Source: Anaerolineae bacterium (GTDB lineage Bacteria; Chloroflexota; Anaerolineae; Anaerolineales; Anaerolineaceae). From it: DNA of 64,000 nt. The stretch is taken from positions 1 through 64,000 of the forward strand of contig JABLWW010000016.1 in the NCBI GenBank assembly GCA_013178295.1, written 5' to 3'. Positions 1-64,000 of the stretch are shown here, one piece after another (the first letter of the stretch is position 1; each line of letters begins with the position of its first letter). Under the pieces are notes generated by a model that made no database searches, was not told the origin of the DNA, and saw only the letters and a list, made by a program, of their open reading frames with translations. The translations under genes and the position numbers were made by a program.

Positions 1-494
<494 letters not shown>

Positions 495-566
495 CTATAT
501 GGTGCGGAGAATCGAGTATTCTTTGATTTTTCTACATACTATTCATAAAATCAGTCAACAAAGTCT

Positions 567-683
567 CTTGGTGACGATAGCGGCAGGGGTACACCCGGTC
601 ACATCCCGAACCCGGTCGTTAAGGCTGCCAGCGCCGATGGTACTTGGGGGGCGACCCCCTGGGAGAGTAGGTCATTGCCAAGG
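567..683 (+). rRNA. rrf: 5S ribosomal RNA
   Basis: About 117 nt. The 5' end CTTGGTGAC can pair with the 3' end GTCATTGCCAAG to form helix I. The internal motif CACCCGGTCACATCCCGAAC (about 592-611) is the conserved loop B/C region, and GGGAGAGTAGGTC is the conserved 3' part. It lies just downstream of 23S on the same strand. A T-rich stretch follows (from ~687) and may end transcription before the convergent aldo/keto reductase gene. Confidence 0.95.
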
Positions 684-711
684 GACTTTTTGATTTAATT
701 TTCCTAATAAA

Positions 712-1677
712 TCAGCCAGATTCGCTGGCAAAATCGCAAATTTTCTCAATCTCCTCCAGCAGGTCATCATCCAGGCGATCCACCACATCCAAAGCACCCA
801 GGTTTTCATCCAGCTGCTCCGGTTTGCTCGCGCCGGTGATCACACTGCTGACTTCCTTACGCCGTAGCAGCCAGGCAATCGCCAGCTGTGCGGTGGTAAC
901 GCCTATCTCTTGCGCTAGGGCGGTTACCTGGCGTGTCATTGCAATGCGCGCTGGGGTGATCTGATCGCGCATCCAGCCCATATCTGCCAGCGCGGCGCGG
1001 CTGCCTTCCACAATGCCTTCGTTATACTTTCCGGATAAAATCCCTCCCGCCAGTGGACTCCAGGTGATCAAGCCCAGACCAAAATCCTTGCACAGTGGCG
1101 CCAGTTCATTTTCAACACGTTGACGCCGGAAGAGGTTATATTCGGGCTGCTCCATTGTGGGCGGCTGCATGTTGTATTGTCGAGCTACCCCATACGCCTG
1201 GGCGATCTGCGCCGCTTCCCATTCGGATGTGCCCCAGTAGAGAATTTTTCCCTGACGAATGAGGTCATCCATGCTGCGTACAACCTCTTCGATGGGGGTA
1301 TCAGGGTCGTAGCGGTGACAGTAATACAGGTCAAGGTATTCTAAACCCATTCGGCGCAGCGAAGCATGTAACGCTTCAAAGATATGTTTTCTGGAAAGTC
1401 CGCGCCCGTTCGGTCCGGGCACGGTGGGCCAAAAAACCTTGCTGGAAATCACCAAAGCTTCGCGCGGTAAGCCGCGAATGGCTTTTCCCATTATGATTTC
1501 GGCTTGACCGTTGGCATATACATCGGCATTGTCAAAATGATTAATGCCCTGTTCATAAGCCGCATGAATTAGCTGGTCTGCCAGTTGCTCGTCTACCTGA
1601 TTTCCGAAAGTAATCCAGGCGCCCAGGGAGATTTCACTGACTTTGAGCCCAGATCGTCCCAAACGGCGGTAGTGCAT
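712..1677 (-). CDS. Aldo/keto reductase (Kv-beta-like subfamily)
   Basis: 321 aa, the normal length for an NADPH-dependent aldo/keto reductase acting on small carbonyl compounds in the cytoplasm. The catalytic tetrad is visible: Asp49 and Tyr54 in FDNADVY, Lys80 in SSK, His121 in YYCHRYD. The motif WSPLAGGILSGKY and the C-terminal cofactor region VITGASKPEQLDEN are typical of the potassium-channel beta-subunit/YghZ branch. The start has a good Shine-Dalgarno (AAAGGAG, 6 nt upstream). It lies 20 bp behind the lysine 2,3-aminomutase gene and may share its transcript. The physiological substrate cannot be told from sequence. Confidence 0.92.
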   Translation of the reverse strand: MHYRRLGRSGLKVSEISLGAWITFGNQVDEQLADQLIHAAYEQGINHFDNADVYANGQAEIIMGKAIRGLPREALVISSKVFWPTVPGPNGRGLSRKHIFEALHASLRRMGLEYLDLYYCHRYDPDTPIEEVVRSMDDLIRQGKILYWGTSEWEAAQIAQAYGVARQYNMQPPTMEQPEYNLFRRQRVENELAPLCKDFGLGLITWSPLAGGILSGKYNEGIVEGSRAALADMGWMRDQITPARIAMTRQVTALAQEIGVTTAQLAIAWLLRRKEVSSVITGASKPEQLDENLGALDVVDRLDDDLLEEIEKICDFASESG

Positions 1678-1697
1678 CTCAAACTCCTTTCACAAAT

Positions 1698-3041
1698 TTA
1701 CCGCTCAACGATTGCCTTGTCTTTTCCATCTTTCAGGCGTTTTGTTTCGCCAGGACGCAAACGGTGGGCTGCTCCGCCGCGGCTGTGGAGCAGATCAAAG
1801 TGTTCGGGTTTGATGGTTTTGCTTTCACCTTGCAGCAACCCGCTGATGCCTGTTTGACCAGCTTCAGGGCGTTTACTGCGGCAATAGGTGCAGCGGCTGG
1901 GGTCATGGGCTTGATAGTCAAGCGGCTCTTCGTATGTCGTGATAAAACCCTCGTAGTTGCGCACAATGATGCGATGGTCGGAGTAGCTTAACAGATAGTT
2001 GGGCATGAGGGGAATTTTGCCGCCGCCACCGGGGGCATCAATTACGTAGGTAGGAACAGCAAATCCGGTTGTATGCCCGCGCAGTCCCTCGATGATCTCA
2101 ATCCCCTTTGCTACGGGGGTGCGGAAATGCCCGATGCCTTCTGCCAGGTCGCACTGGTAGAGGTAGTAAGGGCGCACCCGAATGCGTACCAGGTCATGGA
2201 TCAGTTTTCTCTGGATGTGTACACAGTCATTGACTCCTGCCAGCAGTACCGACTGGTTGCCAAGGGGAATACCAGCCTTGCTGAGCTTGTCACAAGCCTG
2301 TGCCAGTTCGGCGGTGATCTCGTTGGGGTGGTTGACATGAATGTTCATCCACAGAGGATGGTACTTTTGCAGCATATCGCACAGCTCGTCGGTAACCCGC
2401 ATGGGCATGAAAACGGGGACGCGCGAGCCAATGCGGATGATTTCAACATGGGGGATGCGGCGCAGACGGCTGAGCAGGTCTTCAAGCAGTTTGGGCGCCA
2501 GCGTTAGTGGGTCACCGCCGGACAAGAGCACGTCTCTCACCTGCGGTGTGCGCTCGATGTAGGCAAGCTGCTGCTCCAGTTCTGCTCTGGAAAAAGTGGC
2601 ATTTGGATCACCTACAATACGCCCGCGCGTGCAATAGCGGCAATAAGAAGCGCATTGGGTGGTAACCAGCATCAGCACGCGGTCAGGATAGCGGTGTACC
2701 AGCCCTGGCACCGGCGAGTGCTGGTCTTCGGACAGCGAATCTTCCATCATGCCATCAAATGCAGTTAGTTCCGCCGCGCTGGGTATCACCTGTCTGCGGA
2801 TGGGGTCGTGGGGGTCTTCGGGGTTGATGAGCGAAGCGAAGTAGGGTGTGATGTCAATCCGCAACAGACCATGACTCTGTTGAAGCGCCTGACGCTCGCT
2901 GTCGTTTAGTGCAAAAAGATTTTCAAAATCCTCTACTGTGTTGAGACGGTTACTAAGCTGCCAGCGCCAGTCGTTCCACTTCTCATTGGGGATATTCTCG
3001 TATATGGCTGCCCGCCGCGATGGAAATTCAACGTGACCCAT
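1698..3041 (-). CDS. kamA: L-lysine 2,3-aminomutase (radical SAM, PLP)
   Basis: 447 aa. It interconverts L-lysine and L-beta-lysine with a 4Fe-4S cluster, S-adenosylmethionine and PLP. The radical-SAM motif CxxxCxxC is at residues ~130-137 (CASYCRYC). The PLP lysine is in DAPGGGGKIPLMPNY (~K342). Two aspartates that hold the lysine side chain in characterised KamA are present (YQCDL ~D298 and VIDAPGG ~D335); in glutamate 2,3-aminomutase these differ, so lysine is the likelier substrate. The frame stays open upstream to 3152, but the ATG at 3041 has an AAGGAG site ~9 nt upstream and avoids overlap with the chemoreceptor gene. The usual partner beta-lysine acetyltransferase (ablB) is not in the window. 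Confidence 0.93.
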   Translation of the reverse strand: MGHVEFPSRRAAIYENIPNEKWNDWRWQLSNRLNTVEDFENLFALNDSERQALQQSHGLLRIDITPYFASLINPEDPHDPIRRQVIPSAAELTAFDGMMEDSLSEDQHSPVPGLVHRYPDRVLMLVTTQCASYCRYCTRGRIVGDPNATFSRAELEQQLAYIERTPQVRDVLLSGGDPLTLAPKLLEDLLSRLRRIPHVEIIRIGSRVPVFMPMRVTDELCDMLQKYHPLWMNIHVNHPNEITAELAQACDKLSKAGIPLGNQSVLLAGVNDCVHIQRKLIHDLVRIRVRPYYLYQCDLAEGIGHFRTPVAKGIEIIEGLRGHTTGFAVPTYVIDAPGGGGKIPLMPNYLLSYSDHRIIVRNYEGFITTYEEPLDYQAHDPSRCTYCRSKRPEAGQTGISGLLQGESKTIKPEHFDLLHSRGGAAHRLRPGETKRLKDGKDKAIVER

Positions 3042-3093
3042 ATATTTGCGCTCCTTATCTTCTAACTGGTGAACAGCGGCAGGTCTGTCAGCT

Positions 3094-5541
3094 TTATTCT
3101 GTCTCTCCGTCAGGTGTTGTTTGTGTTTGCTCCACAGCAAGCCTGAACGCATCTGCCAGCTGCTTAAGCGCTTTTGCAGTTTCCATCAGGGTTTGTGCCG
3201 CCGCGGTGACCTCTTCTGCCTGTGCCGATACCTCTTCAGTGGAAGCTGAGACCTGTTCAATGGCGGCAGAATTTTCTTCCGAGATGGAGGCAATGTTCTC
3301 AATGGACTGAGTGACTTCATTTGAGCTGGCGGTCATTTGCTCGGTGGCGGCAGTGTTTTCCTCGACGACAGCAGAGACCATATCCACCGCGCTGACAAGT
3401 TCTGAGGCAGCGGTATTCATCCGCTGAGCCGCCTGGGCGGCTTGTTCGGTTTCTTTTTCCACTGCCTCAATGGCTTCCAGAATGGCAGACAGTGCTGTTC
3501 CAGCGCGGTTGGCTTTGCCAACTCCTGCCAGCACCTCGCTGGCGCCCTCTTCCATGGCGCTGACGGCTTCGCTGACGGTGTTCTGAATGCGTTTGATCAA
3601 CTCGCCGATTTCTCGGGTTGCCTGAGATGAACGTTCAGCAAGTTTGCGCACCTCATCAGCGACAACGGCAAACCCTTTGCCGTGCTCTCCAGCGCGGGCG
3701 GCTTCGATAGCGGCATTGAGGGCGAGCAAGTTGGTTTGTGAGGCGATATCGTCAATTGTTTCAACGATGGCATTGATTTCGTTCGAGCGCTGTCCCATTT
3801 CGCGCACCTTTTGTGCCGAGAGGTCAACTTTGGATTTGATACTTTGCATCCCTTGCAGCGTTTCTTCGACAATCCGCGTACCTTCGTGTGCTGCCTGGGT
3901 GGCTTCGGTAGAGCGCTGATTGACCGCCTGGACATTTCCGCTGACCTGCTGAATAGCTGTGGAAATATTGCCGGTGATTTCAGACGCTTTTGCGACAGCT
4001 ACCGCCTGTTCTTGCGCACCGCGGGCAACGCCGTCAATCGCACGCGACATTTGCTCTACCGAGGAGGCGGTCTTGGACGTGGCTTCGCTTTGCTGCGAGA
4101 TTCCTCTGGCAACCTGCGAGATGGTGGATGCGATTTGGGAGGTGGCTGTGCCTGCCTGTGAGGAGGAAAGCGCAAGCTGGGTAGAGGCTTCTTCCAGTTC
4201 TTTTGCCGTGTGCACAAGCTGTTCGACCTGGCTGCGCAGCGAAGCAACCATCTGGGCAAAGGCGTTGCCCAGCAGGTCTGCATCCGACTTTGGCGTTATC
4301 TGGACGGTCAGGTCTCCTGCGGCAATGTGTTGCGCTGCGTCGCTTGCCTCACGGAAGTAATTGGTCAGATTGCTAAATGCCTGCCCAATTAGTCCCAGTT
4401 CGTCTTTACGGGCGTTGATGCGAGCGATTGCATTTTGATCCATGCCTACCATTTCAGCATCGCCGATTGAGAGCCTTTGCGCGCCCTCGGCGATCATGCG
4501 AATCGGGGCGGCGATTTGATTGGAAAACAGCCATAATACAATCAGGGCTGCAATCAGCAGCACAGCCGCGATGATGATCATCTGCTGCATGGCGATGTTG
4601 GCGGAGCGGTTGATTTTTTCGTTGGGGATGATGATGTTGACCGACCACGGGGTGGTGGTTTTGCCAACCAGAATGGGGGCATACACTTCTAATGCGTTTT
4701 CATACTCGTAAGCATTGAGCTTGCCTGCCCGTATGTTGTTAAGCATTGCTTCTACATCTGTGTCAAATGCATCGAGAGGCTTGCCGAGCAGATCGGGTTT
4801 TCCTTTCACGCCAGTCAGTGTGCCGTTGTGGCTCAAAACTGCCACCTGTGCCGTATTATCGTAGATGTCTATCTCATCCGCCATTTTCTGGATAAACTCC
4901 AGCCCAAGGTCCACCCCAGCAATACCGTAGAATGTCCCATCCACCACAATAGGGGCGACCAGAGAGGTAATCAGAACATCTTTTCCGGCAACGTTGTAGA
5001 CATAGGGATCAATGATGGCTTCATTTTTTGTGCGCTTGGGGATCAAATAATAATCCCCAGCGCCTTCGACTTCATAATCCACCAGTGGCGAAAGCACGAT
5101 ATTTCCCTGAGCGTCACGTGCCCAGTAAGGGATGAAACGCCCGGTTTGGTCGTGTCCTTCGGCGTTTTCATAGAAATTATCCCCACTGTCAAAGGCGTTT
5201 GGTTCCCAGAGTGTATATGTAGCCAGAAAAGAGGGATTTTCTTTAAGCACCTGTCTAAGGAAGGCATTCACCTGATCGCGGCGTACAAAGATTTTGTTCT
5301 CTTTGATGGCGCTGAGAACTTGCGCTAATGTGCGGGCGCTGTCCATGGCTACTTCCAGTTCGGCGTCAATGGCGCCCGCGCGTGCCTCTGCCAGTGAGAG
5401 AGCCTCACTTTTGGCAGCGGCGATGTCGGCGCTGCGCCGTGTCAGTGTGGCATACGTTGCCAGGCTGATGCCCATGATTAATAGCATTGCCCCCACAATC
5501 AAGAGAATTGTCCAGCGTATTGACTGTTGACGGGTTTTCAT
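3094..5541 (-). CDS. Methyl-accepting chemotaxis protein with extracellular Cache domain
   Basis: 815 aa transmembrane chemoreceptor. TM1 is at about residues 10-33, then a ~280-residue dCache-type sensor (with typical [25 protein letters not shown]-like segments), TM2 at ~315-340, HAMP domains, and a long coiled-coil signalling domain. The signalling tip ([20 protein letters not shown] and [15 protein letters not shown]) is intact. No C-terminal CheR-tether pentapeptide is seen. GGAGGAAG lies just before the ATG. It is 48 bp downstream of cheW on the same strand, so receptor and coupling protein are probably made together. The ligand is unknown; Cache domains often bind amino acids or organic acids. 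Confidence 0.93.
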
Positions 5542-5589
5542 AACTTCCTCCAGTTTGAGAGTAGGGGCTTTCCCTGCAAAAGGTGCTTT

Positions 5590-6054
5590 TTAGCGTGAAC
5601 TCATTTCGGGCAGTGCTTGCAGGCTGGCTTGTTCCCCGGTGGATAGAACCTTTTCCAGGTCGAGAAGAATAATGAGGCGGTCGTCCACCTTGGCAATACC
5701 GACAATGAAGGCAGTATCAACCGTACTGACCATGGCAGGTGTGCTCTCGATGGCTGTGTCTGGAACGGTGAGCACCTCTGATACCGAATCGACCACCATG
5801 CCCACTTTGATTTTATCCATGTTGATGACCACAATACGGGTCTCCTTGGTGGCTTCTGCCTTTTCCATACCAAAGCGTTTGCGCAGATCAATCACCGGCA
5901 GAACGGTGCCGCGCAAATTGGTAATGCCCTCCACAAAACCAGGGGCATGAGGCACTTTGGTGAGTTCCTGTAGTTTGATGATGCTCTCGACGGCAGAAAT
6001 ATCTACGCCAAAGTTTTCCTCTCCCAGTTCAAAGATTACCAGTTGTCGCTCCAT
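5590..6054 (-). CDS. cheW: Chemotaxis coupling protein CheW
   Basis: 154 aa, a complete single CheW domain: beta-rich, starting LVIFELGEENFGVDISAVESI, with the conserved loop PGFVEGITNLRGTVLPVIDLRKRFG and later VDSVSEVLTVP. CheW links chemoreceptors to the kinase CheA at the inner face of the membrane. A strong Shine-Dalgarno (GGAGGTAAAAA) precedes the ATG. It is the first gene of cheW-receptor; the kinase, CheR and CheB must be elsewhere. The upstream gap (6055-6139) contains TATAAT on the - strand but no good -35. Confidence 0.95.
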   Translation of the reverse strand: MERQLVIFELGEENFGVDISAVESIIKLQELTKVPHAPGFVEGITNLRGTVLPVIDLRKRFGMEKAEATKETRIVVINMDKIKVGMVVDSVSEVLTVPDTAIESTPAMVSTVDTAFIVGIAKVDDRLIILLDLEKVLSTGEQASLQALPEMSSR

Positions 6055-6139
6055 TTTTTACCTCCATAGAAAAACAGGAATAATATAGTGGTAATAGTCA
6101 TTATACATAAACACAGAAAAAAAACTACCACTTCTGCGC

Positions 6140-6646
6140 TTATTTAAGAAGAAAAGCCCATACAACCCACAGTAGAATCATCAGCATGCCCAGCGCAGAG
6201 CGCACGATGACAGCGCCGCCGCAGCCAAGGGCGATATTGCGCGCGGCTTCAAGCGCCTTGCGCCAGTCGCCCCGCATACGGATGACCTCCACTACAAAGA
6301 TACCCAACAGCGCGGCGAGGATGCCGCCGATGGGTGGCAACAGAAGGGTGCCAATGACGCCAGCGATGAGGGCAATGACGATTGACAGCCAGCTTGCCCC
6401 GCCGGCGCGGGCGCTGGCGCCCATGATGAAATTGTCTGCCAGATTGCCAGCCAGCATGATCAACGTCAGTAGTGCAAAAATCAGGGCACTTTGCCAGGTG
6501 AAGCCTGTTACCAGCCCATATACCAGAGAGGCCGCCCAGATAATGGTCAGCCCTGGCAGGACAGGGATGATCAGTCCAACCAGCCCCACAGCCATTGTTA
6601 TGGCAACGGCGATTTGCAGAAGCAGTAAGCCAGTGTCGCTCATCAT
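6140..6646 (-). CDS. DUF456 family membrane protein
   Basis: 168 aa, very hydrophobic, with about five membrane segments. Repeated Gly-rich helices such as [21 protein letters not shown] and [25 protein letters not shown] are typical of DUF456. Function is unknown. The start ATGATGA overlaps the serS stop codon by 4 nt, so it is translationally coupled to serS. Two adjacent ATG codons make the exact first residue uncertain. Confidence 0.85.
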
Positions 6647-7920
6647 TTTTGCGGGGTGATGCGCTCAATGCCGCCCATCCATGGGTGAAGTACCTCAGGC
6701 ACCAGGATGCTTTGGTCGGGTTGTTGATAATTTTCGAGGACGGCGATGAGGGTGCGCGGCAGCCCAAGCCCGGAGCCGTTGAGCGTGTGCACCAGGCGGG
6801 TTTTGCCGCCGTCTTCCGGACGGTACTTAATATTTGCCCGGCGCGCCTGAAAGTCGCCAACGTTAGAGACAGAGGATACCTCCAGCCACTCATTGCAGCC
6901 AGCTGCCCAGACTTCGATGTCGTAGGTGGCGCGCGCGCCAAAAGTCAGGTCGCCGCCGCACAGGCGTTTGACGCGGTAGGGCAGACCCAGTGCGTGGCAG
7001 GTTTGCTCGGCATCTGCCAGCATTTTCTCCAATTCTTTGTCTGAGTCTTCCGGCTTGCAGAAAATATACATTTCCACCTTATCGAATTGGTGCCCGCGCT
7101 TGATGCCACGCACATCCCGCCCAGCACTCATTTTTTCGCGCCGAAAACAGGGAGTATAGGCTGTATAGCGCAATGGCAGGTCGCTTTCGGGTAGAATATC
7201 GCCGCTGTGCAGACCGGTAAGAGGTACCTCGGCGGTGGGCACCATCCAGTAATCCTCTTCGGCATCGTGGTAGAGATTATCGGCAAACTTTGGCAGCTGC
7301 CCTGAGGCATACAAAATCTCGCTGCGCACCATAAATGGAGTGTATTTTTCCAGGTATCCCTGACGGATGTGCAGGTCGAGCATCCAGGCAATCAGGGCGC
7401 GCTGCAGGCGCGCTGCGGCGCCGCTGAGAACATAAAAGCGCGAACCGGTGAGTTTGACACCTTGATCAAAATTGATCAATCCCAGTCGGGTGCCCAGTTC
7501 CCAGTGCGGCAGGGGTGTAAAGTTATATTGCGGGATTTCCCCCACCGTTTTGAGAAGCACATTTTCGCTGTCATCCTTGCCTGGGGGTGTGTCTGCGGCG
7601 GGGATGTTGGGGATGGTTGCCAGCACCGATTGCAGGCGGTTTTCCACCACACGCACCTGCTCATCCAGATCGGCAATCTGATCGCCGACTTGCTTCATGG
7701 CGTCAATTTTTTGCTGGCGCAGGGCGGCATCTTTCAGTTTCCCAATTTCCTTTGAGACAGCGTTGCGCTCAGCTTTGAGCGCTTCGACTCTGGTTAAAAG
7801 CTCACGTCGGCTGGTGTCCAGTTCAAGCACGGTGTCGACGGGGTCGGTCTCCATGTGCCGCAGGCGCAACGATTGGCGCACCAGCTCGGGGTTTTCGCGT
7901 ATCAGGTTGATATCAAGCAT
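6643..7920 (-). CDS. serS: Seryl-tRNA synthetase
   Basis: 425 aa. It charges tRNA-Ser with serine (class II synthetase). The N-terminal ~110 residues form the antiparallel coiled-coil arm that reads the tRNA long variable arm. Class II motif 2 is seen in [20 protein letters not shown], and motif 3 in [19 protein letters not shown]. The serine-site segment [13 protein letters not shown] is normal except for minor substitutions. GGAGG stands 4 nt before the ATG. No T-box leader is seen in the upstream gap 7921-8057. Confidence 0.97.
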
Positions 7921-8057
7921 GTGTCCTCCATGGGCTAGAGTATACGATGAAAGTTAGTCCACACCCATTCTGTGAGTGTCTTTGAAGGTTTAGTTTGTTG
8001 GGCGTTTGACTCACAATCATCTTTTGCCTCATTTTGCATTCTTGGGCTTTCGGAATA

Positions 8058-8390
8058 CTAATTTTGAGGGGTTATGGTTGGCGCTGGTCTGGATAACCAC
8101 TCCAGCGGCTGCGAAATTTCGTTTGGGTAACGGTCATACAACGCCTGCTTAAGCAGAGAGGGTTTTTCAGCGGGCATACTGTGCATGGCAGGGTTGAAGG
8201 AATAGTCGGGATTGAGGATTGTGTAGGTATCTAGGGGTAGAACCTCCATGCGGTTTTCTGGCATTCGCCGTTGGTTGATGGTATACCATAACAGACCTGC
8301 CAGCAGCAGTGTAAGAAGCAGTACGACAAATACTACCATAAGTCTGTGGGTATGCAGATAGGAAGTTTCTTCTATCTCATTCATGCTCAT
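8058..8390 (-). CDS. Small single-pass membrane protein, function unknown
   Basis: 110 aa. One strong transmembrane helix at about residues 17-38 (LMVVFVVLLLTLLLAGLLWY) follows a short polar N-terminus; the ~70-residue tail is Pro-rich and would be outside the cytoplasm if the positive-inside rule holds. I recognise no family. It starts 14 nt after the cyclase-fusion stop with AGAGG ~9 nt upstream, so it is probably the last gene of the dnaG-sigma-cyclase transcript. It may be an accessory to that membrane sensor (inference from position only). Confidence 0.7.
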   Translation of the reverse strand: MSMNEIEETSYLHTHRLMVVFVVLLLTLLLAGLLWYTINQRRMPENRMEVLPLDTYTILNPDYSFNPAMHSMPAEKPSLLKQALYDRYPNEISQPLEWLSRPAPTITPQN

Positions 8391-8404
8391 CCATGAGAGC
8401 CTCT

Positions 8405-10600
8405 TTAAGAAGCAGCCTGTCGGGGCAGCATTTTGTACACGGTGGTGGTCTCTGCTTTGCCGCGCAGCTGGTATAAGCCGATGGTTTCAAAATGAAAATC
8501 GAACTGGCGATCCATCAGTTCCGTGATGGTGTTCCCGCTGACCAGGACGACACTGTGGTCGAACAGCGTGCGTGAGAGCGATTCAAGATATTGCGCATTC
8601 TTAACCGCATCACCAATGACCGTATAGTGGATACGGTCTTTGATACTTAGCCCGCCGATGGTTACCGTGCCGGTATCTATGCCAATTTCGGTGATCATGG
8701 GGGGGTATCCCAGTTTTTGGCACATGCTGTTGAATGCCTCAATCGCTTGAAGCATGGTAGTGGCGGCTTTGCATGCCTGCCATGCACCTTCACTTGGGGG
8801 GATCATTTCTGGCAAGACGCCAAAGTATACCAGCATGGCATCACCGTCCAGCTTGTTAATGATGCCGTGATGATTGGCGGCGATGGGGGATAGAAGGTTA
8901 AAGTACTGGTTGAGAAGCTCAAAGAACTTGTCGGGGTTGATGGCGCTGGCGATCTGGGTGAGGTTGCGGATGTCCGTAGCCAGAACGGTGGCGGTTGTTT
9001 TCTGCCCTTCCAGATGCAGATCGCGCACATTGAATGTCTGACGTAACCTCTGAGACATCTCACGCCCTGGCGCATATCCCATCAGATCGCGAAACAAGGT
9101 ATTTTCCTGTAAGCTGACTACCATCGTGTTGAAGGCGCGAGTCAGAGTCGAGATTTCATCGTTGCCCTGACTGTTTACCTTTATGGCTGCGTTGCCCTGC
9201 GCCATCTCTTCTGCCGCTTTGATGAGAGAAGCGACGGGCTGATTGATGGTGGCGGCTATCGTTCTTCCTACGAATAACAATAAGAGTACGGGCAGAGCGA
9301 GGAACAGAGCGGTCTCTAACCGCAACAGGTACGAACTGTTGAGGGTGTATTTTGGCGCAAGTGCAATGCCGAGAATTCCCAGATCACTTCCTCCCCGTGC
9401 TTCCCAAACGCTTAGCAGCTCCTGATACTGGGTCTGATCAATGGTCAGACCGCGCTTGATACCGCCTGTGTTCTGGCGCGAAATGATCTGCGTGGCAAGC
9501 TGATTACCTGTGGGGTGGTCTTCTATTAGGGAGAGTGTTGAAACCAGAGGGGCACCGCTTATATCATAAATGGTCATTTCGGAACCGGTTTCCCTGCTGA
9601 ATTCCTGTGCCAGGCTTTGAAGTGATTGCCCGACCAGAATGCTGCCGGCAACCTGCCCGCCATCATAGACGGGGGCAGCCAAGTAGATATAGTCCCCCCA
9701 TGCTGTCTTTGCCAGTCCAATAAATTTATCGCCTTGTTGGTCAGATAATCCCATCAGGGCTTTTTGAACGAAATCGAGACGTTGAAAGGTGGTTTCACCA
9801 CTTGATGTATCATACGCTGGCGACGAATCTTTGGCTGACCTGCGCATGGACAGCAAGCTGATGCCTTCTGGATTCAGAACGTGCACGGCGTGGTCAGAGG
9901 CATTGAGAGCCAGGGGGGTGATAAGGGCTTGCAGAGCGCCGGTATCGTTTTTCTTTATGGCTGTTGCCAGCCCTTCGGCATTGGCAATCAGACGCAGCGA
10001 GGTGAGCATTTTATCCTCCCTGCGCGCCATCCAGTTTGCGGCGGTGTGATTTGCCTGTATCAGACGCTGGTTGAATTGGTCATCCAGCGCGCTGATGGTG
10101 ATTTGCCGGGCGATATAAGCACCGGCGAGGGCAAAAAGCAGCCCGATCAGAAAGTAGGGCAGGGTCATTTTTGTCTGCAATGGGAAACGCGCCGTGGAAA
10201 CCGAAAGAGGGGGGTGAAGTGGCGAAGGAGGTTGTTTGGGAATCATCCCCAGTTGATATAAAGACTGCTCTAGCCAGTATTTTGTGAAGGGCTGACGGAC
10301 AAAAGCCTGAATGCCCAGTTGTTTGACCTGGATTTCGCGTTGCAGGTCAATCCGTTTTGTGGTGATCAGAATCTTCGTGTCTGGATACTGCTGGCGCACC
10401 GAGCGCAAGAAGTCAATCCATCTCTCCTCTGGAAAATGGAGGTCCATCAAAACCAGGTCGGGACGAATTAAATCCAGTAGAGCGGAAGCTTCTTCTAGTT
10501 TCCAGGCATGCCAGACTTCGTCGTCGCGCTCCTCAAAAAAGCTTGCCAGTACCTGTGCGATTTTTGGTTTTGCTTCAACAACTAGCACACGCAGTGCCAT
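8405..10600 (-). CDS. Degenerate receiver-transmembrane sensor-HAMP-adenylate/guanylate cyclase fusion
   Basis: 731 aa. Order: receiver-like domain (~1-120), TM1 (~150-170), an extracytoplasmic Cache-like sensor (~170-420), TM2 (~425-445), HAMP, class III nucleotide cyclase domain (~530-731). In the receiver the phospho-Asp (D53 in LMDLHFP) is kept, but the usual acidic pair is VVEAK and the usual Lys is Gln in VRQPF, so normal phosphorylation is doubtful. In the cyclase both metal aspartates (VLATDIRN, KLDGDAM) and the base-binding Lys remain, but GDAVKNAQYLES lacks the usual Asn and Arg that stabilise the transition state. A TTG at 10606 is an alternative start. The gene follows the sigma gene with only 8 nt between (or overlaps nothing from 10606). 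Confidence 0.85.
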   Translation of the reverse strand: MALRVLVVEAKPKIAQVLASFFEERDDEVWHAWKLEEASALLDLIRPDLVLMDLHFPEERWIDFLRSVRQQYPDTKILITTKRIDLQREIQVKQLGIQAFVRQPFTKYWLEQSLYQLGMIPKQPPSPLHPPLSVSTARFPLQTKMTLPYFLIGLLFALAGAYIARQITISALDDQFNQRLIQANHTAANWMARREDKMLTSLRLIANAEGLATAIKKNDTGALQALITPLALNASDHAVHVLNPEGISLLSMRRSAKDSSPAYDTSSGETTFQRLDFVQKALMGLSDQQGDKFIGLAKTAWGDYIYLAAPVYDGGQVAGSILVGQSLQSLAQEFSRETGSEMTIYDISGAPLVSTLSLIEDHPTGNQLATQIISRQNTGGIKRGLTIDQTQYQELLSVWEARGGSDLGILGIALAPKYTLNSSYLLRLETALFLALPVLLLLFVGRTIAATINQPVASLIKAAEEMAQGNAAIKVNSQGNDEISTLTRAFNTMVVSLQENTLFRDLMGYAPGREMSQRLRQTFNVRDLHLEGQKTTATVLATDIRNLTQIASAINPDKFFELLNQYFNLLSPIAANHHGIINKLDGDAMLVYFGVLPEMIPPSEGAWQACKAATTMLQAIEAFNSMCQKLGYPPMITEIGIDTGTVTIGGLSIKDRIHYTVIGDAVKNAQYLESLSRTLFDHSVVLVSGNTITELMDRQFDFHFETIGLYQLRGKAETTTVYKMLPRQAAS

Positions 10601-10608
10601 GACCAATC

Positions 10609-12231
10609 TCAGCTCAGGTACTCCCGCAGGTTGCGGCTGCGGGTAGGATGACGCAGCTTGCGCAAGGCTTTGGCTTCGATTTGCCGAATGCGTTCGCGCG
10701 TTACGTTAAAATAGCGGCTCACTTCTTCCAGAGTGTGATCTTTCCCGTCAATCAATCCAAAGCGGAGTTCGAGCACCTGGCGCTCGCGCTCTGAAAGAGC
10801 GGCAAGGGCATTTTGCACCTGTTCGCGCAGCATTTCGCGGGCGGCGGCGTCCATAGGCTCAAGTGCTTCATCATCCTCGATAAAATCACCCAGCTGGCTG
10901 CTCTCTTCATCACCGATGGGGCGCTCCAGTGAAACAGGCTCTTCGGCAGACTGTAGCACGCGTTGCACCTTGGCGGTTGCCCAAAGCCAGCGGCGCTGGA
11001 CATCGGGATTGAGCGCGCTTTGATCGGTTTTGGCTTTCTCAATTGCCTGGCGGTCTTCCTCCGATAAGAACCCCCCCTCGATCGCCAATTCTTCGTTGGT
11101 CGGCTCGCGACCCAGTTGTTGCACCATCGAGCGTTGCACGCGCAACAGACGGGTGATGGATTCAAAAAGGTGGACGGGAATGCGGATGGTGCGGGCTTGT
11201 TCGGCGATGTAACGGCTGATGGACTGTCGTATCCACCAGGTGGCATAGGTGCTGAATTTGAAGCCGCGTGCTGGATCGAATTTATTAACCGCTCGCAGCA
11301 GCCCAATGTTGCCCTCCTGGATGAGATCGAGGAATGAGATACCCCGCCCCAGGTAGCGCTTGGCAATGCTGACCACTAGCCTCAAGTTGGCGCGCGTCAG
11401 CGTTTGACTGGCTTCCTCAGCGCGTTTGAGAACTTGTTCTTTTTCCTGAGCAAAAGCCTGACCGGAGAGTCGATGTTGCTCAAAAAAGGAGCGATCAGGC
11501 AAGGACTCATGCTCTTTCAAATAGTTAAACAAAGGTTTGGCAACACGTTCAGGCAGGAGTGCAAGGCAGATGAAGACGGTAAAGGCGTTACGCACCAACC
11601 CGTCCCACAGTGCGTCTTTGCCCCACAAGCCATTGTCCAGATAACTACGGAAGTATGAAGGCACATCCGATTGCCATTGATGCCGCAGCATTTGCGCTTC
11701 GCTGAGCATTAGACTGAGATCGGGTATTTCATTCTGGTTGAGGCGTTGAACATCTTGCTGCAAACGCTCCCATGAAGTGTATAAATCCTGGATAATCTCC
11801 GCATATAGGGCACGATGCAAGTCTCTCGGCTTGCATTTAGCTTGTACATGGTGGCTTAGTGTCTCCAGGTAACGCGCGGCTTCGATGCGCACCGCTAAAC
11901 GAAATTCGCTGTCTGTATCGAGAAGATTAATTTGCCCAATCTCTTTTAGATAGAGCCGCACCGGGTCTTCAGAAAGCTCTACAGCAATGGTGGGGTCTTC
12001 AAGAAGCTCCAGCGGGTCTTCAAGAGGGATTTCTCCCCATTCGCTTGCTGAAAGCTCGAGGGCGTGTTCTTCGTTGTCCTCATGGTTGGCAATTTGTTTC
12101 GCGGACAGCAAAGTATTGGTGACTGGATCGAGGCTGCTTTTGGAAGTTTTGGATGAACGACGCGCCGGGGGAGATTTTGCCGCTGTAGCGGTTTTGGTGT
12201 TTGGTTTTCTGCCTGCCATGCGGTTAATCAT
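10609..12231 (-). CDS. RNA polymerase sigma-70 family factor (dnaG-linked, second RpoD-like)
   Basis: 540 aa. Region 1.2 ([17 protein letters not shown], ~residue 88), a ~150-residue non-conserved insert, region 2 ([20 protein letters not shown] and the -10-recognition helix [20 protein letters not shown]), region 3, and region 4 with helix-turn-helix [20 protein letters not shown] are all present. The N-terminus is a Lys/Ser-rich disordered tail without an evident region 1.1. The recognition helices are close to those of the primary sigma at 32022-33218, so promoter choice probably overlaps. It is 16 bp downstream of dnaG, a classic pairing. Start codon not certain: ATG at 12219 is an alternative; neither has a clear ribosome site. 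Confidence 0.9.
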
Positions 12232-12247
12232 ATACTAAAGTGATGAT

Positions 12248-14158
12248 TTAATCCAGTCGAAAGGGTTGCGCCAGAGCGCGGTTGAGTCGGGATTTGGTAA
12301 TGGTGTATTGGGCGATAATTCCCTGATAAGCTTCCGGACTGGTTTCCCCCTGCTCCTGCAAATCCTGTTGAAGCATGCGTACCTGTTGGAGACCGGCTTC
12401 GGTGCGCACCAGCCGCAAGCGCAGCATGGAGCGCGTCAGGTCTTCGACCAACGCTTTGTCCTTTAATGCCCTGTGAATGGGTTGTTGTTTTAACTCATCT
12501 ACCAACGCACGCAGTGTATCAGGCAATCTGGTTTCAAGGTACTCGTTTGGGGCGAGGTCTTCTTGTTCGAGCGATTCCTGTATCAAGCGCGCCAGCATTT
12601 GATGGTCGCTGTATTCAAAGTCTTGTACACCCAGGCGGCTAAGCCCGGCTGCCTGCAGGGCACGGTCGAGCTGGTAGAGCGCTTCGGGGTTGCGTATCAG
12701 CAAGCTGAGACAGTGTGCTTCGAGGGCATGGGGAAGTGTTTCGGCTTTGCTGTGTGCCTCGATTGCCTGACTGATTTGGGTGGGGCGTGCGATGCCCCGC
12801 CCGGGTCGGCTTCTGGGTTGGTAGCCTGTTCCCTCTATCAGGGTGCGCTCATCCAGTTTTAGAAGGCGGGCAAGACGTTGGCGGTATGTGTCGCGTTCCA
12901 CTGCGCTGGGCACATCATTGATAAGGGGGATGATACGTTGCACAATCTCGCTTTTGGTTTTGGGGTCTTCTAGATCGCGCCCAGCGATGGATACTTCCAT
13001 GACATGCAACACAATCGGTTTTGCGTTTGCCAGTATGCTTTCCCATTCTTTTGGGTCGCGTAACGCAATTTCATCTGGGTCAAGCCCTTCAGGCAGGGTG
13101 GTCACGCGCAGGTCAGCGTTGAGGCGTGCTTCCTGACGCAGCAAACCGCGGGCGTCAAAGATGAGTTCGTTGCTGTGGTCGAGCGCCTGCCGGGCTAATT
13201 CCAAGCCGCGCAGGGTGGCGTGTTGACCGGCGGCGTCTGCATCCAGGGCAAGGATGATACGGCGGGTGAACCGCTTGAGCAGGCGGAACTGGTCTTCGCT
13301 CAGCGCCGTACCCATAGGCGATACCGTATTGCGAAAACCCGCTTGGTGCAGGGCGATGACGTCAAGATATCCTTCTACAATGACTGCCTGTTCGCGCTCG
13401 CGGATGGGTTTACGTGCCAGATCAAGACCATACAGCAGGCGTCCCTTGTCAAAAAGGGCGGTTTGCGGAGAGTTGAGAAATTTGGGTTCATCAGCTGGGT
13501 TGAGACGTCGGGCGCCAAAACCGCACATCTTCCCGTTCATTTCGCGTATAGGAAACATAATGCGGTTACGGAAACGGTCGTATACCCCCCCAGCTTCCTG
13601 GCGTTCGCTTACCAGACCGGCAGCCAGCATATCTTCGGTTGAGTAGCTTTTAGATGCCAGAAAACGGATAAGAGAGTCCCAGCTTTCAGGGGCATAACCC
13701 AGACCGAAGCTTTCAATGCTGGTTTCGGACAGCCCGCGCTGCTGCAAATAGTCCAGCGCTGCTTTTCCAGCGGGAGTGTGCATCAGCTGGTGGTGATAAA
13801 ATGTTACGGCTTCTTCCAGCAGGGTGCGCAGACGCTCGTTGTATTCGTCAGCCTCTGTTTTTTCTGGAGAGGGAGACTCAAGTGGGACACCCGCACGCTG
13901 CGCAAGATATTTCAGCGCCTGACTGAAGTCCCACCCCTCTTTTTTCATGATAAAACGAAAGATATCGCCGCCTTCGTTGCACTGCCCAAAGCAACGCCAG
14001 GTTCCCGAATCTGGAAAGACGACAAAGGCGGGAGTGCGCGTGTTGCTGTGAAAGGGGCAAAAACCCGTGAAGCTCTTTCCAGAGCGGCGCAGCTTGACCG
14101 TTTCGGAGACCAGATCAACAATATCAATGCGGGATTTGATTTCGTCAATGACACTCAT
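12248..14158 (-). CDS. dnaG: DNA primase
   Basis: 636 aa. Makes RNA primers for replication. N-terminal zinc ribbon: FCPFHSNT and WRCFGQCNEGGD, ligands C34, H37, C56 and C60 (the last pair spaced by three rather than two residues). RNA-polymerase core and TOPRIM domain follow, with VIVEGYLDVIALHQAGF (Glu) and LALDADAAGQ (Asp-x-Asp). The C-terminal ~200 residues are the helicase-binding region. No Shine-Dalgarno is seen; a TAGAAT hexamer lies 7 nt upstream of the ATG, so the mRNA may be leaderless. Confidence 0.96.
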   Translation of the reverse strand: MSVIDEIKSRIDIVDLVSETVKLRRSGKSFTGFCPFHSNTRTPAFVVFPDSGTWRCFGQCNEGGDIFRFIMKKEGWDFSQALKYLAQRAGVPLESPSPEKTEADEYNERLRTLLEEAVTFYHHQLMHTPAGKAALDYLQQRGLSETSIESFGLGYAPESWDSLIRFLASKSYSTEDMLAAGLVSERQEAGGVYDRFRNRIMFPIREMNGKMCGFGARRLNPADEPKFLNSPQTALFDKGRLLYGLDLARKPIREREQAVIVEGYLDVIALHQAGFRNTVSPMGTALSEDQFRLLKRFTRRIILALDADAAGQHATLRGLELARQALDHSNELIFDARGLLRQEARLNADLRVTTLPEGLDPDEIALRDPKEWESILANAKPIVLHVMEVSIAGRDLEDPKTKSEIVQRIIPLINDVPSAVERDTYRQRLARLLKLDERTLIEGTGYQPRSRPGRGIARPTQISQAIEAHSKAETLPHALEAHCLSLLIRNPEALYQLDRALQAAGLSRLGVQDFEYSDHQMLARLIQESLEQEDLAPNEYLETRLPDTLRALVDELKQQPIHRALKDKALVEDLTRSMLRLRLVRTEAGLQQVRMLQQDLQEQGETSPEAYQGIIAQYTITKSRLNRALAQPFRLD

Positions 14159-14280
14159 GTTGTTATTCTACTCCACAAGCGGATAGAAAAAAAAGATTGC
14201 AAGCCAAAATTGATTTGTTTGGGATGTTTTACGGAATGTTCTCAGTCTGTTTATATTACAATTGAATACGGTGAGGTTTC

Positions 14281-15744
14281 ATGTCTGGCTTTAGAGCAGT
14301 GGGCTTCTTCCTTCTTATCATGGTTACTGCGTGTCATCAACTGGCATTGCCATATCCGCTCACGCAGCCATCTGTAGAGGCTGTGGCGATACCCTCTCCA
14401 TCCCCTGAGGTTCTCAAGCAACTCCCTGCCACCTGGACTCCGCAAGGGGAGGGGGTGCCTGCTCAGCAAGATACCCCCTCCCCTGTAGGGGAAACAGATT
14501 TTTCTGTCTGGGTGTTGAATGAGGATGATCATGCCATTCTGCGCATTGGATATCAGAGCCAGAAAATTGAGCATAAGATCGTAATCAATGGCACACCGCT
14601 GGATGTGGCTGTGGATGAGCATGCCATCTGGGTGATTGAAGGTGTGGATGAAAGCCGCAGCAACATTTTGCGTATTGACCGGCACACCAATGTTGTGGTT
14701 GCCAGTATTCCAATTATTTATGGTGCAGCGCTTTCGCTGACGACAGGCGAGGGCGCTGTGTGGGTGGGGATCGCTGAGCCGACTTCCCTTCATGAAACGT
14801 CCGGAGGGATAGAATACGCACAGAGCGGTGGTGTTGTGCGTATTGATGCACAAACGAATCAGATTACCCATTATATCAAGACAGGGGCAGTTGCTGCCGA
14901 GGTGGTGTATTACCAGCGCGCCCTGTGGGTGCTGGAGTGGATGTTTTTGTATTCTTACGTTGATCGTATAGACCTTGCTTCGAGGGATTTTGTCATCCGC
15001 TCTCTGCCCGAAACCCCTGACATGGACGAGTATCTTCACCAGTTTGGTCATATCGCGCTGAATCACGCTGGCATCTGGGCAACACCGCTGGAGGATAATA
15101 CCGAGTTTATTTACCGCATGAATGCTGAAGATGGGAAAATCGAATCATTTATTCAGGTTGGGGGCAGTGCCGCAGATATACTGGCAACTGAGGATTCTGT
15201 TTGGGTGGCGCTGCGTAGCGGGACGGTGTTGCGGATTGAACCATCTACTGAGCAGATCACTGAGGCAATTAAGGCTGGCGGCAGATTGAGCAATCTCTAT
15301 CTAAACCGTGATGTGCTTTGGGCACTCAGCCGCATGGATGCGCAGGTGTATTCGATTGATCTAACAAACCGCAGCGTGTCTGAAGGCGTCATGACAGGCA
15401 ATGTGCCCAAGCCGCGTCTCACGCCAAGCCCCACTCCCCCGCCGTTGGATGCTGGAGACACCCCCTGGCATCCCTGTTCCAGCGGCTATGAATCCAAAAT
15501 GCGGGTGGGCATGCAGGCGATGGTCAACCCAGACCCGCCCCTGGCAAATCGTGTGCGGGATGATGCCGGTCGGCAAGCCACAGTGATTGGGCAGATCGAA
15601 CCTGGCGAGATTGTTGAAATCCTGGCGGGGCCGCTGTGTGCAGATAATTGGGTGTGGTGGAAGGTGAAGAGCGTGGATACGGGGTTGAGCGGCTGGACAG
15701 CTGAGGGGGATGGCAGCAATTACTGGCTGGTTCCCGTTCAGTAA
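14281..15744 (+). CDS. Beta-propeller-like lipoprotein with C-terminal SH3-like domain
   Basis: 487 aa. A signal peptide ends in a lipobox (VTAC, Cys18). Residues ~70-370 contain repeating units around Trp (ILRIGYQSQKIEHKI, WVIEGVDESRSNILRID, VWVALRSGTVLRIEPSTEQI), the pattern of a YVTN/Vgb-type propeller. A Pro/Thr linker (TPSPTPPPLD) leads to a bacterial SH3-like domain (RVRDDAGRQATVIGQIEPGE and later WWKVKSVDTGLSGWTAEG). It is probably anchored outside the cell. GGTGAGG stands 5 nt before the ATG. Function unknown. Divergent from dnaG. Confidence 0.8.
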   Translation: MSGFRAVGFFLLIMVTACHQLALPYPLTQPSVEAVAIPSPSPEVLKQLPATWTPQGEGVPAQQDTPSPVGETDFSVWVLNEDDHAILRIGYQSQKIEHKIVINGTPLDVAVDEHAIWVIEGVDESRSNILRIDRHTNVVVASIPIIYGAALSLTTGEGAVWVGIAEPTSLHETSGGIEYAQSGGVVRIDAQTNQITHYIKTGAVAAEVVYYQRALWVLEWMFLYSYVDRIDLASRDFVIRSLPETPDMDEYLHQFGHIALNHAGIWATPLEDNTEFIYRMNAEDGKIESFIQVGGSAADILATEDSVWVALRSGTVLRIEPSTEQITEAIKAGGRLSNLYLNRDVLWALSRMDAQVYSIDLTNRSVSEGVMTGNVPKPRLTPSPTPPPLDAGDTPWHPCSSGYESKMRVGMQAMVNPDPPLANRVRDDAGRQATVIGQIEPGEIVEILAGPLCADNWVWWKVKSVDTGLSGWTAEGDGSNYWLVPVQ

Positions 15745-15750
15745 GAAAAA

Positions 15751-15775
15751 CTCCCCGAGGGTATTCCCCGGGGAG
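15751..15775 (-). terminator. Rho-independent terminator of the 15786-16625 lipoprotein gene
   Basis: Arms CTCCCCG and CGGGGAG with an inner GGG/CCC pair and TATT loop. On the - strand the hairpin is followed by TTTTTCTTAC. It sits between two convergent genes; on the + strand there is no T run. Confidence 0.75.
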
Positions 15776-15785
15776 CATGTTGCTT

Positions 15786-16625
15786 CTAAAATCCTTCCGT
15801 CCATTCTGGGCCTGGGGTGCCAAACCCTTCGTCCCAGGGGTGAAGTTCAATTTCGCCTGGGCATTTTCCGGTGTCGGCGTTCGGGAAAACTCCCAGCCCC
15901 AAGTTGTTGGTGCGGCAGCGCCATGTGGGCTGTTTGCTGTTTTTGAAGCTGATGTCATGCTGCCATGCGACTGAGCCGTCTGGCAGGCGCACCTCAAAAC
16001 GATAATCAAACATCCAAAATGGCGGGTTGGTGATATAGGAGTGTTTCAGCACGATGTAGCCCTGATTGGGGTTGTCTGGTATAGCAGTCAGATTTTTCTT
16101 TAGCCAGGGTGATGGGTTGCGGTCGTAAATCCACAGTTGGGTTCCTTCCACCAAAGGCTGTTCCAGCGTGAACATAAATGTGCACGAAAGGTTGGGGAAG
16201 ATCAACTGTGGTTTGCCGTCAACCATCACGGCATGATAGGCTTTTTGCGGGGCAATCCAGGCTTGTGCAGCTGGTTCGCTGTCAATCTTTGCACACCAGG
16301 CGTTGAAGCCCTGTGGTAGCGGCTCTGGTGTGGCGGTTATCTCGCTGCTGGCTACTGAGAGGTCTTCTGTACTTTGTAGTGTGGTTGGCGTGCTTTCGAC
16401 TTGGGTTGGTGGCGGTTGGGTGGCTGTTGGCGGAAAGGGGGTTGCCGTGATGACTTTTTCTTGTACCTGAGTAACCACAATGGTCTCGCGCACCACGACT
16501 GTTTGCGGCACAAGAACGGTTTTTTCCACACTCTTTGTGTTGCATCCGCTGACAGCAATTGCCAGCATGGTGAACAGAGCGAGTCGGGCAAAAAGGGGGA
16601 GCAGGGGTGATGGATACTGTTTCAT
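15786..16625 (-). CDS. Lipoprotein, function unknown
   Basis: 279 aa. Lipobox AVSGC (~Cys28) after a hydrophobic signal. A Val/Thr-rich segment (VLVPQTVVVRETIVVTQVQE) and a Pro/Thr linker lead to a ~170-residue globular domain with Trp-rich strands (LWIYDRNPSPWLKKNL, FWMFDYRFEVRLPDGSVAWQ). I recognise no family. The two paired Cys (CAKI, LSCTF and later CRTN, GKCPG) could form disulfides outside the cell. Separately transcribed and ends at the hairpin 15751-15775. Confidence 0.7.
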   Translation of the reverse strand: MKQYPSPLLPLFARLALFTMLAIAVSGCNTKSVEKTVLVPQTVVVRETIVVTQVQEKVITATPFPPTATQPPPTQVESTPTTLQSTEDLSVASSEITATPEPLPQGFNAWCAKIDSEPAAQAWIAPQKAYHAVMVDGKPQLIFPNLSCTFMFTLEQPLVEGTQLWIYDRNPSPWLKKNLTAIPDNPNQGYIVLKHSYITNPPFWMFDYRFEVRLPDGSVAWQHDISFKNSKQPTWRCRTNNLGLGVFPNADTGKCPGEIELHPWDEGFGTPGPEWTEGF

Positions 16626-16696
16626 GGTTTCTTTCTTCTAGACGATTTTTATGGCTATAAAAATTTTGAGCTCTACAAGAGTAGCTATATGGAGGG

Positions 16697-17596
16697 CTAA
16701 CCCAGAAATATCCCCGCTGAAAAAAGGATAGGTGTAACAATGTTGACCAGGGCAGTTGTTGCCATATACGGGATTAATCTCTCGATGTTATTGGCATAGC
16801 GATATACACCCAGATAAGCCGGGATGGCAATGATCAGTGCCCCCAAACCGAGCAAACTCATGGGTGGGAGGTGTCCGGTTAGAACTCCAATCAGGATGGC
16901 AATATATGTTGCAAACAGATAAACCCCCAGGATAATCAGGGCTTTTGGCTTGCCGATCGCAATCAAGATGTTACGGCGTCCTACCTGACGGTCGGCGTCA
17001 ACATCCGGGATTTGATTGACGAGCAACAGGCTGTTCAAAAGAAAATAAGGGATGAGTGAGGCAATGAAAGAGGATATAGAAAATTCCCCGCTCAACACAA
17101 AATCCGTGCCCATTACCATGAGAGGCCCAAACCCAAGACCCGGGGCAACAAGGCACAAAACTGGGTTGCGGGTGACAACCGGCGAGTAGCCGTAGATAAT
17201 CAGCATCCCCAGAATCCCCAAGGGGAGAAGTTCTACACCGCGTCTGAAAACGAAGTAAATACCCAGCAGCCCAGCAATGCCGAGCGTTATCCATGCCACA
17301 ATCAGCGCGCTGCGCGCCGCGTCCGGATTACCCGGTAGGGTGCCTGTGCCTCCGCTGAAAGGGGTGCGGACAGTGATTAAATCCAGCCCGCTTTTGAAGT
17401 CAAAATATTCGTTGAAGGCGTTGACGCTGATATGGGCAGCGATGGCGCCAATCAAAACCATGATGAGAAGCCCTACATCCAGCGATCCTGTGCGCCAATA
17501 GGCAGTTGCTACGCCAATAGAGGCAAAGGCTGGGGTGAGGATCAGAAATTGTAAACGCATGGGAGCTATAATGAGTTTGAGACGTTGCAAGTTCAT
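16697..17596 (-). CDS. UbiA-family prenyltransferase (MenA-like)
   Basis: 299 aa, about eight membrane helices. The first aspartate-rich prenyl-diphosphate motif is NAFNEYFDFKSGLD (~59-72), the second is NQIPDVDADRQVGRRN (~193-208). This pattern fits 1,4-dihydroxy-2-naphthoate prenyltransferase (menaquinone synthesis), but other UbiA substrates cannot be excluded. Its ATG follows the RNase J stop directly (TAG-ATG), so it is co-translated with RNase J. Confidence 0.85.
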   Translation of the reverse strand: MNLQRLKLIIAPMRLQFLILTPAFASIGVATAYWRTGSLDVGLLIMVLIGAIAAHISVNAFNEYFDFKSGLDLITVRTPFSGGTGTLPGNPDAARSALIVAWITLGIAGLLGIYFVFRRGVELLPLGILGMLIIYGYSPVVTRNPVLCLVAPGLGFGPLMVMGTDFVLSGEFSISSFIASLIPYFLLNSLLLVNQIPDVDADRQVGRRNILIAIGKPKALIILGVYLFATYIAILIGVLTGHLPPMSLLGLGALIIAIPAYLGVYRYANNIERLIPYMATTALVNIVTPILFSAGIFLG

Positions 17597-19252
17597 CTAC
17601 ACCTCGCTAACAGTAACAAAGATGAGCGGACGGCGGCGCGTTTCACTGAAAAGATAGTTGCGTATGGCTTTTTCGACATCCCTTTGCACATTTCCGTTGG
17701 CTTGGGCAACGATTTCGCCAATTTTGTTGCGGGTCTGGAGCATCAACTGGTCCGCCTCGCCTTCCAGGATAAAACCATGACTGATGATCTCAGGCTCCTC
17801 GAGCAGTTTTTTCTTGTCTTTGTCCACTTTGAGATGGATAATAACAATTCCCCCCTGCGCCAGCGCCTCACGCTCGCGCATCACCTCTGGGTCAACGTCC
17901 CCCACTCCGGAGCCATCAACAAAAATCATCGAAGCGGGAACACGCTCGCCCAACCGCATTCCATTGCTGTCAATTTCAATGACTTGCCCATCTTCGATGA
18001 CGGCAACGTTTTCCGGTGGAATTCCTACCTGCGTTGCCAGCCGTGCATGTTGCTTCAGGTGGCGAATCTCGCCATGAATGGGTATGAGATATTTGGGTTT
18101 GACCAGGTTGATCAGCAGTTTGATCTCTTCCTGGCTGGCATGACCCGAAACGTGCACCGGGGCAATTAACTCGTAGATAACGTTCGCACCAAGTTGAAAG
18201 AGCCGGTTGATGGTGCCATAGACTGCTTCCTCGTTGCCGGGGATGGCACGCGAGGATAAAATCACCGTATCGCCGGGTTTGATGCTCAGCAGACGATGGC
18301 TGTCGTTTGAAAGCCGCCCGAGAATGGAGGATGGTTCACCCTGTGACCCCGTACACATGATCGTGATTTGGTCATCGGGCATACGCAATGCCTGGTCAAT
18401 GTTCACCAGCAGGTCATCGGGAATATCCAGATATCCCAGTTTGCGGGCAATTTTGGCATTGTCCACCATGCTGCTGCCAACAAATGCCATCTTTCTGTCG
18501 TGACGGAGCGAGGCATTGGCGACCTGCTGCATACGGGAAATCAGAGAGGCAAAGCTGGCAACGAAAATGCGCCCCTTTGCTTCGCGAAAAGCCTGATCGA
18601 GAGCGTCGTCAATCACTCTTTCGGAGGGTGTCCAACCCGTGTATTCAGCATTGGTCGAATCTGCCAGCAGTGCTAGAACGCCGCGCCTGGAGAATTCTGC
18701 CAGTTTGGCATAATCACTGGGCCAGTTGTCCACCGGTGTATGGTCAAACTTGTAGTCTCCGGAGTGAACGATCAGCCCCGCTGGAGTCTGGATGCCCAGC
18801 CCGACGCCGTCTGGAATCGAGTGACAGACATGGAAAAACTCCACCCGAAACGATCCCACCTGGATCACCTCACCCGCCCGTACAGTATGGAGCGTGCTTT
18901 TGGATAATACCCCGTTGCGGGCAAGTTTGACTTCAATGAGACCACGTGTGAGTGGTGTGGCATACACAGGAGCCTGAACTTCGCTCAACAGATGGTGAAG
19001 CGCACCGATGTGGTCCTCATGTCCGTGTGTGATGATGATACCGCGCACTTTTTGCCGCTTGCTGAGCAGAAATTGCATATCTGGGATGATGTAATCCACC
19101 CCCGGCATATTGTTGTCGGGGAACATCATCCCCGCATCAACAACTAGGTACTCCTCGTCGTATTGGTATACCATCATGTTGCGCCCGACTTCGCCTAAGC
19201 CGCCCAGCGGGATAATTCTTAATGGATGATTTTTTTTCACTTTCACCTTCAA
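17597..19252 (-). CDS. rnj: Ribonuclease J
   Basis: 551 aa metallo-beta-lactamase-fold RNase with 5'-exonuclease/endonuclease activity in RNA turnover. The metal motif HGHEDHIG (H76, H78, D80, H81) is intact; HVCHSIPD and VHSGDYKFDHTPV supply further ligands; the beta-CASP domain and CHVSGHAS-like motif (PVHVSGHASQEE) follow. The longest frame begins at TTG 19252, which is inside a T7 run; GTG at 19246 or 19240 (GAAGG 5 nt upstream) is likelier. No promoter can fit between the hairpin at 19258-19288 and the gene, so its mRNA must pass through that hairpin. Confidence 0.95.
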   Translation of the reverse strand: MKVKVKKNHPLRIIPLGGLGEVGRNMMVYQYDEEYLVVDAGMMFPDNNMPGVDYIIPDMQFLLSKRQKVRGIIITHGHEDHIGALHHLLSEVQAPVYATPLTRGLIEVKLARNGVLSKSTLHTVRAGEVIQVGSFRVEFFHVCHSIPDGVGLGIQTPAGLIVHSGDYKFDHTPVDNWPSDYAKLAEFSRRGVLALLADSTNAEYTGWTPSERVIDDALDQAFREAKGRIFVASFASLISRMQQVANASLRHDRKMAFVGSSMVDNAKIARKLGYLDIPDDLLVNIDQALRMPDDQITIMCTGSQGEPSSILGRLSNDSHRLLSIKPGDTVILSSRAIPGNEEAVYGTINRLFQLGANVIYELIAPVHVSGHASQEEIKLLINLVKPKYLIPIHGEIRHLKQHARLATQVGIPPENVAVIEDGQVIEIDSNGMRLGERVPASMIFVDGSGVGDVDPEVMREREALAQGGIVIIHLKVDKDKKKLLEEPEIISHGFILEGEADQLMLQTRNKIGEIVAQANGNVQRDVEKAIRNYLFSETRRRPLIFVTVSEV

Positions 19253-19257
19253 AAAAA

Positions 19258-19288
19258 GACCCGGTGTACATTGCTAAATACCCGGGTC
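19258..19288 (-). terminator. Terminator-like hairpin abutting the RNase J start codon
   Basis: On the - strand, GACCCGG pairs with CCGGGTC; with a bulged A the stem extends to ~10 bp around a ~10-nt loop. It is followed at once by seven T (19257-19251), which overlap the first possible RNase J start codon. It may end chemoreceptor transcription, but it lies downstream of the promoter at 19387-19415 and so is also inside the RNase J leader. Confidence 0.75.
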
Positions 19289-19302
19289 AGGGATTTGACA
19301 AC

Positions 19303-19338
19303 TTAACCTGATGATGAGATCGCAATTTCACTCAGCAT
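19303..19338 (-). other. Possible 11-codon leader ORF upstream of RNase J
   Basis: ATG to TAA reads MLSEIAISSSG, with four Ser codons including TCA TCA TCA. It ends 14 nt before the terminator-like hairpin. There is no clear Shine-Dalgarno, so translation is uncertain. Confidence 0.25.
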
Positions 19339-19386
19339 GTTGGCCGTTTTGCATATTTGACGAAAGCGGCAATATCATGTGGTGTT

Positions 19387-19415
19387 ATTTTAACATGTTG
19401 CCTTTGTTTCGTCAA
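19387..19415 (-). promoter_or_regulatory. Predicted sigma-70 promoter for RNase J
   Basis: On the - strand, -35 TTGACG (19415-19410), 17-bp spacer, -10 TAAAAT (19392-19387). Transcription would start near 19380 and give a ~130-nt leader ending in the hairpin 19288-19258. Confidence 0.7.
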
Positions 19416-19490
19416 AATCTGGGGATATCTCCATTTTGAAAGTCTGTGGCTTTGGTCTTGCTTATGTTGTGCAAAGTTCCACCGCTTGTG

Positions 19491-21899
19491 TCATTTGGGT
19501 TGTTCTGTTGTGCTTGCAGTCTCAGTCAGTGGTGCTGTGCAGTCGCCGGGGTTTTCGCTGGTCTGGTCTGCGTTCTGAAGGGTGAATTTTGCAGTCAAGA
19601 TTTTCAGTTCTTCCGCCATCTTTGCCAGCGAAAGCGCCGACGCCGATACCTCTTCCGCCTGAGCGGTCATTTCTTCGGCGGATGCGCTGATCTGCTCAAC
19701 TGCGGCGCTGTTTTCTTCGGAAACGCTGGCGATATTGTCAATCGCTTGCGTCACCTGAGATGCATTGAAGGTCATTGTCTCGGTCGAGGCAACGTTTTTC
19801 TCCACTATAACGGACATTTTTTCAATTGCATCCAACAAATCATTTGAGGCAGAGGTGATTTGCTGGCTGGTAATGTTTGCTTCGCCTGCCAGATGATGCA
19901 CCCCTTCAACTGCCTGGGTAATTTTTCCTAATATCTCGGTAGCCTGGATCGCTCTGGATACCCCGCTCTCGACCTCGGCGGCGCTTTCATCCATTGCGTT
20001 GGTGGCTTTTTTGACAGTATCTTGAATGTGTTTGACAAGATTGGCAATCTCGTGCGTTGCAGCTGCTGAGCGCTCTGCCAGCTTGCGCACTTCGTCTGCC
20101 ACGACGGCAAACCCCTTTCCCTGTTCGCCTGCGCGGGCGGCTTCAATGGCGGCATTGAGCGCCAGAAGATTGGTTTGTGAGGCGATATCTTCTATGGTTT
20201 CGACAATGATGCCGATTTCGCCTGAGCGCGCCCCCATTTCCTGTACTCTTTGCGCGGCCTCAGCCACTTTTGTCTGGATAACAGACATACCCTGTAAAGT
20301 CTGGTTGACTGATTTGGTTCCTTCTTGTGCCTGTTGAGCGGTCTGGGTAGCTTCTTGCGCTACTGTCTCGATGTTATTGACTACTTGCTGAATGGATTTG
20401 TTCATTTCTGTTGCGGCGGCAATGGCGCTGTTGACCGCTTTTGCCTGCTCCTGTGCTCCATCTGCCACTACCTGTATGGCGTTTCCCATCTGTTCAACAG
20501 CTTGCGCTGTTTTATTGACACTGACGGTTTGCTGTGTGATGCCTTGAGATATCTGCTGAATGGTCGTGCTGATTTGTGTGGTAGCCAGCCCGGCTTGCTG
20601 TGCCGACCCTGCCAGTTCTGCGGCGGCTTTTTCCAGCTCCCCGGCATTTTTCAACACGCTGCCAATCAGTTCTTTGAGGCCGCTGATCATTCTGGATAGT
20701 GCCTGCCCCAGCTCGTCTTTTTCGGAGCGGGGCGTGATATTTTGGCTCAAATTGCCATTAGCAACCTGTTCTGCGATGCTGGCAGCTTCCATAAGGTAAG
20801 CCTGCGCTCTGCCCAGAGCGCGCCCCATCTTGCCGTATTCATCTCGGCGGCGATTATTGCGTTGCTTGACCTCATCTGAAACTTCGCGGTTCAAGTCGCC
20901 AAATGATAATCTGGAGAGCGCTGTGGTAACATGCAGCAGGGGCGCAGTGAGGCTGCGGCTGAAAACAAAGCCCAGTGCGGCGCCGATGATGATAAATGAT
21001 GCGGCGACGCCAATGATTGTCCAGCGAATAGCGCTGACTGTGGAAAAAACCTCGCTGGTTTCTTGTTCCACCAATATCCCCGCGCCGCCTCCCAGATTAC
21101 GAATAGGACGGTAAGCCCCAAGAACTTTCTTCCCGCGGTAGTTGATATACTCCTCAATGCCGCTCTCTCCTGCCAGAGCTTTGCGCGCTGCGACGGTGTC
21201 TATTTGTAGTTCCATTTGAGCGCCGTTCTTTACTTTGCCTTCTCTGATCAGTTCATCATCAAAACGCGAGCGGGTGATAAAGTACCTGTCCTTGTTGATC
21301 AGATAGGTTTCCTGGCTTCCTGTGCCACCCTGGTCAATAAACGCATTGAGCTGATTGGCTGGTAGAGCAGCTGCCAGAATGCCTGCTATGCTGCCTTCCT
21401 GTTTGACAGGCGTGGCAATGACGATAAACACATCCTCCGAGTTTTCAGATACGATTGGGTCCGAAATGGTTGTTTTGCCAATGATGGCTTGCTGAAAGTA
21501 GTTGTGGCTGCTGATATTTGATGTGCTGCCCATCGTGTCGTACAGTATGCTACCATCGGGCAGGGCGACAAAGATGTTTTGATAGATTTTCCATTGCTCA
21601 AAATACTGATCAACCGAATCCTTGACCTTTTCTGGCTGCATGGATTGAACGCGCGCGGTTCCTGCCAGACTAATCACGTCGTCAACCCGCTCATCCAGCC
21701 AGTCGGCAATGGCTTTGGACTGAAGCTCAGCAATGGTATTGAATTGCTCGGAGGCGCTGGCTTTTACCTGACGCTGTGATTGCAATGTAATCAGCGTCCC
21801 GCTAATGACCATTGGCAGCAGCGTGAGCATAAGAAAGTTTACAAAGATCTTTGTTCGAACCGAATCCCAGAAGCGGATTTTCTCAGATGTGTTCATCAC
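19491..21899 (-). CDS. Methyl-accepting chemotaxis protein with Cache domain
   Basis: 802 aa. TM1 ~18-38, a ~260-residue dCache sensor ([20 protein letters not shown] and later [19 protein letters not shown]), TM2 ~290-312, HAMP, then the signalling coiled coil with intact tip [20 protein letters not shown] and [15 protein letters not shown]. The signalling half is closely related to the receptor at 3094-5541 while the sensors differ. GGGAG lies 7 nt before the ATG. Not beside other che genes; probably single. Confidence 0.93.
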
Positions 21900-21941
21900 A
21901 TATTCTCCCTTGTGTTTATAAGCGGAAATATCCGGTTAGTT

Positions 21942-21955
21942 TATTCACGTGAATA
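21942..21955. promoter_or_regulatory. 14-bp perfect palindrome downstream of a -10 box (candidate operator)
   Basis: TATTCACGTGAATA is its own reverse complement. It lies 12 bp downstream of TATAAT (21973-21968, - strand) in the leader of the chemoreceptor gene, where a bound repressor would block initiation. No -35 is clear. Confidence 0.4.
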
Positions 21956-22063
21956 GAAGATAAATATATTATAGGAAATTTTTGGTTTTGTGCCGGATGT
22001 TTTGGTTTTGTTTGCAGTGCTGGGGTGGTCAATGTGATACAATAAAATAAAGGGTTTACTCCA

Positions 22064-22519
22064 ATGGCAACATTATATGAGACGGTTTGTAAATTTTTTA
22101 CAGATGACGAGTGGTATTTTGTGCGTATGGATAACCGCTCAATGTTGCAGATGGGCTTTCAGGGTAAAAATGGTAAATGGACGTGCTACGCTCAGGTCAA
22201 TGAGGATCAATTCCTTTTCTTTTTCTACTCTGTGTGTCCAGTAAATATCCCTGAAGAACGCCGCCTGGCAGTGGCAGAATACCTTACGCGTGCCAATTAT
22301 GGGCTGAAGATAGGCAACTTTGAGATGGATTTTAGCGATGGGGAAGTACGCTATAAGACCAGTGTGGACGTGGAAGGGGCGGAGTTAACCTCGGCATTAA
22401 TTTCTAACATGGTCTATGCCAACGTATGGACGCTGGATCATTACCTGCCTGGCATTCTTGCCGTTTCGTATGGCAATAAGTCGGCGGTGGAAGCTATCGA
22501 GGAGGTGGAAAACAGCTGA
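22064..22519 (+). CDS. YbjN-domain protein
   Basis: 151 aa, single YbjN-like domain (alpha-beta fold related to type III secretion chaperones): FTDDEWYFVRMDNRSMLQMG, then VCPVNIPEERRLAVAEYLTRANY, FEMDFSDGEVRYKTSVD and a C-terminal helix. Role unknown; YbjN proteins are linked to stress responses in other bacteria. An extended -10 (TGATACAAT, TACAAT at 22038-22043) lies upstream. The nitroreductase ATG follows its stop directly. Confidence 0.8.
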   Translation: MATLYETVCKFFTDDEWYFVRMDNRSMLQMGFQGKNGKWTCYAQVNEDQFLFFFYSVCPVNIPEERRLAVAEYLTRANYGLKIGNFEMDFSDGEVRYKTSVDVEGAELTSALISNMVYANVWTLDHYLPGILAVSYGNKSAVEAIEEVENS

Positions 22520-23029
22520 ATGGATACGATTGAAGCGATCATGACGCGGCGCAGTGTGCGCAAGTTTTTGGAAAGACAGATTCCCCCTGAAATGGTGGAA
22601 AAACTTTTGCGGGCGGCGATGCAGGCGCCTTCGGCGGTGAACCAGCAGCTATGGCATTTTATTGTGATTACCGACCGTCAGCAACTGGAACGGGTAACAG
22701 AATATCACTCTTCCAGTCAAATGCTGCACAAGGCGCCGCTGGGTATTCTGATCTGCGGGGATCAGACGCTGGAAAAGCGCCCTAATACCTGGTTTCAGGA
22801 TTGCTCAGCGGCAACGCAGAATGTCCTGCTGGCTGCTCATGCGATGGGGCTGGGTGCGGTCTGGCTGGGCATCATGCATGATGCGGGACGTGTGGAAGGC
22901 ACACGCCGCGTTTTCAATTTGCCGCCGCATATCTTGCCGCTATCGCTGGTTGCAGTTGGTTACGCGGAGGAAACACCTCCGCCCGAAGACCGCTATTTGC
23001 CTGAGCGCGTGCGTTATAATTCCTGGTAA
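22520..23029 (+). CDS. Nitroreductase family protein
   Basis: 169 aa FMN-dependent oxidoreductase. The FMN phosphate site is RRSVRKF near residue 10, followed by AAMQAPSAVNQQLWHFIVIT. The later AATQNVLLAAHAMGLGAVWLGI and SLVAVGYAEETPPPEDR are typical of short nitroreductases. It probably reduces nitro or quinone compounds with NAD(P)H; the true substrate is unknown. It starts directly after the YbjN stop codon and ends with a terminator at 23052-23086. Confidence 0.88.
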   Translation: MDTIEAIMTRRSVRKFLERQIPPEMVEKLLRAAMQAPSAVNQQLWHFIVITDRQQLERVTEYHSSSQMLHKAPLGILICGDQTLEKRPNTWFQDCSAATQNVLLAAHAMGLGAVWLGIMHDAGRVEGTRRVFNLPPHILPLSLVAVGYAEETPPPEDRYLPERVRYNSW

Positions 23030-23051
23030 TTCTGGGAGCATTCTTGCCTTT

Positions 23052-23086
23052 CCCCGCTGGTTTGCTTAAATCTGCGGGGCTTTTTT
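23052..23086 (+). terminator. Terminator of the YbjN-nitroreductase unit
   Basis: CCCCGC pairs with GCGGGG across a 16-nt loop, followed by CTTTTTTG on the + strand. It overlaps the last codons of the convergent response regulator gene, whose stop lies in the loop. Confidence 0.7.
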
Positions 23087-23755
23087 GTCTTTGACCAAAC
23101 CGCTTTTGATGGCGTATAGAACGGCTTGGGTGCGATTGGATAGCCCCAGTTTTTTGAGAATGTTGCTGATGTGGAAACGCACGGTGGCGTTGCTAAGACA
23201 TAGCCTTTCGGCGATTGCCTGATTGGAAAGCCCTTCCGCAGCCAGTTTGAGCACTTCCTCTTCGCGTTCGCTCAGCAGGCGGCTTTGAGGAAGTTGTTGT
23301 TTTGGGTACTCCTGTTTGATTTCGCTGATCAAGCGGCGCGCGACAACTGGCGAAAGAGAGGACTTCCCTTGCATAATTCCCCGTATGGCTTCAATCAGCT
23401 CCTGCGGTGAAGAGTCTTTGAGCAAATATCCCAATGCCCCAGCTTTGATTGCTGATAGGATGTACGTATCATCAGAGAAACTGGAAAGCACGAGAATGCG
23501 TGTGCGAGGATTCTCTCTTATAATCTCCTGGATGGCTGCAACGCCGTCTTTATGAGGCATGACCATGTCCATGAGGATAACGTCTGGCTGGTGTATACGA
23601 GCCAGCGCTGCCGCTTCCAGACCGCTTTCTGCTTCGGCTACCAGATCCATGTCTTTTTCGGTAGCCAGCAGCATTCTTACGCCTTTTCGAACCACAGCAT
23701 GGTCATCTACGATCATGATTTTGATACGTTGCTGTAGGCGCGCATCCTCGCTCAT
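23066..23755 (-). CDS. NarL/LuxR-family response regulator
   Basis: 229 aa. Receiver domain with acidic pair (IVDDHAVV), phospho-Asp in DVILMDMVMP (~D61), Ser in LSSFSD and Lys in YLLKDSS. A C-terminal LuxR helix-turn-helix (LSEREEEVLKLAAEGLSNQA and ATVRFHISNILKKLGLSNRT) binds DNA. Overlaps the histidine kinase stop by 4 nt, so the two form a two-component pair. The target genes are not evident. Confidence 0.95.
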   Translation of the reverse strand: MSEDARLQQRIKIMIVDDHAVVRKGVRMLLATEKDMDLVAEAESGLEAAALARIHQPDVILMDMVMPHKDGVAAIQEIIRENPRTRILVLSSFSDDTYILSAIKAGALGYLLKDSSPQELIEAIRGIMQGKSSLSPVVARRLISEIKQEYPKQQLPQSRLLSEREEEVLKLAAEGLSNQAIAERLCLSNATVRFHISNILKKLGLSNRTQAVLYAIKSGLVKDKKAPQI

Positions 23756-26670
23756 CGTTTATCCTCTGGTAATCTAATAAGTAGCCGTGTTCCTTTGCCT
23801 GGGCGTGACTGGATGAAAATTTGTGCTTCAATGTTTGCTGCTCGCTCGCGCATAGATTGTAATCCAATACCCCCACCACCTTGCTGCTTGGGATTGAAAC
23901 CCTTGCCGTTATCTCGAATTTCTAAGAAAATATGCCGGTTTTCGCGGTACAGGCGCACGCTGACCCATGTTGCTTCGGAGTGTTTGAGGATATTGTTAAG
24001 GGCTTCCTGTGCAATGCGGTACAACCCGCTTTCAATGCGGAGCGGCAGAGAGATGGAAGGATCGAACTGCACCTTGACCTCTGTGCCGGTGTGCTGCTCC
24101 ACAAAAGCGAGACGTTTTCGCAGCGCTTGCTCCAGTCCATCGGTTGCCAATGTGGATGGTCGCAGCTCATAAATCAGCTGGCGCATTTCTTTTAGCGCCT
24201 GTTGCGAGATATCCCCCAGTTCTTTCAAATAGTTGATCAGCTGTGTATCCTGGTGTTCGACTGCGATGTGATAAGCGCCTTTGGCGATCAGGCTGGCGCT
24301 GTACAGTGACTGGGTGACCGCGTCGTGCAGTTCGCGCGCCACGCGGTTGCGTTCTTCCATCAAAGCAATCTCTTCATTTTGCTTGCGCAGAAGGGCGTTT
24401 TCCACCGCTGCACCAATTTGTTTGCCGATAGTATCGAGCAAAGCCAGGTCTCCTTCGGCGTAGAGATGGTTTTCGTGAGAGAAAAAGCTCATCACCCCCA
24501 CACATTTCCCTTTTGAGCAAATGGGAATGCCAAGATAGGATGCTGGAGGGGAGGTATCTGGCGCAAGGGAAGGGACGTAAAGCATCTGACCGCTCTTGAT
24601 AATCTTTTTTTGATATTTGATGCAGACTGGGCTTTCGGGGATATATCCGCTTTTGGCTCTTTGTTCCAGATGGCAGGTTTCTTCTTGTGACAGATAGATG
24701 CTGCCGCCTTTGGCGTGGATGGCTTGCAACGTTGCTTCAAGAGAGGCTTTAAGCATCTGGGGCAGTTCTACTGGCTGGCTGGCGATGGCGCTAATTTCAG
24801 AGAGGGCGTTGAGGTGGCGGGAGCGTTCGAATATTTTCTCTTCCAGCGATTTTAGCAGCCGTACGCGGGTAATTGCGGTTGCCAGCTGGTCGGCAACTGC
24901 TGTGATGAAACGCTCATCGCTTTCAGAGAAATGATTTTCTTGAGGGCTTTCGCTGTCAATAACGCCTAAAACTCTTCCTCCAACCTTGATGGGGACACAA
25001 AGCTCGGAACGTGTATTTGGGTGGCTGACGATATAATCATTTGACTGGGATATATTTCCGCAGCGGATGGGCTTGCCGGTTTTTGCTACCCTGCCGGTGA
25101 TGCCTTTACCAAGAGGAACGCGTTTGACCCACTTTTCGACTGGCAGCGTTGTATGAAAAGAGGGATGGATGTAAAGGGTTTGGTCTTGCTCGTTGAGCAG
25201 CAGGACGCCAAAGTCATTGTAGTCGAAGGTCTCCGTAACAATGCGGGTGGCTTCTGCAATGAGGGCATCTTCAGAGCTGGTTTCTGTGCTGGCGCTGGCA
25301 ATGGCATATAACACCATCTGCTCCTTGAAGCGCCGCTCCAGCAATGCTTCGGTTTGCTTATGATGGGTGATGTCTTCGATAAACCCTTCGATGTATAGAG
25401 GATTACCCGCTGCGTCCTTTACTTTCCATGCGTGCACAATACCGTTGAAGAGGCTGCCATCCTTGCGCCGGTACAGAATTTCGCTTCTGATCGGTGTTAG
25501 ACTGCTTAAGGTTTTTTCTAAAGTTTTGGCAAATTGACCGGCGTCGGCATAGAGTGTATGAGCAATATCTGCAGCGAGTGAGAGTTCTTCCTCCGGGCTT
25601 TCATAGCCAAACATGCGGGCATGTGCCGGGTTGACTTCAATGTTCTTCCCATCGAGGGAAGAACGAAATATTCCCAGCACTGCATTCTCAAATAACCTGT
25701 GATAGCGTTCTTCGCTCTTGCGCAGATCTTCCTCTGCTTTAATTCTCTGGGTAATATCAATGACCGAGACAAAGACTTTCTTGTAACTGGTCTCGCAACC
25801 CGGCGCAACAACCCACTTGAAGTTCAAGAACATCCTCTCACCGTCAGGTTTATGATTGACGGCGATGCCTTCAAATTCGCGTTTGTTATTGCTGATACAA
25901 ATGATTTCGTCTAAGGTGTTTTCAGTGACTTCGGGGTTGTACAGGATGCTGAATTTTTCTAACAGTTCCTCAAGGCTCGACAGATGATAGACATTGACAG
26001 CAGCCTGGTTGGCGTCCACCAGACGTATGCTGCGCAGACATTGCTGGAGAAGCTCCGGACGCTTTGAAAAGTATTCTTTCAGGTCTTTGACGCCGGAAGC
26101 TTTAATTTCTTCGAGCCTTTTCTTGATTTCTGAAAAATCCTCTACCCATACAGGGATAGGGGAATCGTTGAACAGGCTGCGAAAGCGCTCCTCGCTTTGG
26201 CGTAGTTTTTCTTCGTACTCTTTGCGGTCAGATATTGGGGTTACGATGCCAAGGATATGGCTGATGCGCCCCTTGCGATCGCGCAGCGGAGATAGCTGAG
26301 TCAGCCACCAGTACTCTTTTCCGCAAAAGGGAACCATTTCCTCGAAGGTGATGGTTTGTCCGCTCTCCAGCAAACGCTTGTAATTGGAGCGAATGAACTC
26401 GCGGGTGTTGTATTTATCCTCCGGGTAGAATTCTTCAAGCGTTTTGCCACACAGGTCGTTTGCTGATAGTCCGATTTGTCTTTCAAATGCCGCGTTGACC
26501 TGTCTGTAGACGTATTCTCCATCGGGGGTAACCTCAACCAGGAAGCAGATGACTTCTGTGTTGTCAAAAATACCCTTGAGGATGTTTTGTCGCTCGTAAT
26601 AAGCTTTTCGAGTCTGCTTGCGTTTGACAATGCCCCGTTGTAAGAGATGCCAGTTCGCTCTTTTGCTCAT
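23752..26670 (-). CDS. PAS-GAF sensor histidine kinase (HisKA_3)
   Basis: 972 aa, no transmembrane segment, so probably a soluble sensor. Three PAS domains (~30-150, ~160-320, ~325-440) and two GAF domains (~450-620, ~640-780) are followed by a HisKA_3 dimerisation region with the phospho-His in EERNRVARELHDAVTQSLYS (~H792) and a HATPase with DNGKGF and GGGGIGLQSMRERA. It signals to the LuxR-type regulator next to it. The ATG overlaps the tag stop (ATGA). Two GAF domains could sense a small ligand or redox state; none of the usual haem or flavin contact residues can be claimed. Confidence 0.93.
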   Translation of the reverse strand: MSKRANWHLLQRGIVKRKQTRKAYYERQNILKGIFDNTEVICFLVEVTPDGEYVYRQVNAAFERQIGLSANDLCGKTLEEFYPEDKYNTREFIRSNYKRLLESGQTITFEEMVPFCGKEYWWLTQLSPLRDRKGRISHILGIVTPISDRKEYEEKLRQSEERFRSLFNDSPIPVWVEDFSEIKKRLEEIKASGVKDLKEYFSKRPELLQQCLRSIRLVDANQAAVNVYHLSSLEELLEKFSILYNPEVTENTLDEIICISNNKREFEGIAVNHKPDGERMFLNFKWVVAPGCETSYKKVFVSVIDITQRIKAEEDLRKSEERYHRLFENAVLGIFRSSLDGKNIEVNPAHARMFGYESPEEELSLAADIAHTLYADAGQFAKTLEKTLSSLTPIRSEILYRRKDGSLFNGIVHAWKVKDAAGNPLYIEGFIEDITHHKQTEALLERRFKEQMVLYAIASASTETSSEDALIAEATRIVTETFDYNDFGVLLLNEQDQTLYIHPSFHTTLPVEKWVKRVPLGKGITGRVAKTGKPIRCGNISQSNDYIVSHPNTRSELCVPIKVGGRVLGVIDSESPQENHFSESDERFITAVADQLATAITRVRLLKSLEEKIFERSRHLNALSEISAIASQPVELPQMLKASLEATLQAIHAKGGSIYLSQEETCHLEQRAKSGYIPESPVCIKYQKKIIKSGQMLYVPSLAPDTSPPASYLGIPICSKGKCVGVMSFFSHENHLYAEGDLALLDTIGKQIGAAVENALLRKQNEEIALMEERNRVARELHDAVTQSLYSASLIAKGAYHIAVEHQDTQLINYLKELGDISQQALKEMRQLIYELRPSTLATDGLEQALRKRLAFVEQHTGTEVKVQFDPSISLPLRIESGLYRIAQEALNNILKHSEATWVSVRLYRENRHIFLEIRDNGKGFNPKQQGGGGIGLQSMRERAANIEAQIFIQSRPGKGTRLLIRLPEDKR

Positions 26671-27227
26671 TTGTTGACCTCATCATATCGAAAACAGGTG
26701 ATGAGATGGTCGTTCACCATGCCGACTGCCTGCATGAAAGCATAGCAGATGGTTGGCCCGACAAAGGAGAATCCGCGCTTTTGCAGTTCTTTGCTCAATT
26801 GATTGGATTCTGGCGAGAAGGCTGGTATCTCCTGAATTGTGCGCCAGCGGTTGCGTATGGGCTTTCTTCCAACAAATTTCCAGACAAAGGCGTCAAAGCT
26901 GCCAAATTCCTGTTGAATACGGCAGTATGCCCGAGCATTCTGGATGGCAGCCCGGATTTTGCGCTGGTTGCGCACAATTCCTGGGTTTTGCAGCAGTTCG
27001 GCGATCTTTTGCTCGCTGTATTGGGCAACAGCCGCTGCATCAAAATCGTCAAATGCCAGACGGTAATGTTCTCGTTTTTTGAGGATGGTTTCCCAACTTA
27101 ATCCTGCCTGCGCGCTCTCCAGGATGAGAAACTCAAACAGAGTGCGGTCGTCATGTTGAGGAACTCCCCATTCCTCGTCATGATAAGCAATCATCAGCGC
27201 TGAAGTAGCCCATGGACAGCGTGACAT
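26667..27227 (-). CDS. tag: DNA-3-methyladenine glycosylase I
   Basis: 186 aa base-excision repair enzyme that removes 3-methyladenine. Typical start CPWATSALMIAYHDEEWGVP with zinc ligands Cys4 and His16, plus the C-terminal pair in NDHLITCFRYDE. FEFLILESAQAGLSWETILKKRE carries the helix-hairpin and base-pocket residues. It lies between sdaA and the histidine kinase, overlapping the kinase by 4 nt; there is no obvious functional link. Confidence 0.95.
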   Translation of the reverse strand: MSRCPWATSALMIAYHDEEWGVPQHDDRTLFEFLILESAQAGLSWETILKKREHYRLAFDDFDAAAVAQYSEQKIAELLQNPGIVRNQRKIRAAIQNARAYCRIQQEFGSFDAFVWKFVGRKPIRNRWRTIQEIPAFSPESNQLSKELQKRGFSFVGPTICYAFMQAVGMVNDHLITCFRYDEVNK

Positions 27228-27242
27228 ATCGCCTCTTTTCTC

Positions 27243-28445
27243 CTAAAGGTCTTTTTCCAGACGGCTCTTTGCCAGCCCACCCGAGGAGGTTTCACGATAC
27301 AGGGAGGGTAAGTCATGTCCAGTTTGTTCCATTACTTCTACCACCTCATCGAATGGCACCAGGTGACTGCCATCCGAAAACATGGCAAAATTGGCGCAGC
27401 TTAGAGCGCGCGTGGCGGCAAAAGCATTGCGCTCGATGCACGGAACCTGCACAAGCCCGTCCACCGGGTCACAGGTCAGACCGAGATGGTGTTCAAGTCC
27501 CATTTCGGCGGCATATTCAATTTGTCGGATTGTGCCACCGAGCAGTTGTGTTGCTGCAGCGGCAGCCATGGCACATGCTGTGCCGATTTCTCCCTGGCAA
27601 CCAACCACCGCACCTGAGATGGAAGCATTGTGTTTGACCAAATTGCCAACCAGACCAGCGGTCGCCAATGCGTGCAGGATGGTGTCTTCATGGCAGTCAA
27701 GGATTTCTTGAATGTAGCGCAGGATGGCAGGCAGCACACCGCTGGAACCACAGGTGGGGGCAGTGGCGATTAACCCGCCAGAGGCATTTTCCTCTGCCAC
27801 TGCGAGGGCATAGGCGGATAAAAAGGCATTTTCCATGAGCTTTGGCCCTGCCAGACGCGCCCGGCGATAAAAAGCCCAGGCTTTGCGCGCCAGCCCTAAT
27901 CCGCCGGGTAGCACGCCCTCTGCACGAACGCCGCGCTCAATAGCAGCCTGCATGGTGTGCCAGACCTGGTGCAGATATTCCCATATTTCATTGCCTTCTC
28001 TAGATTCCACATATTCCCAGAAAGCCAGCCCGTTTTGTGTGCAGTGCTGCAGGATTTCTCGCATGCTGTGAAGCTCGTAAACGGATGGCGGCGGAGGCTG
28101 GTTTTCTTCACGCAATTCTCCTCCGCCTGTGCTGAAAACCACCCAGGAAGATATTACTTCATCCTGCGGACTGAGTGCCTCGAAGCGCATTCCATTGGGA
28201 TGGTAAGGCAGCACCGTTTCGGGCTGCCAGAGGATTTCGGTCGGCGCCGGGGCAAGTTCACGGTAGATGACAACATCGGTGCCGTGTCCCCTGCCAGTGG
28301 CTGCCAGACTGCCGTATAGTGTGACTCGATATTTTGCAGCCTGGTCGTTGCGTTGTTTGAAGAGAAGAGCGGCTGCACGCGGGGCAATGGTGTGACTGCT
28401 GGATGGCCCATACCCAATGCGATACAAATCACGAATCGTTTTCAT
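27243..28445 (-). CDS. sdaA: L-serine ammonia-lyase (iron-sulfur L-serine dehydratase)
   Basis: 400 aa single-chain enzyme converting L-serine to pyruvate and ammonia with a labile 4Fe-4S cluster. It has the beta domain start IGYGPSSSHTIAPRAA and the alpha domain with cluster cysteines in APTCGSSGVLPA, CQGEIGTACAMAAAA and LTCDPVDGLVQVPCIERN. The chain is somewhat shorter than the ~455-aa enteric enzyme. It is the first gene of sdaA-tag-kinase-regulator. The upstream gap to era is 73 bp and divergent. Confidence 0.93.
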   Translation of the reverse strand: MKTIRDLYRIGYGPSSSHTIAPRAAALLFKQRNDQAAKYRVTLYGSLAATGRGHGTDVVIYRELAPAPTEILWQPETVLPYHPNGMRFEALSPQDEVISSWVVFSTGGGELREENQPPPPSVYELHSMREILQHCTQNGLAFWEYVESREGNEIWEYLHQVWHTMQAAIERGVRAEGVLPGGLGLARKAWAFYRRARLAGPKLMENAFLSAYALAVAEENASGGLIATAPTCGSSGVLPAILRYIQEILDCHEDTILHALATAGLVGNLVKHNASISGAVVGCQGEIGTACAMAAAAATQLLGGTIRQIEYAAEMGLEHHLGLTCDPVDGLVQVPCIERNAFAATRALSCANFAMFSDGSHLVPFDEVVEVMEQTGHDLPSLYRETSSGGLAKSRLEKDL

Positions 28446-28482
28446 CGTTTAGATGGTGAGTACATTCTATCATATCCTGATT

Positions 28483-28511
28483 TTGCCAGAAGTTTCGGTT
28501 GGAGGTACAAT
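28483..28511 (+). promoter_or_regulatory. Predicted promoter of era (leaderless arrangement)
   Basis: TTGCCA, 17-bp spacer, TACAAT (28506-28511). Only 7 nt separate the -10 from the era ATG, so transcription would start at or just before the start codon. The GGAGGT seen upstream is inside the promoter spacer and is probably not a ribosome site. Confidence 0.6.
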
Positions 28512-28518
28512 CTGATAT

Positions 28519-29448
28519 ATGGAAATGCCTTCTTCTACAGTTGCCTATCGTTCAGGGTTTGTGGCTTTGGTAGGGCGTCCTAATGTGGGCAAATCTACGT
28601 TAGTGAACAGCTTAATGCGGCAAAAAATTGCTGCTGTCTCACCGCGCCCGCAGACAACGCGGCGAAGGCAATTGGGTATTTTATCTCTGGAACAGGCACA
28701 AATCGTTTTTGTGGATACCCCCGGTATTCATCGTCCGTTGCACAAGCTGGGGGAGTTTATGAATCAGGAATCTCTCAAAGCGTTGGAGCATGTGGATGGT
28801 ATTGTGTGGTTGGTGGATGCAAGCCAGCCCCCACATGAAGAGGACAGACTGGTTGCTGCACATCTGGCAGCTCTGAAGGCGCCGCCGGTGATTCTGGCGC
28901 TGAATAAGATTGACCTGGTGAAGAGCGAAGCAGAGAGAGCTAAAAGCCGGGAAGCGTTTCTGGCAATTTTTCCCTGCGTCAATACGGTGATGCTTTCGGC
29001 TCTGGATGGGCGTGGACAGGGGGAATTGCTGGATTTACTGATAGCGCTTCTTCCCCCGGGAGAACCTCTTTATGACACGGAACAGATAACGGATTTGTAT
29101 GAACGCGATATCGCAGCTGACCTGGTGCGCGAGGCGGCGTTAGAATATTTGCGCGAGGAAGTGCCATATTCGCTTGCTGTGCGGGTGGATGAGTATACCG
29201 AACGGGGAGATAGCGGAGCTTTTATTCACGCCACCATTTTTGTGGAGCGCGATTCTCATAAAGGGATTGTGATTGGCAGGGGGGGAGAAATGCTAAAGAA
29301 AATTGGCGCAGCGGCGCGTCGACAAATTGAACTGATGAGCGGGCGCAAAGTCTTTCTCGAACTGAAGGTCAAGGTTAGTAAGAACTGGCGCAATGATCCG
29401 CAAGCCTTGCGGTTTTTGGGGTACGTGCGTGAAGAGAACCGGAAATGA
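28519..29448 (+). CDS. era: GTPase Era
   Basis: 309 aa. Binds 16S rRNA 3' end and helps 30S subunit maturation. GTPase motifs: G1 GRPNVGKST (19-27), G3 DTPGIH, G4 NKID (ALNKIDLV), G5 SAL (MLSALDG). The C-terminal KH domain carries GIVIGRGGEMLKKIG. The promoter position suggests a leaderless mRNA. Its stop overlaps the next ATG (ATGA). Confidence 0.97.
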   Translation: MEMPSSTVAYRSGFVALVGRPNVGKSTLVNSLMRQKIAAVSPRPQTTRRRQLGILSLEQAQIVFVDTPGIHRPLHKLGEFMNQESLKALEHVDGIVWLVDASQPPHEEDRLVAAHLAALKAPPVILALNKIDLVKSEAERAKSREAFLAIFPCVNTVMLSALDGRGQGELLDLLIALLPPGEPLYDTEQITDLYERDIAADLVREAALEYLREEVPYSLAVRVDEYTERGDSGAFIHATIFVERDSHKGIVIGRGGEMLKKIGAAARRQIELMSGRKVFLELKVKVSKNWRNDPQALRFLGYVREENRK

Positions 29449-30167
29449 TCTTGAATATCTGGTTTTATCTGACGCTTGCGTTTCTTCTGATCAATTTGTG
29501 TGCTTATGCGTTGCGTCAGGCGCAGCCAGATAGGGGCTGGCAGCGCCTGATTGTCTTCACCAAACCGCTGACGCTGCTGATGCTGATCATCTGGTCGTGG
29601 ACGGCAGGTGATTTTTGGCAGGGCAGGATGATGTGGTTTGGTGTTGCCCTGCTCTTCTCGTTGTTAGGCGATATCTGTCTGCTTTTTCCGGCGCGCTGGT
29701 TTATGACAGGGTTGTTTGCGTTTTTGTTGACCCATGTCTGCTATTTGCTGGCTTTCAATCAGGATATTTGGTGGACGGATTTGCGCTGGACTTTTTCGGC
29801 ATCTTTCTCCAACCTGTTATTGCTTTCGAGCGCTGCCCTGCTGGCGGGTTTTGTGCTTGGAAAGATTGATAGCAGTGTAAGCCGAACCCGCCGCGATACC
29901 CGACTGAGGGTAACGCTTCTCGCATACAGCCTGGTTTTAACCTTGATGCTGCTTTCGGCAGTTTCAACGCGGGCACGAGCGGATTGGCCATTACAGGCAT
30001 CCTGGCTGGTGTCGCTTGGTGCCGGGCTTTTTTTTGCTTCGGATATTCTGCTGGCGTATAACCGCTTTGTCCGCCCGCTGAAGTGGGGTAATGTGTGGGT
30101 AATTGGTTTGTATCATGTGGGGCAGGTGTTTCTGGTACTTGGCGCGCTTATTTTTTCAGGGGCTTAA
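29445..30167 (+). CDS. YhhN family membrane protein (lysoplasmalogenase-like)
   Basis: 240 aa with about eight transmembrane helices. FTKPLTLLMLI and the motif LFSLLGDICLLFP, plus the later SDILLAYNRF, are typical of YhhN/TMEM86, a family with lysoplasmalogenase members. Activity in bacteria like this is not established. It overlaps era by 4 nt and its 3' end overlaps the convergent YitT gene by 20 bp. Confidence 0.82.
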   Translation: MILNIWFYLTLAFLLINLCAYALRQAQPDRGWQRLIVFTKPLTLLMLIIWSWTAGDFWQGRMMWFGVALLFSLLGDICLLFPARWFMTGLFAFLLTHVCYLLAFNQDIWWTDLRWTFSASFSNLLLLSSAALLAGFVLGKIDSSVSRTRRDTRLRVTLLAYSLVLTLMLLSAVSTRARADWPLQASWLVSLGAGLFFASDILLAYNRFVRPLKWGNVWVIGLYHVGQVFLVLGALIFSGA

Positions 30168-31020
30168 ATCCCTCACCAAATGCCTCATGTGCTTGCCCAA
30201 TGACCATAAACGCTCCCGGGTCAGTCTCGCTGACCAGCGTTTTGAGTGGGTTGACCTCATCGCGGGTGATGACAATATACAGTACCGGGCGCGCTGCACC
30301 TGTATACGCACCGGTGCCAGGCAGGATAGTCACCCCCCGCTCCAGCGTGTCCATGACCTTTTGGGCGATTTCCTGTGGTTGGCTGGTGATAATCAGGGCA
30401 GTTCGAAAGGCTCCTGATCCCTCAGAAACCATTTCGGCCGCCAACCCACTCACATAAATTACCACAAGCCCATACAGACCGCGATCCCAGCCAAAGAAGT
30501 AGCCGCTGAGCAGTACAATGAGAGCGTCGGCAATCAAGTAAGCCTGCGAAATGGAAATACCCAGTTTATGGTTGAGGACGCGGCAGAGGATATCAGTGCC
30601 GCCGCTGGTGCCCTGTCCGCGGTAGACCAATCCCAGCCCAATTCCCAAGATGACACCCCCGTACAAGGCGTCCAGAACCAGGTCGGTCGTTAACCCTTGC
30701 TGGGGAACAACGAGAAGCAGCATGTCCGTAAACACGGAGAACGAGACGATTGAAACGATGGTACGGATGGCAAAACGATGTCCTCCCAGATAGCGCCAGC
30801 CAAGCAGAAAAAGCGGCAGGTTACCAGCAAAGGTCAAAACCCCTACCGGCAATCCTGCCAGATGATTGACGATTTGCGCCGCGCCGCTAACGCCCCCACT
30901 GGTGAGCAAGGCCGGGATGAGAAACAGACGCATGCTCAATGCCTGTATCAGAGATCCAAATAGAATAAAGGCGTACTGACGTATACCTTTCCAAGGGATA
31001 TTGCGAGAGGCGTTGACCAT
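30148..31020 (-). CDS. YitT family membrane protein
   Basis: 290 aa. The N-terminal ~200 residues form five or six membrane helices of the YitT type (ALSMRLFLIPALLTSGGVSG, VYRGQGTSGGTDILCRVLNH). The C-terminal ~80 residues are a DUF2179 domain (ALIITSQPQEIAQKVMDTLE and later VLYIVITRDEVNPLKTLV). Transport function is suspected for the family but the substrate is unknown. The frame runs open to 31248, but the ATG at 31020, 2 nt after the upstream stop, begins the conserved part. Confidence 0.87.
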   Translation of the reverse strand: MVNASRNIPWKGIRQYAFILFGSLIQALSMRLFLIPALLTSGGVSGAAQIVNHLAGLPVGVLTFAGNLPLFLLGWRYLGGHRFAIRTIVSIVSFSVFTDMLLLVVPQQGLTTDLVLDALYGGVILGIGLGLVYRGQGTSGGTDILCRVLNHKLGISISQAYLIADALIVLLSGYFFGWDRGLYGLVVIYVSGLAAEMVSEGSGAFRTALIITSQPQEIAQKVMDTLERGVTILPGTGAYTGAARPVLYIVITRDEVNPLKTLVSETDPGAFMVIGQAHEAFGEGFKPLKK

Positions 31021-31022
31021 GT

Positions 31023-31922
31023 TTATCTCAGTCTGGCGCCGCATGAGCGGCAAAACAAATCGCCTGGCAGGGCGCGCTTTCCGCACAGATGGCAAAATGA
31101 TGCCGTTGTGCTGCTGGTTTGCGACGCTTTCTTTTCCAGAAGGGCATCGTTCTGCTGGCGCTTGGGATGAAGTTTCGTTTTTTCTGTGCGGAAATACCAC
31201 AGGAAACTGGAGAGAATTAAAACCAACCCGATGACAGCCATCAGCCATGGCAGGAGAGAGTTTGTGTTAATTGGGTTGGGGATAGGTTGATTGATAGGCT
31301 GGATTGGTTGCACGGGTTGTAGATTTGAGCTGAGTGTGTTGTCTGGCTTCTGATAACTGAGCTGGATGGTGAGAGGCTTGCCTTTCTCGATTGAGCCAAA
31401 AAGCGCCATGTAGTATTTCAACCCGTCTTGTTCGGTCTTTCCGCTGCCCAGATCGGGCTGGATGTGCATCCGGGATGCATTGACTGGCTGCTGCACCCGC
31501 ATGGCAAGCGTGTGGACGGCATAATCACCAGGCCATTGGTATTCGAATGTGCGCTGGACGTTATCTTTAATCAGGCGCGGGTCGTAATATTCAAGCTGGA
31601 TGGTGGGCGAGGGGGTGGTGAAAGAGACTTCCAGCCAGTCACCAGAACGGTTGATGGTGTAATCCAGGTTGTAAAGACGGTTATCTGTATCCTGCATGGC
31701 GAGGTTGAAAGGCGCGCCGGATGCCTGGGGAATGCGCAGCTTCATCTTGGCAGGCAGGGGTGTGCTTTCCGCAAGGGATAAACGGTAAATGATAAGCACT
31801 TCCTGACGGTCGTACTCAGGCCAGATGTCAATTTGCAGGTGCTCGATGGTCAGGTTATCCTGAGCGGATAATCCTGCCAGAGGGATGAACGCGAGCGTCA
31901 GAAAAAGAAACAAAGCGCGCAT
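31023..31922 (-). CDS. Exported membrane protein with C-terminal zinc ribbon
   Basis: 299 aa. Cleavable signal peptide (MRALFLFLTLAFIPLAGLSA), a ~190-residue beta-rich domain (IDIWPEYDRQEVLIIYRLSL and later QLSYQKPDNTL), one transmembrane helix (LLPWLMAVIGLVLILSSFLW), and a cytoplasmic zinc ribbon CHLCGK..CRSCGA. Start 31922 chosen because it begins the signal peptide; the frame is open to 31967. Function unknown. It ends 2 nt before the YitT start. Confidence 0.72.
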   Translation of the reverse strand: MRALFLFLTLAFIPLAGLSAQDNLTIEHLQIDIWPEYDRQEVLIIYRLSLAESTPLPAKMKLRIPQASGAPFNLAMQDTDNRLYNLDYTINRSGDWLEVSFTTPSPTIQLEYYDPRLIKDNVQRTFEYQWPGDYAVHTLAMRVQQPVNASRMHIQPDLGSGKTEQDGLKYYMALFGSIEKGKPLTIQLSYQKPDNTLSSNLQPVQPIQPINQPIPNPINTNSLLPWLMAVIGLVLILSSFLWYFRTEKTKLHPKRQQNDALLEKKASQTSSTTASFCHLCGKRALPGDLFCRSCGARLR

Positions 31923-31973
31923 TTTACTGTTCCGTGAGTATACTACAGAGAGCATGTCGTCTGACAAGATATA

Positions 31974-31997
31974 AACCTGGGCGGCGTGTACCAGGTT
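31974..31997 (-). terminator. Possible weak terminator after rpoD
   Basis: AACCTGG and CCAGGTT form a 7-bp stem with a 10-nt loop, followed on the - strand by the T/A-rich stretch TATATCTTG. It lies between rpoD and the zinc-ribbon gene. Confidence 0.4.
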
Positions 31998-32021
31998 CGG
32001 GTTGGAGAAATTGTTTGGGGA

Positions 32022-33218
32022 TTACAGGTATTCTTTGAGCTGGCGGGAACGGCGGGGATGGCGTAAGCGCCTGAGGGCTTTGGTTTCGATTTGGCGGATG
32101 CGTTCGCGGGTCAAACCGAATTTTTGCCCCACCTCTTCCAATGTGTATGTATGTCCGTTTTCAAGCCCAAAACGCAGGCGCAGAATGCGCGCTTCGCGGG
32201 GGGGCAATGTGTCCAGGACTTCTTCGATTTTCTCGCTGAGCAATTTGCTGTAAGTGGATTGCATGGGCGTGGGCGAGCTTTCGTCCTCGATGAACATCCC
32301 CAGTTCCGAATCTTCGTCATCATCATTGAGAGGACTTTCCAGTGAGAGGGGCAGCCATGAAACGCGCAGCATCCAGTTCACCTTGCTGCAGGGGATGTTG
32401 AGTTCTTCTGCCAGTTCCTCGGAGTTTGGCATACGCCCAAGCCTCTGTTCCATCTCATGGCATGTGCGGTACAAACCGCGGATGCGGTCAACCATGTGAA
32501 CGGGCACGCGTATGGTCCGCCCTTGATCGGCAATGGCGCGGGTGATGGTCTGACGTATCCACCAGGTGGCGTATGTGGAGAAGCGAAAGCCGCGCTGGTA
32601 CTCGTATTTTTCTACCGCTTTCATCAAGCCAAGATTGCCTTCCTGGATTAAATCCAGGAAAGGAACACCACGCCCGATGTAACGCTTGGCAATGCTGACA
32701 ACCAAACGCGTGTTAGCTTTGATCAGATGTTCGCGTGCCAGTGTGCCACTGTTGATAATTCCTTCTAGCTCTTTGCGGCGTTGCTTTTTGCAGCCGCCGT
32801 TGAGCTTGCTCAATTCTTCTTTGGCTTTTTTTGCTTCCTCAATACGTCTGGCAAGTTCAAATTCCTCTTCCATGTTCAACAGCGGGACGAGTGACATCTC
32901 TTTGAGATAAAGGGTAATGACATCGTCGCTGGCGGACGAATCCAGTGATACGTTGGGGTCAAGGTCAGAGATGGGCAAGGTTTCATCGTCCCTGCCAACT
33001 TCGATGGCTTCCTGGTCGAGGATATCAACACCGCGGCGGCGCAGGGTAAGGAGGATGGCTTCCAGGTGTTCGGCGTCTCTACTGACCTCTGGATAGATTT
33101 CAATCAGGTCATCCGTGGTCAGATATCCCTGCACATCTGCCTTATCCAGTAACATCCGTATAGAGCTTAGTTTCCTTTTGTGTCTTCCAGGGTCAGCCAA
33201 GGCTTCTTCACCTCCCAT
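32022..33218 (-). CDS. rpoD: Primary RNA polymerase sigma factor RpoD/SigA
   Basis: 398 aa. An N-terminal region 1.1-like segment ([20 protein letters not shown]), region 1.2 ([20 protein letters not shown]), region 2 with the canonical [20 protein letters not shown], region 3, and region 4 with [20 protein letters not shown]. The recognition helices match the housekeeping consensus more closely than the paralogue at 10609-12231. The frame opens at ATG 33218, but GGAGGT lies inside it 9 nt before TTG 33200, which may be the true start. Probably transcribed with the DUF177 gene from the promoter at 33778-33806. Confidence 0.94.
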
Positions 33219-33240
33219 CTTGAGGGAATAACTGCACCAC

Positions 33241-33762
33241 TTAATCTGGTCTCACAAGCACGTGCTCGCATTGGGTTTCGTTCAGGTTCGCACCACATTC
33301 GATACACAGCCCTTTGCAATTGGGCTGACAAAGGGGTTTGATGGGAACTTCCAGCAGCATATATTCACGTACCAGGGGTGAAAAATCAATTTTCCAATCA
33401 CCAGGTATGATCAGACCTGAGTCTGAAATGGGTTTGTTCCGAAAGGCATATAATTCGCTGAAATGGATATGCAGGGATTGTTGATATTCCGAAAGGCATC
33501 GAACACATTCCATGACGAGGAAAGCGCTAAACTCTCCCTGGGCAAGCAACCCCTGGGGGGTGCGCCCTAACCTTAATGTTCCCGAAAAGCCGATGAGAGT
33601 CAGATCATTAGAAAAGGACAGGTCTTGGGTTTCAAAGTGGATGTCGCGTGTTGTGCCAACAGGTTGATTGAGTAAAAACCCAACATTGATGCGCAACAGG
33701 TTCTGATGAGGGGCGTTCACAGTGTAGGATTGCAGTGAGAAAAGGTATATAATTGAAGGCAC
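33241..33762 (-). CDS. DUF177 (YceD) family protein
   Basis: 173 aa. Family signature: [20 protein letters not shown], the CVRCLSEY cysteine pair, and the C-terminal ribbon [17 protein letters not shown]. YceD/DUF177 genes usually sit before rpmF (ribosomal protein L32) and act in 23S/ribosome-related functions; here rpmF is absent and rpoD follows. The start is uncertain: GTG 33762 leaves only an ~8-nt leader from the predicted promoter, GTG 33720 is an alternative. Neither has a Shine-Dalgarno. Confidence 0.82.
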
Positions 33763-33777
33763 GTATATATATACGAA

Positions 33778-33806
33778 ATTATAGCATGTTGAATCGTTAA
33801 AGTCAA
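33778..33806 (-). promoter_or_regulatory. Strong sigma-70 promoter for DUF177-rpoD
   Basis: On the - strand: TTGACT (33806-33801), 17-bp spacer, perfect TATAAT (33783-33778). The predicted start near 33770 falls in the palindrome CGTATATATATACG (33762-33775), a possible protein-binding site. Confidence 0.75.
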
Positions 33807-33834
33807 TATAAATTTATATTTATCATAATAATCA

Positions 33835-34437
33835 ATGAAAATACTTTTGGGTACGAATAATGATGGTAAACTGCGCGAGATGCGCGCTATCCTTGCGTCA
33901 CTTCCCGCCGAACTGGTCTCCCCTGCGGAACTTGGTTTGGATATCTATGTTGAGGAGGAGGGAAGCACGTATTCCGAGAATGCCACGCTCAAGGCGGGCG
34001 CTTATAGCCGGGCGAGCGGGTTAATTACGCTGGCGGACGATTCGGGCCTGGCGGTTGATTGCCTGCGGGGTGAGCCGGGAGTTTATTCCAAACGCTATCT
34101 GCCCAGACCAGATGCGACGGATGCTGAACGGCGGGCATATTTGCTGCAAAAGTTGAGCGACAAGCCGCGTCCGTGGCGGGCGCATTTTCACTGCACGGTG
34201 GCTGTGGTGGTGCCTGGTGGTACGGTAAGACTTTTTGACGGTGATTGCTTTGGCGAAGTTATTCCTGAAGAGCGGGGGCAGAATGGCTTTGGGTATGACC
34301 CGATCTTTTTGTTGAGGGATATTAATCGCACGATGGCTGAACTCAGTATGGAGGAGAAAAACCATGTCAGCCATCGTGCACGTGCCCTAAGGGCAGCTTA
34401 CCCGGCACTTGTGCGCTTGATTGATGAAGGTAGCTGA
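33835..34437 (+). CDS. rdgB: XTP/dITP diphosphatase (RdgB/HAM1)
   Basis: 200 aa. Hydrolyses non-canonical purine nucleotides (dITP, XTP) to protect DNA and RNA. Typical features: start LLGTNNDGKLREMRAIL, the EEEGSTYSENATLKA segment, LADDSGLAVDCLRGEPGVYS and the C-terminal ELSMEEKNHVSHRARAL. No Shine-Dalgarno precedes the ATG; TATCAT (33821-33826) lies 8 nt upstream, suggesting a leaderless message. Divergent from DUF177-rpoD. Confidence 0.95.
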   Translation: MKILLGTNNDGKLREMRAILASLPAELVSPAELGLDIYVEEEGSTYSENATLKAGAYSRASGLITLADDSGLAVDCLRGEPGVYSKRYLPRPDATDAERRAYLLQKLSDKPRPWRAHFHCTVAVVVPGGTVRLFDGDCFGEVIPEERGQNGFGYDPIFLLRDINRTMAELSMEEKNHVSHRARALRAAYPALVRLIDEGS

Positions 34438-34500
34438 ACGTCTGGGTTTGTGAAAAATGTTGAAAGGCGTTGGGTTTTTACGTGCCTGCCGGGGTGCGTC

Positions 34501-34529
34501 TTGACAACCATACAAAGATTCCATATAAA
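34501..34529 (+). promoter_or_regulatory. Predicted promoter of the inositol-phosphate synthase gene
   Basis: TTGACA (34501-34506), 17-bp spacer, TATAAA (34524-34529). The synthase Shine-Dalgarno and ATG follow ~30 nt downstream. No operator-like repeat is seen here, unlike at the transporter promoter. Confidence 0.7.
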
Positions 34530-34567
34530 TATTCCGGCAAAAACTTATTATTCAAAGGAGAATGCTT

Positions 34568-35659
34568 ATGAGCAAAGAACATACTGTACGCGTTGCCATC
34601 ATTGGCGTGGGGAACTGCGCCTCCTCCCTTGTCCAGGGCGTCCACTATTACCGTGACGCAAAGGATACCGACCGTGTCCCTGGCTTGATGCATGTCAATT
34701 TGGGAGGATACCACATCAGAGATATCCAGTTTTCGGCAGCATTTGATGTGGTGGATACCAAAGTGGGCAAAGATCTTTCAGAAGCCATTTTTGCGTTTCC
34801 CAATAATACCTATAAATTTGCAGATGTTCCGCGTTCAGGTGTGCGTGTGCATCGGGGGATGACGCATGATGGGCTGGGTAAATATCTCTCACAGATTGTT
34901 AAGAAAGCCCCTGGTCCAACGGATGATATTGTGAGCATATTGAAGGAAACCAAGACGGACGTGGTTGTCAGCTATCTGCCAGTGGGGTCGGAGATGGCGA
35001 CCAAGTGGTATGTCGAACAGGTTTTGGAAGCCGGTTGTGGTTTTGTCAATGCCATTCCTGTTTTTATTGCCAGTTCAGAGTACTGGTCGAAGCGGTTTGT
35101 GGATCGCAACTTGCCAATCATTGGCGATGATATCAAAAGTCAGGTGGGCGCTACCATCCTGCACCGTGTTCTCACCAGTCTGTTTGTTGACCGCGGCGTG
35201 CAGGTTGACCGTACCTATCAGTTGAATTTTGGCGGCAATACAGATTTCCTCAATATGCTGGAGCGCGAGCGCCTTGAATCTAAAAAGATATCCAAAACCG
35301 GAGCGGTAACCAGCATGTTGCCCTACCCACTGGCGGAGGAGAACGTGCATGTTGGCCCCAGTGATTATGTTCCCTGGTTGACGGACCGCAAGTGGTGCTA
35401 TATTCGGATGGAAGGCACCACGTTTGGCAATGTTCCACTCAACTTGGAAGCCAAGCTGGAAGTCTGGGATTCGCCGAACTCGGCAGGTGTCATTATTGAT
35501 GCAATCCGCTGTGTCAAACTGGCGCTTGACCGTGGGATTGGGGGACCCCTGTACGCCCCCTCGTCCTATTTTATGAAGACACCGCCAAAGCAGTACAGGG
35601 ATAACATGGCGCTTGAGTTGACAGAGGCGTTTATCCGCGGCGATGCACCGACAGCCTGA
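34568..35659 (+). CDS. ino1: myo-Inositol-1-phosphate synthase
   Basis: 363 aa, the short bacterial/archaeal form. It converts glucose 6-phosphate to 1L-myo-inositol 1-phosphate with NAD. Seen: NAD fold [20 protein letters not shown], then [57 protein letters not shown] and [12 protein letters not shown], all typical. ATG 34568 is chosen because AAGGAG lies 7 nt upstream; ATG 34562 is too close. It makes inositol while the genes just downstream import and degrade it, but it has a separate promoter. Confidence 0.94.
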
Positions 35660-35707
35660 TTAAAAGGCGATTTGTGGGGGATTGAGACTATTTTCAAAAA
35701 AAACTTC

Positions 35708-35736
35708 TTGACACAGGTCAATATTTATGCTACACT
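35708..35736 (+). promoter_or_regulatory. Promoter of the inositol transport/catabolism cluster
   Basis: Perfect -35 TTGACA (35708-35713), 17-bp spacer, TACACT (35731-35736). The predicted start (~35743) lies inside the inverted repeat at 35739-35760. Confidence 0.8.
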
Positions 35737-35738
35737 GG

Positions 35739-35760
35739 TTTATGCAAATGTTTGCATAAA
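35739..35760. promoter_or_regulatory. LacI-family-type operator over the transcription start
   Basis: TTTATGCAAA and TTTGCATAAA form a perfect 10-bp inverted repeat around a 2-nt centre. The core TGCAAA..TTTGCA resembles operators of LacI-family repressors. It covers the predicted start, so binding would block transcription. The likely protein is the LacI-type regulator at 45810-46859. A related core occurs at 41820-41833. Confidence 0.75.
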
Positions 35761-35816
35761 CGATGTTGATATTTCCCAAAAAGTTCTTCAAAATCGCATA
35801 TCGCTGAGGTGATTTT

Positions 35817-36818
35817 ATGGGGTTGTTGGCAGATAAATGGTCAGAAGCTCGTCATCGCTTGTCCTATTTCCCTGAAGCTGTTGCGCTTTTAAGCTTTTTT
35901 CTCCTTTTTGTCTTTTTCTATATTGCCGCGCCCAATTTTCTGACTGCCATGTCCATCGGCAATATCTTGACGTTTGGCAGTATCACGGGCATTGTTACCA
36001 TCGGGGTGGCGATGCTGATGATCTGTGGGGAATTTGATCTTTCGGTAGGCTCGAATTTTGCTTGTGCCAGCTATGTGTTGGCGCTGACATTGATTGCCGG
36101 GTGGCCGGTGTGGATATCCATTCCGCTGGCGTTGCTGGTCAGCTCGCTCCTAGGGCTTCTGAATGGTGTGATTGTAACCCGTACGCAGATACCCTCGTTT
36201 ATTGCCACGCTGGGTACCATGCTGGCGTATCGTGGGATTGTGCGTGCCATTGGCAAGGGTGATTTTGCCACCTATAAAGGCGAGCCTATTCCCCTTTTTA
36301 GTTACTTGAACGGGGATTTTGTGCTGCTCAACAAGTTTTTTGGAACAACGTCAAATTTTCGCGTCTCCCTCATCTGGTTTATCCTTGTTGCCATTATCGC
36401 TTCACTGGTGCTGATGCGTACTCGTTTTGGCAATTGGGTCTTTGCCACCGGCGGGGCGCCGGAAGCTGCTAGTGCTCAGGGGGTGGATGTCAAGATGGTT
36501 AAGCTGGCTACTTTTACCATCACCGGCTTGTTGGCGGGTATTGCCAGCATTCTGCAATTTGCCTATCGCCTGAGTGTCGATCCCTTGCGCGGGGATGGGA
36601 TGGAGCTGATCGTTGTAGCAGCCAGTGTGATCGGGGGTGTGCGTCTCACAGGCGGCTATGGCACGATTTTTGGTGCGGTGATGGGGACGCTGCTTCTTCA
36701 GATGCTTGATCAGGGGTTGGTGTTGATGAAGATACCTATCCAGGTTTTTCAGGCAACAGCTGGACTAATCATTATTATCGCGGTGATCAGTAATACCTAT
36801 CTAGGTAAGGCTGATTAG
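35817..36818 (+). CDS. Sugar/inositol ABC transporter permease 1 (RbsC type)
   Basis: 333 aa, 8-10 membrane helices of the BPD_transp_2 family. The family signature is seen in GVAMLMICGEFDLSVGSNFA and GVRLTGGYGTIFGAVMGTLL. GAGGTG stands 5 nt before the ATG. First gene of the operator-controlled cluster; a second, related but diverged permease is at 39053-40051. The two probably form a heterodimeric channel. Confidence 0.93.
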   Translation: MGLLADKWSEARHRLSYFPEAVALLSFFLLFVFFYIAAPNFLTAMSIGNILTFGSITGIVTIGVAMLMICGEFDLSVGSNFACASYVLALTLIAGWPVWISIPLALLVSSLLGLLNGVIVTRTQIPSFIATLGTMLAYRGIVRAIGKGDFATYKGEPIPLFSYLNGDFVLLNKFFGTTSNFRVSLIWFILVAIIASLVLMRTRFGNWVFATGGAPEAASAQGVDVKMVKLATFTITGLLAGIASILQFAYRLSVDPLRGDGMELIVVAASVIGGVRLTGGYGTIFGAVMGTLLLQMLDQGLVLMKIPIQVFQATAGLIIIIAVISNTYLGKAD

Positions 36819-36963
36819 ATACAAAAGAATAAGCAGGCGATGTGGTAATGATTGGCGCTTGTGTAGTCAAGAAGGAGGTGGTTGCAGCGGATCAAAAGTT
36901 CTCCAGTGGACTGTAGTTAATTTGAACAATGAAATCTGTACTTGTGATGAAAAGGAGAGAATC

Positions 36964-38940
36964 ATGAGAAAGGTGAATTTAATCATAGCAGTTGTCACTG
37001 TGCTGGTTGTACTTTTGTCAGCCTGCCAGCCAACGCCAGCGCCGACGCAGGCTCCGGCCGCTCCAGCTGAACCGGCGGCGCCTGCACAACCGGCGCCTGC
37101 CGAACCGACCGCCCCAGCTGAACCGGCGGCACCTGCACAACCGGCACCTGCCGAACCGGCCGCCCCAGCCGAACCCGCAGCTCCCGCTCAGGGAGAGTTG
37201 AATTTTGTGTTTGTGCAGCATGCCTTGTGCGCTTGGGACTCGTTTTGGTGCACAGTGGAAGATGGCATTAACACCGCTGCCAAGCAAATGGGCGTCAAAG
37301 CCACCATCCTTGGTCCAGACAAGTTTGACCTTGAGAAGACTGCGGCGTTAATTGAACAGGCAGTTGCCTCGAAGCCGGATGGGCTGGGGGTGACAGTGAC
37401 TGATGTGACCCTCTTCAAGGAACCCATCATGAAAGCCATCGAAGCTGGCATTCCTGTTGTGGCATACAACAATGGCAAGGGCCCCATCGAAGATGGTATC
37501 CCCTACCTGACCTTTTTGGGGCAGGATGAGTACCAGGGCGGGTATCAGGCTGGCAAGCGCATGGTAGAGGCGGGAGCAAAGTATGGTGTGTGTGTCAACC
37601 ATCAGGTGGGTAACGGTGCCCTGGATACACGCTGCAAAGGCTTTACTGATGCGTTTGCAGAGAAGAACGCAAAAGCTGAGGTGCTGAGCGTGAAGGGAGA
37701 AGACACCGCGGCCGCGCAGACAACGATTAGCGATTACTATGCTGCCAACCCCCAGGCAGACGCCTTCCTGACACTGGGACCCAGCAGTGCCAACCCGTTC
37801 TATGCCTTCCTGGAGGCTGAAGGGGTCAAGGGCGTTCTGCACGGCACGTTTGACATCAGTCCTGAAATTGAAGCTAAGATTAAGGATGGCACAACCATGT
37901 TTGCCATTGACCAGCAGCCCTTCCTGCAGGGCTATGGCACTGTAGCCTATCTGATGCTCAATAAACGCTTTGGTATTTTGCCTGCTCTGCCGGTAACACC
38001 CACAGGACCTGGTTTCATCGACGCCAATCTGGTGGGTGCAAAGCCTGAACCGGACAAGCCGCTCAAGTTCGCTATGGTGCAACATGCCATGTGCGCGTAT
38101 GACCCCTACTGGTGTGTGGTTGAAAACGGTATGAAGGATGCTGCTGCTCAAATGGGCATTGAGTTCACCATCTATGGCCCTGATAAGTTTGACCTGGAAA
38201 AGACTGCGGCGCTGATTGACCAGGCAGCAGCCACCAAGCCGGATGGTATGGGTGTGGTGGTAACGGACAATACGCTCTTCAAGGAGCCAATCACAAAAGC
38301 GATCCAGTCGGGTATCCCGGTTGTGGCGTATGATACCGGCATGGGGCCTGAAAAGGATGGGATTCCGTACTTGACCTTCTGGGGCGCGGAGGATTATATC
38401 CAGGGGTATTATGGCGGTTTGCGCATGGTAGATGCGGGCGCCAAGCGGGGTGTTTGTGTCAACCATCAGGTTGGTCACACAGGGCTGGACGCGCGCTGCA
38501 ATGGCTTTGTGGATGCCTTCAAGGAGAAGGGAGTAAAGGCGGAGGTGCTGGGTGTTAAAGGTGAGGACGCTGCACAGGTGCAGACGACAATCAGCGACTT
38601 CTACGCTGCTAACCCAGATGCGGATGCCTTCATGACCCTCGGTCCAGCTGGCGCAACGCCATACTATGCTTTCGTGGAGGCCGAGGGCATCAAACCAGGC
38701 ACTCTCATTCATGCCACCTTTGATATCAGTCCTGATATCATCAAGATGATCAAGGAAGGGCAGACCTTGTTTGCCATGGATGCCCAACCGTATCTGATTG
38801 GTTATGGAACGGTGATGTCGTTGATGCTCTACACGCGCTATCACATTACCCCGGCGTTGGGAGTTATGGCAACCGGCCCCGGTTTTGTGGATAAGAGCAA
38901 CGTCGAAATTGTTGAGAAGCTCGCTGGAACGTACCGCTAA
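36964..38940 (+). CDS. Sugar/inositol-binding lipoprotein with two tandem substrate-binding domains
   Basis: 658 aa, about twice the usual length. Lipobox LSAC with Cys21; an Ala/Pro linker made of 17-residue repeats (34-76); then two complete Peripla_BP_4-type domains (A ~78-358, B ~367-658). In one aligned stretch beginning KFDLEKTAALI, 51 of 65 residues are identical between A and B. Each half keeps four Cys (CAWDSFWC/CAYDPYWC and GVCVNHQ..RC). Start 36964 has AAGGAG ~6 nt upstream; the longer frame from 36859 is not supported. With two permeases and one ATPase it should form one importer, probably for inositol given the neighbours. Confidence 0.9.
   Translation: MRKVNLIIAVVTVLVVLLSACQPTPAPTQAPAAPAEPAAPAQPAPAEPTAPAEPAAPAQPAPAEPAAPAEPAAPAQGELNFVFVQHALCAWDSFWCTVEDGINTAAKQMGVKATILGPDKFDLEKTAALIEQAVASKPDGLGVTVTDVTLFKEPIMKAIEAGIPVVAYNNGKGPIEDGIPYLTFLGQDEYQGGYQAGKRMVEAGAKYGVCVNHQVGNGALDTRCKGFTDAFAEKNAKAEVLSVKGEDTAAAQTTISDYYAANPQADAFLTLGPSSANPFYAFLEAEGVKGVLHGTFDISPEIEAKIKDGTTMFAIDQQPFLQGYGTVAYLMLNKRFGILPALPVTPTGPGFIDANLVGAKPEPDKPLKFAMVQHAMCAYDPYWCVVENGMKDAAAQMGIEFTIYGPDKFDLEKTAALIDQAAATKPDGMGVVVTDNTLFKEPITKAIQSGIPVVAYDTGMGPEKDGIPYLTFWGAEDYIQGYYGGLRMVDAGAKRGVCVNHQVGHTGLDARCNGFVDAFKEKGVKAEVLGVKGEDAAQVQTTISDFYAANPDADAFMTLGPAGATPYYAFVEAEGIKPGTLIHATFDISPDIIKMIKEGQTLFAMDAQPYLIGYGTVMSLMLYTRYHITPALGVMATGPGFVDKSNVEIVEKLAGTYR
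37063..37191 (+). repeat. 51-bp tandem repeat coding the Ala/Pro linker
   Basis: Units at 37063-37113 and 37114-37164 and a partial unit 37165-37191 encode PAEPAAPAQPAPAEPTA and close variants. It lies between the lipidated Cys and the first binding domain and forms a flexible tether. Confidence 0.85.
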
Positions 38941-38964
38941 ACGTATTGTGCTGACTTTTTGCCT

Positions 38965-38994
38965 CACCCCCTTCTTCCCTGAAGAAGCGGGGTG
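38965..38994 (+). promoter_or_regulatory. Intra-operon hairpin between binding protein and permease 2
   Basis: CACCCC-C-TTCTTC pairs with GAAGAA-G-GGGGTG (one bulged C, loop CCT): ~13 bp. No T run follows, so it is not a simple terminator. It could protect the upstream binding-protein mRNA from 3' decay and lower permease expression. Confidence 0.55.
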
Positions 38995-39052
38995 GGGCGG
39001 AAGCGGCGGGATTGGGTCGCTGTTGCTCCAAGCCGTATATAGGTGATTAATC

Positions 39053-40051
39053 ATGAGAGATGCGCATACCTGGCAGGAAAAATTAAGGCGAACCTTTGCG
39101 TATTCAAGTGTGGCAGGACCACTGCTGGTATTGGTGGTTGTGTTTACATTGTTGTGTTTTGTCCCCAAATTTTTTACCCTGCGCTCTGTGACGGGCATTA
39201 TTAATGCGGCAACGCTGAGCGGTATGCTTGCCATTGGCGTTACCATGCTGATGATCTCCGGCGAGTTTGATCTTTCGGTGGGTTCTGTCATGGCAGTTGG
39301 GGGTTACCTTTTTGGGCACTTCAGCATGAGCGGAAAACCGCTGCTGGGGTTGATGTTGGCTCTGCTCATACCGGCGTTGCTGGGGGCTGTCAATGGGCTG
39401 ATCCTGGTTGGTACCAACATCCCCTCATTTATCGTTACCCTGGGCACAAAATATCTCTACCGCGGTTTGTTGTGGATTATTTCAGGCGGTGCCATGCTCC
39501 AGACAGTTGAAAAACTGGGGATATACAATGTTTTTAATGGACGTTTGGATGTGATCAACGATTTGTTTAAAGGCGCGAACTTCCGCACCTCGCTGTTCTG
39601 GCTTTTGGGAATTGGACTCATCATGCAATATGTGTTAACGCGCACTGCCTATGGCAATCACGTTTTCTCGGTGGGGGGCAACCCCGGTGCTGCCCGCGGG
39701 CAGGGCGTGAATGTAAAACGCGTAAAAGTGGTCAATTTTGCCATTACGGGGTTGCTGGGAGGGTTTACCGGCATTCTTCTTTTTAGTCAATATGCCACAG
39801 TACGGGTGGCTTCGGGGGATGGGATGGAGCTGAGCGCCATCGCTGCGGCGGTGGTGGGCGGCACGTTGATCACCGGCGGCTATGGTAATATCTTTGGCGC
39901 TTTGATTGGCGCTTTGACCATCAGTACCCTGCGAACCGGTGTCGTGCTGATGAATATTCCCTTCATCCCCGCGGATAATTTTGAAGCCGTTGTGGGGGTA
40001 ACGATTATTCTGGCGGTGATTCTAAACAACTGGCTGCGCAAGCGAGCCTGA
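39053..40051 (+). CDS. Sugar/inositol ABC transporter permease 2 (RbsC type)
   Basis: 332 aa, same family as permease 1: AIGVTMLMISGEFDLSVGSV and GGTLITGGYGNIFGALIGAL. Overall similar layout but clearly diverged outside the signatures. AGGTGA stands 6 nt before the ATG. Follows the tandem binding protein after a 112-nt gap with the hairpin, and precedes the ATPase by 30 nt. Confidence 0.93.
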   Translation: MRDAHTWQEKLRRTFAYSSVAGPLLVLVVVFTLLCFVPKFFTLRSVTGIINAATLSGMLAIGVTMLMISGEFDLSVGSVMAVGGYLFGHFSMSGKPLLGLMLALLIPALLGAVNGLILVGTNIPSFIVTLGTKYLYRGLLWIISGGAMLQTVEKLGIYNVFNGRLDVINDLFKGANFRTSLFWLLGIGLIMQYVLTRTAYGNHVFSVGGNPGAARGQGVNVKRVKVVNFAITGLLGGFTGILLFSQYATVRVASGDGMELSAIAAAVVGGTLITGGYGNIFGALIGALTISTLRTGVVLMNIPFIPADNFEAVVGVTIILAVILNNWLRKRA

Positions 40052-40081
40052 AAGCATTTTTGATTTGAGTGGAGCGCTGGT

Positions 40082-40852
40082 ATGAATCATATCGCAACAA
40101 TTCCAGATCGGGATTATATCGTCCGTATGGAGAAAATCACCAAGAAATTCGGGACGATTACAGCCCTTTCCAATGTGGACTTTGGTGTTGAGCGTGGTGA
40201 GGTGCGCGCTTTGTTGGGGGATAACGGCGCTGGAAAGTCCACGTTGATCAAGATACTCATGGGAGTGCATCAGCCCACCAGTGGACAGATTTATTTTGAA
40301 GGTAAGCCGGTGGTGATTAATTCGCCGCGCGAAGCGCGCGCCATCGGTATTGAGGCGGTATATCAGGATTTGGCGTTGGTCAACCTGATGAGCATCTCGC
40401 GTAATTTCTTTTTGGGGCGCGAGATGGTCAAACGCATTGGTCCGATTCACTGGCTGGATATCCGCAAGATGAACGAAATCTGCCGTAAGTCGCTGCATGA
40501 TATTGGGATTGAGATACGTTCCGCTTCGGAACGGGTGGGCAGCCTGTCGGGAGGGGAGCGTCAGTCAGTTGCGATTGGGCGCGGGGTATATTTTGGCGCT
40601 AAGGTTCTTATTCTTGACGAACCCACTTCGGCGCTTTCGGTGGCTGAAACGCGCAAGGTGCTGACCTATATTGCCAATGCCAGAGAACGGGGCTTGGGAG
40701 TGATTTTTATCACCCATAATGTCCATCATGTATATATGGTGGCGGATAGCTATACAGTGATCCGTCATGGGCAGCATGTGGGCACATATTATAAAGGTGA
40801 GTTAGGCGAAGATGATATCGCCGATTTGATTACCGGAGACCGTGAGTATTAA
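40082..40852 (+). CDS. Sugar/inositol ABC transporter ATP-binding protein (single domain)
   Basis: 256 aa with one nucleotide-binding domain: Walker A GDNGAGKST (~44), Q-loop YQDLAL, signature LSGGERQ, Walker B VLILDEPTSAL, H-loop ITHN. Ribose-type importers usually carry a fused double ATPase of ~500 aa; this is the single-domain FrcA/XylG-like form and must act as a dimer under the two permeases. 12 nt before iolB. Confidence 0.93.
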   Translation: MNHIATIPDRDYIVRMEKITKKFGTITALSNVDFGVERGEVRALLGDNGAGKSTLIKILMGVHQPTSGQIYFEGKPVVINSPREARAIGIEAVYQDLALVNLMSISRNFFLGREMVKRIGPIHWLDIRKMNEICRKSLHDIGIEIRSASERVGSLSGGERQSVAIGRGVYFGAKVLILDEPTSALSVAETRKVLTYIANARERGLGVIFITHNVHHVYMVADSYTVIRHGQHVGTYYKGELGEDDIADLITGDREY

Positions 40853-40864
40853 CGAGAGTTAACG

Positions 40865-41773
40865 ATGAAATACAGTGCAGAGAATTTGATTATTCATCCA
40901 TTCACTTCTGCTGACCCGCAGGTGATATTGGAGCTTGACCCGGCGACGGCAGGCTGGGAATATCTTCATTTTCGGTCTATGCGCCTTTCAAAGGGGCAAA
41001 AATGGGCTTTCTCCATTGATGGAGCAGAGATAGCTCTTGTGGTGCTTTCTGGAACGCTGGACGTGATTTCCAATCATGGCAATTTTTTGGCGCTTGGGAA
41101 GCGAGCATCTGTTTTCGAGGGTTTACCTGAGGCAGTCTACTTGCCAGCAAATAGCCATCTGGAAGTTTCCGCCCTGCTTGATAGCGAGTTTGCAGTGGCG
41201 TGGGCGTCTGCTGAACAGCATTTCCCGGCGCGCAGAATCCAACAGGAGGACATTGTCACTGAAATACGCGGCGGCGACAATGTAACCCGGCAGATTAACC
41301 GTATCATTCCGCCCGGTTTTGGCTGCCAGCGTTTGATTGTAGTCGAAGTGTACACGCCCAGTGGGAACTGGTCGAGCTACCCGCCGCACAAACATGATGT
41401 GCACCGTGTCAATGAGCGAGGAGAGCTGCTGGAAGCCGATTTAGAAGAGGTCTATTATTATAAAATAAACCGCCCGGAGGGATACGCTTATCAGCGGGTG
41501 TATACCGACGAACATTCGCCTTTGCATCAGGCAGGTTACCCAATTGATGCGTTACTGCTGGTGCAGGATAACGACCTGGTGCTTGTGCCAGAAGGTTACC
41601 ACCCGGTTGTCAGCCCGCCGGGGTATATCACCTATTATCTCAATGTGCTGGCGGGCAGCGCACAGCAGCTGACGTCTTTTGATGATCCGCGCTATCAGTG
41701 GGTCATGGACACCTATCGTTCCAAAGATGGGCGGGTACCAGTTTATCCGGTCAACCCGCAGCGGATGGTGTAG
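40865..41773 (+). CDS. iolB: 5-Deoxy-glucuronate isomerase
   Basis: 302 aa cupin-fold enzyme of inositol breakdown, turning 5-deoxy-D-glucuronate into 2-deoxy-5-keto-gluconate. Both cupin halves are visible; the second carries the metal site SSYPPHKHD and the Glu of LEEVYYYKI, then DNDLVLVPEGYHPVVSPPGY. Somewhat longer than the ~270-aa Bacillus enzyme. Confidence 0.93.
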   Translation: MKYSAENLIIHPFTSADPQVILELDPATAGWEYLHFRSMRLSKGQKWAFSIDGAEIALVVLSGTLDVISNHGNFLALGKRASVFEGLPEAVYLPANSHLEVSALLDSEFAVAWASAEQHFPARRIQQEDIVTEIRGGDNVTRQINRIIPPGFGCQRLIVVEVYTPSGNWSSYPPHKHDVHRVNERGELLEADLEEVYYYKINRPEGYAYQRVYTDEHSPLHQAGYPIDALLLVQDNDLVLVPEGYHPVVSPPGYITYYLNVLAGSAQQLTSFDDPRYQWVMDTYRSKDGRVPVYPVNPQRMV

Positions 41774-41819
41774 GCAGGACTTGCACGGCTGTTTTGAAAA
41801 GAGTCTGTTTTGTGGAATT

Positions 41820-41833
41820 TGCAAAGGTTTGCG
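41820..41833. promoter_or_regulatory. Second LacI-type operator core between iolB and iolD
   Basis: TGCAAAGGTTTGCG shares TGCAAA-N-GTTTGC with the main operator at 35739-35760. It sits 40 nt before the iolD start. No clear promoter is visible beside it, so it may be an auxiliary site or control an internal start. Confidence 0.5.
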
Positions 41834-41872
41834 CTTTCAATTTGTGATAAGTAGAAAGAGAGAAATTTCTGG

Positions 41873-43735
41873 ATGAAAACTATTCGTCTAACTATGGCAC
41901 AGGCGGTGATCCGCTATCTTAAAAATCAGTATGTTGAGCGCGATGGAAAACAAAATCAGTTCTTTGGCGGTGTTTGGGGAATTTTTGGCCATGGCAATGT
42001 GGCTGGTTTGGGGCAGGCTTTACAGCAGAACCCGGATTTTCGCTTCTACCCGTCGCGCAATGAGCAGGCGCAGGTTCACCTGGCAGCTGCTTATGCAAAG
42101 ATGAATAATCGTCTAAAAGCGTTTGCCTGCACTAGCTCAATTGGTCCGGGTGCGACCAATATGATTACAGGTGCGGCGGTAGCCACGATCAATCATCTTC
42201 CCGTTTTGCTGATGCCGGGTGATATCTTTGCGCGCCGCAACGTTGCACCGGTTCTTCAACAGCTTGAGGCAGACTTCTCACAGGATATTTCGGTGAATGA
42301 TTGTTTCAAACCGGTGTCGCGCTACTGGGATCGCATTAACCGTCCCGATCAAATCCTGGCATCGCTTCCGGAAGTAATGCGCGTATTGACTTCGCCAGCA
42401 GATACAGGTGCGGTTACACTGGCACTGCCGCAAGATGTGCAGGCGCAGGCGTATGACTACCCGGTGCAGTTCTTCGAGCCGCGCGTCTGGCATATCCCGC
42501 GCCAGCCAGCCGACCGTGTGCTGTTGCAACGTTCGTTAGAATGGATACGCGCCAGCAAGTCGCCGCTGATCATCGCTGGTGGCGGGGTGCATTATAGCGA
42601 GGCGTATCAGGCATTGGCGGAGTTTGCTGCCCGTACGGGGATACCGGTGGCGGAGACGCAGGCTGGCAAGGGGGCGCTGCTATGGGGGCATTCGCAACTG
42701 GTTGGCGCAGTGGGCGTTACCGGCACGCTGGTGGCAAACCAGCTGGCACACGCTGCCGACCTGATCATTGGGATCGGCACGCGCTACTCTGATTTTACCT
42801 CAGCTTCTAAAACCGCTTTCCAGAATCCTGATGTGCGCTTTATCAATCTCAATGTGGCGGAGTTTGACGCTTATAAACATGCCGCCTTACCGCTGGTGGC
42901 TGATGCCCGTCTCACGCTGGAAGAGTGGATTGCCGGTGTGGCTGATTATCGTATTCCGCCTGCTTATGCGGATGAAATCGCCCGCGGGCGTGAAGCGTGG
43001 GACAGGGAGGTAGACCGTCTCTACCATCTTGGTACCACAGGGAGACCTGCGCAGAGTGAGGTCATCGGGGCGTTAAATGAGTTAATCCGTCCACAGGATG
43101 TGATCATCAACGCTGCCGGTTCTGCACCGGGCGATTTGCATAAGCTCTGGCGTTCACGGGATGTAAAAAGCTATCACATGGAATATGGTTATTCATGCAT
43201 GGGGTATGAGATCCCTGGCGCTTTGGGGATTAAAATGGCAGATCCATCCCGCGAGGTATATGCGCTGGTTGGAGATGGCACTTTTCTGATGATGCCGTCC
43301 GAAATTATTACTTCTATTCAAGAGGGGTATAAGCTCAACATTATCTTGGTTGAAAATCGAGGTTATGCCAGCATTGGCAGTTTGAGTGGCTCCATCGGTA
43401 GCAGTGGTTTTGGCACAGTGTATCGCCAACGGGATGCAAAGACGGGGCATCTGACAGGGGAGTATCTGCCGCTCGATTTTGCCGCACTGGGGCGCGGCTT
43501 TGGTGCAGAGGTGATAGAGGCAGAAAGCCTGGAAGAGTTTTGCAAAGCCTTGCAGGTTGCGCAGCGCAATCACCGCACCACGCTTATCGTTGTCCATACG
43601 GACACTTCGCACCGTGTACCGGGATATGAATCATGGTGGGATGTGCCCATTGCTGAGGTGTCGGAGATGGAAGAAGTGAAGGCAGCACGCCAGCAGTACG
43701 AAGAAATGCTGAAAAAAGAAAGATATTTCTTTTAG
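41873..43735 (+). CDS. iolD: 3D-trihydroxycyclohexane-1,2-dione hydrolase
   Basis: 620 aa thiamine-diphosphate enzyme that opens the inositol ring to 5-deoxy-glucuronate. N-terminal pyrimidine-binding domain (FFGGVWGIFGHGNVAGLGQA, with the catalytic Glu in RNEQAQVH), central Rossmann domain, and C-terminal PP domain with the metal motif VGDGTFLMMPSE...NRGYASIG. Normal family length. Confidence 0.95.
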   Translation: MKTIRLTMAQAVIRYLKNQYVERDGKQNQFFGGVWGIFGHGNVAGLGQALQQNPDFRFYPSRNEQAQVHLAAAYAKMNNRLKAFACTSSIGPGATNMITGAAVATINHLPVLLMPGDIFARRNVAPVLQQLEADFSQDISVNDCFKPVSRYWDRINRPDQILASLPEVMRVLTSPADTGAVTLALPQDVQAQAYDYPVQFFEPRVWHIPRQPADRVLLQRSLEWIRASKSPLIIAGGGVHYSEAYQALAEFAARTGIPVAETQAGKGALLWGHSQLVGAVGVTGTLVANQLAHAADLIIGIGTRYSDFTSASKTAFQNPDVRFINLNVAEFDAYKHAALPLVADARLTLEEWIAGVADYRIPPAYADEIARGREAWDREVDRLYHLGTTGRPAQSEVIGALNELIRPQDVIINAAGSAPGDLHKLWRSRDVKSYHMEYGYSCMGYEIPGALGIKMADPSREVYALVGDGTFLMMPSEIITSIQEGYKLNIILVENRGYASIGSLSGSIGSSGFGTVYRQRDAKTGHLTGEYLPLDFAALGRGFGAEVIEAESLEEFCKALQVAQRNHRTTLIVVHTDTSHRVPGYESWWDVPIAEVSEMEEVKAARQQYEEMLKKERYFF

Positions 43736-43770
43736 ACACTCAGGATAGATGTTTTTATTGAACTGTTGAT

Positions 43771-43787
43771 TTAATTTTCAAAATTAA
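43771..43787 (+). promoter_or_regulatory. AT-rich perfect hairpin next to the iolE ribosome site
   Basis: TTAATTTT and AAAATTAA flank a single C, a perfect inverted repeat ending at the AAGGAG of iolE. It could be a DNA-binding site; as RNA it is weak. Confidence 0.35.
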
Positions 43788-43795
43788 GGAGATAT

Positions 43796-44719
43796 ATGAA
43801 CACCATACAAGTGGGAAATGCTCCCTGCTCTTGGGGAACGCTTGAGTTTGAAGGGTACGATTCCAACCCAATTGGATACTCGCAGATGCTGGATGAGCTG
43901 GTAGAGACTGGCTACACAGCTACCGAGCTTGGTGATTGGGGATTTATGCCCACAGAACCCGAAAGGCTACGAGATGAAATCCTCAGCCGCAATTTAGTGA
44001 TGCTGGGCGCTTTTGTCCAGATGGCTTTTAGGAACCCGGACATCAGTGCAGGCAAGGCACAAGCGCTTAAAACAGCCCATTTGCTGGCAGCGGCTTTTCC
44101 GGAACGAAAAGCTTATCTCATCCTTGCTGATGACAATGCGACCGACCCCCAGCGCACCTTGCATGCCGGGCGGGCTACTGACGAGATGGGGCTAAGCCCA
44201 GAGGAATGGCAAATTTTTACTCGTAATGTGGGGGAGGTTGCCCGAGCTGTTCAAGGTGAAACAGGGTTGCCATGTCTCTTTCATCACCACAGCGCCGGGT
44301 TTGTTGAGACACCAGCTGAGATTGATCGCTTTCTGGAAATGACCGATCCTGCTCTGGTCAATTTGGTTTTTGACACTGGCCATTATGTGTTTGGTGCCGG
44401 CGCCGGAGCAAGCGGGGATGTCGTACCGGCGCTGGAGCGGCTTAAAGAGCGTATTTCCTATATCCACTTCAAGGACTGCCACCCTGAAATTGCCGAACGC
44501 TCCCGCCGCGAAAAATGGGACTACCTCAAAGCGCTGCAGCAAGGGGTGTTTTGCGAATTGGGCAAAGGTTGTGTGGACTTCAAGGGCGTGGTGGATTGGT
44601 TGCGGAGGCGTGGTTATGAGGGTTGGGTATTGGTGGAGCAGGATGTGTTACCCGGCATGGGGTCTCCAAAGGAGAGCGCCAAACGCAACAGGGAATATCT
44701 CAGGTCAATCGGGCTGTAA
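43796..44719 (+). CDS. iolE: Inosose dehydratase
   Basis: 307 aa, TIM-barrel sugar isomerase/epimerase fold. It dehydrates scyllo-inosose in inositol catabolism. Start VGNAPCSWGTLEFEG is diagnostic of IolE; metal-site residues are seen in LVNLVFDTGHYVFG, SYIHFKDCHPE and VLVEQDVLPG. AAGGAG lies 6 nt before the ATG. Confidence 0.93.
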   Translation: MNTIQVGNAPCSWGTLEFEGYDSNPIGYSQMLDELVETGYTATELGDWGFMPTEPERLRDEILSRNLVMLGAFVQMAFRNPDISAGKAQALKTAHLLAAAFPERKAYLILADDNATDPQRTLHAGRATDEMGLSPEEWQIFTRNVGEVARAVQGETGLPCLFHHHSAGFVETPAEIDRFLEMTDPALVNLVFDTGHYVFGAGAGASGDVVPALERLKERISYIHFKDCHPEIAERSRREKWDYLKALQQGVFCELGKGCVDFKGVVDWLRRRGYEGWVLVEQDVLPGMGSPKESAKRNREYLRSIGL

Positions 44720-44737
44720 TTTGGAGGATGAGTAACA

Positions 44738-45754
44738 ATGAAACGATTGAATGTGGGTATCATTGGTGCTGGGCGGATTGGTAAAGTCCATGCCGAGAAC
44801 CTTGCCTTTCGTATCCCGCAAGCCAACCCGCTGGTGATTGCCGATGTTAATCAGCAGGCGGCTGCGGCTGTAGCGGACAGTTGCCGTATCCCCGCTGTGG
44901 TTGCTGATTACCATGAGGTGCTGGAAAACGCAGAAGTTGAGGCGGTGGTGATCTGTTCGCCTACGGATACACATGCCAGAATCGTGGGAGAGGCAGCGAG
45001 GGCGGGAAAGCATATTTTTTGCGAAAAACCCATTGACCACTCGCTTGAGAAGATAGACCAGGCGTTGGTGGAGGTTGCGCGCGCCGGTGTCAAATTGCAA
45101 GTTGGGTTTAACCGCCGTTTTGATGCGAACTTCCGCCGTGTGCGTCAGGCGGTGGTAAACGGTGAGATTGGCGAACCGCACTTTGTGCACATCATCAGCC
45201 GTGATCCATCTCCCCCACCAATTTCGTATGTCAAGGTTTCGGGCGGTATCTTTCTGGATATGACCATCCATGATTTTGATATGGCGCGCTATTTGATTGG
45301 CAAAGAGGTTGAGGAAGTATACACCTGCGGCGCGGTGCGGGTTGACCCTGAGATTGGCAAGGCAGGTGATCTGGATACTGTGCTGATTGTGCTCAAGTTT
45401 GAGGATGGCACGCTAGGGACGATTGATAACAGCCGGAAAGCGGTCTATGGGTATGATCAGCGTGTGGAAGTGTTTGGAAGTCAGGGAGCAATCCGCACGG
45501 AAAACAATTATCCAAATGCGGCGGTTATCAGCGGCGCTGAGCGTATTCATCGCGACTTGCCGCTGAACTTCTTTATGGATCGTTACACAGAGAGTTTTGT
45601 TACTGAAATGCAGGCGTTTATCAACGCCGTGCTGGAGGACAAACCGACGCCAGTGTGCGGGGAGGATGGGCGTATTCCTGTTGTCATGGGGCTGGCAGCC
45701 AGAAAGTCGTATGATCAGAACCGCCCTGTCAGGCTTGCGGAAATCACGGCATAA
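44738..45754 (+). CDS. iolG: myo-Inositol 2-dehydrogenase (copy 1)
   Basis: 338 aa Gfo/Idh/MocA oxidoreductase, first step of inositol catabolism (inositol to inosose, NAD). NAD fold VGIIGAGRIGKVHAENLAF, catalytic Lys in FCEKPID (~K95), and Asp/His in DMTIHDFDMARYL. GGAGG lies 11 nt upstream. A close paralogue of the same length lies at 46921-47937. Confidence 0.93.
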   Translation: MKRLNVGIIGAGRIGKVHAENLAFRIPQANPLVIADVNQQAAAAVADSCRIPAVVADYHEVLENAEVEAVVICSPTDTHARIVGEAARAGKHIFCEKPIDHSLEKIDQALVEVARAGVKLQVGFNRRFDANFRRVRQAVVNGEIGEPHFVHIISRDPSPPPISYVKVSGGIFLDMTIHDFDMARYLIGKEVEEVYTCGAVRVDPEIGKAGDLDTVLIVLKFEDGTLGTIDNSRKAVYGYDQRVEVFGSQGAIRTENNYPNAAVISGAERIHRDLPLNFFMDRYTESFVTEMQAFINAVLEDKPTPVCGEDGRIPVVMGLAARKSYDQNRPVRLAEITA

Positions 45755-45809
45755 GGGCAGGACATAGCAGGACAGAGACAGGGTAAAGGCTGATTTTAGG
45801 ATATCCTCC

Positions 45810-46859
45810 ATGCCGGACGTGCGTCGAATTTCTATCAAAGATCTTGCCCGTGAGGCAGGGGTGTCTTATTCAACGGTTTCGCGGGCGTTAGACCCCAATC
45901 CGCAAGTCAACCAGCTGATTAGCAGCGAGGTGCGTCTCCGTATTCAGGAGCTGGCGCAGGCGAGAGGATATTCCCCAAATGCTTTGGCGCAGAGCTTGCA
46001 AGCGCGCCGCACTAATTCGATTGGGCTGGTGATCACTTCTGTCTCTGACCCGTTTTTTGTGGATGTTGTAGCTGGTGTGGAGGAAATGGCGCGGGCTTCC
46101 GGGATCAGTGTGTTTCTGGCAATGTCGAATAACGACCCGGAGCAGGAGATCAAGGTGATCGAGACATTTAACCGCCGTCGGGTGGATGGTATCATCGTGG
46201 CAGCCTCACGGGTGGGTACGGAATATACCAACCGTTTGGAGCAGATACGTATTCCAGTGGTTTTGATTAACAACCAGGCGGTTGGAGAGTATCAGAATCT
46301 CTACTCAGTCTCCATTGACGATGCCTATGGGGCGCGCATGGCAGTGACACATTTGCTTGCCTTGGGGCATCGTCGGATTGGGTATATTGGGGTGAGCAAC
46401 CGTCCGCGATCGAATGAGCGCCGCTTTCAGAGCTATTATCAGACGTTATCCTCTGCTGGCATAGAAATCGAACCAGGCTGGATTGCCATCAGTGAGGCAA
46501 TGATCAGTGAGGATTTCAATGGCGATATTCAGGTAGGGCGGCACAAACTCCCTGATTTGATTAATGCGCGTGTTACGGCAATTTTTTGCTACTGTGATAC
46601 GGTGGCAGCAGGTGCTTTGATCGCCTGCCGCCACATGGGGATTACCGTCCCTGACCAGATGAGCATTGTCGGCTTTGACGATTCGATTCTGTGTCAGGTG
46701 TTGTCTCCACCGCTGACCACCATTTGCCAGCCCAAGCGTCAGTTGGGGCAAATTGCTATGGATATGTTGCTGACGCTGAAAGCTGGTGGAGTTGTCAGCA
46801 ATAGTGTCATTCAACCCACATTGATTGTTCGCGGCAGTACTGCTCCCCCCCCGCCATAG
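45810..46859 (+). CDS. LacI-family transcriptional regulator (probable inositol-cluster repressor)
   Basis: 349 aa. N-terminal helix-turn-helix IKDLAREAGVSYSTVSRALD and hinge helix PNALAQSLQARRTNSIG; then a sugar-binding periplasmic-protein-like domain (VVAGVEEMARASGISVFLAM, VVLINNQAVGEY, VGFDDSILCQVLSPPLTTI). Placed between the two iolG copies. It is the best candidate to bind the repeats at 35739-35760 and 41820-41833 and release them on binding inositol or an early catabolite (inference). Confidence 0.93.
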   Translation: MPDVRRISIKDLAREAGVSYSTVSRALDPNPQVNQLISSEVRLRIQELAQARGYSPNALAQSLQARRTNSIGLVITSVSDPFFVDVVAGVEEMARASGISVFLAMSNNDPEQEIKVIETFNRRRVDGIIVAASRVGTEYTNRLEQIRIPVVLINNQAVGEYQNLYSVSIDDAYGARMAVTHLLALGHRRIGYIGVSNRPRSNERRFQSYYQTLSSAGIEIEPGWIAISEAMISEDFNGDIQVGRHKLPDLINARVTAIFCYCDTVAAGALIACRHMGITVPDQMSIVGFDDSILCQVLSPPLTTICQPKRQLGQIAMDMLLTLKAGGVVSNSVIQPTLIVRGSTAPPPP

Positions 46860-46920
46860 GGCGTGGGGGATGTTTGGACACAGCCGACAAGCCAATCGTG
46901 ATTTTTTATGGAGGTAAGAA

Positions 46921-47937
46921 GTGAAAGACAGACTGAAAGTGGCAGTCATTGGCGCCGGGGTCATTGGCAGGGTACATGCTGAAAACCTGGCGTTTAAAAT
47001 TCCAGATGCCCAGGCGGTGATGATAGCGGATATCAACGAAAGCGCCAGCCGCCAGGTGGCTGAACAGTGCCGCATCCCTCAAGCAGTTACCGATTACCGT
47101 GAAGTTTTGGCGAACCCGGATGTACATGCGGTGGCGATTTGCTCTTCAAGTAATACCCATGCAATGATTATCGAGGAAGCTGCTGTTGCTGGCAAACATA
47201 TCTTCTGTGAAAAACCGATTGACTACTCTTTACAGCGAATTGACCGGGCATTACAGGCTGTGGCAAAAGCAGGGGTCAAGTTGCAGGTTGGGTTTAACCG
47301 CCGTTTTGATCCAAGTTTTCGCCGCGTCCGTCAGGCGGTGCTGGATGGTCAGGTGGGTACTCCGCATCTGGTGCATATCATCAGCCGCGATCCCGAACCG
47401 CCCACACCGGAATATTGCAAAACGTCGGGGGGGATCTTCATGGATATGACGATCCACGATTTTGATATGGCGCGCTATCTGGTGGATAGTGAAGTCGTGG
47501 AAGTGTATGCTTCAGGCGGGGTGCGTATTGACCCGGAAATCGGCAAAGTGGGGGATCTGGATACCGTACTGGTGGTTTTGAAATATGCCGATGGGACGGT
47601 TGCCACCATCGAGAACAGCGAAAAGGCGGTTTATGGCTATGACCAGCGGGTGGAAGTCTTTGGCAGCAAAGGAGCAATACGTATCGACAACCACTACCCC
47701 AATGCTGCGGTCGTCAGTTCGGCGGAAGCCATCTGGCGCGATAAGCCGTTGTACTTTTTCATCGAGCGTTATATGGATAGTTACGTGGCTGAGATGCGCA
47801 GTTTTGTGGATGCGGTTTTGCATGATAAGCCCATCGAGGTTGGCGGGCTGGATGCCCGCGTGCCGGTGGTGATGGCGATGGCAGCGCGCAAATCGTATGA
47901 CGAGAACCGCCCCGTGAAACTCAAGGAGATTGGATAA
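46921..47937 (+). CDS. myo-Inositol 2-dehydrogenase paralogue (copy 2)
   Basis: 338 aa, very similar to iolG at 44738-45754 along its length: VAVIGAGVIGRVHAENLAF, FCEKPIDYSL, VGFNRRFDPSFRRVRQAV, DMTIHDFDMARYL. Catalytic Lys, Asp and His are kept. Starts at GTG with GGAGGTAAGAA directly upstream. May prefer another inositol isomer (scyllo- or chiro-) or inosose epimerisation, as with IolX/IolW paralogues elsewhere. It ends 9 nt before the convergent DMT gene. Confidence 0.9.
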   Translation: MKDRLKVAVIGAGVIGRVHAENLAFKIPDAQAVMIADINESASRQVAEQCRIPQAVTDYREVLANPDVHAVAICSSSNTHAMIIEEAAVAGKHIFCEKPIDYSLQRIDRALQAVAKAGVKLQVGFNRRFDPSFRRVRQAVLDGQVGTPHLVHIISRDPEPPTPEYCKTSGGIFMDMTIHDFDMARYLVDSEVVEVYASGGVRIDPEIGKVGDLDTVLVVLKYADGTVATIENSEKAVYGYDQRVEVFGSKGAIRIDNHYPNAAVVSSAEAIWRDKPLYFFIERYMDSYVAEMRSFVDAVLHDKPIEVGGLDARVPVVMAMAARKSYDENRPVKLKEIG

Positions 47938-47946
47938 CAGGCAAAA

Positions 47947-48810
47947 CTAGCGGCGGTTGACCATATAAATACCTGCCAGGATCAAGAACCCGCCAATGAT
48001 CTCATTGGCGTTAACCATTTCGCCAAATAAGGGGATCGCCAGAAGTGCCGCAATGACTGGCTTGCCCAGCATGGACGGTGCTACGGTAGATGCGGGCAGA
48101 TGACCAAGGGCGTATCCCATGCTGTAGTAGCCAAGCACTTGAGATACCAGTGCCGCTCCCAGAAAAACTAGATACGTCTGCAGCGGGTAACCCGTTAACG
48201 CTGCGCCCGATACTGAGTTGAGAACCAGTAAGGTCAGGGCACACATCAGCGTCGCAATCCAAGTGTAACTGACGGTGTGCAGATATTTGCGACCAAACTG
48301 GGCTGCGACGAAGTAACCGCCATAGAAAAAGCTGGATAGCAGCCCAAGAATATCACCTGAACCCAGGTGTGGATGACGGATCAGATCGTTGCCCAGGATG
48401 ATCCCCGCGCCGGTTAGCGCCAGGAACAGCCCTGCCCAGAAAATTCCTCTCAGTTTTTCTTTGAGGATGAGCAGGGCAAAGAGGGCAACCCACAGGGGAG
48501 CCATGCTGTTGAAATAGGTGGCATTGGCGATTTTGGTAGTGAGCACTGCCGCGCTCCAGGCCGCCTGGTCAAGGGCGATAAACAACCCGCCTAGCAGTGC
48601 AAAAAGCAGCCCTTTGACGGGCAAGGCAAAAAGGGAATTCTCATGTCTTGCCTGGCGCAGGAAAACTGGGAAAAGCAGGAGGGTGGCTATACTGGTGCGA
48701 TAAAATACGGTTACGCTGCCAGGCGCGTTTGCCCAACGGATGAACATGGCGCCGATAGCGGTAGCGATCACTGCGCTTGCCAGGGCAAGATATGGCAAAG
48801 CTTTTTGCAT
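47947..48810 (-). CDS. EamA/DMT-family transporter
   Basis: 287 aa, ten membrane helices in two EamA repeats (LPYLALASAVIATAIGAMFI ... LWVALFALLILKEKLRG; then GLLSSFFYGGYFVAAQFGRK ... VIAALLAIPLFGEMV). Probably a metabolite exporter. 30 nt downstream of the class III aminotransferase, so the two may act together. Substrate unknown. Confidence 0.9.
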   Translation of the reverse strand: MQKALPYLALASAVIATAIGAMFIRWANAPGSVTVFYRTSIATLLLFPVFLRQARHENSLFALPVKGLLFALLGGLFIALDQAAWSAAVLTTKIANATYFNSMAPLWVALFALLILKEKLRGIFWAGLFLALTGAGIILGNDLIRHPHLGSGDILGLLSSFFYGGYFVAAQFGRKYLHTVSYTWIATLMCALTLLVLNSVSGAALTGYPLQTYLVFLGAALVSQVLGYYSMGYALGHLPASTVAPSMLGKPVIAALLAIPLFGEMVNANEIIGGFLILAGIYMVNRR

Positions 48811-48840
48811 GTTTGCCGTGTATGCACTTTGAAAGCCGGG

Positions 48841-50196
48841 TCAGCCGAACAGTGTCTTGACTGCCTCGCCAAACACTTGCGTATGGTAGTCTATGTCTTC
48901 CTCACTGGTATCGCGCGACATCAGTGCCATGTTGTGGAAGGGAGTCATCAAAATACGGCGGTTGAGGGCAAAGAGGTGCATATACCGATCGAGTTCGGCA
49001 TCAATTGCCGCGGCTGCCTCGCCGCCGTTGCGCGGTGGGTTCTGGCGAAACCAGTATTCCACCCGCCCACCAAGCCGCTTAACGACCCATGGCAGATCCC
49101 ATTCCTGAATGATGGAAACCACCCCGGCTTCAAAGCGTTCTCCCAAACGCAGAGTCTTTTCGTATGCTGCGGGCGTGAGGACATGTTCCAGCGTGGCGCG
49201 CATGGCCGCCACTGAAAGGGCGTTACCGGCAAGTGTGCCGCCAATCCCTCCCACATCGGCGTCCTCAATTTCGAGTTTTGCCATGAACTTTTCATTGACT
49301 TCGGCAGTAAATCCATAGACGGCAGCTGGAATGCCGCCTGCGATGGGTTTGCCCAGGGTGAGCATATCGGGTTTAAGATTGTGGGCGGCGGTGTACCCGC
49401 CAGGTCCGGCGCAGATGGTATGTGTTTCGTCAATAATCAAGATTGTGCCCGTGCGGCGGGTGATTTCTCGCAGGGCTTCGTGATATCCTGGTTCTGGATG
49501 AATGATGCCAATATTGGTCATCACCGGTTCTGCGAGCACGGCTGCCACATCACGGGGCGCGAGGGCGCGTTCCAGCGCTGCAAGGTCGTTGAACTCGATC
49601 ACTTTAGTTGTCAACGTGGGGTCAATGGGTGGTCCAAGGTTGTTGCGCCGTGAAGAGGGCTGTCCATATTCGTCAAGGGTAATATAGCTCTCGTCCACTG
49701 TCCCATGGTAGCAATAATTGAAAACAAGCACTTTTGGGCGCTGGGTGATGTGCCGCGCCATGCGCAGAGCAAAACGGTTGGCGTCCGTTGCGGTCAGGGC
49801 AAGCTGCCAGTAAGGAAGTCCAAAGCGCCGTGTCAATTCTTCCCCGACCCAGATAATGTCTTCAATGGGTAGCATCAGGGTGATGCCGCGCTCAGCCTGC
49901 TGGCGAATGGCTTGGATTGTTTCTGCAGGGGCATGCCCCGTCATGGCGCCGGTATCGCCCAGACAAAAGTCAATGTATTCAAACCCATCCACGCATTTGA
50001 AATGGGCTCCTTTTGCCTCACGGACGAAAACGGGGAAATTGCCTGCCCAGCGCACCATCCAGAGCATGGGCACGCCGCCCTGCCAATGGGCGCGTGCCTG
50101 ACGGTAGAGGTGTTGGGAACGCGGATGTTCCTTTAGAAAGCGCTCTTCCTCTGCTTTGAGCAGTTCTTCGAGCCGGGTACGGTTGAGTATACGCAT
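48841..50196 (-). CDS. Class III PLP aminotransferase (GSA-aminomutase-like)
   Basis: 451 aa. The PLP lysine is in DMLTLGKPIAGGIPAAVYGF (~K291), the phosphate/ring site in LLIIDETHTICAG-like ILIIDETHTICAGPGG, and the substrate region in LALTATDANRFALRMARHI, where the usual SGTEA is replaced by TATDA. The branch includes glutamate-1-semialdehyde aminomutase, but the length and changed TATDA motif make a transaminase of another amino acid likelier. The DMT transporter lies downstream. Confidence 0.85.
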   Translation of the reverse strand: MRILNRTRLEELLKAEEERFLKEHPRSQHLYRQARAHWQGGVPMLWMVRWAGNFPVFVREAKGAHFKCVDGFEYIDFCLGDTGAMTGHAPAETIQAIRQQAERGITLMLPIEDIIWVGEELTRRFGLPYWQLALTATDANRFALRMARHITQRPKVLVFNYCYHGTVDESYITLDEYGQPSSRRNNLGPPIDPTLTTKVIEFNDLAALERALAPRDVAAVLAEPVMTNIGIIHPEPGYHEALREITRRTGTILIIDETHTICAGPGGYTAAHNLKPDMLTLGKPIAGGIPAAVYGFTAEVNEKFMAKLEIEDADVGGIGGTLAGNALSVAAMRATLEHVLTPAAYEKTLRLGERFEAGVVSIIQEWDLPWVVKRLGGRVEYWFRQNPPRNGGEAAAAIDAELDRYMHLFALNRRILMTPFHNMALMSRDTSEEDIDYHTQVFGEAVKTLFG

Positions 50197-50392
50197 CTCA
50201 TCATCTCCAATTTGTTAGAAGGGTAAGGTGATTTGTGAAATACCAGAGGTTCACACAACAGCAGGGGGTTGGGTACTATGTTAGAGGGAAATACGAGAAT
50301 AGAAAAGTAACATTGGTCACCTTCATACAAGCCGTTTGACGTGAAAAAGCGGTTTTGCAGGGTTGAAATGATGGTGTAGCCATGCGACGGAT

Positions 50393-52039
50393 ATGCTTTA
50401 TAATAGCGCTGTGAATAATTTTACAACATCAACCGTAGCAATGACCTCTGAAGCAGTTGCGCGCCAGGCGCAGGAGTTGGCTGCGTTATATGCCACCGTC
50501 GCCGAAATCAATTCACAACGCGACTTGAAGGCGTTGCTTAACGCTATCATTGAACGTGCTGTCAAGCTGACAGGGGCTTCTTCTGGCGGGTTGTATCTGA
50601 TCGAGCCGGACAATAAAACCCTGCGTTTTGTGGTGGGGTATAATATGCCGGAGGTGTTTATTGGTATCAAGCTCACTGTGGGAAAGGGAGTAACAGGTCG
50701 GGCAGCCAGTCTTGGTGTGCCTGTGCTGAGCGGCGGTCAGGGCGGTTGGAAGGGGCGGGCGCGGGTTTCTCTGGGAGGAGCGCTGGTGCGCCGTGCGCTG
50801 GCGGTGCCGCTTAAGTTGGGAGAAAAAGTTATTGGGGTAATTAGCCTTAGCGACGAAGTAAACATCGAGGAGTTTGGCGAACAGGATATCCGTCTGGTGG
50901 GGTTGTTTGCTCATCAGGCTGCACTGGCGGTGGAAAAAGCCCGTTTGTACGAAGAAGAGCGCCAACGCAGTTATGCGCTGGAGCGCTCTAATCGTCTTGT
51001 TGCGGCATTGAGCCGGGTTGGCACGTTAATGCAGGCTACTTTAGATGCTTCACAGATGATGGAGACCGTTGGCTCTGAGCTAAAGCAGATGGGAATTGAT
51101 ATCCTGATTGCCTTGCTGGAGAATCAGACACCCTATCTAACGTTGCAGTATGTCTCTGCGGCGGCGAAAGCGCTGACAAAAATTGAGAAAGATTTAGGTA
51201 TTGCGCTTGTGGGATGGCGCTTCCCGCAAGCTGCTCTGGCAGCGGAAGGTGTCTTGAACACAGGCGGCTATCTGTATATCTCTGATGCACGTTTGTTTTA
51301 TCAGGGTGTTTTTGCTGACCTGTCTCGCGATTCTCTGCGGCGTGTGATGCGTCTGTTAGGGGTCACCAGAGGTAAGGGAGTGCTCTGTCTGCCGATGACG
51401 GTCAAGGAGCAGGCGCTGGGAGTGGTTTGTGTGTGGGGGGAAGATATCCATGAGCAGGATGCGCCAGCTTTTTCGATTTTTGCCAACCAGACGGCAGTAA
51501 CATTAGAAAACAGCCGCCTCTATGCCGAGTTGCAGAAGCAGGCTTTGCATGATGAGCTTACAGGTTTGTACAACCGCCGCGGATTTTTCATGCTGGCAGA
51601 ACAGCAATTGAAGATATCCAAACGCTTAATGACCCCTTTCCATCTTATCTTCATTGACATGGATCGTCTCAAGGTCATTAATGATACGTTTGGGCATCAG
51701 GAAGGCGACCAGGCGCTGATTGACGCTGCAAATGTGCTCAGGCAAACCTTCCGAGCGTCGGATATTATTGCCCGTATCGGGGGAGATGAATTTGTGGTGA
51801 TTGTTACCACCGCTTCGGAAAACTCTTTGGATATTGTCATGGAGCGACTTACGAAAAACATAGATATGCTCAACCGGACGCCTGGGCGCAAATACTCCCT
51901 ATCCATGAGCAGGGGGATTATCCCCTGCTCGCCGGGGCAGAGCGAGACCATTGATGGATTGCTGTCGCAAGCGGATGCGCTGATGTACGCTCAGAAGCGG
52001 ATCAGGAAGCTCGAACTGATTGGCGCAGAGCAAGCATAG
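50393..52039 (+). CDS. GAF-GAF-GGDEF diguanylate cyclase
   Basis: 548 aa from the first ATG. Two GAF domains (~45-190, ~215-380) and a GGDEF domain (~385-540) with intact GGDEFVVIV and an RxxD inhibitory site five residues before it (RASD-IIARI-GGDEF). It should make cyclic di-GMP with product inhibition. A TATAAT at 50399-50404 overlaps the first codons, so the true start is more likely GTG 50411 (leaderless) or ATG 50441. The 3' end overlaps the convergent glycosyltransferase by 38 bp. Confidence 0.9.
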   Translation: MLYNSAVNNFTTSTVAMTSEAVARQAQELAALYATVAEINSQRDLKALLNAIIERAVKLTGASSGGLYLIEPDNKTLRFVVGYNMPEVFIGIKLTVGKGVTGRAASLGVPVLSGGQGGWKGRARVSLGGALVRRALAVPLKLGEKVIGVISLSDEVNIEEFGEQDIRLVGLFAHQAALAVEKARLYEEERQRSYALERSNRLVAALSRVGTLMQATLDASQMMETVGSELKQMGIDILIALLENQTPYLTLQYVSAAAKALTKIEKDLGIALVGWRFPQAALAAEGVLNTGGYLYISDARLFYQGVFADLSRDSLRRVMRLLGVTRGKGVLCLPMTVKEQALGVVCVWGEDIHEQDAPAFSIFANQTAVTLENSRLYAELQKQALHDELTGLYNRRGFFMLAEQQLKISKRLMTPFHLIFIDMDRLKVINDTFGHQEGDQALIDAANVLRQTFRASDIIARIGGDEFVVIVTTASENSLDIVMERLTKNIDMLNRTPGRKYSLSMSRGIIPCSPGQSETIDGLLSQADALMYAQKRIRKLELIGAEQA

Positions 52040-53213
52040 CACCCGGTTTGACCAGTGTTGCGCCCAGAAAGATAACGCACAGGGTTGCCCCGAGCATATT
52101 TGTTGCGTTTAAGATCACTCCTTCCATAACCACACTGTTTGTTCCCAGCAAGGCAAGGCTCATCCCTGCCGCTGTCCACCAGCGGCTGTTTCTAATCAGG
52201 TAAGGTGTCAGTGTGGCGAGGGGCAGGATGAACCAGACGTAAGCCATGATCCAAGCATAGCCCGAGAACAGCAGTGTGAAGGCGGTATTGATGGTGAAAA
52301 AGGCCATGATGGCGAATCTGGATTGAGGGGATTGAAAATCATTGGTGGTTGTGCCCGAGACAGCGGTCTGTCTTTTTCCTGACCACCACGCAAATAGAAC
52401 CAGGATACCCATGCCGCATATCGTCAACAGGCGCGGGAGATAGCGATCCCCGGCAAAAAAGCGCAAAGGGGTCTGGTTGTAAGCGAAGGGATCGCTTTTG
52501 GTTTGAGCGGGTAAAACTTCCAGGGCGTAGGCGCGGTACCAGTCGGGGCTGACAAAGAGAAAGGAGATCAATATCAGCAAGCAAATTGCCGCTGTGAAAC
52601 GGATCAGATACTTCCAATCGCGCAGAAAAACGACATAGGTAATCAAAAGAAAAACGGGGTTGAGTTTTATCAATGCCGCCAGAGCCAGCAACAGGGCAGA
52701 GATGTTCTTGCGCCGTTGCATATATGCAATCAGGCTGGCAAAGTTCAGGCTGCCAACCAGCAGGTCAATTTGCCCCTGACGGATAAGATATGCAAAGGGG
52801 TAGGAAATCAACAGCATGGCGCATACCAAAGCCAGAATAGGAAAACGGTCATGCACAGGAGAAGACCATATTGCCCACGCCAGGACGAGAGAAAAAACAG
52901 ACAGGTATATTGCCAGCCAGAGATGGCGGGCGCTGTCATAATCCATCTTTGCCAGCATGCCATATAATGGCACCATCGTCGGCGGATATTTGTATGTTTG
53001 CCCGTCTCTTGTGCCTGCGTACGGCTCTTTGCCAAGATTGTAAGCTTGACCGCCGCGATAGTAGGCGTAAAAATCCACATTTGCCACGCCCATCGAGGGG
53101 CTGGTCAGGTTGAAATATCCGCTCAGGGTGGGAAGGCGATAGTTGACAAAGAACAGGACAATCAGACTGGCATACACCAGATAGCGATTGCGGGCTATCA
53201 AATTTTCTTTCAC
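52002..53213 (-). CDS. GT87-type (DUF2029) membrane glycosyltransferase
   Basis: 403 aa, about nine to ten membrane helices. The conserved acidic region VDFYAYYRGGQAYNLGKEPY early in the chain, followed by KYPPTMVPLY, is typical of polyprenyl-phosphate-mannose mannosyltransferases (DUF2029). It likely adds a sugar to a glycolipid or polysaccharide on the outer face of the membrane. The frame is open to 53432, but GTG 53213 has AGGG upstream and follows the ferredoxin-like gene by 19 nt; the upstream 73 codons look non-coding. Confidence 0.82.
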   Translation of the reverse strand: MKENLIARNRYLVYASLIVLFFVNYRLPTLSGYFNLTSPSMGVANVDFYAYYRGGQAYNLGKEPYAGTRDGQTYKYPPTMVPLYGMLAKMDYDSARHLWLAIYLSVFSLVLAWAIWSSPVHDRFPILALVCAMLLISYPFAYLIRQGQIDLLVGSLNFASLIAYMQRRKNISALLLALAALIKLNPVFLLITYVVFLRDWKYLIRFTAAICLLILISFLFVSPDWYRAYALEVLPAQTKSDPFAYNQTPLRFFAGDRYLPRLLTICGMGILVLFAWWSGKRQTAVSGTTTNDFQSPQSRFAIMAFFTINTAFTLLFSGYAWIMAYVWFILPLATLTPYLIRNSRWWTAAGMSLALLGTNSVVMEGVILNATNMLGATLCVIFLGATLVKPGAMLALRQSVRAS

Positions 53214-53232
53214 ATGATTACCCTGGTTAGTT

Positions 53233-54393
53233 TCAGGCTGTTTTCTTGCCGAGCAGCTTTCTTTTGATTGTCCCCAGAATAGCTTCATTGCGAAGTTTTG
53301 TCCACAATTCCTGGTTGGTGCGCGCCATCTTGGGCGGATTGGGGCGCAACACCATTTGCAGGGCGCCTTCCGGGCATGCGGCAACACATAGCCCACAGCC
53401 AATGCACGAGTCATAGTCAACTTTGCGGGCACTGCCTGCCACCTTTACAGCAAAGGCGGGACAAACGCGCACACAGGCAAAATCGTGCGCACAGCGTTCC
53501 TCGTCATACACGACCATAAAACGCGAGGGAGCGCCGATATTCTTTTTGTGATACTGAAGAGCATCCAAAACCGGGCAGCAACAGGAACAGCAGTTGCACA
53601 AGGCTTTGATTTTGCCCTCGCAGTTATCCACATTGTGCACCAGTCCCTCTTCCTCGCATTGATACAGGATTTGCATGGCTTCTTCGTAGGTTACCTGGCG
53701 AGCCACACCGCTTTCGATAAGGGATTGCGCGGCTTCGTTGAACATAAAGCAACACTCAGTGGTATGCTGGCAGCCCTTGCCGCGTTCTCTGGCAGCCAAC
53801 CGGCAATAACATTCCGCTACGGCAATCAATGGTTCTTTTTTGATGATTTCGGAAATGACATCAATGGGCAGAACCGTGCGCGGGTCAGGAATGGGGACAT
53901 AGATAGGCAACTTGATCTTCCCGGCTGATTCGGTAATGGTTGCCTCAATGGGCAGCACACGGTAATAGGGGGTCTTTGTGGGCAAATTTTCCGAAGCGTT
54001 TTCGGCAAGGTCATTCCAGAATTCGGCAAAGACTTTGGCTTGCTCGCTGCCTTTGCGCTTGCGCACCTGATGCTCTGCAACGAAAGCCGAATATGTGCGC
54101 TCATACACGCGCTTCCCGTCTTCAGGGAGGTTGTAAGAGTAAATGAAACCCTCGCTGTGGAGTTTTTGCAGCGCGTCTTGAAATGTCGAGGCGGTTATCT
54201 TTGCCCGTTTTGCTTTGGCTTCCAGTTGTTGCAGGCTGATATGACCGCTGAACGGCAGCAGAAAATAAACATGCAGGTCTGTTTCGCTCAGTATATTCTG
54301 GATGGCATTTTTGAGTGCCTCGCGATTCTTGATCTTACCCACCATGATCTCGTAGTAATTCAGCAGTTTGTCAAAAATGTCTTGTTTTGTCAT
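53233..54393 (-). CDS. Cys-rich 4Fe-4S ferredoxin-like protein with helix-turn-helix-like N-terminus
   Basis: 386 aa, soluble. Residues ~35-105 look like a winged-helix region (SGHISLQQLEAKAKRAKITA and later LQKLHSEGFIY). The middle is rich in Cys (ECYCRLAARERGKGCQHTTE, then LCNCCSCCCPVLDAL). The C-terminus has two ferredoxin-like sites: the second is canonical (CIGCGLCVAACP), the first is altered (CAHDFACVRVCP, Cys spaced by five and three). ATG 54393 is chosen (GAGGT 5 nt upstream) rather than TTG 54405. Possibly a redox sensor or electron carrier; no family name is certain. Confidence 0.78.
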   Translation of the reverse strand: MTKQDIFDKLLNYYEIMVGKIKNREALKNAIQNILSETDLHVYFLLPFSGHISLQQLEAKAKRAKITASTFQDALQKLHSEGFIYSYNLPEDGKRVYERTYSAFVAEHQVRKRKGSEQAKVFAEFWNDLAENASENLPTKTPYYRVLPIEATITESAGKIKLPIYVPIPDPRTVLPIDVISEIIKKEPLIAVAECYCRLAARERGKGCQHTTECCFMFNEAAQSLIESGVARQVTYEEAMQILYQCEEEGLVHNVDNCEGKIKALCNCCSCCCPVLDALQYHKKNIGAPSRFMVVYDEERCAHDFACVRVCPAFAVKVAGSARKVDYDSCIGCGLCVAACPEGALQMVLRPNPPKMARTNQELWTKLRNEAILGTIKRKLLGKKTA

Positions 54394-54434
54394 ACCAGAC
54401 CTCAATTGGAACTGCCAACGCGTTTCTGGTGAGA

Positions 54435-54440
54435 ATTATA
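54435..54440 (-). promoter_or_regulatory. Possible -10 box of the ferredoxin-like gene
   Basis: TATAAT on the - strand, ~40 nt before the ATG; no clear -35 element at proper spacing. Confidence 0.35.
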
Positions 54441-54570
54441 CTTGATTTTCGGACTGGAAATTAAATCATCTTTCGATAAGCGGGCTGGGCAGACGGACGA
54501 TATATGCAACATCTATGCAGGGTTGCCTGACAGCACATTGTCGAGATTGCGCTTTTTTGACTTGGGGGTT

Positions 54571-54601
54571 TTGACGATTTTGAAAAAATCTGTGATATAA
54601 T
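54571..54601 (+). promoter_or_regulatory. Promoter of the his operon
   Basis: TTGACG (54571-54576) and an extended -10, TGATATAAT (TATAAT 54596-54601). The spacer to TATAAT is long (19) but the TG extension can compensate. The predicted start (~54608-54610) coincides with the leader-peptide ATG. Confidence 0.7.
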
Positions 54602-54609
54602 CTTGTCCT

Positions 54610-54690
54610 ATGCCGTTCCGTCTGTTTTCTTGCCTGCATCATCATCATGTGGTTTTAACCTCCCCTCCGGGCAGGTCTGTTGGGCGTTGA
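54610..54690 (+). CDS. hisL: His operon leader peptide with four consecutive His codons
   Basis: 26 codons, ATG to TGA, containing CAT four times in a row (54637-54648, residues 10-13) within LFSCLHHHHVVL. No Shine-Dalgarno is seen; the ATG lies 8 nt after the -10, so it should be translated from a leaderless mRNA. Stalling at His codons when charged tRNA-His is scarce would favour antitermination upstream of hisG. The promoter, the peptide, the terminator at 54727-54748 and the his genes that follow make this very probable. Confidence 0.88.
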   Translation: MPFRLFSCLHHHHVVLTSPPGRSVGR

Positions 54691-54726
54691 TGTAAGACAG
54701 GCATTGTTGCATACAGGTTCATCCAG

Positions 54727-54758
54727 ACGCTCCCCGGAAGGGGAGCGTTTTATTTTTC
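54727..54758 (+). terminator. His attenuator terminator
   Basis: ACGCTCCCC pairs perfectly with GGGGAGCGT (9 bp, loop GGAA), followed by TTTTATTTTT. It ends 17 nt before hisG. A CCTCCCC just after the His codons (54659-54665) could compete for the GGGGAG arm, and CCTGC (54633-54637) can pair with GCAGG (54672-54676); folding was not computed. Confidence 0.88.
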
Positions 54759-54774
54759 TGCTTAAGGAGTAGCA

Positions 54775-55779
54775 ATGATCACGGCTCAAAAAGAAATTCG
54801 GCTTGGTTTGCCCAGTAAGGGCCCTTTGTATGAACCCACGCTTAACTTGCTGGCGAGCGCCGGGCTTGCGGTACACAAGCCCAACCCGCGCCAGTACCGC
54901 GCTGAGATACCCGCCCTGCCGGGATTGGTGATTCTCTTCCAGCGTCCGGGGGACATTGTGGTCAGCGTGCGCGAGGGCAGCCTGGATTTTGGCATTACCG
55001 GTTGGGACGTTTTTTCGGAGCGGCGAGGTGATAATGGCAGGGTTTTACCGATTCACCCTGCGCTGGGTTATGGTTTTTGTACGCTGAACGTTATTGTGCC
55101 TGAGGTGCTCGAGCAGGTCAACACGATGGCTGATCTGCGCGCCTGGCAGCAAGCACTTAACAGACCGCTGCGTGTGGCGACTAAATTCCCCAACCTGACG
55201 CGGGCATATCTTTTGGAGCACGAGATCGCGCAGTTTGAGCTGATCTTTGCCGAGGGGACGCTGGAAATTGCCCCCGCCGTTGGGTTTGCTGATGTAGTTT
55301 CCGACCTGGTTTCGACGGGTACTACTTTGCATGATAACCGTCTCAAAAAATTGAAGGATGGGCAGGTGCTTGCCTCGCAGGCTTGTCTGATTGCCAATCG
55401 AGAAAGTCTCAAAAGCTGTCCCCAAGCATTAGCACTGGCGCGGCAGCTTCTGGAATTTATTGTGGCACATCTGCGCGCCAGCGAGTGTGTGTCGGTTTTT
55501 GCCAACATGCGCGGTGAGACACCGGATGTTATTGCTGAGCGGATGTTCACCCAGCCGCTGCTGGGTGGGCTGCAGGGACCAACCATTTCGCCGGTGGTTT
55601 CCCGCGATGGGAGCAAGTGGTATGCGGTGCATCTGATTGTGCGTAAAGCCCAGCTTGTGCAGGCAATTGCCGGGTTGCGTCAGGTGGGCGGGAGTGGTGT
55701 TGTGGTTACCCCGGTTACGTACATCTTTGAAGAAGAGCCACATGAATATTGCCAGATGCTCAAAATGCTGAAGGACTGA
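54775..55779 (+). CDS. hisG: ATP phosphoribosyltransferase, long form
   Basis: 334 aa. First step of histidine synthesis: ATP + PRPP to phosphoribosyl-ATP. Catalytic domains contain IRLGLPSKGPLYEPTLNLLA, then FGITGWDVF and the PRPP site GFADVVSDLVSTGTTLHDN. A C-terminal ~70-residue regulatory ACT-like domain (KWYAVHLIVRKAQLVQAIAG) marks the long form, which does not need HisZ and is usually inhibited by histidine. AAGGAG lies 7 nt before the ATG. Confidence 0.96.
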   Translation: MITAQKEIRLGLPSKGPLYEPTLNLLASAGLAVHKPNPRQYRAEIPALPGLVILFQRPGDIVVSVREGSLDFGITGWDVFSERRGDNGRVLPIHPALGYGFCTLNVIVPEVLEQVNTMADLRAWQQALNRPLRVATKFPNLTRAYLLEHEIAQFELIFAEGTLEIAPAVGFADVVSDLVSTGTTLHDNRLKKLKDGQVLASQACLIANRESLKSCPQALALARQLLEFIVAHLRASECVSVFANMRGETPDVIAERMFTQPLLGGLQGPTISPVVSRDGSKWYAVHLIVRKAQLVQAIAGLRQVGGSGVVVTPVTYIFEEEPHEYCQMLKMLKD

Positions 55780-55782
55780 GCG

Positions 55783-56877
55783 ATGAAGGAAAGTTTACCC
55801 AACGTTTGTGACCATATTCAGATGATGCCAGCTTATGAACCAGTGACACCTGCGGAGGTGCTGGCGCGCCGACTTGGTTTTGCGTCGAAGGATATTATCA
55901 AGCTGGACGCCAATGAGAACCCGTATGCGCCAGTGGAAGCAGTGCGTCACGCGTTGGCGCAGACCCACAATTTGAACCGTTATCCAGACCCGCAGCAGCG
56001 GGCACTGCGCGAGGCATTGTCGCAGTATCATGCCTTGCCAGTCGAGAACATACTTGCTGGTGCCGGTGCGGATGAATTGATTGACCTGCTCATGCGTCTT
56101 TTCTTACAGCCTGGGGATGCAGTTGTAAATTGCCCGCCTACCTTTGGAATGTACGCATTCGATGCCAACTTACAGGGGGCGCGTGTGGTGGATGTCTATC
56201 GCCGTCCCGATTTCAGCCTTGATCTGCCCGCATTGGAAGCAGTGGTGGAGAAAGAATGTCCCAAATTACTTTTTCTCGCTTCTCCTAATAATCCGGATGG
56301 CAGTTTGTTACCCTGCGCCGAACTGGAGCGATTGCTGGCATTGCCGGTGGTTGTGGTGCTGGACGAAGCCTACGTGGAATTTGCGGCTCCGGGCTGCACG
56401 ATGATTAACGAGGTGCCGCGGCGTAGCAATCTGGTTGTTTTGCGCACCTTTAGCAAGTGGGCGGGGCTGGCAGGGCTGCGAGTGGGGTATGGCGTCTTCC
56501 CAGCCTGGATGATGGAACACCTGTGGAAAATGAAGCAGCCGTATAATCTGTCTGTGGCGGGGTCTGTGGCAGCGGTTGTTTCCATCGAACATGCGGATGC
56601 GTTGTGCTGTTTTGCCAGCCGCATTGTCGCCGAACGGGAAAGATTCTATAAGGAGGTGCAGAAAGTTCCCTGGTTGTTTCCCTTTCCATCACAGGCTAAT
56701 TTTATCCTGTGCCATGTCAAGGGTAGGGATGCTCGCACCGTCAGACAGCGGCTGGCTGAACGCGGCATTTTGGTGCGCTATTTTGACAAACCCCGCCTTG
56801 AGAACAGCATCCGCATCAGTATTGGCACACCAGACCAAATGGATGCCCTGCTTGCGGCTCTTTTGGAGATGAATTGA
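55783..56877 (+). CDS. hisC: Histidinol-phosphate aminotransferase
   Basis: 364 aa fold-type I PLP enzyme. Seen: KLDANENPYAPVEAV, the turn GAGADELIDLLMRLF, ASPNNPDGSL, the Asp/Tyr pair VVLDEAYVEF, and the PLP Lys in RTFSKWAGLAGLRVGYG (~K226). It starts 3 nt after hisG. Confidence 0.95.
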   Translation: MKESLPNVCDHIQMMPAYEPVTPAEVLARRLGFASKDIIKLDANENPYAPVEAVRHALAQTHNLNRYPDPQQRALREALSQYHALPVENILAGAGADELIDLLMRLFLQPGDAVVNCPPTFGMYAFDANLQGARVVDVYRRPDFSLDLPALEAVVEKECPKLLFLASPNNPDGSLLPCAELERLLALPVVVVLDEAYVEFAAPGCTMINEVPRRSNLVVLRTFSKWAGLAGLRVGYGVFPAWMMEHLWKMKQPYNLSVAGSVAAVVSIEHADALCCFASRIVAERERFYKEVQKVPWLFPFPSQANFILCHVKGRDARTVRQRLAERGILVRYFDKPRLENSIRISIGTPDQMDALLAALLEMN

Positions 56878-56892
56878 ACAGGAGTGTGAAAC

Positions 56893-57483
56893 ATGAGAAA
56901 TGCTGAAATCCATCGTAAAACCAGAGAAACTGATATCTGTGTTCGTATCAGCCTGGATGGGGGCGGGCGGCGCTCTGTGGTAACGGGCGTTGGCTTTCTT
57001 GACCACATGCTGGATCATCTTGCTTTACATGGTATGTTTGATCTCGAGATCAGCGCCTCAGGCGATCTCTATATAGACCCACACCATCTGGTGGAAGACT
57101 GCGCCATTGTTCTGGGACAGGCGCTGGATCAGGCGCTGGGTGACCGCGTTGGCATTTTCCGTATGGGCAGCGCGTATGTGCCCATGGATGACTCGCTGGC
57201 GTTTGTCAGTCTCGACCTTTCAGGACGACCGTATGCGGTTGTTGAGGCTGTATGGGCATCACCAATGGTGGGGGGGATTTCTACCACGCTGATTGCGCAT
57301 TTCTTTGAGTCGTTTGCCTTTGCTTCCAGAACCACGTTGCACGCGCGCCTGCTCTATGGGCGTGATGATCATCATGGGGCAGAGGCGCTGTTTAAGGCAT
57401 TGGGGCGCGCCCTGGATTGTGCTGTCCGTGTTGACTCGCGCCGCCAGAATCTTATTCCCAGCACCAAGGGCAGTCTGACATGA
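56893..57483 (+). CDS. hisB: Imidazoleglycerol-phosphate dehydratase
   Basis: 196 aa, monofunctional (no fused phosphatase). The metal-binding His clusters are seen in FLDHMLDHLALHG, DPHHLVEDCAIVLG and DDHHGAEALFKALGRAL. It overlaps hisH by 4 nt. Because it lacks the phosphatase domain, a separate histidinol phosphatase is needed; see the HAD gene at 60220. Confidence 0.96.
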   Translation: MRNAEIHRKTRETDICVRISLDGGGRRSVVTGVGFLDHMLDHLALHGMFDLEISASGDLYIDPHHLVEDCAIVLGQALDQALGDRVGIFRMGSAYVPMDDSLAFVSLDLSGRPYAVVEAVWASPMVGGISTTLIAHFFESFAFASRTTLHARLLYGRDDHHGAEALFKALGRALDCAVRVDSRRQNLIPSTKGSLT

Positions 57484-58088
57484 TCGCGATCGTAGATTAT
57501 GGCGTTGGGAATTTGCGTTCTGTTGAAAAGGCACTGCAACAGGTCGGCGCACAGACGGTGGTTACCAGCGACGGGCAGACTATCCTTGATGCGGGCGGGG
57601 TGGTAGTTCCTGGCGTTGGCGCGTTCAGGGATGGCATGGCGCAGTTGCGCCGCCAAGGGCTGGATAGGGTGATTTGCATGGTGGCAGCACAGGGCAAGCC
57701 GCTGCTGGGCATCTGTTTGGGAATGCAATTGCTGTTTGAAAGCAGCGAGGAGATGGGATTTTGTGAGGGGCTGGCGCTTCTGGAGGGGCGGGTTGTCCGC
57801 TTTCCTGCCACGGGGTTAAAAATACCTCAGACCGGATGGAATCGCCTCTGGTTTGCACAGCAGCATCCCCTGCTGGGAGGCTTATCTGATGGCTGTTATG
57901 TTTACTTCAATCACAGTTATTTTTGCCAAGCCACTGCGCAGGAGGTTGTGCTTGCTCATGCGGAGTATGGTATCCGTTATCCGGTTGCGGTAGGTTGTGA
58001 GCGGGTTTTTGGCGTCCAGTTTCACCCCGAAAAAAGCCAGGAGATTGGGCTGCGTATTCTGCGTAACTTTGTGGAGATGGCAAGATGA
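57480..58088 (+). CDS. hisH: Imidazole glycerol phosphate synthase, glutamine amidotransferase subunit
   Basis: 202 aa class I amidotransferase that feeds ammonia to HisF. Nucleophile Cys in GICLGMQLLFE (~C81), His and Glu in VQFHPEKSQEIG. Overlaps hisB and hisA by 4 nt each. Confidence 0.96.
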   Translation: MIAIVDYGVGNLRSVEKALQQVGAQTVVTSDGQTILDAGGVVVPGVGAFRDGMAQLRRQGLDRVICMVAAQGKPLLGICLGMQLLFESSEEMGFCEGLALLEGRVVRFPATGLKIPQTGWNRLWFAQQHPLLGGLSDGCYVYFNHSYFCQATAQEVVLAHAEYGIRYPVAVGCERVFGVQFHPEKSQEIGLRILRNFVEMAR

Positions 58089-58861
58089 GCAACTTTACTG
58101 TTTTCCCTGCGATTGACCTGCGCCGCGGGAAGGTGGTTCGCCTGTTGCGGGGAGACCCTGCCTGCCAGACTACCTATAGCGACGACCCTGCCTCCATTGC
58201 TGCGCGCTGGCTGGAAGAAGGTGCACGCTGGCTGCACGTGGTTAACCTGGACGGCGCTTTTGGGGAGGAAGAGCATCCTAATCTGCTTGCGTTGGACGCC
58301 ATCCTCAAAATGGCGCGTGCCTATTGCCCGCCCCGTTTTGTACAGTTTGGCGGCGGTGTGCGCACGCTGGCGATGATCGAACAGGTTCTTCAAACGGGGG
58401 TTGAACGTGTTGTATTGGGGACGATGGCAGCCACATCGGCTGATCTGGCTGCTGAAGCGGTCAAATGTTTTGGCAGCGGGCGGGTGGCAGCAGCCTTAGA
58501 TATCCGCGCTGGCAGGGTGGCAGTGGAGGGTTGGAGAAGCACCCTTTCTAGCTCGGCTGAGGAGCTGGGACGTAGCCTGTGTGCGGCAGGCGTGGAGACA
58601 CTGATTTATACGGACATTTCGCGCGATGGCACACAAACAGGCTGTAACGTTGTTGCGGCTGTTGCACTGGCGTCGGCTACGCAGGGACGGGTGATCCTTT
58701 CTGGCGGTGTTTCCTCGCTAAGCGATATCTCAGCCGCGCGCCGGGCTGATCTGGCGGGGGTCATTGTCGGTCGCGCCCTGTATGAGGGATGTTTCAGACT
58801 TTCTCAGGCTTTGGAGGATTGCGATGCTGGCAAAACGCATTATTCCCTGTCTGGATGTTAA
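58085..58861 (+). CDS. hisA: ProFAR isomerase
   Basis: 258 aa TIM barrel converting ProFAR to PRFAR. Catalytic Asp in [18 protein letters not shown] (~D11), second Asp in [14 protein letters not shown], phosphate sites QFGGGVR and LSGGVSS. It overlaps hisF by 38 nt. Confidence 0.95.
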
Positions 58862-59600
58862 AGAAGGGAGAGTTGTCAAAGGTGTTCGCTTTGTTAACCT
58901 TCGGGATGCTGGCGATCCCGTTGAACAGGCGGTGATATATGACCGTATGGGGGCAGATGAACTGGCGTTTCTGGATATTTCTGCCAGCCCGGAGGGACGG
59001 CGTACAACGTTGGAGATGGTACGGCGGGTAGCTGACCGTGTTTTCTTGCCGCTGGTTGTGGGTGGCGGAGTGCGCACGGTGGAAGATGTGCGGGCTGCGC
59101 TGCTGGCGGGGGCGGATAAAGTCAGTATCAACACGGCTGCCTGCTATCACCCTGAATTGCTTTGTGAAGCAGCAATGCGCTTTGGCAGCCAGTGTGTATT
59201 GCTGTCCATTGACGCTCGCCGCAGACGCGAGGGCGGTTGGGAGGTGTTTTCGCATGGCGGACGCAGACCTGCCGGGCTGGATGCTCTTGCATGGGCAGTG
59301 CGCGGTGTGGAACTTGGGGCTGGCGAGATTCTTTTGACCAGCATGGATGCTGATGGGACGCGTCTGGGATTTGATGTGGAACTGACCCGCGCAATTGCGC
59401 AGATTGTTGCGGTGCCGGTCATCGCCAGCGGTGGGGCAGGGGAACCAGCCCATTTTTTGCAGGTATTGACCGATGGAAAAGCTGATGCGGCGTTGGCGGC
59501 TTCGTTGTTTCACGATAAAATCCTGACCATACCACAGGTGAAGCGGTATCTTGCGGAACACGGTGTTCCTGTTCGCCCTGCTGGTTGTGAGGTTGTCTGA
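58824..59600 (+). CDS. hisF: Imidazole glycerol phosphate synthase, cyclase subunit
   Basis: 258 aa TIM barrel. [20 protein letters not shown] start, catalytic Asp11 and Asp in [15 protein letters not shown]; phosphate sites VGGGVR and ASGGAG. ATG 58824 has GGAGG 6 nt upstream, inside the end of hisA; the frame is open from 58764 but lacks a site. Overlaps hisI by 1 nt. Confidence 0.95.
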
Positions 59601-59953
59601 TGGACGTTGCGCTGCAATATAATCAGGAAGGGTTGCTGCCTGCGGTGGTGCAGGATTTTTACAGTGGGGAGGTATTAATGCTTGCCTGGATGAACGCCGA
59701 AGCGCTGACGCGCACACTGGAGGGAGGGTTTGCCTGTTTTTACTCGCGCAGCCGTCAAAAACTGTGGTTAAAAGGCGAAACTTCGGGTAATTTTTTGAAG
59801 GTCAAAGAAATTTGCACAGACTGTGACGCTGATAGTCTTTTGCTGCGCGTGGTGCCTTATGGACCTGCCTGTCACACAGGCGCCCGCACGTGTTTTTATC
59901 AAAACTTGTACACTGCTGGAGAGGACAGTCATGATGCCGCAATACCTGTATGA
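59600..59953 (+). CDS. hisI: Phosphoribosyl-AMP cyclohydrolase
   Basis: 117 aa. Opens the adenine ring of PR-AMP. Typical motifs: VLMLAWMNAEALTRTL, SRSRQKLWLKGETSGN, the metal site CTDCDADSLLL and CHTGARTCFY. Separate from HisE here, whereas many bacteria fuse the two. Confidence 0.95.
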   Translation: MDVALQYNQEGLLPAVVQDFYSGEVLMLAWMNAEALTRTLEGGFACFYSRSRQKLWLKGETSGNFLKVKEICTDCDADSLLLRVVPYGPACHTGARTCFYQNLYTAGEDSHDAAIPV

Positions 59954-60212
59954 GGTGATTCTGGATCGCAAAGCAAACCCCAGAGAGGGTTCTTATACTT
60001 GTTGGCTTTTTGAACAGGGAGAAGATGAAATTTTGAAGAAGATTGGCGAAGAGGCGGTGGAAGTGATACTTGCTGCCAGGGGACAGGGAGATAACCGTCT
60101 GGTAGAAGAGCTGGCTGATCTGTATTACCACGTTCTTGTGTTGCTTGCCTGGCGTGGGTTAAACCCTGAAGCTATAAACAGTGAATTGCAGCGGCGGCAT
60201 CTTGCGGGTTGA
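59931..60212 (+). CDS. hisE: Phosphoribosyl-ATP pyrophosphohydrolase
   Basis: 93 aa, MazG-like all-alpha fold. Seen: LYEVILDRKANPREGSYTCW, KKIGEEAVEVILAA and LVEELADLYYHVLVLLAWRG with metal-binding acids. ATG 59931 has GGAGAGG ~6 nt upstream; the longer frame from 59823 lies inside hisI. Overlaps hisI by 23 nt. Confidence 0.93.
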   Translation: MMPQYLYEVILDRKANPREGSYTCWLFEQGEDEILKKIGEEAVEVILAARGQGDNRLVEELADLYYHVLVLLAWRGLNPEAINSELQRRHLAG

Positions 60213-60219
60213 TTTGGCG

Positions 60220-61353
60220 ATGGACATCTTGCTTTTTGACATGGACAGCGTTTTGATCGAGCCGCATGGCTATCATCGCGCCTTGCAGGATACGGTTCTA
60301 TGGGCAGGGCGGGCAATTGGCTTTGCCAAGGCTGTTCTAACGTCAGATGACATTGCTCGTTTTGAGGCGGCGGGGGTTTCCAGCGAGTGGGATACGTCTG
60401 CCATTTGTGCAGCGTGGATGCTTCTGTCTGCATGGTCGGTGGACGGGGCGCGCCAATTGGTGGGGCGTTTTGACCCTTTGCCGCAGAAGCTCGATCTCCC
60501 TGCACCGGATTTTGCGACACTTGCGCATTGTCTGGCAATGCCACAGCTGGCGTCGCTCAGCCCGTTGTCGCGCGCCCGGCGGCTGTTTCTCGGAGAAGAT
60601 GAACTCACCCTGGCGCAGCGTGTGATTGTAGAAGAAATGTTGGCTCAGGCACGACAGCCGCTTGCACCGACGTATCAGGTTTTTCAGGAATTGGCGCTTG
60701 GCTCCAATTTGTTTGAGAAATTGTATGGGTTGCCGCCTGCCTTTGGCAGTGAAAGTTATCTTGCGATGTATGATCGCCCAATGCTGAATGAACGTGAAAC
60801 CCAAATGTTGCAAAACTGGCTTGGTCGCAAGGGGCATTTTGCCAGTATTCTGACAGCCCGCCCTGGAGAGTCTTTGCCGCCTGTGTTCAGTCCCCCGGAA
60901 GCCGAAATCGGGGTGAGAATCCTGGGGCTACAAGCTGTGCCGATTGCCAGCTTTGGGAAACTGCAATGGCTTGCGGAGCGCCTTGGGGCGGATGCACAAT
61001 CCTTTGTCAAGCCGTCCCCTGTGCATGCTCTGGCTGCTTTGCTGCTTGCCATTGGTGTTCCATCTGCAGAAAGCCTGCAAAGCGCAGCCGCTTTGGCGCT
61101 TGAGGGGAAGGCGGGTGCTGCCTGGAAAGAGCTGGACGGGGCGCGTGTGGTGGTTTTTGAGGACTCGGTGGGGGGGATAGAAAGCCTGAGAAAGGCTTGT
61201 GCATTGCTGCAACGCCAGGGGATCGTGCTTGAGCCTGAATACCTTGGGGTTGCCCATCACCCGGTTAAGGTTGAGACGCTGAAAAGCGCTGGCGCCCGCT
61301 GCTTTCTTACACTGTCTGAGGCGCTTTGTCATGCCGAGGTGCTTCCTTGCTGA
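60220..61353 (+). CDS. HAD-superfamily hydrolase, candidate histidinol-phosphate phosphatase
   Basis: 377 aa. HAD motifs: I DILLFDMDSVLIEP, II ILTARPGE, III the Lys of SFVKPSP, IV VVVFEDSVGGIESL. The large cap (~residues 35-200) is unusual. As last gene of a his operon that lacks hisN and has a monofunctional hisB, it may supply the missing phosphatase step; this is inference from position. ATG 60220 is chosen because it begins motif I; no good ribosome site is seen. Confidence 0.75.
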   Translation: MDILLFDMDSVLIEPHGYHRALQDTVLWAGRAIGFAKAVLTSDDIARFEAAGVSSEWDTSAICAAWMLLSAWSVDGARQLVGRFDPLPQKLDLPAPDFATLAHCLAMPQLASLSPLSRARRLFLGEDELTLAQRVIVEEMLAQARQPLAPTYQVFQELALGSNLFEKLYGLPPAFGSESYLAMYDRPMLNERETQMLQNWLGRKGHFASILTARPGESLPPVFSPPEAEIGVRILGLQAVPIASFGKLQWLAERLGADAQSFVKPSPVHALAALLLAIGVPSAESLQSAAALALEGKAGAAWKELDGARVVVFEDSVGGIESLRKACALLQRQGIVLEPEYLGVAHHPVKVETLKSAGARCFLTLSEALCHAEVLPC

Positions 61354-61428
61354 TCCTGGACAGGGCAGATTTTTGTGTTTGTTATAAAACTGTTAAGCTT
61401 AAAAGGCTTTATGATGGGATAAGTCTGT

Positions 61429-61434
61429 TATAAT
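61429..61434 (+). promoter_or_regulatory. Extended -10 promoter of the orphan small ORF
   Basis: TGTTATAAT (TATAAT 61429-61434, TG extension). Seven nt downstream is an in-frame GTG (61442). No good -35. Confidence 0.5.
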
Positions 61435-61441
61435 AAAAACA

Positions 61442-61564
61442 GTGAGGAGGTTGCATTTCCTCAAAGCGGTTTTTCTTCGCCATCCCATCGATGAGGAGGT
61501 GGTGTGCATGAAAGATAGTAGTACCAAACGCAGCGCTGCAGCACCCCTCCTCGGTCTCCGATAA
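61442..61564 (+). CDS. Putative small protein / leader peptide
   Basis: 40 codons from GTG 61442 (leaderless position) or 18 codons from ATG 61508, which has a strong GAGGAGG 8 nt upstream. The C-terminus RSAAAPLLGLR contains CTC-CTC-GGT-CTC Leu codons and its coding DNA forms half of a 10-bp hairpin. No homologue is recognised. No gene follows on the + strand. Confidence 0.4.
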   Translation: MRRLHFLKAVFLRHPIDEEVVCMKDSSTKRSAAAPLLGLR

Positions 61565-61578
61565 AGGGGCTGCAGCGC
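61533..61578 (+). promoter_or_regulatory. Hairpin overlapping the small ORF end
   Basis: GCGCTGCAGC (61533-61542) pairs perfectly with GCTGCAGCGC (61569-61578); CCCT/AGGG can extend the stem. The stop codon lies in the loop, as in attenuator hairpins. Confidence 0.6.
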
Positions 61579-61585
61579 GCCAAAA

Positions 61586-61617
61586 CGATGAGACGCCCGA
61601 AAACGGGCGTCTCATCG
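61586..61617 (-). terminator. Terminator of pfk (14-bp perfect stem)
   Basis: CGATGAGACGCCCG pairs perfectly with CGGGCGTCTCATCG around AAAA. On the - strand four T follow. It ends the pfk message; on the + strand it may also stop the small-ORF transcript, though without a T run. Confidence 0.75.
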
Positions 61618-61646
61618 CGTCTATTTGCCGGATGCAGCAGGTTTTT

Positions 61647-62729
61647 TTACGCATCACCAAACGAGATGCCCAGATCGCGGGCTGTGCGGACGATATCCCC
61701 TTGGGGATTGACTCGTTTAGGGATGGAAAGAGCTTGCTCTAGCGGAACAGCCACAATATTTTCGCTTTGCAGAGCGACCATTTTGCCAAAATTACCCTCG
61801 ACTGCCAGATGGACTGCGGCTGCTCCAAAACGGGTGGCAAGCCAGCGGTCAAAGGCGCTGGGGCTGCCGCCGCGTTGCAGATGCCCCAGTACAGTTACCC
61901 GGGTTTCAAAACCGCAGCTGTCTTGCAGATGTTTACCAACCATTTGCCCGATCCCGCCCAGACGCGCGGCGTAAACGCTATCACCGGCGATGGCATATAC
62001 CTGTTCCCCCCCTTTAGGGCGTGCGCCTTCGGCTACGGCAATGATGCTGAAATGGGTGCCATATTCGATGCGCTGGCGCACTTTGCTGCAGATGGCGTCA
62101 AAGCTGAAGGGTATCTCTGGGATGAGGATGACATCTGCCCCTCCGGCAATGCCAGCATGCAGCGCCACAAAGCCTGCATCGCGCCCCATGACCTCCAGAA
62201 CCATCACGCGGTGGTGCGCTTCGGCGGTGGCGTGTAGTTTGTCAAGTGCCTCTGTGGCGGTATTGACGGCAGTATCAAACCCAAAAGTGAATTCAGTTCC
62301 CCCGATGTCGTTGTCAATGGTCTTTGGCACGCCGACAATGGGCACCCCCAGATCGTGGAGCTCGCGCGCAATACGCAGAGTACCATCTCCACCGACCACG
62401 ATCAGGGCATCCAGTTTGAGGGCATGGATATTATCGAGGATTTGCTGTGAGATGTCCTCGATGATTTCTACCCCGTTCCTAATAACTTTGCGGGCGAAGG
62501 GGTTGCCTCGATTTGCTGTGCCAAGAATCGTGCCGCCACGCGGCAAGATGCCGCTGACTGCTCTGGCGTCCAGCGGGAAAATACCGTTTGGGGTTACAAA
62601 GCCGTCAAAGCCGTCGCGCACGCCCAGCACTTGCCCGTTGAATTGATAAATGGCAGTTTTGACTACCGCACGTATCACCGCGTTCAATCCGGGGGCATCC
62701 CCGCCGCCGGTTAATATTGCCAGTTTCAT
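61647..62729 (-). CDS. pfkA: 6-Phosphofructokinase (group III type)
   Basis: 360 aa. Phosphorylates fructose 6-phosphate in glycolysis. Seen: MKLAILTGGGDAPGLNAVIR, GGDGTLRIA and PKTIDNDIGGTEFTFGFDTA. Gly in GGDG is the residue of ATP enzymes, while Lys in PKTIDND is that of PPi enzymes; the mixture is known in group III phosphofructokinases, so the phosphoryl donor is not certain (ATP likelier). ATG 62729 is chosen because AGGAGG stands 5 nt upstream. Confidence 0.92.
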   Translation of the reverse strand: MKLAILTGGGDAPGLNAVIRAVVKTAIYQFNGQVLGVRDGFDGFVTPNGIFPLDARAVSGILPRGGTILGTANRGNPFARKVIRNGVEIIEDISQQILDNIHALKLDALIVVGGDGTLRIARELHDLGVPIVGVPKTIDNDIGGTEFTFGFDTAVNTATEALDKLHATAEAHHRVMVLEVMGRDAGFVALHAGIAGGADVILIPEIPFSFDAICSKVRQRIEYGTHFSIIAVAEGARPKGGEQVYAIAGDSVYAARLGGIGQMVGKHLQDSCGFETRVTVLGHLQRGGSPSAFDRWLATRFGAAAVHLAVEGNFGKMVALQSENIVAVPLEQALSIPKRVNPQGDIVRTARDLGISFGDA

Positions 62730-62853
62730 GCACACCTCCTGTTGTTATCATAAAGCGCCTGTGCGGTGCACAAGGAATGATTTATGTATACCACAGGATG
62801 AATGGTAAAATGAAACGCGTGATTATGTAATGAAGTGGTTGTTGGTTAATGCC

Positions 62854-63600
62854 ATGCGTTTTGACGTTTTTACGTTGCTTCCCGAAGTCTTTTCTCCCTA
62901 TCTGGATTCCAGCATCCTGCAGCGCGCCCGTCAGCGAGGGATTATCGAGGTGTTCTTGCATAATATTCGCGATTGGGCAACCGATCGTCATCATGTTACC
63001 GATGATTATTCTTTTGGCGGCGGCGGAGGCATGGTGATGAAACCCGAGCCGATTTTTGCCGCAGTGGAATCGGTGCTTGGCGTTCCGCTGCCTTGTCCGC
63101 TGATTCTGCTCACACCGCAAGGGCGGGTGTTTAACCAGCGTGTGGCGCAAGAGCTTTCCGCTTTTCCCCGCCTGGCGCTCATCTGCGGGCGCTATGAGGG
63201 CGTGGATGAGCGCGTGCGGCAGCATCTGGTTACGGATGAGATTTCGATTGGCGACTATGTTCTCACGGGCGGCGAGTTACCAGCGATGATTGTCATGGAT
63301 GCAGTAGCGCGCCTGTTGCCTGGCGCGCTGAATGACCCAGAAGGTGCCGCAGACGACTCGCATGCTTCGGGACTGTTGGAGTATCCCCATTACACCCGCC
63401 CGGCGGTTTTTCGACAGTGGGAAGTGCCGGAAGTTTTGCTTTCCGGCAATCATGCGCAGATTAACCGCTGGCGGCGCGAACAATCTCTGCTGCGCACCTA
63501 TCAGCGCCGCCCTGACCTGCTGGCATCAGCTGATTTATCAGAAGAGGACCGCGCCTTTTTGGAAAAGTTGATCAAAGGACAGACGGATACGCAGGGTTAA
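62854..63600 (+). CDS. trmD: tRNA (guanine-37-N1)-methyltransferase
   Basis: 248 aa, trefoil-knot SPOUT enzyme that methylates G37 to prevent frameshifts. [20 protein letters not shown] start, SAM-knot segments [44 protein letters not shown] and the conserved Asp of [19 protein letters not shown] 62854 fits the family N-terminus; ATG 62830 is possible. Neither has a clear Shine-Dalgarno. The usual neighbours rimM and rplS are absent. Confidence 0.94.
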
Positions 63601-63705
63601 GCAGGGTGTTGTTTGCAGTTTTGCTTTTGTGATAACGCTCTTGATCTTTCAAAGCATTCGGGGTGGATATGAGAAAGCGCTTAAGAGAAAGGTGTCAAAA
63701 GGGGA

Positions 63706-63734
63706 TTGTACCTAAAACTGAATTGCGATATAAT
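63706..63734 (+). promoter_or_regulatory. Promoter of the BMP-family lipoprotein
   Basis: TTGTAC (63706-63711), 17-bp spacer, TATAAT (63729-63734). A ~65-nt leader and a strong GGAGGAG follow. Confidence 0.7.
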
Positions 63735-63805
63735 TTCCTTGTCGGCAGAGCAGAAAATTAATATCGGCTCTGCATTTCAATTCTATGCTTTAGGAGGAGA
63801 TCAGT

Positions 63806-64000
63806 ATGTCAAAAAAGGTTTCTGTTTTGATAGCTTTGCTGATGATTGCCACGATGCTCCTGGCTGCCTGTCAGCCACCGGCTCCGGCAACTGAGGCACC
63901 CCCGCCCACCAAAGCGCCGGAGGCGCCCCCCGCCGAAAAACCGGCGGTGGCGAAGAAAATCTGCCAGGTAACGGATGTTGGCGGGATTGATGACAAGACC
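63806..64000 (+). CDS. BMP-family substrate-binding lipoprotein (5' part)
   Basis: First 65 codons, cut by the right edge. Lipobox LAAC (~Cys21), Pro/Ala linker, then ICQVTDVGGIDDKT, the diagnostic start of the Bmp/Med/TmpC family that binds nucleosides for ABC importers. GGAGGAG lies 8 nt before the ATG. Confidence 0.85.
   Translation, partial: MSKKVSVLIALLMIATMLLAACQPPAPATEAPPPTKAPEAPPAEKPAVAKKICQVTDVGGIDDKT

Follow-up and report, generated by a model that had tools for sequence, protein, structure and literature searches.

What controls the histidine operon of this Anaerolineae genome, and how is the short histidine-rich ORF in front of hisG translated? The window, i.e., the whole 64,000-nucleotide stretch analysed here, carries a promoter, a 26-codon ORF with four CAT codons, an intrinsic terminator and hisGCBHAFIE, in this order, at 54571-60212. 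The parts, their order and conservation, the competing predicted structures and the lack of a Shine-Dalgarno (SD) sequence can be read from the DNA itself. From these, we consider the region to be a ribosome-mediated transcription attenuator of the his operon, of which the leader peptide would be translated from a leaderless or near-leaderless mRNA (5' UTR of 0-4 nt). The probability of this reading is about 0.86.

The his leader in the window

The source genome belongs to the same family as Pelolinea submarina (Anaerolineaceae, Anaerolineales, Anaerolineae, Chloroflexota), which bears out the initial annotation in its guess of a probable Chloroflexota. That annotation had described a promoter, a 26-codon ORF with four CAT codons, and a terminator with a T run before hisG, and all of these are found in the sequence where it had placed them (Table 1). 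The ATG at 54610 indeed follows the end of the -10 element (54601) by 8 nt with no SD sequence, as it had also reported. The ORF translates as MPFRLFSCLHHHHVVLTSPPGRSVGR up to its stop codon, and cannot begin further upstream because an in-frame TAA lies inside the -10 element. An attenuator is expected to have a small ORF rich in consecutive codons for the amino acid that the operon makes, and a terminator between this ORF and hisG; both are present. The ATG of hisG (54775) has its own AAGGAG. An ORF of 390 amino acids at 60181-61353 (forward strand) overlaps the end of hisE and had no NCBIfam match at an E-value of 0.001; possibly the his operon ends with this gene. The window begins with the 3' end of a 23S rRNA gene followed by a 5S rRNA gene (1-683, forward strand).

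Table 1. Positions of the his leader elements and of the his genes in the window
Feature	Position	Strand	Basis and remarks
-35 element TTGACG	54571..54576	+	Sequence; TTGAC-type -35 found again in many relatives
Extended -10 element TGaTATAAT	54593..54601	+	TATAAT at 54596-54601; 19-nt spacer from -35
Leader peptide ORF, 26 codons and TGA, without SD sequence	54610..54690	+	Predicted transcript start at or within ~2 nt of the ATG
Four CAT (His) codons, putative sensing site	54637..54648	+	Sequence; His run conserved in relatives
Antiterminator 5' strand (predicted)	54657..54671	+	Fold; 15 bp with two bulges, partner 54733-54749
Antiterminator 3' strand (predicted)	54733..54749	+	Fold; same kind of switch in the 14-leader alignment A2
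Intrinsic terminator and T run	54725..54758	+	Hairpin 54725-54750; 11 pairs, 7 of them G-C, loop GGAA
hisG (long form), at the head of the operon	54775..55779	+	NCBIfam TIGR00070
hisC, hisB, hisH, hisA, hisF, hisI, hisE, in a tight or overlapping row	55783..60212	+	NCBIfam

Conservation of the histidine-codon ORF

Among 101 genomes (the source genome and 100 relatives), 49 carried hisG, and the region upstream of the gene was examined in 48, the source genome included. We added 80 named hisG loci, which are the best 80 of 226 (78 with Chloroflexota names, and L065 and L077 labelled otherwise), and 68 loci of the class (28 returned and 40 picked) out of 224 class genomes with hisG. The total of 196 upstream regions became 176 once exact duplicates were removed. 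A His-run ORF, defined as a short ORF that opens with ATG and has three or more His within five codons, precedes hisG in 45 of the 48 loci of the source genome and its relatives, 64 of 72 named loci, and 16 of 56 class loci. By a like test, such an ORF was found at none of 31 hisG loci sampled from other Chloroflexota classes, a sample of hisG loci only, so that leaders may occur at other first genes there; one run in these classes has no start codon. The elements in the window are far beyond chance, given the His run in 45 of 48 related hisG loci versus 0 of 31 in other classes. If the ORF were a leader, its run of His codons was expected to be kept in related his leaders, and it is kept in 45 of the 48 loci.

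Of the 40 class loci without a His-run ORF, 30 have an ORF of at least 80 codons (more than 230 codons in 25) ending within 150 nt upstream of hisG, and hisG is therefore probably not the first gene there; two of the 40 have less than 150 nt of upstream DNA. Among the misses, L052 and L094 have a GTG start with a leaderless-type promoter, while L117, L149, L154 and L160 have fewer or dispersed His codons. For six class loci in which a long HisG gene lies behind another ORF (L349-L354), no leader was found in ~5.8 kb upstream. The his leader is widespread among the Anaerolineae examined, and not peculiar to one genome. After those at least 90% alike were dropped, 120 distinct leaders were kept of 125. 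His codons counted in 111 leaders comprise 331 CAT and 146 CAC.

Predicted leaderless or near-leaderless start of the leader ORF

For each leader, we asked if the -10 element of the best promoter ends 6-11 nt before the ATG. This spacing rule holds for 111 of the 120 distinct leaders, as compared with 52 of 899 other ATGs in the same regions (5.8%). When a promoter score of at least 9 of 12 is required in addition, the counts are 96 of 120 leaders versus 9 of 899 control ATGs, and among leaders with a single candidate ATG the rule holds for 81 of 89. The spacer between -35 and -10 is 17 nt in 81 of the 111. Nine leaders fail the rule; in three of them (L028, L051 and L058) a weaker -10 element can be seen by eye at 7-10 nt, but these were excluded from the count. 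The promoter of the window is absent from the output of the scan, as the latter permits only spacers of 16-18 nt and the spacer in the window is longer.

As is typical of leaderless mRNAs, nearly all start codons of the leaders lack an SD sequence. An SD-like 4-mer lies in the 15 nt before the ATG of 1 of 120 leaders; in windows of equal size, it occurs at 104 of 120 hisG starts and at 223 of 2400 positions drawn at random. When a longer stretch was taken for hisG, the counts were 1 of 120 leaders and 92 of 120 hisG starts. With the ATG 6-11 nt past the -10 element in 111 of 120 leaders and no SD sequence in 119 of 120, 5' UTRs of ~0-4 nt are predicted. Where the gap is 6-8 nt, the A of the AUG is likely to be the start base. 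All 51 leaders with a 10-nt gap have a purine at -3, preceded by a run of C; a purine occupies this position in 15 of 19 leaders with a 9-nt gap and in 6 of 16 with a 7-nt gap. This purine resembles a start base and predicts a 5' UTR of 3 nt for the wider gaps. The earlier proposal of a leaderless peptide is supported by the -10 element close to the ATG in 111 of 120 leaders, with the refinement that many relatives probably have a 5' UTR of 3 nt instead of none. In the window, the long spacer and the pyrimidines at the usual start positions (7-8 nt past the -10 element) count against a leaderless start.

Leaderless initiation is probably part of the repertoire of the source genome, to judge from an excess of the corresponding pattern and from earlier predictions in the phylum. 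The pattern TTGAC-N-TAnnnT-N6-10-ATG has 60 matches in this genome versus 20 in a reversed control. Of 30 such loci read individually, 12 lead ORFs of more than 100 amino acids; three of these ORFs stay open for 59-425 codons upstream, and their ATGs may be internal. Leaderless genes were predicted in four of 12 Chloroflexi genomes, with a mean of 4.7% (PMC3160421). Six loci of the source genome (L290, L300, L303, L304, L306 and L311) are candidate leaderless genes in their own right: they are long ORFs with an ATG 6-10 nt past a TAnnnT -10 element, and no SD-like motif occurs in the stretch tested.

Predicted terminator and antiterminator

The RNA of 54608-54758 folds better than shuffled sequences (z = -2.8; 2 of 200 shuffles equal it). 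Folding was also the check suggested by the initial annotation, and it yielded both the terminator and a competing antiterminator, as predictions. Modelled without a ribosome, the RNA folds into the terminator, and some of the His-codon stretch falls within a separate hairpin. The predicted 3' strand of the antiterminator covers part of the 5' arm, the loop and the 3' arm of the terminator, making the two structures mutually exclusive, and its 5' strand would fall just beyond the stretch covered by a ribosome that has stalled at the first His codon. Of the 120 leaders, 119 have a terminator downstream of the His run, 17-58 nt past the stop codon, and 86% reach a terminator score of at least 20 as compared with 0.3% of shuffles.

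We compared the best fold in which the terminator hairpin is penalised out with the free fold, placing a ribosome on the first His codon (starved) or at the stop codon (fed); these folds are thermodynamic and ignore kinetics. The median gap between the two is 0.5 kcal/mol with the ribosome on the His codons and 13.8 kcal/mol with the ribosome at the stop codon. This difference is robust to footprints of 9-18 nt (0.5-1.7 versus 13.4-14.5 kcal/mol). At a footprint of 15 nt, 87 of 119 leaders show a gap of no more than 5 kcal/mol when starved, and 1 of 119 does so when fed; in 32 of 119, the antiterminator of the starved state is weaker by more than 5 kcal/mol. The antiterminator beats all 20 spacer shuffles in 70 of 119 leaders (median z = -2.5) and is no better than the shuffles (z above zero) in four of 119. 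With the ribosome on the fourth His codon of the window, the terminator is slightly favoured (-35.2 versus -33.3), and the first His codons should therefore matter most.

Covariation was assessed in alignment A2, which comprises 14 leaders, several of them close to each other. Its terminator helix is 96.8% paired with four pairs changed on both sides, a result reached by 10 of 500 shuffles. The 7-bp antiterminator helix is 93.9% paired with two two-sided pairs, which 163 of 500 shuffles reach; none of the 500 reaches its number of two-sided cells or its covariation score. A longer version of the antiterminator is 85.3% paired with nine two-sided pairs (0 of 500 shuffles). For the terminator and the 7-bp antiterminator of A2, the number of further pair types is not above that of the shuffles. 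Slid versions of the helices pair far less, and columns 130 and 131 co-vary with both their terminator and antiterminator partners. Three sequences account for most of the changes in the 7-bp helix, and few events may underlie them. Gaps within the leader ORF are multiples of three. A mutually exclusive antiterminator is accordingly present as a prediction of the models, and the case for it is weak if the 7-bp helix is taken by itself.

Proposed mechanism and alternatives

We propose that RNA polymerase starts at or beside the A of the leader AUG, and that a ribosome, presumably a 70S one, would load on this 5' AUG while it emerges. When His-tRNA is ample, the ribosome would reach the UGA at 54688 and cover 54657-54671, allowing the terminator at 54725-54750 to form. 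When His-tRNA is scarce, the ribosome would stall on the CAT codons, leaving 54657-54671 free to pair with the terminator loop and the 3' arm behind it; with the antiterminator paired, transcription would proceed into hisG.

An ordinary his attenuator, SD-led or SD-independent, might instead lie on a longer transcript from an upstream promoter, the -10 element beside the ATG being incidental. SD-bearing his leaders with 23-30 nt between the -10 element and the ATG do occur in other families of the class. Furthermore, 76 of the 111 leaders that obey the spacing rule have a further upstream in-frame ATG, GTG or TTG before an in-frame stop (the window has none), and the frame by itself thus does not exclude an earlier start there. 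Nevertheless, a longer transcript leaves unaccounted for the fixed distance of the -10/-35 elements from the ATG, seen in 111 of 120 leaders against 5.8% of control ATGs, the scarcity of SD-like motifs (1 of 120) and the start-like purine at -3 throughout one spacing class (51 of 51), and we regard it as improbable.

The three other explanations are less credible still. A 26-codon ORF could be a chance product in one genome alone, in which case the hairpin would be the terminator of the upstream region or of a divergent gene and no regulation would take place; with the His run in 45 of 48 related loci and at none of 31 sampled outside the class, antiterminators stronger than shuffles, and leaders before three standalone hisD genes, this is very hard to sustain. 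Control of hisG by a tRNA- or ligand-sensing RNA (T-box or riboswitch), with the ORF incidental, might be entertained because T-boxes are used in these genomes, the trpE genes of relatives carrying a T-box motif. The his leader, however, has neither an Rfam match at the gathering cut-off nor a T-box motif, and its His codons are conserved in frame, which makes such control highly unlikely. Equally far-fetched is an action on the translation of hisG by sequestration of its SD sequence rather than on transcription: some known attenuators do so (PMC9413887), but here a T run follows the hairpin in 119 of 120 leaders, and the terminator stem in the window ends 24 nt before the ATG of hisG, leaving AAGGAG outside.

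Comparison with known leaders

By analogy, the leader in the window would work like the enterobacterial his attenuator and start like the leaderless leaders of other amino acids. As in hisL of E. coli and Salmonella, a His-codon run in a short ORF and a terminator competing with an antiterminator lie before the his operon. The hisL peptide has 18 amino acids with seven His in a row (PMC3896937), whereas the present leaders have 3-7 His and apparently a leaderless start, and they have no Rfam match. In some Firmicutes, three to five His codons in a row precede a terminator/antiterminator; the parts seen of PMC9413887 and PMC2965389 place such leaders in the Bacillus cereus group, Peptostreptococcaceae and Erysipelotrichales, and at hisZ/hisS* of bacilli, but include no Chloroflexota members and do not discuss the start mode. 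The former, published in 2022 and concerned with how Gram-positive bacteria regulate his genes, reports attenuators for part of the Firmicutes and mentions the proteobacterial ones. For the his operon of C. glutamicum, T-box-like or translational control was discussed (PMC3896937). Among the literature matches listed, given as titles and the starts of abstracts, there is no report of a his attenuator in Chloroflexota.

Leaderless leader peptides as such are already known: Actinobacteria have them for ilv, trp, leu and cys, and Sinorhizobium has one in trpL. Canestrari et al. reportedly described polycysteine leaderless short ORFs of mycobacteria in 2020. These mycobacterial ORFs are, as mentioned in PMC9031893 and PMC13236596, similar to the present leaders in being leaderless, in their run of the sensed codon and in attenuating an operon, but they concern cysteine and mycobacteria. 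Other actinobacterial leaders, namely that of C. glutamicum ilvBNC (PMC11857589, in part) and trpL1, trpL2, leuL1, leuL2, ilvL, metL and thrL of S. lividans (PMC8079986, in part), resemble the present ones in an ATG that coincides with the transcript start or lies 1 nt from it, in their amino-acid codons and in acting by attenuation; they belong to another phylum and serve other amino acids, no his leader being among the eight of S. lividans in the text seen. In Sinorhizobium meliloti, the 5' end of the attenuator RNA (rnTrpL) is the ATG of the trpL ORF (PMC7298713, in part), but this system concerns tryptophan in an alphaproteobacterium, and its peptide (peTrpL) has functions in trans. The initial annotation singled out a his attenuator with a leaderless peptide in a probable Chloroflexota as noteworthy, and none is reported among the matches listed.

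The kind of element is known, then, and what appears to be new is the combination of his and a leaderless start in Chloroflexota, together with switching of the start mode. The 120 distinct predicted leaders, mostly leaderless-looking, extend predicted ribosome-mediated his attenuation to this phylum. Gene finders based on SD sequences would probably miss such short leader ORFs, and how a common environmental group regulates its his genes may for that reason have gone unnoticed.

A related lineage with two apparent start modes

Some members of the class, from other Anaerolineae families, have a short HisG; an upstream ORF precedes its gene, and both of the ORFs tested encode HisZ. A His-run ORF and then a terminator lie near the head of the upstream ORF in 14 of 34 such loci. 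In family f45 and its neighbour L337 (f46; only two His), the leader is clearly the same element. Three of these leaders (L338, L339 and L357) carry an SD-like motif, and their -10 element lies 29-30 nt before the ATG; two (L370 and L337) carry a weaker SD-like motif at a like distance. Leaderless-looking are L362 (6 nt), L360 (10 nt after TATACA) and L363 (8 nt); the last is ambiguous: it retains an internal ATG, and the SD-like remnant in front of this ATG now falls within the new start of the coding region.

When 15 of these upstream proteins are placed on a tree, the leaderless label (L360, L362, L363 and L369) needs four changes, and well-supported branches impose three of them; L338 groups with L363 as its sister at 100/99. 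The label shows no stronger clustering than shuffled labels do (mean 3.7), a pattern compatible with repeated switching and also with label noise. With L363 set aside, at least two switches of start mode seem to be needed.

It is attractive, though doubtful, to speculate that the start mode of the his leader is evolving in Anaerolineae, having switched between SD-led and leaderless at least two to three times, and that the leaderless mode came near fixation in the relatives of the window because a 70S ribosome that loads on the AUG at the very front of the RNA stays in step with the polymerase. If this is the case, his expression would depend on His-tRNA and on the capacity of the cell for leaderless initiation. 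Orthologous SD-led and leaderless-looking leaders form natural pairs for studying how a ribosome without an SD sequence keeps step with RNA polymerase.

Rfam matches and other amino acid biosynthetic loci

A search of the his leader against Rfam returned no family at the gathering cut-off. Rfam His_leader, which we take to be RF00514, had no match at that cut-off and was absent up to an E-value of 10. The sub-threshold matches up to this value were only CRISPR-DR57, Phe_leader and TUG1_3, which we took as chance; none was a T-box.

The placement of hisD was checked in 20 genomes, in six of which it lies away from hisG. Three of these standalone hisD genes (L316, L329 and L330) have a leader of their own with a His run, a -10 element 6-10 nt before the ATG and a terminator; the other three have no such leader, including that of the source genome (L334), which is on a contig separate from the his operon and has no leader directly upstream. 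By the rule used, no leaderless leader was found at 14 full-length ilvB loci (20 genomes searched), where the first gene of the operon may be another gene. Among his, trp and ilv genes, we found a leaderless attenuator only at his. Matches to the trpE family were present in 12 of 20 genomes and absent from the source genome. The trpE genes of relatives (L199-L207) carry the T-box motif GGTGGCACC in all nine full-length loci, four of which reach the Rfam cut-off. The genomes of these relatives mix T-box control (trpE) with leader-peptide control (his).
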